Below are positions 1 to 34,417 of a stretch of 34,417 bases of DNA, piece by piece. A model generated the notes under the pieces. That model searched no databases. It was not told the origin of the DNA and worked only from the letters and a program-made list of their open reading frames with translations. The first letter of the stretch is position 1. Each line of letters begins with the position of its first letter. Position numbers and translations under genes: made by a program. Location: NCBI GenBank assembly GCA_018268515.1, contig JAFDWK010000078.1, positions 3,097-37,513 on the forward strand, read 5' to 3'. This DNA is from Actinomycetota bacterium (lineage in GTDB: Bacteria; Actinomycetota; Actinomycetes; Actinomycetales; Microbacteriaceae).

Positions 1-16
1 GCCGGCGGCCGCCGCG

Positions 17-628
17 TCAGGATCCAGCCGGCGGCGTCGGCTCGCCGAGCGACAGCATGAGGCGGTTGGCCCAGTTGAAGAACGCCGCGCTCTGCACCAC
101 ATCGACGATCGCCTGATCGTCGAGCCCCGCGGAGCGCAGGGCCTGCACGTGTGCGGTGCCGAACCGGGACGGGGTCGCCGTCAGCGCCGCGGCGGCCTCG
201 ATGATCGCGGTCCAGCGCTCGTCCTGCTCCCCGTCGATGCCCTCGTCCAGCAGCCGCTGCACGTCGTCGCGGCGCGAGGGCGCCTGGATCGTCGCGAACC
301 GGGAGTGCACCGAGGCGCAGAACAGGCAGCCGTTGGTGCGCGACGCGGCGGCGGCCGAGATCTCCCGCTCCGCACGACCGAGGCCCGCGTCGGTGTTGTA
401 GAAGATGTCGTTGTCGGCGCGAGTGCGGGCCCCGAGCACGACCGGGTCGCGCACGAGCAGACGGAAGTAGGGGCTCGCCGCGCGGGAGCGTTCGACGAGG
501 GCGGTGTAGTCGTCTTCGGTGAGCGCGGCCTCGGGCTTCGGCTCGAGCCAGGGCACCCAGCCGAGCTCTTCCGCGGTGAAGACGGCGGGGCCGGTCACCT
601 CGGGGTGACGAAGAACCTGCTCGGTCAT
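17..628 (-). CDS. AhpD-like alkylhydroperoxidase domain protein (Avi_7169-like)
   Basis: A 203-residue AhpD/carboxymuconolactone-decarboxylase-fold protein. The redox motif C101-LF-C104 followed by SVH (His108) is the CxxC...H signature of alkylhydroperoxidase-like enzymes, which reduce peroxides through the cysteine pair. Length and the N-terminal region resemble the Avi_7169 family, which is known to travel with the CMD and luciferase-like families encoded just upstream. It is the last gene seen in the minus-strand operon; its start lies 1 nt after the stop of the preceding gene, so translation is probably coupled. The physiological substrate is unknown. A role in removing peroxide or a reactive by-product of the monooxygenase step is inference. 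The operon may continue beyond the left edge. Confidence 0.85.
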   Translation of the reverse strand: MTEQVLRHPEVTGPAVFTAEELGWVPWLEPKPEAALTEDDYTALVERSRAASPYFRLLVRDPVVLGARTRADNDIFYNTDAGLGRAEREISAAAASRTNGCLFCASVHSRFATIQAPSRRDDVQRLLDEGIDGEQDERWTAIIEAAAALTATPSRFGTAHVQALRSAGLDDQAIVDVVQSAAFFNWANRLMLSLGEPTPPAGS

Positions 629-629
629 C

Positions 630-1217
630 TCAGATCGCCTCCTTCAGCACGGTGAGCCCCGCGACCACGCGGAGCTGGAAATGGGTGAACGCGACGAGCT
701 GTGAGAGCGTGACCACGCCGTCCGTGCTCCAGCCCGCATCGAGCAGCAGCTGCAACGCGTCCGGGCTCGCATCGCGGGGCCGGTACGTGAGCATGTGCGC
801 GTGCTCGAGGGCGGCCGCGAGCCGTTCCCCCACGGCGTCGCGCAGAGCCGCCGCGGCGATCCAGTGCAGGCCGTCCTCGTCCTCGACGCTGAGCGGTCCT
901 TCCGGATACGACCCATAGGGACCGGTCGTCAGCGCCCCTGGCAGCGCAGCGTCGATCGCCGCGCGCACCTCGGGATCGGCGGCGTCGAGCAGCGACCGGT
1001 AGTGGCCGGCGAGCCCGTCCGCGCGGCTGAGCGCGGCGACCCAGTAGCCGAGCGCGGCGCGCTCCGCAGCGGTCGCACGCGCGAGATCGGCGGGCGCCGT
1101 GATGAGCCCGTCGTACGTCGCCTGGGCATCGCTGCGCGCCACCGGCCGCTTGGCCCGCAGCGCATCGAGCGGGCTGCCCGCGGCGATGCCGACGAGGTCG
1201 TCGATCAGATCAGACAT
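630..1217 (-). CDS. CMD domain protein (Avi_7170-like)
   Basis: A 195-residue all-alpha protein of the carboxymuconolactone decarboxylase superfamily. The C-terminal stretch with RPRDASP and TLSQLVAF is typical of the Avi_7170 group. Unlike its downstream neighbour it has no CxxC pair, so classical peroxidase chemistry is unlikely; it may be a partner or a diverged enzyme. The ATG start overlaps the end of the luciferase-like gene by 8 nt, which indicates co-translation. It belongs to a three-gene module (luciferase-like, CMD, AhpD-like) attached to an ABC transporter. The family assignment rests on memory of the protein pattern, not on a search. Confidence 0.8.
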   Translation of the reverse strand: MSDLIDDLVGIAAGSPLDALRAKRPVARSDAQATYDGLITAPADLARATAAERAALGYWVAALSRADGLAGHYRSLLDAADPEVRAAIDAALPGALTTGPYGSYPEGPLSVEDEDGLHWIAAAALRDAVGERLAAALEHAHMLTYRPRDASPDALQLLLDAGWSTDGVVTLSQLVAFTHFQLRVVAGLTVLKEAI

Positions 1218-2370
1218 GGGTCTCCTCCGCGAAGGTCAGATCGAAGGCGTCGGATCCGGCCTCGGCGGCCGGAGACGGAGCAGGTCGCCGCCCGGTGGCC
1301 GCGGGGCTCCACCCCAGCGCCGGGGCGACCCGCGTCGCGATGAGCTCGAGCGAGCGCAGCAGCACCTCGTGCGACGGATCCACCGGGTGCGACTGGAACA
1401 CGATGTCGGTGGCGGAGGTGAGCACGTGGTCCTGCGCGAGCTCCTCGATGATCTGCTCCGGCGTGCCGATGTGCAGGTCGAAGAGGATCCGCAGCTCCTC
1501 GTCGCTCGCCCCGTCCGGCACCGTGATGCCCATCGGCCGGACGGAGGGGAACGAGCGCTCGATCCCGCGCGCGAGCAGCGCCGGGACATCGGCCACGTCG
1601 TCCACAACGACGAGGCCGCGCGAGGCGAAGGTGCGCGGAGCGATGCCGTCCGGCAACGCCGCCCGGTATGCGTCGATGACCAGTCGCTGGGTGTCGGCGA
1701 GCGCGGTGAGGCCGGATCCGGCCGTGTGCGGCTGCGACTTGGAGAGCATCAGGCCGGATCCGGCCGCGCCGATGCGCGCTGCGCCCTCGGCCGAGAAGGT
1801 CGCCTGCCAGAGCGTGTCGAGCAGTTCGGGGGCGGCGGGATAGAGTGCGCCGCCGTCGGCGGTGAGCTCGTCGCCCGCGAGCGCCGCGCGCAACCGGGCG
1901 AGATGCCGGGCATAGATCGCCCCACGCTCCTTCGGGTCGTGTCCGAACGGCCCGAACGAGCTCGGCGTGCCGCCGCTGCCGACTCCGAGCTCGAAGCGCC
2001 CCCCGCTGAGAAGCGAGAGCACGGCCGCATCCTCCGCCACCCGCAGCGGCTCCTCCAGCGGCAGCGTCACGATGCTCGTGCCGAGCACGATCGCGGACGT
2101 CTGCGCGGCGGCGTGCGCGAGGAAGACCAGCGGCGAGGGCAGCCCTCCCTCGGCCTCGTGGAAGTGGTGCTGCGCCACCCAGGCCGAGTCGAAGCCGAGC
2201 CGCTCCGCCGTGCGGATCTGCTCGAGCGCGAGCCGGTAGCGCCCGGCTGCGGGGGCGTCGTCGAGCACGCGGGTGAAGAATCCGAGCCGGGGTCCGCAGC
2301 GGCGGTCCGCGCCGGGCGAGACGCCGGGCGCGGCTGCGGACGAGGGCGGGGTCGGGGTCTGTGCGGTCAT
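1210..2370 (-). CDS. Luciferase-like FMN-dependent monooxygenase (KPN_01858-like)
   Basis: A 386-residue protein of the bacterial luciferase-like (F420/FMN) TIM-barrel superfamily. Visible signatures are LGFFTRVLDD near the start of the barrel, the RTAERLGFDSAWVAQHHF segment, LGTSIVTLP, and the GGRFELGVGSGG phosphate/flavin loop. Such enzymes oxygenate organic substrates with reduced flavin, which must come from a separate reductase not present here. The protein resembles the KPN_01858 family that co-occurs with Avi_7169 and Avi_7170 proteins. The start overlaps the livF-like stop by 4 nt (ATGA). The first ~28 residues are Pro/Ala-rich and probably disordered. The substrate is unknown; the transporter upstream presumably imports it. 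Confidence 0.85.
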   Translation of the reverse strand: MTAQTPTPPSSAAAPGVSPGADRRCGPRLGFFTRVLDDAPAAGRYRLALEQIRTAERLGFDSAWVAQHHFHEAEGGLPSPLVFLAHAAAQTSAIVLGTSIVTLPLEEPLRVAEDAAVLSLLSGGRFELGVGSGGTPSSFGPFGHDPKERGAIYARHLARLRAALAGDELTADGGALYPAAPELLDTLWQATFSAEGAARIGAAGSGLMLSKSQPHTAGSGLTALADTQRLVIDAYRAALPDGIAPRTFASRGLVVVDDVADVPALLARGIERSFPSVRPMGITVPDGASDEELRILFDLHIGTPEQIIEELAQDHVLTSATDIVFQSHPVDPSHEVLLRSLELIATRVAPALGWSPAATGRRPAPSPAAEAGSDAFDLTFAEETHV

Positions 2371-3092
2371 GAGCCGCTCCTTCCGAGGTAGGCCTCTTGA
2401 ATGCGGGGGTCGTGCAGCAGCTCCTGCGCCGAGCCCTCGGCGACGATCTCCCCCGTCGCCAGCACGTAGCCGCGCGAGGCGATCGACAGCGCGAGCTCGG
2501 CCTGCTGTTCGACGAGCAGCACGGCCACGCCGAGCTCGCGGTTGAGCCTGGCGATCTCGTCGAGCACCTGGTCCACGAGCTTGGGCGAGAGCCCCATGGT
2601 GGGCTCGTCCATGCAGATCAGCCGCGGCCGGCTCATCAGCGCCCGGGCGAACGCGAGCATCTGCTGCTCCCCGCCGGAGAGGGTGCCCGCCTCCTGCCGG
2701 CGCCGTTCGGCGAGCCGGGGGAAGTGCTCTCGCATCCGCTCGATGTCGTCCGCGATCTCCGCCCGGTCGCGCCGCGTGTACGCCCCGGCGTAGAGGTTCT
2801 CGTCCACGGTCATCTGCGGGAACACCCGCCGCGCCTCAGGCACGCTCGCAATCCCCGCACGCACGCGTCTCGCGGTGGAGCGATGGGTGATGTCGGCGCC
2901 CGCGAACGCGATCCGCCCGTCCTTGACCCTGTTCAGCCCGAGGATCGACTTCATGGTCGTCGACTTGCCCGAGGCGTTGCCACCGAGCAGCGATACGATC
3001 TCGCCCTCGCCGACGGTGATCGACACCCCGCGCAGCGCGTGGAAGGGGCCGTAGTAGACGTTCAGCGCGTCCAGGCTCAGCAGGGCGGTCAT
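2367..3092 (-). CDS. livF: ABC transporter ATP-binding protein, LivF type
   Basis: A 241-residue nucleotide-binding subunit of a hydrophobic-amino-acid-type (HAAT) importer. Walker A is GGNASGKST (about 37-45; Gly replaces the usual Ala after the first Gly), the signature is LSGGEQQ (138-144), and Walker B is RLICMDEP (157-164), followed by MGLSP as in LivF. The length is typical. The start overlaps the livG-like stop by ATGA. It pairs with the LivG-type subunit to drive the fused permease. The transported compound need not be an amino acid; the symbol marks family membership only. Confidence 0.92.
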   Translation of the reverse strand: MTALLSLDALNVYYGPFHALRGVSITVGEGEIVSLLGGNASGKSTTMKSILGLNRVKDGRIAFAGADITHRSTARRVRAGIASVPEARRVFPQMTVDENLYAGAYTRRDRAEIADDIERMREHFPRLAERRRQEAGTLSGGEQQMLAFARALMSRPRLICMDEPTMGLSPKLVDQVLDEIARLNRELGVAVLLVEQQAELALSIASRGYVLATGEIVAEGSAQELLHDPRIQEAYLGRSGS

Positions 3093-3961
3093 GCGGATCC
3101 CTCCTCGCTCGGGAACCCGGACCCCGGGGCTTCCCGCCGGCGTCCGAGGTAGGCCTCGATCACGGCGGGGTCGGTGCGCACGCTCTGCGGGTCGCCGGAG
3201 GCGATGATCCGGCCGCCGTCCATCACGATGACCCGGTCGGAGACCGTCATCACGAGATCGAGCTTGTGCTCGACGAGGAGGATCGCCTGCCCCGCCGCCT
3301 TCAGCTCGAGCAGCTGCGCGAGCACTTCGGCGGTCTCGGACTGGTTCATGCCCGCGGTCGGCTCGTCGAGCACGAGCAGCTTCGGCTGCAGGGCGAGCGC
3401 ACGGGCGATCTCGGTGCGTCGACGGTTCGCGTAGCTCAGCGTGTACGCGGGATCGTTCCGCCGCGGGCCGAGCCGCGCTTCGAACCGGTTGACCTCGACG
3501 TCGATCACCCGATCGATCTCGGCGCGCTCTCGCCGTGCGGCTGGGGTGCCGAAGACCGCGACGAACAGCTCGGCGAGGAGCGGGATCCAGCGCAGCAGGA
3601 AGACGTGTGAGAGCCGGCGGAAAGGCCGGTGCGCCTGGAGCTGCGAGTGGATCCCCACTTCGATGTTGTCGGCGACCGAGAGCGTCGCGAACGCCCGGCC
3701 GTTCTGGAAGGTGCGCGCGATGCCGTGCTCGGCGATGTCGACGGTGCTCGCGCTGTCGATGCGGGTGCCGTCCAGGGCGATCGTGCCGCCGTGTGCGGGG
3801 ATCGTGCCGGTCACGAGGTTGAGCGTGGTCGTCTTGCCGGAGCCGTTGGGTCCGATGATCGACACGACCTCGTGCGGCTGCACGGCGAACGAGACGCCGT
3901 CGACGGCGCGCACGCCCTCGAAGTGGCGTTCCAGATCCTTCACGTCGAGCAGGGCGGTCAT
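3089..3961 (-). CDS. livG: ABC transporter ATP-binding protein, LivG type
   Basis: A 290-residue nucleotide-binding subunit. Walker A is GPNGSGKTT (37-45), the Q-loop is FQNG (85-88), the signature is the LivG variant LSYANRRRTEIARAL (175-189) in place of LSGGQ, Walker B is LLVLDEPTAGM (195-205), and the H-loop His is at 232. The insert around 108-140 is normal for LivG. The ATG start at 3961 overlaps the permease stop by ATGA. The same frame stays open far upstream through the permease and binding-protein region, but only this part has ABC-ATPase sequence. The C-terminal tail (REAPGSGFPSEEGSA) is dispensable-looking. Confidence 0.92.
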   Translation of the reverse strand: MTALLDVKDLERHFEGVRAVDGVSFAVQPHEVVSIIGPNGSGKTTTLNLVTGTIPAHGGTIALDGTRIDSASTVDIAEHGIARTFQNGRAFATLSVADNIEVGIHSQLQAHRPFRRLSHVFLLRWIPLLAELFVAVFGTPAARRERAEIDRVIDVEVNRFEARLGPRRNDPAYTLSYANRRRTEIARALALQPKLLVLDEPTAGMNQSETAEVLAQLLELKAAGQAILLVEHKLDLVMTVSDRVIVMDGGRIIASGDPQSVRTDPAVIEAYLGRRREAPGSGFPSEEGSA

Positions 3962-5760
3962 GAGTTCCTCACCAGGACGCCGCCGGGCCGGAAGCGCACG
4001 ACGAGGATGAGCACGAGGCCGTAGACGATGATCCGCCACTCCGGTGTGAAGCGCAGCAGCTCCATCGCCCCGATGAGCACGATCGATCCCACGACCGCGC
4101 CGTAGGGCAGGCCCACGCCGCCGAGGATCACGATGGTGACGACGAGCAGGGACATCAGCATCGTGAACATCGTGGTGTCGATGTACGTGTACTGGTGCGC
4201 CAACAGGGATCCGCCGATGCCGGCGAAGAAGGCCGAGATCGCGAACGCGAGGGCCTTGTAGTCGCGCACCCGCACGCCGGAGGCGAGGGCGGCGACCTCG
4301 TCGGAGCCGACCGAGGAGATCACCCGTCCCAGATGCGAGCGCCGGATGCGCCACATCACCAGCAGGGTGAGCACCAGCACGACGAAGTCGATGAGGTAGT
4401 AGGCGAGTGGGGTGTTGAGGTCGATACCGGCGATGGACGGCACCGGGATCCCGTACACGCCCTGCGGCACGAGCAACTGGATCACAGCGACGATCGCGAT
4501 GCCGAGCCCGAGCGTGGCGATCGAGATGTAGTGCCCCTTCACGCCCCAGATCGGCGAGGCGAGGACCGAGGCGATCACGGCGGCGCCGATGCCGGCGAGC
4601 GGCAGCGCGACCCAGAACGACAGGTGCAGGTGCACGCTCAGCAGCGCCGAGAGGTAGGCGCCGATCGCGATCGGCCCCGCCTGCCCCAGCGCGAGCACGC
4701 CCGCCTGACCCGCCGTGATGGTGAACCCCGCGGCGATGATCGCGTAGATGAGCACCTGCGTGCCGGTGGTGAGCACGTAGGTGTCGGCGAGGATCGGCAC
4801 CAGCACCCCGAGCGCGATGAATGCGGCGATCCACACCCCGCGCGGGATGCGCAGCGGACGCCCCTTTCCGAGGAACGTGCCGGTGAGCGGCTCGGTCGAG
4901 ATCAACGGCACCCTGCCGAGCAGACCGCCCGGGCGCACGATGAGTACGACCAGCAGCACGACGAAGACGATGATCTGGCGCGCGGCGTCGCCGAACCAGT
5001 AGATCCCGAAGGCCTCCAGGATCCCCAGCACGAACCCGCCGACCACCGCGCCCACGAGGGATCCGAGCCCGCCGAGGGCCGCGGCGACGAAGGCCGTCAT
5101 GCCGATGTTGAGCCCGGACACCGGGTTCACGACGCCGATGTACAGCGAGAAGAAGATGCCCGCGAGGCCGCCGAGGCCCGACGCGATCACGAACGAGAGG
5201 TTCTGCACCGACCCGACCGGGATGCCCATCTGCAGGGCCGCCTCCTGGTCCTGCGCCGTGGCCCGGATGGCCCGACCGGTGCGGCCGTACTTGAGGAACA
5301 GCGACATCGCGACCATGACGACCGCCGTGATGCCCAGCATCACCAGATCCGAGGTGCCGAAGCGCATGTTCCCGATGTGCAGGTTCGACGTGGGCAGCAC
5401 CTGGGGGAAGGAGCGGAACTGCGCGGAGAAGGCGAGCTGGGATCCGTTGTCCAGGATCTGCGCCACCGCGTAGGTGGACAGCATCGCCGCGAGGGGCAGG
5501 TACTTCGCGAGCGGACGCACCACGGCGATGTTGATCACGAGACCCAGCAGGGCGCAGATCGCGAGCACGAGCGGCAGCGCGGCCCAGAACGGCAGTTGCA
5601 GCTGCACGACGAAGAACCAGGCCAGCATCGCGCCGAGCCCGAAGAAGGAGAACTGCGCGAAGTTGACGACGTTCATGACGCCGAAGACGAGCGAGATGCC
5701 GACCGCTCCGAGGGCGTAGACGTTCCCTCGGAGCAGGCCGGCGATCAGAGTGTCGAGCAT
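3958..5760 (-). CDS. Fused LivH-LivM branched-chain-type ABC permease
   Basis: A 600-residue integral membrane protein in which both permease subunits of a HAAT importer are joined. Residues 1 to about 290 are LivH-like (GVMNVVNFAQFSFFGLGAM, then the GLGSLVGAVVGG region). After a short linker, residues about 305-600 are LivM-like (FTITAGQAGVLALGQAG; GGVGLPYGAVVG near the end). Each half carries about eight to ten hydrophobic segments. Separate livH and livM genes are the usual arrangement, although fusions are known. It forms the transmembrane pore and is followed directly by the two ATPases. Its start lies 21 nt after the binding-protein stop. Confidence 0.92.
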   Translation of the reverse strand: MLDTLIAGLLRGNVYALGAVGISLVFGVMNVVNFAQFSFFGLGAMLAWFFVVQLQLPFWAALPLVLAICALLGLVINIAVVRPLAKYLPLAAMLSTYAVAQILDNGSQLAFSAQFRSFPQVLPTSNLHIGNMRFGTSDLVMLGITAVVMVAMSLFLKYGRTGRAIRATAQDQEAALQMGIPVGSVQNLSFVIASGLGGLAGIFFSLYIGVVNPVSGLNIGMTAFVAAALGGLGSLVGAVVGGFVLGILEAFGIYWFGDAARQIIVFVVLLVVLIVRPGGLLGRVPLISTEPLTGTFLGKGRPLRIPRGVWIAAFIALGVLVPILADTYVLTTGTQVLIYAIIAAGFTITAGQAGVLALGQAGPIAIGAYLSALLSVHLHLSFWVALPLAGIGAAVIASVLASPIWGVKGHYISIATLGLGIAIVAVIQLLVPQGVYGIPVPSIAGIDLNTPLAYYLIDFVVLVLTLLVMWRIRRSHLGRVISSVGSDEVAALASGVRVRDYKALAFAISAFFAGIGGSLLAHQYTYIDTTMFTMLMSLLVVTIVILGGVGLPYGAVVGSIVLIGAMELLRFTPEWRIIVYGLVLILVVRFRPGGVLVRNS

Positions 5761-5781
5761 GGTGCAGGCGGCCCCGGCCGC

Positions 5782-6951
5782 TCAGCCCTGGATGGCGACC
5801 CAGGCGCCGTCCTTCAGCACGGTCGGGGTGAGTTGCGGCGAGGCGGGACGACGCGTCTCCTTGTCGAACGAGAGCTTGCCGTAGACGACGCTCGGAACGT
5901 CGCTGATCTGCTGGAAGCCTGCGAGGATCCCCGCGCGGTCGGTGCCGCCCTTCTTCGCGGCAGCGACGGCGACGTGCAGCGCGTCGTACGCGCCGGCCTC
6001 GAAGAGGGTCACGTCCTTCTCCTCGGGGTACTTCGCCTTGAACGCCTTCACGAACGCCTGCACGGCCGGGTCGGTGCTGCCGGAGACGAACTCGGTGCCG
6101 ATGACCGAACCCGCCGCATCCGGCGTGCCGTTGAAGGACTGCTCGTCCTGCCCGCCGTAGAACGTGCCGGTGAACCCGATCGCCCGCAGCTGGGTGACCA
6201 GCTTGGCGGCGTCGGGACCGTAGCCGATGTGCGCGAACGCCTTCGGGCTCCCGGACACGGCCTTGGTGAGCGACGGACGGTAATCGTCGGAGGCGGGGTC
6301 GATGGCTTCCGCGTCGGTGATCTTCAAGCCGATCTTGTCCGCCTCGGCCTTGAACGCCTGGAAGGCGGGGATGCCCCAGTCGGCGGTGTTCAGGTAGGTG
6401 ACGCCGATCGAGTCCACGCCCTGCTTCTTGATGTAATCGGCCGTCCAGGTGTAGCTGGCGGCGGTGGTGATGGCACTGGACCACTGGTACTGCGTGCCCT
6501 TGACCGTGAAGTCCGGGTTGGAGTTGTTGAAGCCGTACTGCAGCAGCTTGCCGGCGGTGTAGATGGGCGAAGCCGGGATGGATGCGGCCGAGGAGTAGTC
6601 GCCGAACACCAGCGAGACCTGCGGGTCGTTCACGAACTTCTGCGCGACGGTGACGGACTGCTTGGGATCGGACTGCGAGTCCTCGTACTTGAGGGCCACG
6701 GGATGGCCGTTGATGCCGCCGTCCTTGTTGACCTCATCGACGGCGAGATCGAAGGCCTTCTTGAACTGCTCGCCGTACTGGGCGTACTGACCGGTCTGCG
6801 CGGCCGAGACGCCGAAGTAGACGGTGCTGCCGGCCGAGGAGGATCCGGACGGCCCGTTGGCGGCGGCCGTGAGGCTGCACCCGGCCAGGGCGACGGCGGC
6901 CGTGGTGGCCATGACGGCGACGAGCGCGATGCGTCGAATGTTCCCTGCCAT
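5782..6951 (-). CDS. HAAT-type ABC substrate-binding lipoprotein (LivK-like)
   Basis: A 389-residue extracytoplasmic solute-binding protein. It starts with a lipoprotein signal (MAGNIRRIALVAVMATTA) and lipobox ALAGC (Cys25), then a Ser/Gly linker and the peripla_BP_6 fold (TVYFGVSAAQTGQYAQYGEQ; AVDEVNKDGGINGHPV; YEDSQSDPKQSV). The start at 6951 was chosen over an in-frame extension to 7212 because it begins the signal peptide and is preceded by GGGAGG with good spacing. First gene of the operon, as expected for the most abundant component. The ligand cannot be read from sequence. Association with the monooxygenase module argues against a plain leucine transporter, but that is inference. Confidence 0.9.
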   Translation of the reverse strand: MAGNIRRIALVAVMATTAAVALAGCSLTAAANGPSGSSSAGSTVYFGVSAAQTGQYAQYGEQFKKAFDLAVDEVNKDGGINGHPVALKYEDSQSDPKQSVTVAQKFVNDPQVSLVFGDYSSAASIPASPIYTAGKLLQYGFNNSNPDFTVKGTQYQWSSAITTAASYTWTADYIKKQGVDSIGVTYLNTADWGIPAFQAFKAEADKIGLKITDAEAIDPASDDYRPSLTKAVSGSPKAFAHIGYGPDAAKLVTQLRAIGFTGTFYGGQDEQSFNGTPDAAGSVIGTEFVSGSTDPAVQAFVKAFKAKYPEEKDVTLFEAGAYDALHVAVAAAKKGGTDRAGILAGFQQISDVPSVVYGKLSFDKETRRPASPQLTPTVLKDGAWVAIQG

Positions 6952-7272
6952 GGTGGGCCTCCCTCTGGCCGTCATGAGACGGACCGGTGCGGTTCGGGCG
7001 CCGCGCGATCCACGACGCCCTGCGGATGCCCGCGGTCCGGGTCGGCCGGGGCGTCCACCCACATTCACACGGGGGCCGGATCCGGCCGTCGAGTGTGTCG
7101 GTTTTCGACGCCGTGTGACGTCATCGACGGCGGTCTGTGACGCAGGAGGTCCGGATTCGCTCCGCTCGGATCCGGAAGGGGCGTGGCGGGAGTACGCTGG
7201 CCGGCTCGGCACCCGGGTCCCGGGAAGCCGCGCCCCGCGCCCCGGGCCTGGCCGTCTCCGCGCGCCCGGCCC
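6952..7272. other. Intergenic region upstream of the transporter operon
   Basis: No convincing gene in these 321 bases. It must hold the promoter of the minus-strand transporter operon, but no clear -35/-10 pair stands out. It contains the 14-bp palindrome GGCCGGATCCGGCC (7074-7087) flanked by CACAC and GTGTG, the 8-bp palindrome TGACGTCA (7116-7123), and a 7-bp stem TCCGGAT/ATCCGGA (7150-7156 and 7170-7176) that could end the upstream DUF4386 transcript. The palindromes are candidate operators only. Confidence 0.4.
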
Positions 7273-7887
7273 TCAACCGACTGCCGAGGTGACCCGCCAG
7301 TGGCGGCCGATGATCAGCAGCACGGCGAGCCAGATCTCGAAGGCGAAGATCGGCACGGCCGCGATCCCGGCGACGACGCCGTTCAGCGGGATCGCTCCCC
7401 ACAGCTGGGCGAGGTCGCTCGCGAGCACCAGCGCACCGCCGGCGACCCCGAGCCCGGCGAGCGCGCGCGGGAGGATCCGCGCATCCCAGAGCAGCCAGCC
7501 CAGGACGATCGTGTTGACGCCGATGACCAATCCCTGGCCGACGAGGAACGCGGCCGTGTGCAGCGCGGCCGCGGCGGCCTCCGACAACCCCGGCGCGCGC
7601 GGTGACCACGCGCTCGCGAGCATCGGCAGCGTCCCGGCGAGGATGACCGCCGCCTCGACGGCGCGAAGCATCGCGAACGTCAGCGCCCGCGTCGGCCCGT
7701 GCGCGCGCAGCAACAGCCACAGCAGCACCCCGGTGCCCGCGCAGCCGATCGCCAGCGCGAACTCGAGCGTGACCCCGGCCCGGATCCAGCCCTGCGCATA
7801 GGCGGGGACGGCGAGGACGGAGGTGACGTGCGTCACGAGGTAGAGGATCCCGGCGAGGAGGGCATGGCGGCGGAGAGAGGGGGTCAT
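7273..7887 (-). CDS. DUF4386 family membrane protein
   Basis: A 204-residue protein with about six hydrophobic segments and the DUF4386 pattern (RRHALLAGILYLVTHVTSV near the N-terminus, GVNTIVLGWLLWDARILPRAL in the middle, AFEIWLAVLLIIGRHWR at the end). Function of the family is unknown. The ATG at 7887 is preferred over a longer frame to 8079, which would overlap the divergent tetR gene and its operator. It is divergent from a TetR regulator with 49 nt between starts, so it is the likely target of that regulator. Confidence 0.85.
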   Translation of the reverse strand: MTPSLRRHALLAGILYLVTHVTSVLAVPAYAQGWIRAGVTLEFALAIGCAGTGVLLWLLLRAHGPTRALTFAMLRAVEAAVILAGTLPMLASAWSPRAPGLSEAAAAALHTAAFLVGQGLVIGVNTIVLGWLLWDARILPRALAGLGVAGGALVLASDLAQLWGAIPLNGVVAGIAAVPIFAFEIWLAVLLIIGRHWRVTSAVG

Positions 7888-7905
7888 GGCGGATCCGTTC
7901 CGGTC

Positions 7906-7951
7906 TACGGTGTATACCTTGTGGCTATGATCGTAGGTGTACGCTGTATAC
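7906..7951. promoter_or_regulatory. Candidate TetR operator, repeated motif in divergent spacer
   Basis: Two 12-nt direct copies, TACGGTGTATAC (7906-7917) and TACGCTGTATAC (7940-7951), differ at one base and are 34 bp apart. Each contains the palindrome GTATAC. They lie between DUF4386 and tetR, and the second overlaps the likely tetR start, which fits autorepression. TATGAT at 7926-7931 could be a -10 box; it would place the start of transcription at or next to the GTG at 7937, so the tetR mRNA may be leaderless. Confidence 0.55.
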
Positions 7952-8620
7952 GTGTCAACACCCGCGTCACGGATCCCGCTGGACCGTGGTCGCATCGTCG
8001 CCGCAGCCGTCGAACTCGCCGACGAGGTCGGCCTGGAGGCCACGAGCATGCGCCGCGTCGCCGAGCGCCTCGGGGTCACTCCGATGGCGCTCTACAAGCA
8101 CGTGACCCATCGCTCCCAGCTCGTCGACGACATGCTCGACGAGCTGCTGAGCCGCATCCCCGAGCCCGTGCACAGCGCCGATTGGCGCGCGAACGTCCGC
8201 GCCAGGGTGATGGCCGCCCGGACGCTGCTCGTCGTGCACCCCTGGGCGCGCGAGGCGATCGAGTCGAGCCCGCTGGCCACTCCGCGCGTGCTCGCGCACA
8301 TGGACGCGCTGATGGCGGCGATGTTCGCCGGCGGACTGTCCGCCGACCTCGTGCATCACGCCATGCACGCCCTGAGCACGCGGATGTGGGGGTTCACCCG
8401 CGACGTGCTGCCCACCCCGCGGGTTCCCGACGATCCCGGAGAGCGGGCGGAGGCCATGGCGGGGTACGCCCGGTCCTATCCCGCGATCGTGCGGATGGCG
8501 ATGACGGCGCCGGGCGCCGGCACGGAGTGCGACGACGACGCAGAGTTCGCCTTCGCGCTCGACCTGCTGCTCGAGGGCGTGGAACGCCGCCGCCTCGACG
8601 GATGGGCCTCGGGCCGCTGA
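7937..8620 (+). CDS. TetR/AcrR family transcriptional regulator
   Basis: A 227-residue one-component repressor. The N-terminal helix-turn-helix is clear (RIVAAAVELADEVGLEATSMRRVAERLGV, then MALYKHV), followed by a TetR_C-like ligand domain. The reading frame begins with GTG at 7937; a second GTG at 7952 (VSTPASRIPLDRGR) is an equally possible start because the first five residues carry no family sequence. No Shine-Dalgarno is evident for either. Divergent from the DUF4386 gene, which it probably controls along with itself. Inducer unknown. Confidence 0.9.
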   Translation: MYAVYVSTPASRIPLDRGRIVAAAVELADEVGLEATSMRRVAERLGVTPMALYKHVTHRSQLVDDMLDELLSRIPEPVHSADWRANVRARVMAARTLLVVHPWAREAIESSPLATPRVLAHMDALMAAMFAGGLSADLVHHAMHALSTRMWGFTRDVLPTPRVPDDPGERAEAMAGYARSYPAIVRMAMTAPGAGTECDDDAEFAFALDLLLEGVERRRLDGWASGR

Positions 8621-8657
8621 CCACGCCCCGCCCCAGGGCCTCCGGGAGTTCCCGGCG

Positions 8658-8870
8658 TCACACCAAGGCCGCGAGGATCGGATCCGGATCCGCGAACAGC
8701 AGCGTGTGACCTCCGTCGACCACGTGCGCGGTCGCGTGCGGGAGCCGCGCGACCACGGCCCGTCCCGCGGAGGGCTTCACGTTGCCGTCCTGCTCGCCAT
8801 GCCACCAGTGGATCGGCGTCGCCACGTCCTCCACCCGGAATCCCCACGGCCGGCAGACCGACCGGGCGTC
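8658..8870 (-). pseudogene. Alpha/beta-hydrolase C-terminal remnant
   Basis: Reading the minus strand, the frame ending at the TGA 8658-8660 gives about 70 residues that match the C-terminal third of an alpha/beta hydrolase: CRPWGFRVEDV, TPIHWWHGEQDGNV (the loop carrying the acidic catalytic residue), and GGHTLLF (the catalytic His). Upstream the similarity fades and an in-frame TAG occurs near 8970. There is no start codon, no nucleophile Ser elbow and no N-terminal core, and the space where it should lie is occupied by a hairpin element and the cupin gene. It is a 5'-truncated, non-functional relic. The fragment is short but its motifs are specific. Confidence 0.7.
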
Positions 8871-9024
8871 GCGGCGTGGAAGGTGCGGGACGAGCGCGCG
8901 GCGTGGAGGGGACGGATCGCGTGCTCGGCGTCCGCACGATGCTCCGGAAGTGTGCTTATGCGACGCAGGCTACGCCTCGACCATCGGATCCGGCTGTCTT
9001 TCGGATCCGGTCGTCGTTGTGACG

Positions 9025-9093
9025 GCGAGAAACCAGATCCGGCATGAGACATCACTTCTGGCGTGGTGCCTCATGCGGGATCTGGTTTCTCGC
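9025..9093. repeat. Long intergenic hairpin element (26-nt arms)
   Basis: Arms 9025-9050 and 9068-9093 pair over 26 nt with 24 strict matches and a 17-nt loop; the outer 16 nt (GCGAGAAACCAGATCC and complement) are perfect. There is no T-run. The length and symmetry resemble a palindromic intergenic repeat unit more than a simple terminator. It lies between the hydrolase relic and the cupin gene. Confidence 0.7.
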
Positions 9094-9157
9094 GGATCCG
9101 GTGCGCGTCGTGCGGAGCGGACGCGCAGGGGCGAGGCGGGTGGGATACCGTGGCGGG

Positions 9158-9565
9158 ATGAGCGGCTACGATGTGAGCGAGATCGGCGGGATCGACACCT
9201 GGGGTGTCGCCGAGGGCACGGGCAAGAGGTTCGTCGACGGGGAATCGGCGCGATTCCTCGGCATGTCGGCGAATGCGACGGATCCGGGCGCGAGCTCGCC
9301 GTTCTGGCACCGGCACGGCCGGCTCGAGGAGCTGTACGTGTTCCTCGAGGGGCACGGGCAGATGGCGCTCGATGACGAGGTGGTCGAGGTCGCGGCGGGC
9401 ACCGTGGTGCGCGTCGCCCCGGAGACCTGGCGCGCCGTGCACTGCGCGGCCGACGCCGACCGCCCGCTGAAGTGGCTGTGCCTGCGCGGCGGCGGCGATG
9501 GCCTGGCCGAGATCGGCCGCGACGGCGAGCTGGATCGGGAGCGACCGTTCCCGTGGGCCGCATGA
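9158..9565 (+). CDS. Cupin domain protein
   Basis: A 135-residue single-domain cupin. The metal-binding motif 1 is visible as WHRHGRLEELYVFLEG (His51, His53, Glu57/58), and motif 2 as GTVVRVAPETWRAVH (His95). It is probably a small metal-dependent isomerase, dioxygenase or sensor; the substrate cannot be inferred. The ATG at 9158 is preferred over an upstream extension to 9044 that reads through the hairpin element. Its stop overlaps the start of the S4-domain gene (ATGA), so the two are translationally coupled. Confidence 0.85.
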   Translation: MSGYDVSEIGGIDTWGVAEGTGKRFVDGESARFLGMSANATDPGASSPFWHRHGRLEELYVFLEGHGQMALDDEVVEVAAGTVVRVAPETWRAVHCAADADRPLKWLCLRGGGDGLAEIGRDGELDRERPFPWAA

Positions 9566-9774
9566 GCGACGACGTCCGGATCGGCAGCGAGAGCATCCGC
9601 CTCGGGCAGTTCCTGAAGTTCGCGGGCCTGATCGACTCCGGCGGCGACGCCAAGGAGGCGATCATCGACGGGTACGTGCAGGTGAACGGCGAGGTGGAGC
9701 GCCGCCGCGGGCGTCAGCTCGTCGACGGTGACCGCGTGACGTTCGACGGACGCACGGTGCGCGTGCGCCCCTGA
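9562..9774 (+). CDS. S4-domain RNA-binding protein (YaaA/YlmH-like small protein)
   Basis: A 70-residue protein made almost entirely of one S4 RNA-binding domain (IRLGQFLKFAGLIDSGGDAK, then DGYVQVNGEVERRRGRQLVDGD). Such stand-alone S4 proteins bind structured RNA, in some cases on the large ribosomal subunit. The start overlaps the cupin stop by ATGA. Coupling to a cupin gene does not suggest an obvious shared pathway. It is followed after about 20 nt by a bidirectional hairpin. Confidence 0.88.
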   Translation: MSDDVRIGSESIRLGQFLKFAGLIDSGGDAKEAIIDGYVQVNGEVERRRGRQLVDGDRVTFDGRTVRVRP

Positions 9775-9792
9775 AGCACGCCCCCACCCTGT

Positions 9793-9849
9793 TCGCTGGT
9801 CGCAGTTTGTCGCTTCGCCGGCCCGCAAACCGCAATTCGCGACCAGCGA
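9793..9849. terminator. Candidate bidirectional terminator hairpin
   Basis: Perfect 11-bp outer stem TCGCTGGTCGC (9793-9803) with GCGACCAGCGA (9839-9849), and an inner stem GTTTG/CAAAC (9805-9809 and 9826-9830). It sits between the convergent S4-domain gene (ends 9774) and the broken membrane-protein gene (ends 9865), where a shared terminator is expected. No T-tract is present, as is common for actinobacteria. Confidence 0.65.
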
Positions 9850-9864
9850 GCAGCATGAGGCCGG

Positions 9865-11225
9865 TCAGTCCCGGGCCGGGCGGCGCAGCAGCTCGATCGC
9901 GATCACCAGGATCAGGGCGGCGAGCGCGGTCCGCAGCACCAGCCACGCCGTGAGCGGCTGCACCAGCAGCACCACGGCCGCGGCCGCGAGCGCGACGACG
10001 ACCAGGATCCACCGGTGCCAGCGGTCGATCCCGCTGCCGAAGCGCGCGAACGTCGTCTCCTCGCCCGTGCCGGCCCCGCGCGGGCGCACCGCGGAGGCGA
10101 CGCGATCACCGGCCCGGCGCGCGGCATGGGCCGAGCGCGAAGTTGCGACGAACCGGGCGACGATCGCGAACACGAGGGCCAGCACGCCGAGCGCGAGAAC
10201 CCGCTGCGTGAGCGGCTGTGTGACCTGATCGAAGACGGATCCGGCTGCCGCGGGAGTGATCAGGGATCCGTTCGAGGCCAGCACCCCGATGCCGACGGCG
10301 CGGCCGATGCCGATCACCGCCAGCAGCACCGCCATGATCACGACCGTGGCGACGCCGGCGTTCAGGATCGTGCGGCGCCGATGCCGATCACCGCCAGCAG
10401 CACCCCGGCGATGAGCAGCGCGAGCGCCACCCAGGGCAGCCAGGCCGAGACGGTGGTGACGATCCCGTACGCGGCCACGACCGTGCCGATCGAATCGCTG
10501 CGCACCAGCACGATCGTCTGGTCGGTGGTCGGGATGGCCTGTGCGAACGTCACGCCCTGGGCGAGCAGTCGGGTGCGGATCCCGTCGAGCACCGGTCCGA
10601 GCTGCAATCGCAGCGCGCCGTCGGTCCCGGCGACGACCGCCGCATCCGGACTGCCCCTCAGCACGGTGAGCGCCTGCTCGTACGAGACGAGGAGGGCGTG
10701 CTTCCACACCTCGGAGAACGTGGGCGAGGTGATCACGTTCTGCACCATGCCGCGCACGAGATCTTTCGCGCCCTGCGCGACCGGGGCCTCCAGCAGGCTC
10801 AGCGCCGCGGACGCCTTCGGCGGCATGTCCAGCGCGCGCAGCCCGTCGAACACGTCCGCGGTCAGCGCCGGGATGTCGACCTGCTTGTCGATGACGTCGT
10901 TCGTCGCCTGCACCAGCACCGCCTGCACGGCCGGATCCGCGGCGAGCGGCGCGAACGTCGCGACGAACTGGTCGGTGTCGGTGAGCAACGCATTGGTGTA
11001 GCTGGTGACGGCACTGACGGATCCGAGCACGAGCCGGAGCACGATCAGGGTCGCCGCTCCGACGCCGCGCCACGCGGATCCCCCGACCCGGGATCCGCCT
11101 TCCTGCGCCACCTCGGCCTGCGCCGCCTCGGCCTCAGCCTCGGCCCGGGCCGCGCTCAGCCGCAGCGCCTCGTTCTCCGCCTCGAGCCGGGCGATCTTTG
11201 CGGTCGGATCCTCATCGCTCGTCAT
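9865..11225 (-). pseudogene. Frameshifted multi-pass membrane protein
   Basis: Two adjoining frames give one protein of about 450 residues. The first part (start 11225, stop TGA at 10362-10364, 287 residues) has an N-terminal acidic coiled coil (ARLEAENEALRLSAARAEAE), a membrane segment near 57-78, a ~175-residue outside domain (VTSYTNALLTDTDQFVATFAPLAADPAVQ...) and a second membrane segment ending VLLAVIGIG. The second part continues in another frame from about 10372 to 9865 with two or three further membrane segments and stops at 9865. Correcting the phase needs one added base near 10365-10376. Function unknown. Either a real frameshift, giving a truncated but possibly still inserted protein, or a sequencing or assembly error. 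A 28-bp direct repeat flanks the break. Confidence 0.75.
10303..10404. repeat. 28-bp direct repeat at the frameshift
   Basis: The 28 nt at 10303-10330 recur without mismatch at 10377-10404, an offset of 74 bp. On the minus strand both copies encode VLLAVIGIG, but 74 is not a multiple of three, so the two copies are read in different frames. The break in the membrane-protein gene falls between them. Confidence 0.9.
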
Positions 11226-11395
11226 GCACGCGTTCCCTCCGTCGAGATGCTCGGTCGGCGGCGCCCGCGCGGATGAGCTGTGTGCAGACTATGGCCCCGC
11301 GCGGATGCTCGACCGCACCCCACTGTCACCGCGGCCTTGAGCCGCCCTCGCATGCGCGGACGGTCATCGTGCCCAGGCCGCCGGTTCCGCAGGAT

Positions 11396-11722
11396 TCAGC
11401 GCGCAAACCCCAAGAACACCATGAGCAGCCGCTCCACCTGGGCCAGCTGTTCGGCGGACAGACGCCCCACCCTGGCATCGACGTTCTGCCGACGCACGGT
11501 CGTCGCCTTGTCGATCATCACGTCGCTGTCCTTGTTCAGACCGGAGAGGTCGCCGGGCGCGATCCGCACGCGCAGCAGCGGAGCATCGACAAGGGCTCCG
11601 GTCAGCGGCAGCACCGTCACGGAATCGGTGCCGGCGAAGATGTCGTCCTGGATGATCAGCGCGGGGCGCGGCTTCGATGCGTAGACCCCGCCGGCGACGG
11701 TCCAGAGCTCGCCGCGGATCAT
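11396..11722 (-). CDS. MazF/PemK-family toxin
   Basis: A 108-residue PemK/MazF-fold endoribonuclease toxin. It begins [12 protein letters not shown] and carries the family core [19 protein letters not shown] and [17 protein letters not shown]. MazF toxins cleave mRNA at short sequence motifs; the specificity here cannot be told. The start overlaps the stop of the antitoxin gene by ATGA, the usual antitoxin-first order. Length is normal and the gene looks intact. Confidence 0.9.
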
Positions 11723-11925
11723 GCCTCGTCCCAGTCGACGGACGCGGCCTCGATGAAGGCCTGGTCCTCGGCGGCTGATGCCGCGCTCGCGACCAGCCCT
11801 GCCTGGCGGCGTGCCTCCGCCTCGAACGAGGCCGTGCGCACGTCCGGCACCCAGATCTGCACCGGACGGAAGCCTCGTTCACGCATCCGGCGCCGATACT
11901 CGCCGACCCGCTCGTTCACGCCCAT
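11719..11925 (-). CDS. MazE-like antitoxin (DUF3018 type)
   Basis: A 68-residue antitoxin. The N-terminal half ([26 protein letters not shown]) matches the DUF3018/MazE-like ribbon-helix-helix type; the acidic C-terminal tail ([16 protein letters not shown]) would wrap the toxin. The ATG at 11925 was chosen because similarity begins there; a longer frame reaches across the operator. No strong Shine-Dalgarno is seen. The palindrome GTTACATGTAAC lies 11 nt upstream and fits autoregulation. Confidence 0.85.
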
Positions 11926-11935
11926 GCTACTAAGT

Positions 11936-11947
11936 GTTACATGTAAC
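11936..11947. promoter_or_regulatory. Palindromic operator of the toxin-antitoxin pair
   Basis: Perfect 12-bp palindrome GTTACATGTAAC, 11 nt before the antitoxin ATG. It is AT-rich in an otherwise GC-rich region and is placed where an autoregulating antitoxin would bind, probably overlapping the promoter. Confidence 0.6.
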
Positions 11948-12136
11948 TCCTCACGTCGCAATCGGATCCGGATCATGGTGACCACGCGGCCGCAGCGGCA
12001 TCGATGATGGATGCCCTCAGGAGGAATGGGGATCCGGACATGGAACCATGATGCTCGGCAACCCTGCCGCCAGGTCAGCAGATGCCGCAATCGGTGCAGA
12101 ACTCCCCGTCGTTGCCCCCTGTGCGGACCGAACCGC

Positions 12137-12177
12137 GATCCACCGATCGGTGACCGACCCTGACCGATCGGTGGATC
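12137..12177. promoter_or_regulatory. Tandem palindromic operator before the two-component operon
   Basis: Perfect 15-bp inverted repeat: GATCCACCGATCGGT (12137-12151) and ACCGATCGGTGGATC (12163-12177) with an 11-nt spacer. Each arm contains the 10-bp palindrome ACCGATCGGT; the two copies are 21 bp apart centre to centre, i.e. two helical turns on the same DNA face. It lies 33 nt before the first gene of a membrane protein/kinase/response-regulator set, so binding by the response regulator or another dimeric regulator is plausible. A second small inverted repeat GGATCCCG/CGGGATCC follows at 12173-12193. Confidence 0.6.
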
Positions 12178-12209
12178 CCGCGGAACGGGATCCTGAGCAC
12201 GCTGGAGAC

Positions 12210-12716
12210 ATGAACGATTCACTCCCCCACACGACAGGCGGCGCCACGAACCGCGCCGCGAACCTGCCCGCGAACCAGCCCGCGAACGACACCGCGAACG
12301 ACACCGCAGACAGCGCCCTCGAGGCCTCCCGCCGCGCCGCCTTCCGCCCGGTCGTCCTCCTCTGCGGGGCGTTCGCCGTGCTCAGCGCCGCGATGATCGC
12401 CTTCCTCATCGTCGACGTCGCGACCGGCACTCATCTCGACGCCGCGATCTGGATCCGCTGCTCCCTCGTGCTCGCGAGCGCGGCGGTGCTGCTGGTGTTC
12501 GCGATCGCCGCCGCCCGAGGCTCCCGCAGCGCCTGGATCCGCGTGCGCGTCATCAGCCCGATCATCCTGCTGGCCATCATCGTGATCGTGTCGATCCCCG
12601 GGTTCCTGCCGGACTGGGTGCGCGTCGAACAGGCGGTCTGCGGCCTGCTGCTGCTGCCCGTCGCGATCCTGGTGAACCTGCCGCGCATGGGAGCGCACGT
12701 CCCCCGGAAGGCGTAG
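12210..12716 (+). CDS. Small four-helix membrane protein
   Basis: A 168-residue protein that I do not recognise. The first ~45 residues are polar and repetitive ([18 protein letters not shown]), followed by about four hydrophobic segments ([70 protein letters not shown]) and a basic end. ATG at 12210 with GGAG upstream; a longer frame from 12048 runs through the operator and is rejected. It ends 9 nt before the histidine kinase start, so it is probably co-transcribed and could modulate or be a target of the two-component system. Confidence 0.75.
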
Positions 12717-12725
12717 GGTCGGGCC

Positions 12726-13838
12726 GTGATCGACTCGCGCTGGCGGTCCGTGCTCTCCATCACCCCGTATGTCGTGCTGGGCCTGCTGATCGTCTTCACG
12801 CTCCTCGCACGGTGGGGGCGATGGGATCGGCTGCTGCCGACCCTGGCCCTCGGCGCCGCCTACGGGCTGTGGGTGCTCGTGATGCGCACGCTGCCGTTCC
12901 GCTGGCGCGACCGGCCCGCCGCGATCGCCGTGTTCCTGTCCGGGGCGATCGCCCTCAACCTCGTTCTCGTGCTGCGCGACGGCACGTTCGGGTTCCTCGC
13001 CATCGCCACCTTCTCGTTCGCGTACTCGCTCGTCGACTGGCCGTGGGAGCTGCTCCCGGTCGCGGGGACCGCCGTCGTGGCGGGCCTCGCGCAGAGCTCC
13101 GGTTTCCGCGCGGATCCCGCCGGCGTCGCCGGGACGATCGCGGTGATCCTGCTGAACATCGTGGTGATGTGCGGGCTGTCGTTCGGGCTGCACCGCACCG
13201 AGCAGAGCATGCATCGCACCGCCGTGCAGGACGAGCGCGCCCGCCTCGCCCGCGAGATCCACGACACGCTCGCCCAGGGCTTCGCGGGGATCATCGCGCA
13301 GCTGCGGGCCGCCGAACAGGCCGCGGACGACGAGACCCGCCGGCACCGCACCCAGGCTGCGCTCGCGCTCGCCCAGGAGGGGCTCGCGGAGGCGCGCCGC
13401 TCGGTGCAGGCGCTGCGCCCGACCGCCCTCGAGCAGACCTCGCTCGCCGACGCGCTCTCCGGCGTCGCGCATGCGTGGTCCGCCCGCACCGGCATCCCGA
13501 CGGCGGTCACGGTCTCCGGCACGGCGCGGCCGCTGCCGACCGCGACCGAGGTCGCCCTGCTGCGCGCGGCGCAGGAGGCGCTCGCGAACATCGAGAAGCA
13601 CGCGGCGGCGAAGCGGGTGACGATTACCCTGGGACTGGACGCCGCGGCGGTGCGCCTCGAGGTGCAGGACGACGGCCGGGGATTCGACGCGGTCGAGCGG
13701 CTGCGGAGTGCGGCGGAGGGATCCGGCGGCTATGGGCTCATCGCGATGCGCGAGCGGCTGGAGTCGGCCGCCGGCACCCTGACGATCGAGGCCCGCCCCG
13801 GACGCGGCACCCTGGTGCGGGCGGAAGTGCCGGCATGA
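12726..13838 (+). CDS. Sensor histidine kinase, NarL-system type (HisKA_3)
   Basis: A 370-residue membrane kinase. About five hydrophobic segments occupy residues 10-155, with little extracytoplasmic loop, so sensing is probably within the membrane. The HisKA_3 dimerisation motif is RLAREIHDTLAQGFAGI with phospho-acceptor His179. The ATPase domain has the N-box AAQEALANIEKHA (Asn288), DDGRGF (315-320) and GYGLIAMRERL (335-345). GTG start. Its stop overlaps the response-regulator start by ATGA. Signal unknown; kinases of this build in Gram-positives often respond to envelope stress. Confidence 0.92.
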   Translation: MIDSRWRSVLSITPYVVLGLLIVFTLLARWGRWDRLLPTLALGAAYGLWVLVMRTLPFRWRDRPAAIAVFLSGAIALNLVLVLRDGTFGFLAIATFSFAYSLVDWPWELLPVAGTAVVAGLAQSSGFRADPAGVAGTIAVILLNIVVMCGLSFGLHRTEQSMHRTAVQDERARLAREIHDTLAQGFAGIIAQLRAAEQAADDETRRHRTQAALALAQEGLAEARRSVQALRPTALEQTSLADALSGVAHAWSARTGIPTAVTVSGTARPLPTATEVALLRAAQEALANIEKHAAAKRVTITLGLDAAAVRLEVQDDGRGFDAVERLRSAAEGSGGYGLIAMRERLESAAGTLTIEARPGRGTLVRAEVPA

Positions 13839-14470
13839 GCGCGCTCACCCTGCTCGTCGTCGATGACCATCCGGTCGTGCGGGATGGCATCGTCGGCATG
13901 GTCGGATCCGCCGAGGACATCGAGGTCGTCGGCGAGGCCTCGGACGGCGCCGAGGCGGTCGCGCGGGCCGAGGTGCTCGCACCCGACGTGGTGCTGATGG
14001 ATCTGCGGATGCCGAGGATGGACGGCGTCGCCGCGCTGCGGGAGTTCGCCCGCCGCGGCATCCCCAGCCGCGTCGTCGTGCTGACCACGTTCGACGCGGA
14101 CGCCGACGTGCTCCCGGCCATCGCGGCGGGCGCGACCGGATACCTGCTCAAGGACGCGTCCCGCGACGAGCTGCTGGCGGCGATCCGCGGGGCGGCGGTC
14201 GGGAAGACCGTGCTGGCCGCGGAGGTGGCGTCACGCCTGGTGGGTCGGGTGCGCGCACCGGAGGCGAGCCTGCTCACCCCGCGCGAGCTGGAGGTGCTGG
14301 GCCTCGTGGCCGACGGCGCGACGAACCGCGCAGCCGGCGACCGGCTGCATCTGAGCGAGGGCACGGTGAAGACCCACCTGCTCAGCATCTATGCCAAGCT
14401 CGGCGTCGGCGATCGTGCGGCCGCCGTCGCCGAGGGCTTCCGCCGCGGACTGCTCGACACGACCCGCTGA
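13835..14470 (+). CDS. NarL/FixJ-family response regulator
   Basis: A 211-residue regulator. Receiver domain: acidic pair Asp10-Asp11, phospho-acceptor Asp56 in DVVLMDLRMPRMDG, Thr84/85 and Lys106 (GYLLKDAS). The LuxR-type helix-turn-helix is LTPRELEVLGLVADGATNRA ... LSEGTVKTHLLSIYAKL (about 147-200). Note ATNRAAGDRL where most relatives have N-x-E-I/IA; the change is mild. Start chosen at the ATGA overlap with the kinase. A likely target is its own operon through the tandem palindrome at 12137-12177 (inference). Confidence 0.93.
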   Translation: MSALTLLVVDDHPVVRDGIVGMVGSAEDIEVVGEASDGAEAVARAEVLAPDVVLMDLRMPRMDGVAALREFARRGIPSRVVVLTTFDADADVLPAIAAGATGYLLKDASRDELLAAIRGAAVGKTVLAAEVASRLVGRVRAPEASLLTPRELEVLGLVADGATNRAAGDRLHLSEGTVKTHLLSIYAKLGVGDRAAAVAEGFRRGLLDTTR

Positions 14471-14514
14471 GCCGCGAGCGGATCCGCCACGCACTCATCC
14501 CGCCCGGCCCGAGG

Positions 14515-14613
14515 CCCGGCTCCCCCGGTCCCTGAGCCCGGCTCCCCCGGTCCCTGAGCCTGTCGAAGCCCGGTCCCTGGGTGCGTCACTCCCGGTCCCT
14601 GAGCCTGTCGAAG
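14515..14613. repeat. Tandem and interspersed GTCGAAG-type intergenic repeats
   Basis: A perfect 22-bp tandem duplication (14515-14536 and 14537-14558) is followed by two copies of a 23-nt unit ending CTGAGCCTGTCGAAG (14546-14568 and 14591-14613, 45 bp apart). The core CTGAGCYTGTCGAAG also occurs at 18541-18555. This motif is widespread in intergenic DNA of many high-GC bacteria. The block separates the convergent response-regulator and sigma-factor genes and may act in termination. Confidence 0.8.
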
Positions 14614-14646
14614 GGCCCGGCCCACGGGCCTGCCGCGCCGCCGAGC

Positions 14647-15744
14647 TCAGCGCCCTGCCCCTGACCCCGACTCCCCCGCCGCCTCCACCGCGGCGAGCGC
14701 TTCGCGAGCACCGCGCGTCGGGGCGATCCGCACCAGCCCGCGGTACAGCCGCAGCAGCGCCTCCCGGTCGGTGACCCCGGTGCGGGCGCGGTCGCAGTGC
14801 ACCGACTGGATCGCCGCCTCCAGCTGGTACCGCCCGGGCTCGCCGCCCCCGGCGACGCCACTGAGCAGCGCCGCGCGGTGCAGCAGCGCCTCACCCTCGG
14901 CGATGAGTGCGCGGTCCCACAGCGCCGGATCCTGCTCGTCCAGCGGCGGCCAGGGCTCCCCCTCCGCCGGCGGCACCCGCGCGGGCGCGCGGGACTGGGC
15001 GAGGGTGAGCAGCGCCGCCAGACCCCATGCCTCGGCATCCGTGTCGAGCAGGGTCGCGGTGAGCACGGCGAGCCAGCGCGCCTCGTCGGCGAGCGAGGTG
15101 CGCACGTCGTCGTGCCGGTCGAGCCAGTCCAGTGCGTAGGCGCCGTAGATCGCCTCGAGCACGGCAGCGGTGCGGGCCGGCATGTCGGCGCGGAGGGGAA
15201 GGGTGAACCCGATCCCTGCGTCGCGGATCTTGCGCTTGGCGCGCACCAGACGCTGGGCCATCGCGGCGGGCTCGACGTCGAACGCCCGCGCCACCTGCGC
15301 CGCGTCGAAACCGAGCACGGTCTGCAGCATGAGCGGGGTGCGGATCCCGACGTCGATCGCGGGATGCGCGCAGGCGAACAGCAGCTCCAGCCGACGGTCC
15401 GGGATCCCCTCCCCGTTCTCCACAAGGGCGACGACATCGATGCCGGCGTCGGGTCCGGCGCCGGCCTGGAGTGCATCCTCGTCGAGCGGCGCGCTGGTGC
15501 GGCGGGCGGCGGATCCCCAGACGTCGCGCAGTCTGTTGCGGGCCACGGTGAGCAGCCATCCTTCCGGGTTGCGCGGCACACCGGCGTCGGGCCAGGTGCG
15601 CAGTGCGCGTTCGAGGGCGTCGGCGAGGCAGTCCTCGGCGAGCGCGAGATCGCCGGTGCCTGCCGCGAGCAGCGCGACGAACCGGCTGTAGGAGGCGCGG
15701 ACCGCGTGCTCGGCCGCGGCGCGCGCGTCGTCGGTCGTGCTCAT
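14647..15744 (-). CDS. ECF sigma factor with C-terminal extension (ECF42-like, DUF6596)
   Basis: A 365-residue sigma factor. Region 2 lies at about 15-75 (AEDCLADALERALRTWPDAGVP, then NPEGWLLTVARNRLRD), region 4 at about 130-172 (AAQVARAFDVEPAAMAQRLVRAKRKIRD). The long C-terminal half (185-365; LPARL-like alpha-helical, TPR-type) with LLFACAHPAI before region 4 is the hallmark of the ECF42 group, which has no classical anti-sigma factor and pairs with DGPF/YciI proteins. Such a partner gene lies directly upstream. Strong ribosome-binding site GGAGG just before ATG 15744. The trigger is unknown. The 154-nt gap to the partner gene contains a long hairpin, so the ratio of the two products may be set there. 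Confidence 0.9.
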   Translation of the reverse strand: MSTTDDARAAAEHAVRASYSRFVALLAAGTGDLALAEDCLADALERALRTWPDAGVPRNPEGWLLTVARNRLRDVWGSAARRTSAPLDEDALQAGAGPDAGIDVVALVENGEGIPDRRLELLFACAHPAIDVGIRTPLMLQTVLGFDAAQVARAFDVEPAAMAQRLVRAKRKIRDAGIGFTLPLRADMPARTAAVLEAIYGAYALDWLDRHDDVRTSLADEARWLAVLTATLLDTDAEAWGLAALLTLAQSRAPARVPPAEGEPWPPLDEQDPALWDRALIAEGEALLHRAALLSGVAGGGEPGRYQLEAAIQSVHCDRARTGVTDREALLRLYRGLVRIAPTRGAREALAAVEAAGESGSGAGR

Positions 15745-15794
15745 GGCGCCTCCTGCTCTTCGCGGATCCGGCGGCCTGGACGTGCCTGGAAAGC

Positions 15795-15863
15795 GCGAGA
15801 CCGGACTCTCACCACCAGACCGCGGATGCGGTCGGCGGTCTCGTGACGCAGGTTCGGTCTCGC
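15795..15863. repeat. Long imperfect hairpin between YciI-like and sigma genes
   Basis: Arms 15795-15823 and 15835-15863 (29 nt each) pair at 22 positions; the outer nine (GCGAGACCG... with ...CGGTCTCGC region) and inner seven (GACCGC side) pair well. No T-run. Size and end sequence GCGAGA recall the element at 9025-9093, so both may belong to one intergenic repeat family. Confidence 0.6.
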
Positions 15864-15898
15864 GGTCTCCTGGCGGCCCCTGCCTCCCGGCGTGGTGA

Positions 15899-16285
15899 TC
15901 ACCGGACCGGTGAGGTGCCCTGCCAGGCGCCGTCGGCGAAGCGCGTCGCGACGGGCCGCACCTCGACGGCGCCCCACGCGACCGAGGGAGCCTGAGCCGC
16001 CCACGCGATCGCCGCGTCGAGGTCGGCGACCTCGATCACGAACGTGCCGCCGAGCTGCTCCTTGGTGTCGGCGAACGGACCGTCCTGAATGACCGGCTGC
16101 CCGTCGCGGACGCGCACGGTCGTGGTCGCGGTGGAGGGGTGCAGCACCTCGGCGCTGCGCAGCACCCCGGCCTCATCGAGCGCCTTGGCGTAGACGTCGA
16201 AGGCGCGCATGCCCTCGGCGAGCGCCTCGGGGCCGAGGTCTTCCGCGCTCATCTCGGGGTACTGCAGCAGAAGCGTGTAACGCAT
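15899..16285 (-). CDS. YciI/DGPF-domain protein, ECF42 partner
   Basis: A 128-residue ferredoxin-fold protein of the YCII-related (DGPF) family. It starts MRYTLLLQYPE and carries the name-giving motif VIQDGPFADTKEQLGG (DGPF at 68-71) and a typical C-terminal VEVRPV. In ECF42 loci these proteins are encoded next to the sigma factor and are among its targets. The ATG at 16285 is preceded by AAAGGA. It is the first gene of the probable two-gene operon and lies downstream of a promoter-like TGTCGA...CGTC pair. Biochemical role unknown. Confidence 0.92.
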   Translation of the reverse strand: MRYTLLLQYPEMSAEDLGPEALAEGMRAFDVYAKALDEAGVLRSAEVLHPSTATTTVRVRDGQPVIQDGPFADTKEQLGGTFVIEVADLDAAIAWAAQAPSVAWGAVEVRPVATRFADGAWQGTSPVR

Positions 16286-16337
16286 GATCCGTCCTTTCGC
16301 GAGGATGTCGAGGCCCGGTGGTCGTCGACATCATGGT

Positions 16338-16364
16338 GACGATCGAGGGATCCGCTGATCGACA
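16338..16364 (-). promoter_or_regulatory. Candidate ECF42-type promoter
   Basis: On the minus strand TGTCGA (16364-16359) is followed after 17 nt by CGTC (16341-16338), about 52 nt before the YciI-like ATG. From memory, the motif published for ECF42 in Streptomyces is TGTCGA at -35 and CGA/TC at -10, so this matches both boxes with normal spacing. A second TGTCGA lies at 16330-16325 with CGAC 14 nt further on, a poorer spacing. An 11-bp inverted repeat (GAGGATGTCGA 16302-16312, complement 16359-16369) frames the region. Confidence 0.6.
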
Positions 16365-16401
16365 TCCTCCTCGGGCCCGGCGCGGATCGGGAGGGCGGGG
16401 A

Positions 16402-17169
16402 TCAGGTCCCGCGGGCCTCGGACGGTGTCGAGGTCAGAAGCTCGTGCAGCAGCCCCGATGCGTCGAGGAGGGCGATGCTGCGGCGGGTGAGGTGCGCGAG
16501 CCGCTGCTGCAGGATCCGCTGCGCGTCGCCGGGGTCCCCCTGCGCGCGCACCTCGTGCAGGATCGTCCGGATCGCGGGGATCCCGTATCCGCCGGCGCGG
16601 AGGGCCGCAGCGATCCGCGCCTCGGTCACCGCGAGCGCGCCATAGCTCCGGGCTCCCGTGCCCGTGGCTCGGCTCGTGCGGACGAGCCCCTCGCGCTCCC
16701 AGTGGCGGAGCGCGGACGCCCGCACGCCGAGGGCCTGGGCGAGCTCGCCGATGGTCATCGCGTCGCGGTCGTCGAACTCCTCCGCAGCCTCGGCCAGCAC
16801 GGAATCCAGGCCGCGGAGCGCCTCGCGCACCCGGCGGCGTTCGAGAGCGAGATCGGCGTGCAGCTCGTCGATGCGCGCGGCCGCATCATCCACCGGTCCG
16901 GCCGCGAGCGCCGGGAGCACGGCCCTCGCGACGACCGGACCGATCGCGGCGGCCAGGGCACGATAGGCCCGGGCCGCGATCACGTGGCGGGCGGCGTAGT
17001 GGCGGTAGCCGTTGGCGGTGCGCGGCGCGGGCGGGAGCACGCCGATGCGCTCGAGGTCGCGCACCTGCTGCGAGGAGTATCCGACGAGGCGTCCGACCTC
17101 CGCGGTGGAGAACACCTCTGGAGGGTTGGTGTCACCATTCCGCGAGAAGTTCAGGCCTTTCGGATCCAT
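16402..17169 (-). CDS. Double-MerR transcriptional regulator
   Basis: A 255-residue regulator with two MerR-type winged helix-turn-helix domains. The first is at about 19-70 (FSTAEVGRLVGYSSQQVRDL, IGVLPPAPRTANGYRHY), then a helical linker (92-130), then the second at about 138-185 (MTIGELAQALGVRASALRHW, EGLVRTSRATGTGARSYG), and a C-terminal helical part. Classical MerR proteins have one such domain per chain. The ATG at 17169 is the best start; the frame extends to 17979 but that part lacks any family sequence and overlaps divergent genes. It is divergent from the DUF6194 gene, with only 42 nt between starts. Confidence 0.85.
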   Translation of the reverse strand: MDPKGLNFSRNGDTNPPEVFSTAEVGRLVGYSSQQVRDLERIGVLPPAPRTANGYRHYAARHVIAARAYRALAAAIGPVVARAVLPALAAGPVDDAAARIDELHADLALERRRVREALRGLDSVLAEAAEEFDDRDAMTIGELAQALGVRASALRHWEREGLVRTSRATGTGARSYGALAVTEARIAAALRAGGYGIPAIRTILHEVRAQGDPGDAQRILQQRLAHLTRRSIALLDASGLLHELLTSTPSEARGT

Positions 17170-17211
17170 GAGTCCACATAAGCACGTCAACCTCACGATG
17201 GAGGGATGGAG

Positions 17212-17652
17212 ATGCAGCAGATCATGGATCATGTCAAGACGTTCGAGGGCGTCCTCGTCCTCGCCCCGGAACCCGGAGGCCCGTTCCCGGAGATCGCGTG
17301 GGGTGACGCGTTCTTCTACTACGCGCCCGATGGTGTCGTGCCGGAGCGCACCCAGCCCTACGGCACGATCGTCACGAAGGACTACCCCGACGATCGGACC
17401 TCGGCGCTGGATGGGCCCGATCGCTTCCGGGTCAACATCCATGTCGGGCGGGAGCGCGCCGCGCAGCTTCCGCTCGGCGAGGATCCCGCCGCGAGCGACG
17501 CCTTCGCACGGCACCCGCAGTACGGCGACGGCGGGTGGGTGAGCGCGGTCAACCCCGGATCCGGCACCGCGGCGCTGGTTCTCGCGCTGCTGCGCGAGGC
17601 GCACGACGCCGCCCGCGCCCGCACCGAGCGCCGGGGCCGGAACGGGCGATGA
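17212..17652 (+). CDS. DUF6194 family protein
   Basis: A 146-residue protein with IAWGDAFFYYAPDGVVP and RFRVNIHVGRERA, a pattern I associate with DUF6194 (weaker recall). Function unknown. The ATG at 17212 is chosen over ATG 17206 because GGAGGG at 17200-17205 abuts the first ATG but has ideal 6-nt spacing to the second. The stop overlaps the start of the Imm-5-like gene (ATGA). Divergent from the double-MerR gene, so it may be that regulator's target. Confidence 0.75.
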   Translation: MQQIMDHVKTFEGVLVLAPEPGGPFPEIAWGDAFFYYAPDGVVPERTQPYGTIVTKDYPDDRTSALDGPDRFRVNIHVGRERAAQLPLGEDPAASDAFARHPQYGDGGWVSAVNPGSGTAALVLALLREAHDAARARTERRGRNGR

Positions 17653-18263
17653 GCCAGGCGCTCTCGGCGCAGTCGCTGTCCGAGGATGACCGGCGCCTCG
17701 TGGCGGAGTGGGCGGCGACATGCGCCGAGCATGTGCTGCCGCTCTTCGAGGCGGAGGCCCCCGACGATGGGCGTCCCCGCGATGCGATCGCCAGGGCGCG
17801 GGCGTTCTCCCGCGGCGAGCTCGATGCGGCGGGTGAGATCCGCCGCCGGTTCGTCGCCGGCCGGGCCGCGCACGCAGTGTCCTCCTTCGCGGCCGTGTCC
17901 GCCGCCCGTGCGGCAGCGCAGGCGGCGGGAGTCGCACACATGGGAGCGCACGCTCTGGGCGCCGCGGCCTATGCCGCACGCGCCGCCGGTGCCGCCGCCG
18001 AGGATCGCGCGGCGGCGATCCAGGCGGAGCTCGCCTGGCAGCGCGGCCGGATCTCCGATGAGGTGGCTGCGGCCCTGCGCCGGATCCCTTCGGTAGGCAC
18101 GGACGGTTCGGGCCCGCTCGGGCAGGGGCTGCTCGCTTCCGGGGAGCTTGGGGAGATCATCCGCGATATCCAGGAGGCATTGGGCGCCGCCGTTGCCGAG
18201 GCCCGCGAACCAGTCCGCGGCCTCCACGGCGGCGCCCACGACGCGCACGACTTGCCGTCGTAG
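17649..18263 (+). CDS. Imm-5-like putative immunity protein
   Basis: A 204-residue Ala-rich helical protein. The pattern LSEDDRRLVAEWAATCAEHVLPLFE, then GRPRDAIARARAFSRGE, then AAGVAHMGAHALGAAAYAARAA matches the Imm-5-like putative immunity family. No cognate toxin is seen nearby, and in this family immunity function is only assumed. The last ~55 residues after LRRIP go beyond the usual domain and may be an extension read from flanking DNA. Translationally coupled to the DUF6194 gene by ATGA. Confidence 0.7.
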   Translation: MSQALSAQSLSEDDRRLVAEWAATCAEHVLPLFEAEAPDDGRPRDAIARARAFSRGELDAAGEIRRRFVAGRAAHAVSSFAAVSAARAAAQAAGVAHMGAHALGAAAYAARAAGAAAEDRAAAIQAELAWQRGRISDEVAAALRRIPSVGTDGSGPLGQGLLASGELGEIIRDIQEALGAAVAEAREPVRGLHGGAHDAHDLPS

Positions 18264-18350
18264 CTGCCGCGCATTCGCCCCGGCGTCGGCGACGCCTGAG
18301 CGAGCCGGGCGTAGGGTGACACCGAAGCCGTCCGAGGCGGAGGAGACGCG

Positions 18351-18521
18351 ACGCTCGGAAAGAAGCGACGCGAGGAGAAGCGCGAGTCCGAGGCGCTCGC
18401 GGAAGCGAAGGCACAGGCTGCCGCCGCAGTCGAGGACAGCGAGACCGACGACGCCTCGTTCGAGCCCGACGAGACGCTCGAGCAGCAGCAGGAGCCCGAC
18501 GCCGGCGACATCCGCTCGTAG
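18351..18521 (+). CDS. Small acidic protein with apparent ACG start
   Basis: An open frame of 57 codons encodes a 56-residue protein with a basic N-terminus (LGKKRREEKRESEALAEAK), an Ala-rich helix, and an acidic tail (ETDDASFEPDETLEQ) ending DAGDIRS. A strong Shine-Dalgarno GGAGGAG (18339-18345) stands 5 nt before codon ACG at 18351, exactly where ATG would be expected; no ATG, GTG or TTG starts this frame before the upstream in-frame TAG. Codon use is GC3-rich like real genes here. Either a rare non-canonical start or an ATG lost by one base change. No family recognised. Confidence 0.5.
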   Translation, partial: TLGKKRREEKRESEALAEAKAQAAAAVEDSETDDASFEPDETLEQQQEPDAGDIRS

Positions 18522-18536
18522 GGCATGCACCCGCCC

Positions 18537-18630
18537 GGCCCCTGAGCTTGTCGAAGGGCCCGGATCCGCGATCGGGTCTCGAGCGCGCTTCGTCTCTCTG
18601 CGCTACTCAGGGACCGTGGCGAGACGAAGG
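18537..18630. repeat. Composite intergenic repeat (GTCGAAG unit plus ggtctcg unit)
   Basis: Two modules in a row. GGCCC-CTGAGCTTGTCGAA-GGGCC (18537-18560) has complementary ends and shares CTGAGCYTGTCGAAGGGCC with the repeat at 14600-14616. It is followed by a module starting GGTCTCGAGCGCGCTTCG (18575 on) and running through GCTACTCAGGGACCG to GGCGAGACGAAGG. This second type resembles intergenic repeats common in Microbacteriaceae genomes. Confidence 0.65.
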
Positions 18631-18903
18631 GCGTCAGGGCGATCTGCTGAGCACTTCCGGCGGCATGAGGCTGAGCGATTCCTCACCCTCTACGAACGGC
18701 TGTTCGTCGGCGCGATCGAGGATCTCGGCCACGGCAATGCGCCCACCGCGGCGGCCATGCTCGTGTCGATGCTCGACAGCGTCCGCGCCTGGAGCAGATG
18801 GGACGGATCCGAGGACACCCTCGAGGAGATCGCGACGACGGCGACGACGACGGCGAAAGCGATCATGGAGTCACTGGATCAGACGGCCTCCGCCCGCATC
18901 TGA
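18616..18903 (+). pseudogene. 5'-truncated ORF of unknown function
   Basis: The frame ending TGA 18901-18903 encodes AERFLTLYERLFVGAIEDL, APTAAAMLVSMLDSVRAW and EDTLEEIATTATTTAKAI, which look like a genuine helical protein with codon use like its neighbours. The only possible start is a GTG at 18616 inside the repeat element, with no Shine-Dalgarno, and the first ~20 residues (VARRRASGRSAEH) look like translated repeat. The 5' part has probably been replaced by the repeat. No family recognised. Confidence 0.5.
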
Positions 18904-18992
18904 GCATCAGATCCGTCCTCCGCAGGCCGTCGGGGTGCGCGTCCGGTCGGAGTCGGGATCCGCCGGCTCGGCACGGTGCGGAGCGTGGTTGC

Positions 18993-19808
18993 TCAGTCCG
19001 CGTCGGGTGCTGTGGCGCCGCCTGCGGGTGCCGCGCGGAAGAGTGCCAGGTCGGCGGGGTCGTGGGCCGCGATGAGGCGAAGGTCGGATTCATGGCTCCG
19101 GGAGAGCTCTGCGAGGCGCTGCTGGTTCTCGCGCACCTTCGCGAGATTCCAGGCGGCGCCGCGTTCCATCATCTTCACCGGCCACGGAAGCCCACCCCCC
19201 TCGACGGCGCTCCAGCGGTAGGACACGTCTCCGCCGTGCACGAGCCATCGATCGTCGGCGTCCACGGCCACGCAGGCGTGCCCGCGGGAATGTCCGGGAG
19301 TGGGGATGAGCACGATGCCGGGGGCGATGGCGGTGAGCTCGGTGGCGGCGGCGAACCCGTGCCAGGTCTCGCCGCCGGGACCGTGTTCGACGAAACGCGG
19401 ACCGTGCGACCACTGGGCGCTGCGATAGCGGATCCGTTCGCGGACACCGGGCGCGACCACGGCGGCGAGCAGTTCAGCCGCGGTGGTATGGATCTGGGCG
19501 TGGGGGAAGTCGGCGATGCCGCCGATATGGTCCAGGTCGAGGTGGGTGAGGATGATGTGCTGCACGTCTTCGCGTGTGAAGCCGAGCCCCTCGATCTGCC
19601 GGACCGCGGTCTCGGCGGGGTCGAGCGCGGGACGAAGGATGAAGCGCATCGGCCCGATCCGGCGTGCGGGTTCCGCGATGTCGTGCAGGCCGAATCCGGC
19701 GTCGACCAGCACCAGTCCGCTGCGCGCGGTCTCGATGAGGAAGACGTGCGCGACCATCGGGTAGGACGGCATGTCCATGCTCCCGCAGTTCAGATGGTGG
19801 ACCTTCAT
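18993..19808 (-). CDS. MBL-fold metallo-hydrolase, lactonase-type
   Basis: A 271-residue metallo-beta-lactamase-fold enzyme. The metal motif is ILTHLDLDHIGG (His89, Asp91, Asp93, His94; Asp replaces the second His of HxHxDH, as in many relatives), with further ligands in TPGHSRGHACV, GGDVSY and AAHDPAD. Closest in style to N-acyl-homoserine-lactone lactonase-like proteins, but hydrolysis of another lactone or ester is equally possible. The start overlaps the SnoaL-like stop by ATGA. Last gene of a three-gene operon. Confidence 0.88.
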   Translation of the reverse strand: MKVHHLNCGSMDMPSYPMVAHVFLIETARSGLVLVDAGFGLHDIAEPARRIGPMRFILRPALDPAETAVRQIEGLGFTREDVQHIILTHLDLDHIGGIADFPHAQIHTTAAELLAAVVAPGVRERIRYRSAQWSHGPRFVEHGPGGETWHGFAAATELTAIAPGIVLIPTPGHSRGHACVAVDADDRWLVHGGDVSYRWSAVEGGGLPWPVKMMERGAAWNLAKVRENQQRLAELSRSHESDLRLIAAHDPADLALFRAAPAGGATAPDAD

Positions 19809-20356
19809 GATCCGCGCGGCTCCCACATCCGATGGGCGTCGTCCTTGGGGGCATCCCGCGTGCCGAGCGACGCGGGTATCGCACGCAGCGCCTTCACCAT
19901 GTACCACCAGGTCGAGGGCTTCTTGAAGTTCATCCCGCCGATCAGCTGGCGCAGCATGGTGAGCTGGTCGAAGTAGATCCTTTCGCAGACCAGCGTCTCG
20001 CCGTCGAAGATGAAGTACGCCGTCATCCGGACTCGGAAGGTGTTGTGCGTCGGCGGGATACTGCCGAAGGGGCCGTCATGGGTGCCGATCAGCCAGAACT
20101 CGCAGATCACTGCGTCGTCGCTGTGGCGGAGCTGGATCATCTCATGGTGCTGGTCGGGGAACGCGACGCGGGTGTCGTGGTAGTAGCCGCGCACCTCGTC
20201 GCCGCCGTCGTGGACGATGCCCATCGGGATCAGTTCGTACCGCGGATGAGGAAAGGTCGAGAGCGTCGAGTCCCAGTCCTGGCGGACCTCATCGGCAAAG
20301 TGGTCGAGCACGATCCTCTCCCGGATCGCACGGAGTTCATCGGTGACAGCAGGCAT
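19805..20356 (-). CDS. SnoaL/NTF2-like protein
   Basis: A 183-residue NTF2-fold protein of SnoaL-like type (DWDSTLSTFPHPRYEL, YYHDTRVAFPDQHHEM, AVICEFWLIGTHDG, ERIYFDQLTMLRQLI). Such proteins are cyclases, isomerases, dehydratases or ester-handling enzymes; the reaction cannot be told. ATG at 20356 preceded by AGAAGGAA. Located between two MBL-fold genes with ATGA coupling to the downstream one, so the three products probably act on one substrate. Confidence 0.82.
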   Translation of the reverse strand: MPAVTDELRAIRERIVLDHFADEVRQDWDSTLSTFPHPRYELIPMGIVHDGGDEVRGYYHDTRVAFPDQHHEMIQLRHSDDAVICEFWLIGTHDGPFGSIPPTHNTFRVRMTAYFIFDGETLVCERIYFDQLTMLRQLIGGMNFKKPSTWWYMVKALRAIPASLGTRDAPKDDAHRMWEPRGS

Positions 20357-20400
20357 CGGAGTCGTTCCTTCTGGTGCAGGGAGGCCAGGTCGGCTGTGAC

Positions 20401-21525
20401 CTATGCCGTGTGGGTGATGTGGCCGTGGCTGAAGGTCGGGGAGGTGCCGGGATTGGTCCACGCCCCGACGAGTTCACTCGAGGGGAAGAACTGCAGGAAC
20501 CGGGAGTCCCGCTGGCTGCGGTCCACGAGCAGCTTCTCCAGGACGATCGAGTTGTACTGGTCGGCGGTGGTCTCGATCGTGTTCGCGTTGAGGATGACCT
20601 CCTGATCCCACGCCTTCGCCCATTTCGCGACGCCGGGAAGCTTGGAGTGCTCGGGAGTGAGGGATTCCACCGCGATGACGTTCTCACTGCTCGCCCAGAT
20701 CCCCGTCGAGGTGTTCAGCAGCAGGGTCTGGTTGCCGAAGACGTGACCGGGGGTCTTCAGTGCGGCGACCCCGGGACCGAGGATCACGGTGCCGTCGATC
20801 GGGTAGAACGATTCCGCCGGCACATCCCGGTAGGTCGCCGGCTGATACCACGGTTTCTGGATCGGGTGGAGTTCGGTCATCCCCTCGAGCTCGTCCTTCT
20901 GAACGATGACTTTCGCATTCGGGAACGCAGCCTCCACGCGCCCGAGATCGCGCTGCTCGGAGGTCGTGCCGACCCAGCGGCGCAGATCCTGCGTATGCAG
21001 ATGATCGAACATCAGATAGTCGACCTCAGAGCGGGCGATGCCCATTGCCGCGAGGTGCCCGAGCACGGTGCCGTGCTCGACCCGGTACGCCGATTCGACG
21101 ATCGACGGCACCTTGCGCTTCAGTTCCGCGAAGTACGGAGTGAACTCACCGAGCTCATGGTCGCTCGGTTCGAACAACAGGGTGCGCCGCCGGCCGTCGC
21201 CCTCCCGCCACCGCACCACGATCATCCGGTTGCGGATCGACAGGAACGGCGCGACCGCGCGCGAGGCTCGGAACAAGCCGAATCGGGTCGGATACGGCAG
21301 CGTGATCAGGTCTCGCGTGGTCACCGAGTCGGGGGTCCCTGTCGACGCGAACTCGCGTCGGAACGACTCTGCCAGATCGCGCACCGCGCGCAGCCGTCGC
21401 CCCGGTCCTCCCGGCAGGCGCGAGACATCGGCGAGGGTGTCGACCATGACACCCAGAGTCGGCAGATCGGCGGTCTCACCAGACCGCCATGGGAATCGAC
21501 GATCCGCTGGTCGTGAACTCGGCAT
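20401..21525 (-). CDS. Atypical MBL-fold protein
   Basis: A 374-residue protein with an MBL-fold layout: HLHTQD (His175, His177, Asp180) after a beta strand (VDYLMFD), then IVQKDELEGM, GVAALKTPGHVFGNQTLLL (His261) and IWASSENV. The canonical HxHxDH is changed to HxHxxD, so metal binding may differ. The N-terminal ~150 residues are an extra domain (RFGLFRASRAVAPFLSIRNR). ATG 21525 is chosen because GGAGGG stands 4 nt upstream; an ATG six codons earlier lacks this. First gene of the operon, divergent from tetR. Hydrolase activity is inferred. Confidence 0.72.
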   Translation of the reverse strand: MPSSRPADRRFPWRSGETADLPTLGVMVDTLADVSRLPGGPGRRLRAVRDLAESFRREFASTGTPDSVTTRDLITLPYPTRFGLFRASRAVAPFLSIRNRMIVVRWREGDGRRRTLLFEPSDHELGEFTPYFAELKRKVPSIVESAYRVEHGTVLGHLAAMGIARSEVDYLMFDHLHTQDLRRWVGTTSEQRDLGRVEAAFPNAKVIVQKDELEGMTELHPIQKPWYQPATYRDVPAESFYPIDGTVILGPGVAALKTPGHVFGNQTLLLNTSTGIWASSENVIAVESLTPEHSKLPGVAKWAKAWDQEVILNANTIETTADQYNSIVLEKLLVDRSQRDSRFLQFFPSSELVGAWTNPGTSPTFSHGHITHTA

Positions 21526-21543
21526 TGAGCCCTCCTCATTCAA

Positions 21544-21581
21544 CCCCCACTGGGGATTATGTCACCTTACACCCACTGGGG
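21544..21581. promoter_or_regulatory. Paired TetR operators in divergent spacer
   Basis: Two copies of a 12-nt site, CCCCCACTGGGG (21544-21555) and CACCCACTGGGG (21570-21581), 26 bp apart. Each is built on an odd palindrome (CCCCA-C-TGGGG; CCCA-C-TGGG). They fill the 89-nt spacer between the MBL operon and tetR, so both transcription units are likely repressed by that TetR protein. Confidence 0.7.
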
Positions 21582-21614
21582 GTTTTGCTTCCACCGGCCT
21601 GCGAGAATGATGCG

Positions 21615-22310
21615 ATGAGCTCACCCACGACCCCGCCCGGCCCCCCGCGCCGCCCCTCCCGCGGCCGGCCGCCGAAGGGAGGCATGACGCTGAGCCCGGA
21701 AACGATCGCAGACACGGCCCTGCGGGAGATCGACGCGCATGGAGTGAACGGGCTGAGCATCCGAGCCGTCGCCCGCCGCCTGGCTGTCGACCACAAGAGC
21801 CTGTACAACCACGTCGACGGCAAGGACGGTCTGCTGGATGCCGTCGCCGGTCGCATCCTCTCCACGATCGCGCTGCCGGCACCGACGGGCGACCTCGATG
21901 CCGACATCCGCGCGTTCGCGCACGCCTTCCGCGCGCACGCCCTGCGTCATCCGCAAGCCGCCGCGCTCGTGCTGACGCGACCGGTGACCTCGCCTTCCGG
22001 CCTGGTGCCGATCGACGCGGCGCTCGCCGTGCTGATGACAGCCGGGTTCTCCCCCGCACAGGCGGTGCACGTGCTCCGCCTGCTCATGGCGCTGCTGGTC
22101 GGCGCGATCCTCCGGGAGGCAGATTCCGCCCTCACGCTGGCTACCGGCGATCACGATGAGGCAGCGCGACGAGCGGCGCAGCTCAGCACTTTGGGGCTGC
22201 CTGCCCTGAGCGCCGCCGCCGCGCACATCTCCATGATCGATGACGAGGCCGAGTTCGATTTCACGGTCGCCGCAGCGCTCGAGGCCATCCGAACGATTCC
22301 ACGCAGCTGA
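21615..22310 (+). CDS. TetR family regulator with TetR_C domain
   Basis: A 231-residue repressor. After a basic Pro-rich tail (RRPSRGRPPKGG) comes the helix-turn-helix (SPETIADTALREIDAHGVNG, LSIRAVARRLAVDHKSLYNHV), then a TetR_C-type effector domain. The ATG at 21615 starts this segment; a longer frame from 21489 would cover the operator. Divergent from the MBL/SnoaL/MBL operon, its likely target. Ends 168 nt before the convergent glycosyltransferase; no clear terminator is seen in that gap. Confidence 0.9.
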   Translation: MSSPTTPPGPPRRPSRGRPPKGGMTLSPETIADTALREIDAHGVNGLSIRAVARRLAVDHKSLYNHVDGKDGLLDAVAGRILSTIALPAPTGDLDADIRAFAHAFRAHALRHPQAAALVLTRPVTSPSGLVPIDAALAVLMTAGFSPAQAVHVLRLLMALLVGAILREADSALTLATGDHDEAARRAAQLSTLGLPALSAAAAHISMIDDEAEFDFTVAAALEAIRTIPRS

Positions 22311-22478
22311 CCCTCTCGCGCGCACAGGCAGCGCAGCCCGACCGCCTTCCGGGAACCCGAGGAGGGAGCAGTGTCGGGCGAGTTCCCTCGGTCGCGCCTC
22401 AGAAGAAGGTCAGGGGCGCGGAGAACCGCCGCGATCATACGGATCCGGGAACGCACCCGCCGAACCGGCCTGAGGAGT

Positions 22479-24008
22479 TCATCCGCAGGGGCAGGACGTG
22501 GCGGTGAGCCGCGTACCGGTCACCGGGAGCGGCGGCGCGGCGGACGCGCGCACGTAGCAGTCGCGGATGTTCGACGGGAGGTTCCCCGGATCCTCGAGCG
22601 TCGACGGCAGGATGCTGACGATCCAGAGACTGCGGTCGCCGCAGTCCGTGCCCGGCGGCGACGTCGGGACGGTCCGCAACGGGTCCAGTGCGGTGATGCG
22701 ACGGACGTCGAGGACGGTGCGGGTGCCCTTCGGAACGCCCCGGGCGATCGCTGTGGCGTAGGCGTCGTCACCGGAGGCGAGCGCGAATCCGAAGGCGACC
22801 CCGCCTTGTTCATACCGCTGCACCACGACGATGAGGTCGCCGACGTGTGCATCGCGATCGAGGTGCGCCACAACCGCCGGGAAGTCGTCCTTGCGCGTCG
22901 GCGTCACGATCACATTGCCGATCGTCGCGATCATCGGAATGACGAGGAGGGATCCGATCACGATGATCCCGGCCGTGGTCCGCTCGACGCGTCGGGCCCG
23001 CCACGCACGACCGACGAGGCCGGCGCCGGCACCGAGCAGCAGGGCCGTGCCGATCGCCGACCAGGTCACGTACCGTGCGGCGAGCACGGGGTGGAGGGTG
23101 ATCGAGACGAGATAGAGCACCGCGCTGGGCAGCATCATCGCCAGCACCGCGAATGCGGTCTCGATACGGGTGCGGCGCCAGCGCGCGAGTACCACCGCGC
23201 CCACGCCGAGCAGCGCGAGGACGAAGCTCCCGCCGACGAGACCGGCGCTCGTCGGCGGAAGCCCGGCCGCGACGGCGACGGTATTCAGGAGCGCTTCGGG
23301 CGCCGGCGGGGTGACCCAGGCGAGCTGGCCGGTCTGATCCCGTCCGGCCCACAGCAGGATGCCCGAGACCGCGACCCAGGGAATGCTCATGACCGCCCAG
23401 AGCCCCAGCGCACCCCGGCCTCGGTTCAGGAGCAGCACGATACCCGCCAGCAGCAACGGCGCGACCAGCGGTTGCATCAGGGCCGCGGCGAGGGCGCAGA
23501 TCGCGTATGCAGGCCATCCCGCCGCCGCCCGTCCGCGGCGAACGGTGTCGAGGCCGACGATCGCAAGGACGGCGAACATCGTGGCCAGTGCATAGGGCCT
23601 CGCGTTCGCGGCCTGTGCGATCAGGGCACTGTTCGTCGCCAAGGCGGATCCGGCGACGACGCCGCCGACCGGCCCGAACCATCGGCGGGCGAGCAGCGCC
23701 ACGCCGGCGACCGCAGTGGCGAATGCGAGCAGCGAAGGGATCCGCATGCCCCACTCCCACCCGGTCAGGCCGCTCAGAACATGGACGAGGGCGTAGTACG
23801 GCGCGAGCACGGCGTCGACATGGGCGGTCGCGCGGACGAGATCATCCATGCTCAGAGAGGCATAAAGGCGCGTCGCGTATTCGTCGCGCCAGAGCGGCAT
23901 GCTCGCGCTCCGCTGCACCCCCAGGATCAGCGCGACGAGTGCCGGCGCGACGACGACGATGATGCCGCGTCTTGCGACCCGTCGAGGTCGTCCGGCGTCG
24001 TCGCTCAT
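22479..24008 (-). CDS. GT-C type membrane glycosyltransferase (GT39-like)
   Basis: A 509-residue protein with about ten hydrophobic segments. The first outside loop has the acidic pair in MPLWRDEYATR (Asp42-Glu43), typical of GT-C enzymes that use lipid-phosphate sugars, and NARPYALATMFAVLAI is also typical of GT39-like proteins. The C-terminal ~120 residues form an outside domain with several cysteines (GTDCGDRSLW, IRDCYVR, TSCPCG) that may form disulfides. It follows the LacI gene by 16 nt in the same direction, so it may be co-transcribed with the galactoside regulator. Acceptor and sugar unknown. Confidence 0.75.
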   Translation of the reverse strand: MSDDAGRPRRVARRGIIVVVAPALVALILGVQRSASMPLWRDEYATRLYASLSMDDLVRATAHVDAVLAPYYALVHVLSGLTGWEWGMRIPSLLAFATAVAGVALLARRWFGPVGGVVAGSALATNSALIAQAANARPYALATMFAVLAIVGLDTVRRGRAAAGWPAYAICALAAALMQPLVAPLLLAGIVLLLNRGRGALGLWAVMSIPWVAVSGILLWAGRDQTGQLAWVTPPAPEALLNTVAVAAGLPPTSAGLVGGSFVLALLGVGAVVLARWRRTRIETAFAVLAMMLPSAVLYLVSITLHPVLAARYVTWSAIGTALLLGAGAGLVGRAWRARRVERTTAGIIVIGSLLVIPMIATIGNVIVTPTRKDDFPAVVAHLDRDAHVGDLIVVVQRYEQGGVAFGFALASGDDAYATAIARGVPKGTRTVLDVRRITALDPLRTVPTSPPGTDCGDRSLWIVSILPSTLEDPGNLPSNIRDCYVRASAAPPLPVTGTRLTATSCPCG

Positions 24009-24024
24009 CGGTCCGCGCTTCGCG

Positions 24025-25059
24025 TCACGGAGAGACGCGATGGTGGTCTCCGCAACCGCAGGAGACCCGGCGGACCAGGGCCGGAGCGAACAGCTGCTTG
24101 CTCGTCTCGGGCGCCCCGTCGACGAGGACCGCGACGGCGGCGCGTGCCATCAGCCGCACCGGTTGAGAGACCGAGGTGAGCGGCGGCCAGCTGTATTCGC
24201 CGTCCCGCGTGCCGTCGAACGAGACGATCGCGACGTCATCGGGCACGCGGATGTTCGACTCGTGCAGCGCGAGCAGGAGACCGACCGCCATCTGATCGGA
24301 GCTCACGAACATGGCCCTGGGCAGGGTGTTCGTCTCGATCAGCCAGCGGCCCGCTGCATATCCTCCCGGTTTCGTGAACGGCTCACGGACGATCGGACCG
24401 GGTTCCAGGCCCTGCTGTTCGATCGCTGCCCGCCACCCGGCCTCACGCGGATCGAGGTCACCCCCGGCGGTGATGCCGGAGACGAGGCCGACCGTGCGGT
24501 GGCCGTGAGAGGCCAGATGCTCCACCCCGAGCCGGGCGCCCTCGAACAGGTTGACGCCGATCGTGTTCACGCCGGGCATGTCGTCGAACTGGTTCATGAG
24601 CACGAACGGCACATCGCCGGGGACGAGCGCGCGCGCGTCCGGAACGGCCAGGGTGCTGCTCAGCAGCATCCCGTCGACCCGTCGGGTCACGAACTTCTCC
24701 ACCAGGCGACGTTCGCGCTCCGGCGATCTGTCGGCATTGGCCGTGAGGAGCGCGAGACCGCGTTCCTCGGCGGCGAGCTCGACCTCGTGGGTCAGATCCG
24801 CGAAGAAGGCATTGGTCGCATCGGGCACGACGATGCCGAGCATCTCGGGCGATCCGAGTCGCAGCGCCCGCGCGGCCTGATTCGGGCGATATCCGAGCAT
24901 GGCGACCGCGTCGTGCACCTTCGCGGCGGTCTGCGGGGATACCCGTTTCGAGCCGTTCAGCACGTAGCTGACGACGGCGGTGCTGACGCCCGCGAGCCGC
25001 GCCACATCGTTGCGAGTGGCGACGGACTTGGCCGATGACGATACGGGAGGCACGGACAC
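24025..25059 (-). CDS. LacI family transcriptional regulator
   Basis: A 344-residue repressor. The helix-turn-helix is ATRNDVARLAGVSTAVVSYVLNG, the hinge NQAARALRLGS, and the sugar-binding core has LGIVVPDATNAFFADL, FVSSDQMAVGLLLAL and DVAIVSFDG. GTG start at 25059, 3 nt after the TAG of the Gfo/Idh gene, with a weak GGA upstream. Very likely controls the divergent sugar-uptake/alpha-galactosidase arm through the CpG-centred sites at 26282-26376. Effector probably a galactoside or a derivative of it. Confidence 0.92.
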   Translation of the reverse strand: MSVPPVSSSAKSVATRNDVARLAGVSTAVVSYVLNGSKRVSPQTAAKVHDAVAMLGYRPNQAARALRLGSPEMLGIVVPDATNAFFADLTHEVELAAEERGLALLTANADRSPERERRLVEKFVTRRVDGMLLSSTLAVPDARALVPGDVPFVLMNQFDDMPGVNTIGVNLFEGARLGVEHLASHGHRTVGLVSGITAGGDLDPREAGWRAAIEQQGLEPGPIVREPFTKPGGYAAGRWLIETNTLPRAMFVSSDQMAVGLLLALHESNIRVPDDVAIVSFDGTRDGEYSWPPLTSVSQPVRLMARAAVAVLVDGAPETSKQLFAPALVRRVSCGCGDHHRVSP

Positions 25060-25062
25060 ATC

Positions 25063-26262
25063 CTATGAACGCGGTGCGTCGCCCAGGTCGGGGATCGCGA
25101 GCCGGACACCGCCCTGCAGCGCGGATCGATGGGCGATGATCCCCGGCATCGTGTACCGCGCAGCCTCCCAGGCGTTCACCGGAGGAAGAGTTCCGGTCGC
25201 CACGGCGACGGCGAAGTCATCGACCAGGAACTGGTGGCTGCCCTCGTGCCCGCTCGGCATGGCGCGCAGCGATTCGGGCAGACGGGACGGGTCGTGCACG
25301 AGTGAGAGCCCGGACACGAAGGCGTCTCTCAGCGCCGGGTCGACATCGGCCAGCGACGGATCATCGGCGTCGACGGTGGCTCGGGTCCTGATGAGATCGG
25401 ACACGTCCGTGTACCCCTCTTTGTCCTGCCAGACCGCTGTGGCGACCAGCTGCTCGAAACTGCCCTCGGTCCCGAAGTAGCGGAACCGGCTCTCGCGCAG
25501 ATGCGACGGGTACCCCACCCGGCGGAACTCGTTGATCCGCATCGCGCCGCCTCCGTCCAGCTCGAACAGGGCCGTGGCGTTGGAGAAGTCGTTGTCGAAC
25601 ATGCTGACTTCTCGATCGAAGACGCCATCGCCGCGGTCATCGCGGACGCCGATGCAGCTGACGCTGACGGCGTGGCCCCCGATAGCCCCGAGAACGCCGC
25701 CGACGGAGTGCGTCGGGTAGAGCATGGGGGGATAGCTGGCGGTGCTCTTCCACTCCTCGCCCCCCGAGTACTGATAGGCGGCATAGAAGCCGAGGTCCAT
25801 GTCATGGACGTAATCTCCCTCGGCGTAGAAGATCCGCCCGAATGCACCTTCCCGCCGGCGATCGCGGGCGTAGACGGTGGCCGGGTTGTAGAAGCTGGTC
25901 TCGCCCATCATGTAGATGAGGCCGGTCTCGGACACGGCGTCGACGATCGCGCGGATCTCCTCCTCGCTGACCGCCATCGGCACGGCCGAGTACACATGCT
26001 TGCCGGCCCGCAGCGCGCGCACGACGAGCGGGCCATGAGTCCATCGCTGGGTGAAGATGGCGACCGCATCCACATCGCTCTGCAGCAACGCATCGAAGCT
26101 CGGGAACGTACCGGTGAGGCCCTGCCGCGCGGCGAGACCGCTCGCGCGCTCCGTGACGACATCGGTGACGAACACGTCTCCCACGAGAGGATGCGCGGCG
26201 AACAGCTTGGCGAACTGGCCGGAGAACTGGCCGGCTCCGACGATACCGAGCGAGAAGGTCAT
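25063..26262 (-). CDS. Gfo/Idh/MocA family oxidoreductase
   Basis: A 399-residue NAD(P)-dependent sugar oxidoreductase. The Rossmann loop is LGIVGAGQFSGQFAKLF; the substrate domain has YDYVHDMDLGFY-like and PMLYPTHSVGGVLG segments. The usual EKP motif after GKHV is replaced by AVP (SAVPMA, Val94 in place of Lys), as in some family branches; this Lys normally takes part in catalysis, so the reaction may differ from simple C-3 oxidation. First gene of the minus arm of the galactoside locus, followed directly by lacI. No clear ribosome-binding site. It likely acts on the monosaccharide released by the alpha-galactosidase. Confidence 0.88.
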   Translation of the reverse strand: MTFSLGIVGAGQFSGQFAKLFAAHPLVGDVFVTDVVTERASGLAARQGLTGTFPSFDALLQSDVDAVAIFTQRWTHGPLVVRALRAGKHVYSAVPMAVSEEEIRAIVDAVSETGLIYMMGETSFYNPATVYARDRRREGAFGRIFYAEGDYVHDMDLGFYAAYQYSGGEEWKSTASYPPMLYPTHSVGGVLGAIGGHAVSVSCIGVRDDRGDGVFDREVSMFDNDFSNATALFELDGGGAMRINEFRRVGYPSHLRESRFRYFGTEGSFEQLVATAVWQDKEGYTDVSDLIRTRATVDADDPSLADVDPALRDAFVSGLSLVHDPSRLPESLRAMPSGHEGSHQFLVDDFAVAVATGTLPPVNAWEAARYTMPGIIAHRSALQGGVRLAIPDLGDAPRS

Positions 26263-26281
26263 GGGGCGAGTGTTTCACGGC

Positions 26282-26376
26282 CGGTTACACGAGTCAACAG
26301 AATTTGAAATTGACGCTTGACATGCACTGCATTCATGCAGCACACTCATCTGCATCGAGAGTTACTCGTGTAACTC
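26282..26376. promoter_or_regulatory. Divergent promoter region with two LacI-type operators
   Basis: GAGTTACTCGTGTAACTC (26359-26376) is an 18-bp near-palindrome with central CG, the LacI-family hallmark. A second copy, CGGTTACACGAGTCAACA (26282-26299), matches the reverse complement at 12 of 18 positions, also with central CG. They are 77 bp apart, one near each divergent start. TTGACA (26317-26322) is a good -35 for the plus arm; the -10 is not clear. Between lies a further inverted repeat CTGCAT-TC-ATGCAG (26327-26340). Confidence 0.7.
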
Positions 26377-26411
26377 ACCGCTTAGCAGTCACTCGGACAA
26401 CGGAGTACGAC

Positions 26412-27350
26412 ATGGCAACGACAGCCACGCTGGTGGCCGGCAGGAGCCGGAGACGGATGAAGGACGGGGTTCCTCGTCGAAACGGCCGGAGCGACCTGCG
26501 CGTCGCCCTCGTGTTCATCGCCCCCGCGATGATCGGACTGGTCGTCTTCTACCTGATCCCCACGATCCGCGGCATCTACCTGAGCTTCACCGAATACAGC
26601 ATCCTCGGCGACCCCACGTGGATCGGCACGAAGAACTACGAGCAGATCGCACAGGACCCGCTGTTCTGGAACGCGATGGTGATCACGATCGAGTACGTCG
26701 TGATCAACATCGTGCTGCAGACCGCCCTGGCCCTGGGGCTCGCGCTGCTGATGAACAAGGTCGCGAAGTCGACGTTCGTCCGCGGCGGCCTGCTCATGCC
26801 GTATCTCATGGCGAACGTCATCGCGGCGATGCTCTGGTTCTGGATGCTCGACTACAACATCGGCATCGTCAACGAGATCATCTCCGCGCTCGGATTGCCG
26901 AAGATCGCGTTCTTCGGCAACGCGGAGTGGGCGATCCCCACCCAGGCGCTGATCAACACCTGGCGGCACATGGGCTACACGGCCCTGCTGATCTTCGCCG
27001 GCCTGCAGGCCATCCCGGCCACCGTGTACGAAGCGGCCAAGATCGACGGCGCCGGACCCTTCTCCATCTTCGGGCGGATCACCCTTCCCCTGCTGCGCCC
27101 TGTGCTCGCGCTGGTGCTCGTGCTCACCGTCACCGGATCGTTCCAGCTCTTCGACACGGTCGCCGTGACGACCGCCGGCGGCCCGATCAACGCGACCCGG
27201 GTGCTGCAGTACTACATCTTCCAGAAGGCGTTCGGCGAACAGGAGTTCGGTTACGGCTCCGCCGTCGCGGTCGTCCTCTTCATCATCCTCGCGATCATCG
27301 CGTTCATCCAGATGAAGTTCCTCCGCGGCAACCAATCCGATCTGGCCTAG
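26412..27350 (+). CDS. Sugar ABC transporter permease (MalF/UgpA type)
   Basis: A 312-residue inner-membrane permease with six hydrophobic segments. It has ALVFIAPAMIGLVVFYLIPT at the start and the EAA loop EAAKIDGAGPFSIFGRITLPLLRP that contacts the ATPase. ATG 26412 is preceded by GGAG; a longer frame from 26304 is rejected as it crosses the operator. Works with the next two genes as an importer. No ATPase is encoded in the window, so it must use a shared MsmK/MalK-type subunit encoded elsewhere, as is common for such importers in Gram-positives. Confidence 0.93.
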   Translation: MATTATLVAGRSRRRMKDGVPRRNGRSDLRVALVFIAPAMIGLVVFYLIPTIRGIYLSFTEYSILGDPTWIGTKNYEQIAQDPLFWNAMVITIEYVVINIVLQTALALGLALLMNKVAKSTFVRGGLLMPYLMANVIAAMLWFWMLDYNIGIVNEIISALGLPKIAFFGNAEWAIPTQALINTWRHMGYTALLIFAGLQAIPATVYEAAKIDGAGPFSIFGRITLPLLRPVLALVLVLTVTGSFQLFDTVAVTTAGGPINATRVLQYYIFQKAFGEQEFGYGSAVAVVLFIILAIIAFIQMKFLRGNQSDLA

Positions 27351-27365
27351 GCAAAGGAGCCCATC

Positions 27366-28295
27366 ATGACCGAGACCATGACCATCGTCGCCCCCGGCCG
27401 CACGAGGCCGCGCGGAGGCCGCAGCGCGTCCCGCTGGCGCCGTGTCGTGCCGCTGATCCTGCTCATCCTCGCCCTCGCGGTGAGCATCCTGCCCTTCTAC
27501 TGGGTGCTGCGCACCTCGCTGTCCTCGAACGCGGGGCTCGTGTCCGATCCGTTGAGCCTGCTCCCCGTGGACTTCAACTTCGGCGCCTACGCCCGCGTCT
27601 TCGGCCTCCAGTCGACGCAGGAGGCGATCGCCCAGGGCGGCTCCGGCGCATCGATCAACTTCTGGCTCTACCTGCAGAACTCGACGATCTACGCGGGCAT
27701 CACGACCCTGTTCGCCGTCTTCTTCAGCTGCATGGCGGCGTATGCGTTCTCCCGCCTGCACTGGCGCGGCCGGGACCTCGTCTTCGGCATGTTCCTCGCG
27801 ACGGTCCTCATCCCTACGATCTTCACGGCACTGCCGAACTTCCTCCTCGTGCGCAACCTCGGGCTGCTGAACACGATGCTCGGCCTCGTCCTTCCCTACC
27901 TGTTCATGACGCCGTTCGCGATCTTCTTCATGCGCCAGTTCTTCCTGAACATGTCCCGCGAGGTCGAGGAAGCCGCGATGCTCGATGGCGCGAACCACTG
28001 GCGCATCTTCTTCCAGATCGTGCTGCCGAACGCGGCGGCGCCTCTGGCGACGCTCGCGCTGCTGACGTTCATGACCCAGTGGAACGACTACTTCTGGCCG
28101 CTGCTCGTCACCGACGAGAACACCCGGGTCCTGACGGTCGGTCTGGGCGTGTTCAAGTCCTCGACTCCGCAGGGTTCCCCCGACTGGGCCGGGCTCATGG
28201 CCGCCACACTTCTCTCCGCACTGCCCGTGCTCATCCTGTTCTTCATCTTCGGCAAGCGAATCGTGAACTCGATCGGCTTCAACGGCACCAAATGA
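27366..28295 (+). CDS. Sugar ABC transporter permease (MalG/UgpE type)
   Basis: A 309-residue permease with six hydrophobic segments; ILPFYWVLRTSL near the N-terminus and the EAA loop EEAAMLDGANHWRIFFQIVLPNA. AGGAG ribosome-binding site, 15 nt after the previous stop. Forms the heterodimeric pore with the upstream permease. The proteins of this type take up oligosaccharides; given the downstream GH36 gene, alpha-galactosides such as raffinose or melibiose are the likely cargo (inference). Confidence 0.93.
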   Translation: MTETMTIVAPGRTRPRGGRSASRWRRVVPLILLILALAVSILPFYWVLRTSLSSNAGLVSDPLSLLPVDFNFGAYARVFGLQSTQEAIAQGGSGASINFWLYLQNSTIYAGITTLFAVFFSCMAAYAFSRLHWRGRDLVFGMFLATVLIPTIFTALPNFLLVRNLGLLNTMLGLVLPYLFMTPFAIFFMRQFFLNMSREVEEAAMLDGANHWRIFFQIVLPNAAAPLATLALLTFMTQWNDYFWPLLVTDENTRVLTVGLGVFKSSTPQGSPDWAGLMAATLLSALPVLILFFIFGKRIVNSIGFNGTK

Positions 28296-28341
28296 ACGTC
28301 TCTCCCTCCCCTCTCACCACAATCCCGATAAGGACTGCATC

Positions 28342-29667
28342 ATGAAACTCAAGGCCATCGGCGTCATCGTTGCCGCCGCGACCGCGGCTGTCGCGCTCAC
28401 CTCCTGCAGCGGAGGCGGCGGATCGAGCAGCAGCACCGTCCAGTACTGGCTGTGGGACGCGAACCAGCTTCCCGCCTACCAGCAGTGCGCGACGGATTTC
28501 CAGAAGGCGAACCCCGGCACCACCATCAAGATCACGCAGCTCGGCTGGGACGACTACTGGACCAAGCTCAACAATGCGATGGCGGCCGGCAATGCGCCCG
28601 ACGTCTTCACCGACCACCTCGCGAAGTACCCCGACTTCATCAAGACCAAGCAGCTCCTGTCGCTGGACGACCTCAAGGTCGACTACAGCGCCTACAACGA
28701 GGGCCTGGCGGACCTGTGGGTCGGCCCCGATGGCAAGCGTTACGGCACCCCGAAGGACTGGGACACCGTCGCGATCTACTACAACAAGAAGATGGCCACG
28801 GATGCGGGCCTCACCGAAGACCAGATGAACCACCTCACCTGGAACCCCGATGACGGCGGCACCTACGGGCAGGCCATCGCCAAGCTGACGGTCGACAAGA
28901 ACGGCAAGCACGGCGACGAGCCCGGCTTCGACAAGAACAACGTCGCGGTATACGGCTTCGGCCTCAACCAGTCCGGCGGAGGCACCGGGCAGGTGCAGTG
29001 GTCGTTCCTGACGGCGACGACCGGCTGGACGCACACCGACAAGAACCCGTGGGGCACGCACTACAACTACGACGACCCGCGATTCCAGAAGACCATCGCG
29101 TGGTGGGCCGGGCTCGTCGACAAGGGCTACATGGCCAAGCTCGAGACCACGGTCGGTTCGAATGCGGCCGACACGTTCGGCGCCGGCAAGTCGGCGATCA
29201 ACGTCAACGGCGACTGGATGCTCGGCCAGTTCAGCAGCTACAAGGGCATCGACCTCGGCATCGCGCCGACGCCGGTCGGCCCGAACGGCAAGAGCATGTC
29301 GATGTTCAACGGCCTGGCCGACTCGATCTGGGCGGGCACGAAGAACCCCGAGGGCTCGAAGAAGTGGGTGACCTATCTCGCTTCCGCGGCGTGCCAGGAC
29401 GTCGTCGGCACCAAGGGCGTCGTGTTCCCGGCCACCAAGTCGGGAACCGACAAGGCCATGGCCGCCTTCAAGGCGAAGGGCCTGGACGTCAGTGCGTTCA
29501 CCTCCCACGTGACGGACAAGACGACCTTCCTGTTCCCGATCACCGACAACGCCGCCAAGATCGACGGGATCATGACCCCGGCGATGGACGCGGTCGTGTC
29601 CGGCCAGGCCAAGGCGAGTTCGCTCACCGCGGCCAATGATCAGGTCAACGCCCTCTTCAAGAAGTGA
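28342..29667 (+). CDS. Sugar ABC transporter substrate-binding lipoprotein
   Basis: A 441-residue solute-binding protein. Lipoprotein signal MKLKAIGVIVAAATAAVALTSC with Cys22, a Gly/Ser linker, then the SBP_bac_1 fold (VQYWLWDANQLPAYQQCATD; NAPDVFTDHLAKYPDF; YGTPKDWDTVAIYYNKKM; SAINVNGDWMLGQF). AAGGA lies upstream of ATG. Aromatic-rich regions (WSFLTATTGWTHTDKNPWG) suit a sugar site. Third gene of the plus arm. A strong hairpin follows immediately, which would let this protein be made in excess of the downstream enzyme. Confidence 0.93.
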   Translation: MKLKAIGVIVAAATAAVALTSCSGGGGSSSSTVQYWLWDANQLPAYQQCATDFQKANPGTTIKITQLGWDDYWTKLNNAMAAGNAPDVFTDHLAKYPDFIKTKQLLSLDDLKVDYSAYNEGLADLWVGPDGKRYGTPKDWDTVAIYYNKKMATDAGLTEDQMNHLTWNPDDGGTYGQAIAKLTVDKNGKHGDEPGFDKNNVAVYGFGLNQSGGGTGQVQWSFLTATTGWTHTDKNPWGTHYNYDDPRFQKTIAWWAGLVDKGYMAKLETTVGSNAADTFGAGKSAINVNGDWMLGQFSSYKGIDLGIAPTPVGPNGKSMSMFNGLADSIWAGTKNPEGSKKWVTYLASAACQDVVGTKGVVFPATKSGTDKAMAAFKAKGLDVSAFTSHVTDKTTFLFPITDNAAKIDGIMTPAMDAVVSGQAKASSLTAANDQVNALFKK

Positions 29668-29672
29668 CCGCC

Positions 29673-29709
29673 GAAGGGCACGGCGGCCGAGGCGGCCGCC
29701 GTGCCCTTC
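29673..29709 (+). terminator. Strong hairpin after the binding-protein gene
   Basis: Perfect 16-bp GC-rich stem (29673-29688 with 29694-29709, core GGGCACGGCGGCC) and a 5-nt loop, 5 nt after the stop codon. No T-run. Placed inside the operon it probably stabilises the upstream message or ends most transcripts before the alpha-galactosidase gene. Confidence 0.75.
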
Positions 29710-29744
29710 CGTACGACAGACAGACCGACAGACGAGAAAGATCC

Positions 29745-31916
29745 ATGAGCACCCTTCACCTGCGTTCCGACACCGTCAGCGTTCTTCTCGGCACCGGATC
29801 CGATGACGCTCCCCAGGCGGAGATCATCCACTGGGGCCCCGTGATCGCGGATGTCGACGCCGACCTGCGACTCGTCGCACCACCGGTTCCGCACTCGACC
29901 CTCGACGTCCCCGTCGTCGCAGGGCTCGTGCCCCAGGCATCATCGGGCTGGCTCGGCCGGCCGGGCCTGCGCGGCAGCAGGGACGGCCTGTCCTTCTCAC
30001 CCGCCCTGCGGCTGACCGACCTGACGCCCACCGCGGACGGCCGCGGCGCCCGCGTCGTCCACACCGACGATGCGGCCGGCCTCGAGGTCGCTCACGATCT
30101 CCTGCTCCACCCCGACGGCATGCTCGAGATCACCGCCGAGATCGTCAACCGCGGGGATGCTCCCTACCGGCTCGATGAGCTCGCCCTCGTCCTGCCCGTT
30201 CCCGCGACGGCGAGCGAGCTCCTCGACCTCTCCGGCCGCTGGTGCCGTGAACAGCACCCCCGCCGGCATCCCGTGCAGGACGGCACCTGGGTGCGATCCG
30301 GTCGGCATGCCCGCACGGGTCACGACTCGTCGCTGCTGGTCGCCGTGGGCACGCCCGGTTTCGGCAATAGGCACGGACGCGTGTGGGCGACCCACTTCGC
30401 GTGGTCCGGCGACCGCGAGCAGTACCTCGACGCGGTGGTCGACGGGCGGCGGATGCTCGGCGCTTCGGAACTGCTCGGGTCGGGCGAGGTCGCCCTGGCG
30501 GCCGGGGAGACCTACCGCACCCCGACGCTGTTCGCGGCATACTCCGACACCGGCATCGACGGCATCACCGACACGTTCTACCGCTGGTTCCGCAGCCGTG
30601 GGTCGCATGTCGCACGTCCCCGGCCGGTCGTCCTGAACACCTGGGAGGCGGTGTACTTCGACCACCGGCTCGAACCGCTCACCGAGCTCGCCGACCGCGC
30701 CGCTGCGGTCGGCGTGGAACGATTCGTCCTCGATGACGGGTGGTTCCGCGGCCGTCGCGACGACACGGCAGGGCTCGGCGACTGGTACGTCGATGAGGAG
30801 CGCTGGCCCGACGGACTCGGCCCGCTGATCGACGCCGTTCACGAGCGGGGCATGGAGTTCGGGCTGTGGGTCGAGCCGGAGATGGTCAACCCCGATTCCG
30901 ACGTCGCACGCGAACACCCCGAGTGGATCAGCCGGCCCACCGTCGCCGTCCCCCCGGCCGCGGGCGGCCGGGTGCCGCTCCCGTGGCGCCACCAGCAGGT
31001 GCTCGACCTCACCAACCCGCACGCATGGCAGTACGTGTACGACCGTATGCACGCGCTCCTCGGCGAGTACCGGATCGCCTACCTGAAGTGGGACCACAAC
31101 CGCGACCTGTCCGAAGCCGGGCATGAGGGCAGGCCGTCCGTCCATGCCCAGACGCTTGCGGTCTATCGGCTGATCGACGCGCTGAAGGCGGCCCACCCGT
31201 CCGTGGAGATCGAGTCCTGTGCTTCCGGTGGAGGCCGCGTCGACCTCGGCATCCTCGCCCGCACCGACCGGGTCTGGCCGTCCGACTGCAACGACGCGCT
31301 CGAGCGGCAGACGATCCAGCGCTGGACCCAGGCGGTTCTCCCCCCGGAACTCGTCGGCGCGCACATCGGCCCGGCCCAGGCGCACACCACCGGGCGGGTG
31401 CTCGACATCTCGTTCCGCGCCATCACCGCGCTGTTCGGGCATCTGGGGATCGAATGGGATCTCCGCACTGCGAGCGCGAGCGATCTGCGCGCCCTCACCG
31501 GCATCATCGATCTCTACAAGACGCATCGCGGCCTCCTGCACACGGGCACGCGGGTGAACGCCGATCTCGCCGAGCCCGCCCTCGCGTTCCACGGCGTCGT
31601 GTCTCAGGATCGCAGCGAGGCCCTGTACTCCCTGGCTGCGCTGGGAACCACCGTGGCCGAGATGCCGGGACGCCTCGGGATCCCGGGACTGGATCCCGAA
31701 CGGCGCTACCGGCTGGAGATCGTCTACCCCGCGGCCGGCGAGCTCGATGAGCACGGCGACCATGACTCGCTCGGCCCGTTCATGCAGACCTCGGCGCCGG
31801 CCTGGGTCGCAGGCGGCGCGGAGGCGTCGGGATCGTTCCTCGGCGAGGTCGGGGTATCCATGCCGGTCCTCCGCCCCGAGCACGCGATCCTGCTGCACGT
31901 CACGGCGGTCGGCTGA
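29745..31916 (+). CDS. Alpha-galactosidase, glycoside hydrolase family 36
   Basis: A 723-residue GH36 enzyme that releases terminal alpha-galactose from oligosaccharides. An N-terminal beta-sandwich (1-~285) is followed by the TIM barrel: TWEAVYFD, FVLDDGWFRGRRDD, FGLWVEPEMVNPDSD, the nucleophile in YLKWDHNRD (Asp450), ESCASGGGRVD, and the acid/base in VWPSDCND (probably Asp514). A C-terminal beta domain completes the family's normal length. No signal peptide, so it acts in the cytoplasm on imported sugar. ATG 29745 with a weak GAGAAAG; the frame's earlier part runs through the hairpin and is not coding. Last gene of the plus arm. Confidence 0.95.
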   Translation: MSTLHLRSDTVSVLLGTGSDDAPQAEIIHWGPVIADVDADLRLVAPPVPHSTLDVPVVAGLVPQASSGWLGRPGLRGSRDGLSFSPALRLTDLTPTADGRGARVVHTDDAAGLEVAHDLLLHPDGMLEITAEIVNRGDAPYRLDELALVLPVPATASELLDLSGRWCREQHPRRHPVQDGTWVRSGRHARTGHDSSLLVAVGTPGFGNRHGRVWATHFAWSGDREQYLDAVVDGRRMLGASELLGSGEVALAAGETYRTPTLFAAYSDTGIDGITDTFYRWFRSRGSHVARPRPVVLNTWEAVYFDHRLEPLTELADRAAAVGVERFVLDDGWFRGRRDDTAGLGDWYVDEERWPDGLGPLIDAVHERGMEFGLWVEPEMVNPDSDVAREHPEWISRPTVAVPPAAGGRVPLPWRHQQVLDLTNPHAWQYVYDRMHALLGEYRIAYLKWDHNRDLSEAGHEGRPSVHAQTLAVYRLIDALKAAHPSVEIESCASGGGRVDLGILARTDRVWPSDCNDALERQTIQRWTQAVLPPELVGAHIGPAQAHTTGRVLDISFRAITALFGHLGIEWDLRTASASDLRALTGIIDLYKTHRGLLHTGTRVNADLAEPALAFHGVVSQDRSEALYSLAALGTTVAEMPGRLGIPGLDPERRYRLEIVYPAAGELDEHGDHDSLGPFMQTSAPAWVAGGAEASGSFLGEVGVSMPVLRPEHAILLHVTAVG

Positions 31917-31957
31917 CGCCGAGCGGATCGACGTCACGAGGATACCCGGGGCGCACC

Positions 31958-31995
31958 GCGCCCGACTCGACCCGACAATCGGGCGAGTCGGGCGC
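31958..31995 (+). terminator. Terminator hairpin of the galactoside operon
   Basis: Outer 12-bp stem GCGCCCGACTCG (31958-31969) with CGAGTCGGGCGC (31984-31995), one bulged A, then an inner 5-bp stem CCCGA/TCGGG around a CAA loop. Perfect apart from the bulge, 41 nt after the stop codon. No T-tract, as is usual for actinobacterial terminators. Confidence 0.75.
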
Positions 31996-32226
31996 TGGCA
32001 GGCCCACGGGAACGGCGGCCCTGTTCCGGCGGTTGGCGGTCTCGACAGACGTTCAATGCACTCGCAAAAGGCGTGCCGGTTGCGCGTCGATCCAGCTCAG
32101 GCGCCAAGCTGGCAGGCTGCAGGGGAGACCATGCGCAGACGGCTCGTCTCCAACCCCGGAGACTAGAGCGGCTCTCGGGCGGTCGCCTGCGTCCGGTCCG
32201 GATCCGGGGGACCCGGTTCCGCCGTC

Positions 32227-32268
32227 CGGTTCCTGAGCGCCCTTCCATCTCGCGGCGCTCAGGAACCG
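32227..32268. terminator. Bidirectional hairpin before DUF488 stop
   Basis: Perfect 14-bp stem CGGTTCCTGAGCGC (32227-32240) with GCGCTCAGGAACCG (32255-32268) and a 14-nt loop. It ends 8 nt before the stop of the convergent DUF488 gene and probably terminates it, with a possible second role for read-through from the left. Confidence 0.7.
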
Positions 32269-32276
32269 CCGTCGCG

Positions 32277-32660
32277 TCATCCGGATCCGCTCAGCACCTG
32301 CTGCAGCACGGTGGCCTCGCTGATGTCGGAGCGCTTGGCCGCGGTCAGCAGCGTGACCGGGCCCTGCTGCACGAGTGCGCGCAGCCCGGCGAGCACCTCG
32401 GCCTGCCCGGGGTCGGTGAGCTCGGCGCGATAGCGCTGCGCGAACTCGGGGAACTTCTCCGGATCGTGCGCGTACCACTGCCGCAGCTCGGTCGACGGCG
32501 CCACGTCCTTGCACCACTCGTGCAGCGCGGCGCGCTCCTTGCTCACGCCGCGCGGCCACAGCCGGTCCACCAGCACCCGGGCGCCGTCGTCCGGCTCCGG
32601 CTCGTCGTAGATCCGCCGCACCCGCACGCGGAATCCGCTGTCGTTCGTCGTCGCGGTCAT
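32277..32660 (-). CDS. DUF488 family protein
   Basis: A 127-residue DUF488 protein. The signature RVLVDRLWPRGVSKERA is complete, followed by LHEWCKDVAPSTELRQWY, FPEFAQRYRAEL and VTLLTAAKRSDISEATVL. Function unknown for the family. ATG 32660 with GAGG upstream is preferred over a frame beginning at 32726. Single gene, 161 nt from the upstream MetX-like stop. Confidence 0.9.
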   Translation of the reverse strand: MTATTNDSGFRVRVRRIYDEPEPDDGARVLVDRLWPRGVSKERAALHEWCKDVAPSTELRQWYAHDPEKFPEFAQRYRAELTDPGQAEVLAGLRALVQQGPVTLLTAAKRSDISEATVLQQVLSGSG

Positions 32661-32821
32661 CACTGCCTCGCTGATCTTCCTGCGCGGCACCGGTTCGCGC
32701 GCTGCGCTCCTCTGATCAGCTTGCACCTCACCGCCCAGGAACGCACGGATTCCGCGCGCCCCGATGGGCGGAGCGGATCCGCTGGCCGGCCCCCGTCTCG
32801 AACAGCCTCAGCTCGTCCTGC

Positions 32822-33889
32822 TCATCGCGGATCGCCGACGGGCGTGGCAAGCAGCTCGGCCAGGTGCGCATCGACCTGGGGGATGAACCCCGGGTCGACG
32901 GCGAACAGGCCCAGGTGGCCGTGGACATCCTCAATCACCCGCAGCTCACTGCCAGGCACGAGTGCCTGTTCGGCGGCGCAATCGCGCACCGGGAAGAACA
33001 TGTCCTCGCTGATGGGCATCACGAACATCTTCGCGGTGATGAGCGCCAGCGCCGCGGCGAGGTCGCCGCCGGTGTGGCGTGAGACGTCGCCGCGCTGCCA
33101 CTTCCAGGCCATCGCAAGCAGGTCGTTGGGATCCATCGCGGTGAAGTAGGGCTCGAGGAAACCGGTGAGGAACGCCTCCTTGGACGCGAAGCCGAGCGCG
33201 GCCCACTTCTCCTGCTTCCAGAACTCGGTGGAGAAGCCCATCGTGCCCCAGAGGTGCGCGTGCCGGGTCAGCCCGCCGACGACATCGGTGTTCGAGGCGT
33301 ACTCACCGCCGTTCCAGCCCGGATCCGACCACAGCTGCTCGTTGAGCGTCTCGGTGAAGAGGAAGTCGTGCGGGGTGTTCTTCGCGGTGCCGGCGATGGG
33401 GGCGGCACGACGCACCTTGTCGGGGAAGCGCACCGCCCACTCGTACGTCTGCTGCGCGCCCATCGACCCGCCCACCACGAGAGCCAGCCGGTCGATGCCG
33501 AAGTGCTCGCGCAGCAGCCGTTCCTGGGCGACCACGTCGTCACCGATGCGCACCTGGGGGAACTTCGACATCGAGATCGAGTCGTCGTCGGTGTTGTGCG
33601 GCGAGGTGGACAGTCCGTTGCCGATCTGGTTGACGCAGACGATGAAATACCGTGACGGGTCGAGCGCGTGGCCTTCTCCGACATAGGCGTCGGCCCAGAT
33701 CTGATGCGTGCCCGAATACCAGGTGGGGATGAGGATCGCGTTGTCCTTCGCCGCATTGAGCGTTCCCCACGTGCGCACGGCGAGCCTCAGGTCGGGGATG
33801 ACCCCGCCCTCCTCGAGATCGAGCCGGCCCACCGGGATCAACTCGAAGTCCTTGTGCACGGCATCGGTGTAGAACGGGTTGTCGATCAT
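32822..33889 (-). CDS. MetX-like alpha/beta-fold acyltransferase or hydrolase
   Basis: A 355-residue alpha/beta-hydrolase-fold protein of the homoserine O-acetyltransferase-like family. The nucleophile elbow is VVGGSMGAQQTYEWA (Ser142), the active-site segments NGLSTSPHNTDDD and PISEDMFFP follow, and the catalytic His is in VHGHLGLFA (His325). The N-terminal FELIPVGRLDLEEGGVIPDLRLAVRTWG is typical of the MetX superfamily. No methionine gene is nearby, and many such relatives are not true homoserine acetyltransferases, so no symbol is given. ATG 33889 is chosen for the start of similarity; a longer frame to 33922 exists. Confidence 0.82.
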   Translation of the reverse strand: MIDNPFYTDAVHKDFELIPVGRLDLEEGGVIPDLRLAVRTWGTLNAAKDNAILIPTWYSGTHQIWADAYVGEGHALDPSRYFIVCVNQIGNGLSTSPHNTDDDSISMSKFPQVRIGDDVVAQERLLREHFGIDRLALVVGGSMGAQQTYEWAVRFPDKVRRAAPIAGTAKNTPHDFLFTETLNEQLWSDPGWNGGEYASNTDVVGGLTRHAHLWGTMGFSTEFWKQEKWAALGFASKEAFLTGFLEPYFTAMDPNDLLAMAWKWQRGDVSRHTGGDLAAALALITAKMFVMPISEDMFFPVRDCAAEQALVPGSELRVIEDVHGHLGLFAVDPGFIPQVDAHLAELLATPVGDPR

Positions 33890-34018
33890 GGCGCCACTCC
33901 TTCGTGGTCGGTACGGGATCACATCAGGATCCCGCCGCGCGGGCGCATGCGAAACCGACAGCGCGACGCGGTCGCGCGTCTTCGACCCGCCATTTGTCGG
34001 TCGGGCCGTGTCGGCACC

Positions 34019-34417
34019 TCAGCCCGAGCCGGATACCGCGACCGGCGCCGGCAGTTCGAGCACGTGGGAGGTGCGCACCCGCCACCGCAGCAGCGCGACG
34101 GCCGCCCTCGCCCGTCCCCAGCCGTCGAGCGGCGAGTAGCCCAGCTCCGACGTGATCGTCTCGACTCTTGCGGCCATGGTGCTGTGGTGGACGCCGGCGA
34201 TGCGCGCCGCGTCGCGGACCGAGGTCGAACGCACCAGCGCATCGAGCGTGGTGAGCGCCCACGGCAGCTGTGCGAGCCGGGAGACAGCGGTCTCGTCGGC
34301 GTCCAGCCTCGGACGGATCGGCTGGTCGGCGAGCGTTTCCGCCAGCACGCCGAGGTCGTCGGCGCGGGCGATGCCGTCGACGGCGGTGTCGGCGAGGCGC
34401 AGTGCGACCACGGCGGT
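34019..34417 (-). CDS. PucR/CdaR-type regulator, C-terminal part (runs off the window)
   Basis: The last ~133 residues of a regulator with a PucR-family C-terminal helix-turn-helix (LTTLDALVRSTSVRDAARIAGVHHSTMAARVETITSELG, then GRARAAVALLRWRV). The frame is open to the window edge, so the N-terminal sensory part lies outside. Such regulators often control purine or related nitrogen metabolism; the target here may be the adjacent MetX-like gene, 129 nt downstream on the same strand. Confidence 0.8.
   Translation of the reverse strand, partial: TAVVALRLADTAVDGIARADDLGVLAETLADQPIRPRLDADETAVSRLAQLPWALTTLDALVRSTSVRDAARIAGVHHSTMAARVETITSELGYSPLDGWGRARAAVALLRWRVRTSHVLELPAPVAVSGSG

Follow-up and report, generated by a model that had tools for sequence, protein, structure and literature searches.

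The enzyme families at this locus are already known: the luciferase-like monooxygenase (LLM, TIGR04027), the CMD protein (TIGR04029) and the AhpD-like protein (TIGR04030), together with the binding protein TIGR04028, are all named NCBIfam families. In the described module, represented by KPN_01854-KPN_01858 and by Avi_7169/Avi_7170, the genes follow in the order LLM-CMD-AhpD, 3' of a complete ABC importer and in one operon with it, and the same is true of the window analysed here, a stretch of 34,417 nucleotides from a member of the Microbacteriaceae. The Klebsiella locus, in which CMD and AhpD occupy a single gene, and the locus of Allorhizobium ampelinum S4, which we take to be the home of the Avi_ genes, both have the peptide-type layout. 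The window departs from this module in its importer, which is of the HAAT class instead of the peptide/nickel class, and in the proposed active site of its LLM, where Arg187 of the module's enzymes is a lysine.

A related arrangement is provided by cg2678-cg2674 of Corynebacterium glutamicum, part of the McbR regulon, in which ABC importer genes likewise accompany a CMD-type protein and are sulfur-regulated. The importer there is of the peptide type, and the genome, searched as a control, holds matches over cut-off to TIGR04028 and TIGR04030 and none to TIGR04027; cg2678-cg2674, likened to the window by layout, would on that ground be the TIGR04028/TIGR04030 locus of this organism. The closest solved LLM is PDB 8K74, the monooxygenase PCX02514 from Klebsiella, which belongs to the same family (481.6 bits to the LLM profile) and for which PMC11354265 claims a polymer as substrate. 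The aspartate N-hydroxylase FzmM (PDB 8CP2/8CP5) is absent from the window and is relevant to sister operons only, being full-length kin of an enzyme that replaces the LLM in related HAAT loci. Finally, the LivJ/LivHMGF importer shares its domain set and the fold of its substrate-binding protein with the importer of the window, which is nevertheless unlike it in its equivalog scores below cut-off, its fused permease and its dedicated enzyme partners. Searches of open-licence PMC papers returned neither the HAAT pairing nor the exchange pattern described below, and the searches made found no settled substrate for this widespread enzyme trio.

The seven-gene operon and its products

At the level of sequence, the HAAT importer, the TIGR04027 monooxygenase and the CMD/AhpD pair make up one tight operon that is conserved as a unit. 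It runs along the minus strand from position 6951 to 17, with all seven genes where the original prediction had placed them. The first gene (5782..6951) encodes a HAAT-type substrate-binding lipoprotein with a Peripla_BP_6 domain and a LAGC lipobox, and 24 nt upstream there is a second in-frame ATG. After a 21-nt gap comes a fused LivH-LivM permease of 600 aa (3958..5760), which matches PF02653 (BPD_transp_2) in two stretches with 259.4 bits. The LivG-type ATPase (3089..3961) shares 4-nt overlaps with both its neighbours, the permease and the LivF-type ATPase (2367..3092), and LivF and the LLM gene (1210..2370) are joined in the same way, each of these three overlaps being an ATGA. The LLM and CMD (630..1217) genes overlap by 8 nt, and 1 nt separates CMD from the AhpD-like gene (17..628). 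The prediction that the seven genes overlap or nearly abut is thus borne out by coordinates and junctions alike. It had also described the transporter as fused into the enzyme operon, which is correct for the operon and for LivH-LivM, while transporter and enzymes remain separate proteins. Upstream, a short block on the same strand (7093..7110), seen in an alignment of upstream regions, is common to the window and its two closest relatives (L067 and L068) only.

Identical gene order was found in five further genomes among 247 of the window's genus. In a genome contig collection it recurs, complete or truncated where the contig stops, at 16 of the 80 nearest loci; three of these 16 (L067, L069 and L070) are contigs that also figure among the five. 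This recurrence confirms that the seven-gene arrangement is real and not due to chance. In the Variovorax operon (L100), extra genes lie in between.

The importer satisfies the domain definition of a HAAT (LIV-type) system, with PF13458, PF02653 and PF00005 all over cut-off, so that the class first assigned to it stands. PF12399 is over its cut-off of 25.5 in LivG (43.4), whereas LivF stays under it (19.6). Among the models listed, none of the equivalogs for LivJHMGF or UrtABCDE is reached: the scores are 237.6 against 441 for LivF (PRK11614), 213 against 362 for LivG, 215.2 against 285.8 for UrtE, and 172.5 against 250.3 for UrtB. The partner of the enzymes in the window is the Peripla_BP_6 protein and not a TIGR04028 binding protein, G000 having no match to the latter at E ≤ 1e-100. 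When the lipoprotein is aligned to 4n0q, glutamine takes the place of the acidic residue to which the amino group presumably binds in LIV proteins. A serine is invariant at position 144 of the binding-protein alignment, a position that we take to adjoin the carboxylate-binding site of LIV proteins.

The three enzymes had been likened to the KPN_01858, Avi_7170 and Avi_7169 families, and a model search places all of them over the curated cut-offs: the LLM scores 451.6 bits for TIGR04027 (LLM_KPN_01858; cut-off 412.9), the cysteine-free CMD protein 170.7 bits for TIGR04029 (CMD_Avi_7170; 100.75), and the AhpD-like protein, which carries a C-x2-C-x3-H motif, 270.7 bits for TIGR04030 (perox_Avi_7169; 233.15). 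Among the best 25 of 27 families matching the LLM, SsuD, SfnG and DmoA/NtaA do not appear; the remaining two families have E-values weaker than the 25th (24.1 bits), and the cut-offs of the organosulfur LLMs range from 279.7 to 518.2 bits. The active site proposed for 8K74 (R10, R125, S186, R187 and H253) was mapped onto the window LLM through a Klebsiella relative. The first two arginines and the serine are kept, R187 is a lysine, and H253 is a valine at a position that varies across the family. Lysine occupies position 187 in 8 of 19 HAAT-linked sequences, the window's included, and arginine does so in all 88 others; as a mark of HAAT pairing the substitution was rejected, occurring in only these 8 of 19 and in none of the three proteobacterial ones.

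Importer partners across related genomes

Peptide/nickel-type transporters had been named as companions of these enzymes, and a survey of flanking transporters agrees. In the 247 genus genomes, partners were sought within 12 kb of 96 TIGR04030-type loci, 89 of which exceed the cut-off while 7 fall short of it. An LLM and TIGR04028 accompany AhpD in 70 of them, an LLM and a HAAT importer in 6, and a HAAT importer with no over-cut-off LLM in 12; the rest have TIGR04028 only (2), an LLM only (3) or neither (3), TIGR04028 genes on other contigs (G046, G103 and G194) having been left out. Both importers together occur at no AhpD locus. In five of the 12 HAAT loci lacking an over-cut-off LLM, AhpD itself falls below the TIGR04030 cut-off (195-206 bits), and at another of the 12 (L201, in G090) LLM pieces are present but broken by frameshifts. 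Of the three LLM-only loci, L251 is a peptide-type operon truncated where its contig stops and L049 is accompanied by peptide-type ATPases. By genome, TIGR04027 is over cut-off in 94, TIGR04028 in 76, and a relative of the window permease (E ≤ 1e-40) is present in 21. Conversely, all 18 permease loci with at least 45% identity, that of G090 being in two pieces, are flanked by AhpD; five weaker matches (31-36% identity) were left out of this count, and none of them, compared by eye, lies near AhpD.

Wider samples give a similar picture. In a class sample of 345 genomes, nine, including five that belong to the same genus as the window, have TIGR04027 over cut-off; besides the HAAT importer of the window, seven show peptide-type importers and one has none visible. 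Among the Paenarthrobacter genes, the partner protein is TIGR04028 (844.6 bits, cut-off 468.5). The best 80 of at least 541 loci related to the window LLM, which over-represent HAAT and give no unbiased partner frequencies outside the class, comprise 16 HAAT operons, a cut-off copy (L075), two loci cut by contig ends (L116 and L127) and 61 with peptide-type importer genes. The hosts of the HAAT operons are Microbacterium or related MAGs, Leifsonia, Cryobacterium, Hamadaea, Variovorax and two alphaproteobacterial MAGs.

The HAAT importer is therefore a recurrent minority partner of the enzyme module. With all three enzymes over cut-off and HAAT in the minority (6 loci against 70), the two outcomes that would have told against the original prediction, enzymes outside the named families or HAAT as the usual partner, were both absent from the sample, and the proposal that the same oxidation module has been paired with a different uptake system is supported.

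Probable exchange around the CMD/AhpD pair

The 37 permeases of the subfamily form one clade on a starred branch (99), apart from 26 unlinked permeases, that is, permeases with no CMD/AhpD match within a flank of at most about 1.5 kb. All but one of the 37 lie beside CMD/AhpD-type genes, the exception (L221) being accompanied only by OsmC and VOC genes. In the class sample, matches to the window permease from other genera peak at 35% identity.

The LLM sequences tell a different history: their tree requires four changes of the HAAT label, all of them forced by starred branches. In a more careful tree of 55 of the 107 sequences, hand-picked, five changes are needed, and a single clade of the 15 HAAT-linked LLMs, a group defined with the first tree already in view, is rejected (p-AU 1.5e-11); a single origin of the pairing was discarded on this ground. 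One origin for the actinobacterial sequences withstands rejection (p 0.386), though they do not form one clade in the careful tree, and the starred branches of the AhpD tree impose no more than two changes. The Variovorax LLM and AhpD nest among peptide-type ones from Comamonadaceae, and those of the two alphaproteobacterial MAGs lie among proteobacterial ones. For one of these, from Rhodospirillales (L137), the contigs of the nearest LLM relatives (L116 and L127) end before any importer is seen, so that exchange at this locus is only a possibility. Since the LLM sequences reject one origin while the permeases form one clade, the importer has probably been exchanged several times, apparently independently in several lineages, and the simplest reading would be a change of importer around enzymes that remained in place. 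The Variovorax operon carries OsmC and VOC genes, as do eight peptide-type loci of Comamonadaceae, and on the V. paradoxus VAI-C plasmid a HAAT importer with OsmC and VOC (L221) lies about 60 kb from LLM-CMD-AhpD genes (L220).

The oxygenase, too, appears to be replaceable in relatives. An FzmM-like flavin monooxygenase, nearest to aspartate N-hydroxylase, lies near 11 of 11 HAAT loci without an LLM, and also near two LLM-less TIGR04028 loci and two LLM-less loci with a third, FecCD-type importer.

In contrast to these exchangeable parts, the CMD/AhpD pair is the constant core of the module. The C-x2-C-x3-H motif, the AhpD signature, is kept in 117 of 118 sequences compared, while the aligned part of the CMD protein contains no cysteine in any of 107, the window being included in both sets; R21, R24, R53, L158, G162, Q173 and Q181 are invariant in the latter. 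Domain scores show the two as a fusion in L200, Azospirillum and L248/L250, and length and place suggest the same for Klebsiella and Erwinia. Together, CMD and AhpD may form a working heterodimer with one redox-active subunit. A stronger form of this idea, to which we give slightly less than even weight, is that the pair and not the oxygenase defines the pathway, with the cysteine-less CMD protein an obligate partner of AhpD and with three unrelated importer classes and three types of flavin oxygenase interchangeable around it in the service of one nutrient. The importers concerned are the peptide/nickel, HAAT and FecCD types; the oxygenases are the TIGR04027 LLM, the FzmM-like protein (PF13454) and another FAD/NAD(P) oxygenase-like protein.

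Candidate substrates

The explanation preferred here, which we would put at even odds, is that of an import-and-oxidise operon with exchangeable importer and oxygenase, in which the HAAT importer stands in for the TIGR04028 importer of most loci examined and the solute is most likely an organosulfur compound used as a sulfur source. The lipoprotein would capture a small solute, LivHMGF would bring it into the cell, and the LLM would oxygenate it with reduced FMN from elsewhere in the cell, a reductase gene being absent from the operon. The cysteine-less CMD protein and the C-x2-C AhpD protein would then form a thiol reductase/peroxidase, dealing with either the product or a peroxide by-product. 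Against the FMN step stands the report on 8K74 of an oxidation that depends on NADPH and not on FMNH2.

The best guess of organosulfur scavenging rests on regulation in Corynebacterium and on some sulfur-gene neighbours. According to PMC2580772 and PMC2807442, cg2678-74, with its peptide-type importer and CMD protein, is controlled by McbR and less transcribed in a cysR mutant; in PMC6892785, cg2678 rises with the ssu genes and metY under total starvation. Neighbours in relatives include a CysB-family regulator with a sulfurtransferase, tauA with SfnB-like genes, and a sulfonate-binding protein. Among 12 annotated plasmid loci that carry the enzymes, chosen by hand, 3 (L220, L227 and L242) have clear sulfur neighbours, the other nine being L219, L224, L226, L228, L240, L241, L243, L244 and L245; a second LLM near L241, L244 and L245 was not counted, and L225, a short CMD gene by cysteine desulfurase, EpsC and rhodanese genes with no LLM, was left out. 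Of the HAAT loci, L222 has a cysteine dioxygenase gene in view and L221 a TauD-type gene. An O-acetylhomoserine sulfhydrylase-like gene, 51% identical to the L041 protein, lies near the Cryobacterium HAAT locus, and genes of this type with 86-100% identity to the same protein lie near 10 of the 14 LLM-only loci in the genus. No sulfur gene was seen adjoining the operon of the window itself. Upstream, Rfam models at gathering thresholds (20 sources) revealed no riboswitch and only a tRNA, and no McbR-like operator occurred within two mismatches, the best candidates upstream of 11 loci having three to four.

A nitrogen compound, either amino-acid-like or an aminopolycarboxylate/metallophore, could be imported and cleaved or oxidised at nitrogen instead, the LLM and the FzmM-like enzyme performing equivalent N-oxygenations. 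The kinship of the latter to aspartate N-hydroxylase fits such a reaction at least as well, and the importer classes leave room for a nitrogen compound or chelate, as does an iron-limitation result for KPN_01858. However, TauC rose in the same iron-limited proteome, so the iron result may itself reflect sulfur. With the McbR/CysR regulation of the Corynebacterium genes, the tau, sulfonate and CysB neighbours, and the glutamine in place of the acidic residue that is presumed to bind the amino group all pointing away from it, we consider import of a nitrogen compound possible but rather unlikely.

Enzymes of the LLM class do not usually react with NADPH alone, in the absence of FMN. Such an oxidation of poly(acrylic acid), proceeding with NADPH and not with FMNH2, is what PMC11354265 reports for the Klebsiella enzyme of structure 8K74, which scores well to the LLM profile, and degradation of a polymer or xenobiotic is thus a further candidate role for the window operon. 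We regard this as improbable: a polymer of some 2000 Da is a poor match for an operon with an ABC importer, and PMC11354265 never uses the word "operon". Least credible of all is the view that a common branched-chain amino acid importer happens to adjoin the enzymes: despite the HAAT domains and fold, the LivF/G/H/M/J and Urt equivalog scores, the constant flanking of the permease by AhpD in the genus and the separate permease clade all argue against it.

The unrelated importer that feeds the enzyme trio in the preferred reading offers a second binding protein for the substrate hunt. Furthermore, the pattern of exchange shifts the focus from the LLM onto the CMD/AhpD pair, and it calls into question the assignment of a TIGR04027 enzyme, taken in isolation, to polymer degradation.

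Importer classes beside the CMD and AhpD genes

A third class of importer, composed of Peripla_BP_2, FecCD and ABC proteins, accompanies CMD-AhpD and FzmM-like genes at two loci, L248 (8435-14726) and L250 (8416-14693). At both, the importer lies in the middle, with the CMD-AhpD protein on one side and the FzmM-like PF13454 protein on the other; in L250, an FMN reductase gene also adjoins the importer. One peptide-type CMD/AhpD locus, in genome G067 (L247), is flanked by two copies of the FzmM-like gene.

Modules that are divided, incomplete or possibly repeated

A single plasmid of Variovorax paradoxus VAI-C (CP063167.1) carries both the HAAT importer (L221) and the LLM-CMD-AhpD genes (L220), with approximately 60 kb between them. 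In Leifsonia aquatica, one copy of the module stands at each end of a single contig (L074 and L075), an arrangement that may represent an assembly overlap. The HAAT and LLM operon of genome G090 (L201), whose assembly consists of one contig with 68% completeness, contains several frameshifts, reflecting either sequencing errors or decay. Furthermore, in ten genomes of the genus the TIGR04027 LLM gene occurs without CMD/AhpD and near an O-acetylhomoserine sulfhydrylase-type gene (L037, L041-L047, L052 and L058). In the three of these loci where gene order was read (L037, L041 and L047), a gene that resembles an LLM on visual inspection lies between the two.

Surroundings of the window operon

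The 3' end of the window operon is only partly covered, because a run of N (about 3010-3110 in locus L006, just outside the window's start) lies directly downstream of the AhpD gene; beyond it is a gene judged by eye to encode a serine-hydrolase-like lipoprotein. Elsewhere in the window (25063-31916), a Gfo/Idh oxidoreductase gene stands next to genes for a sugar ABC importer and for a GH36 alpha-galactosidase; the permeases and a LacI-like regulator of this locus were called by eye only.
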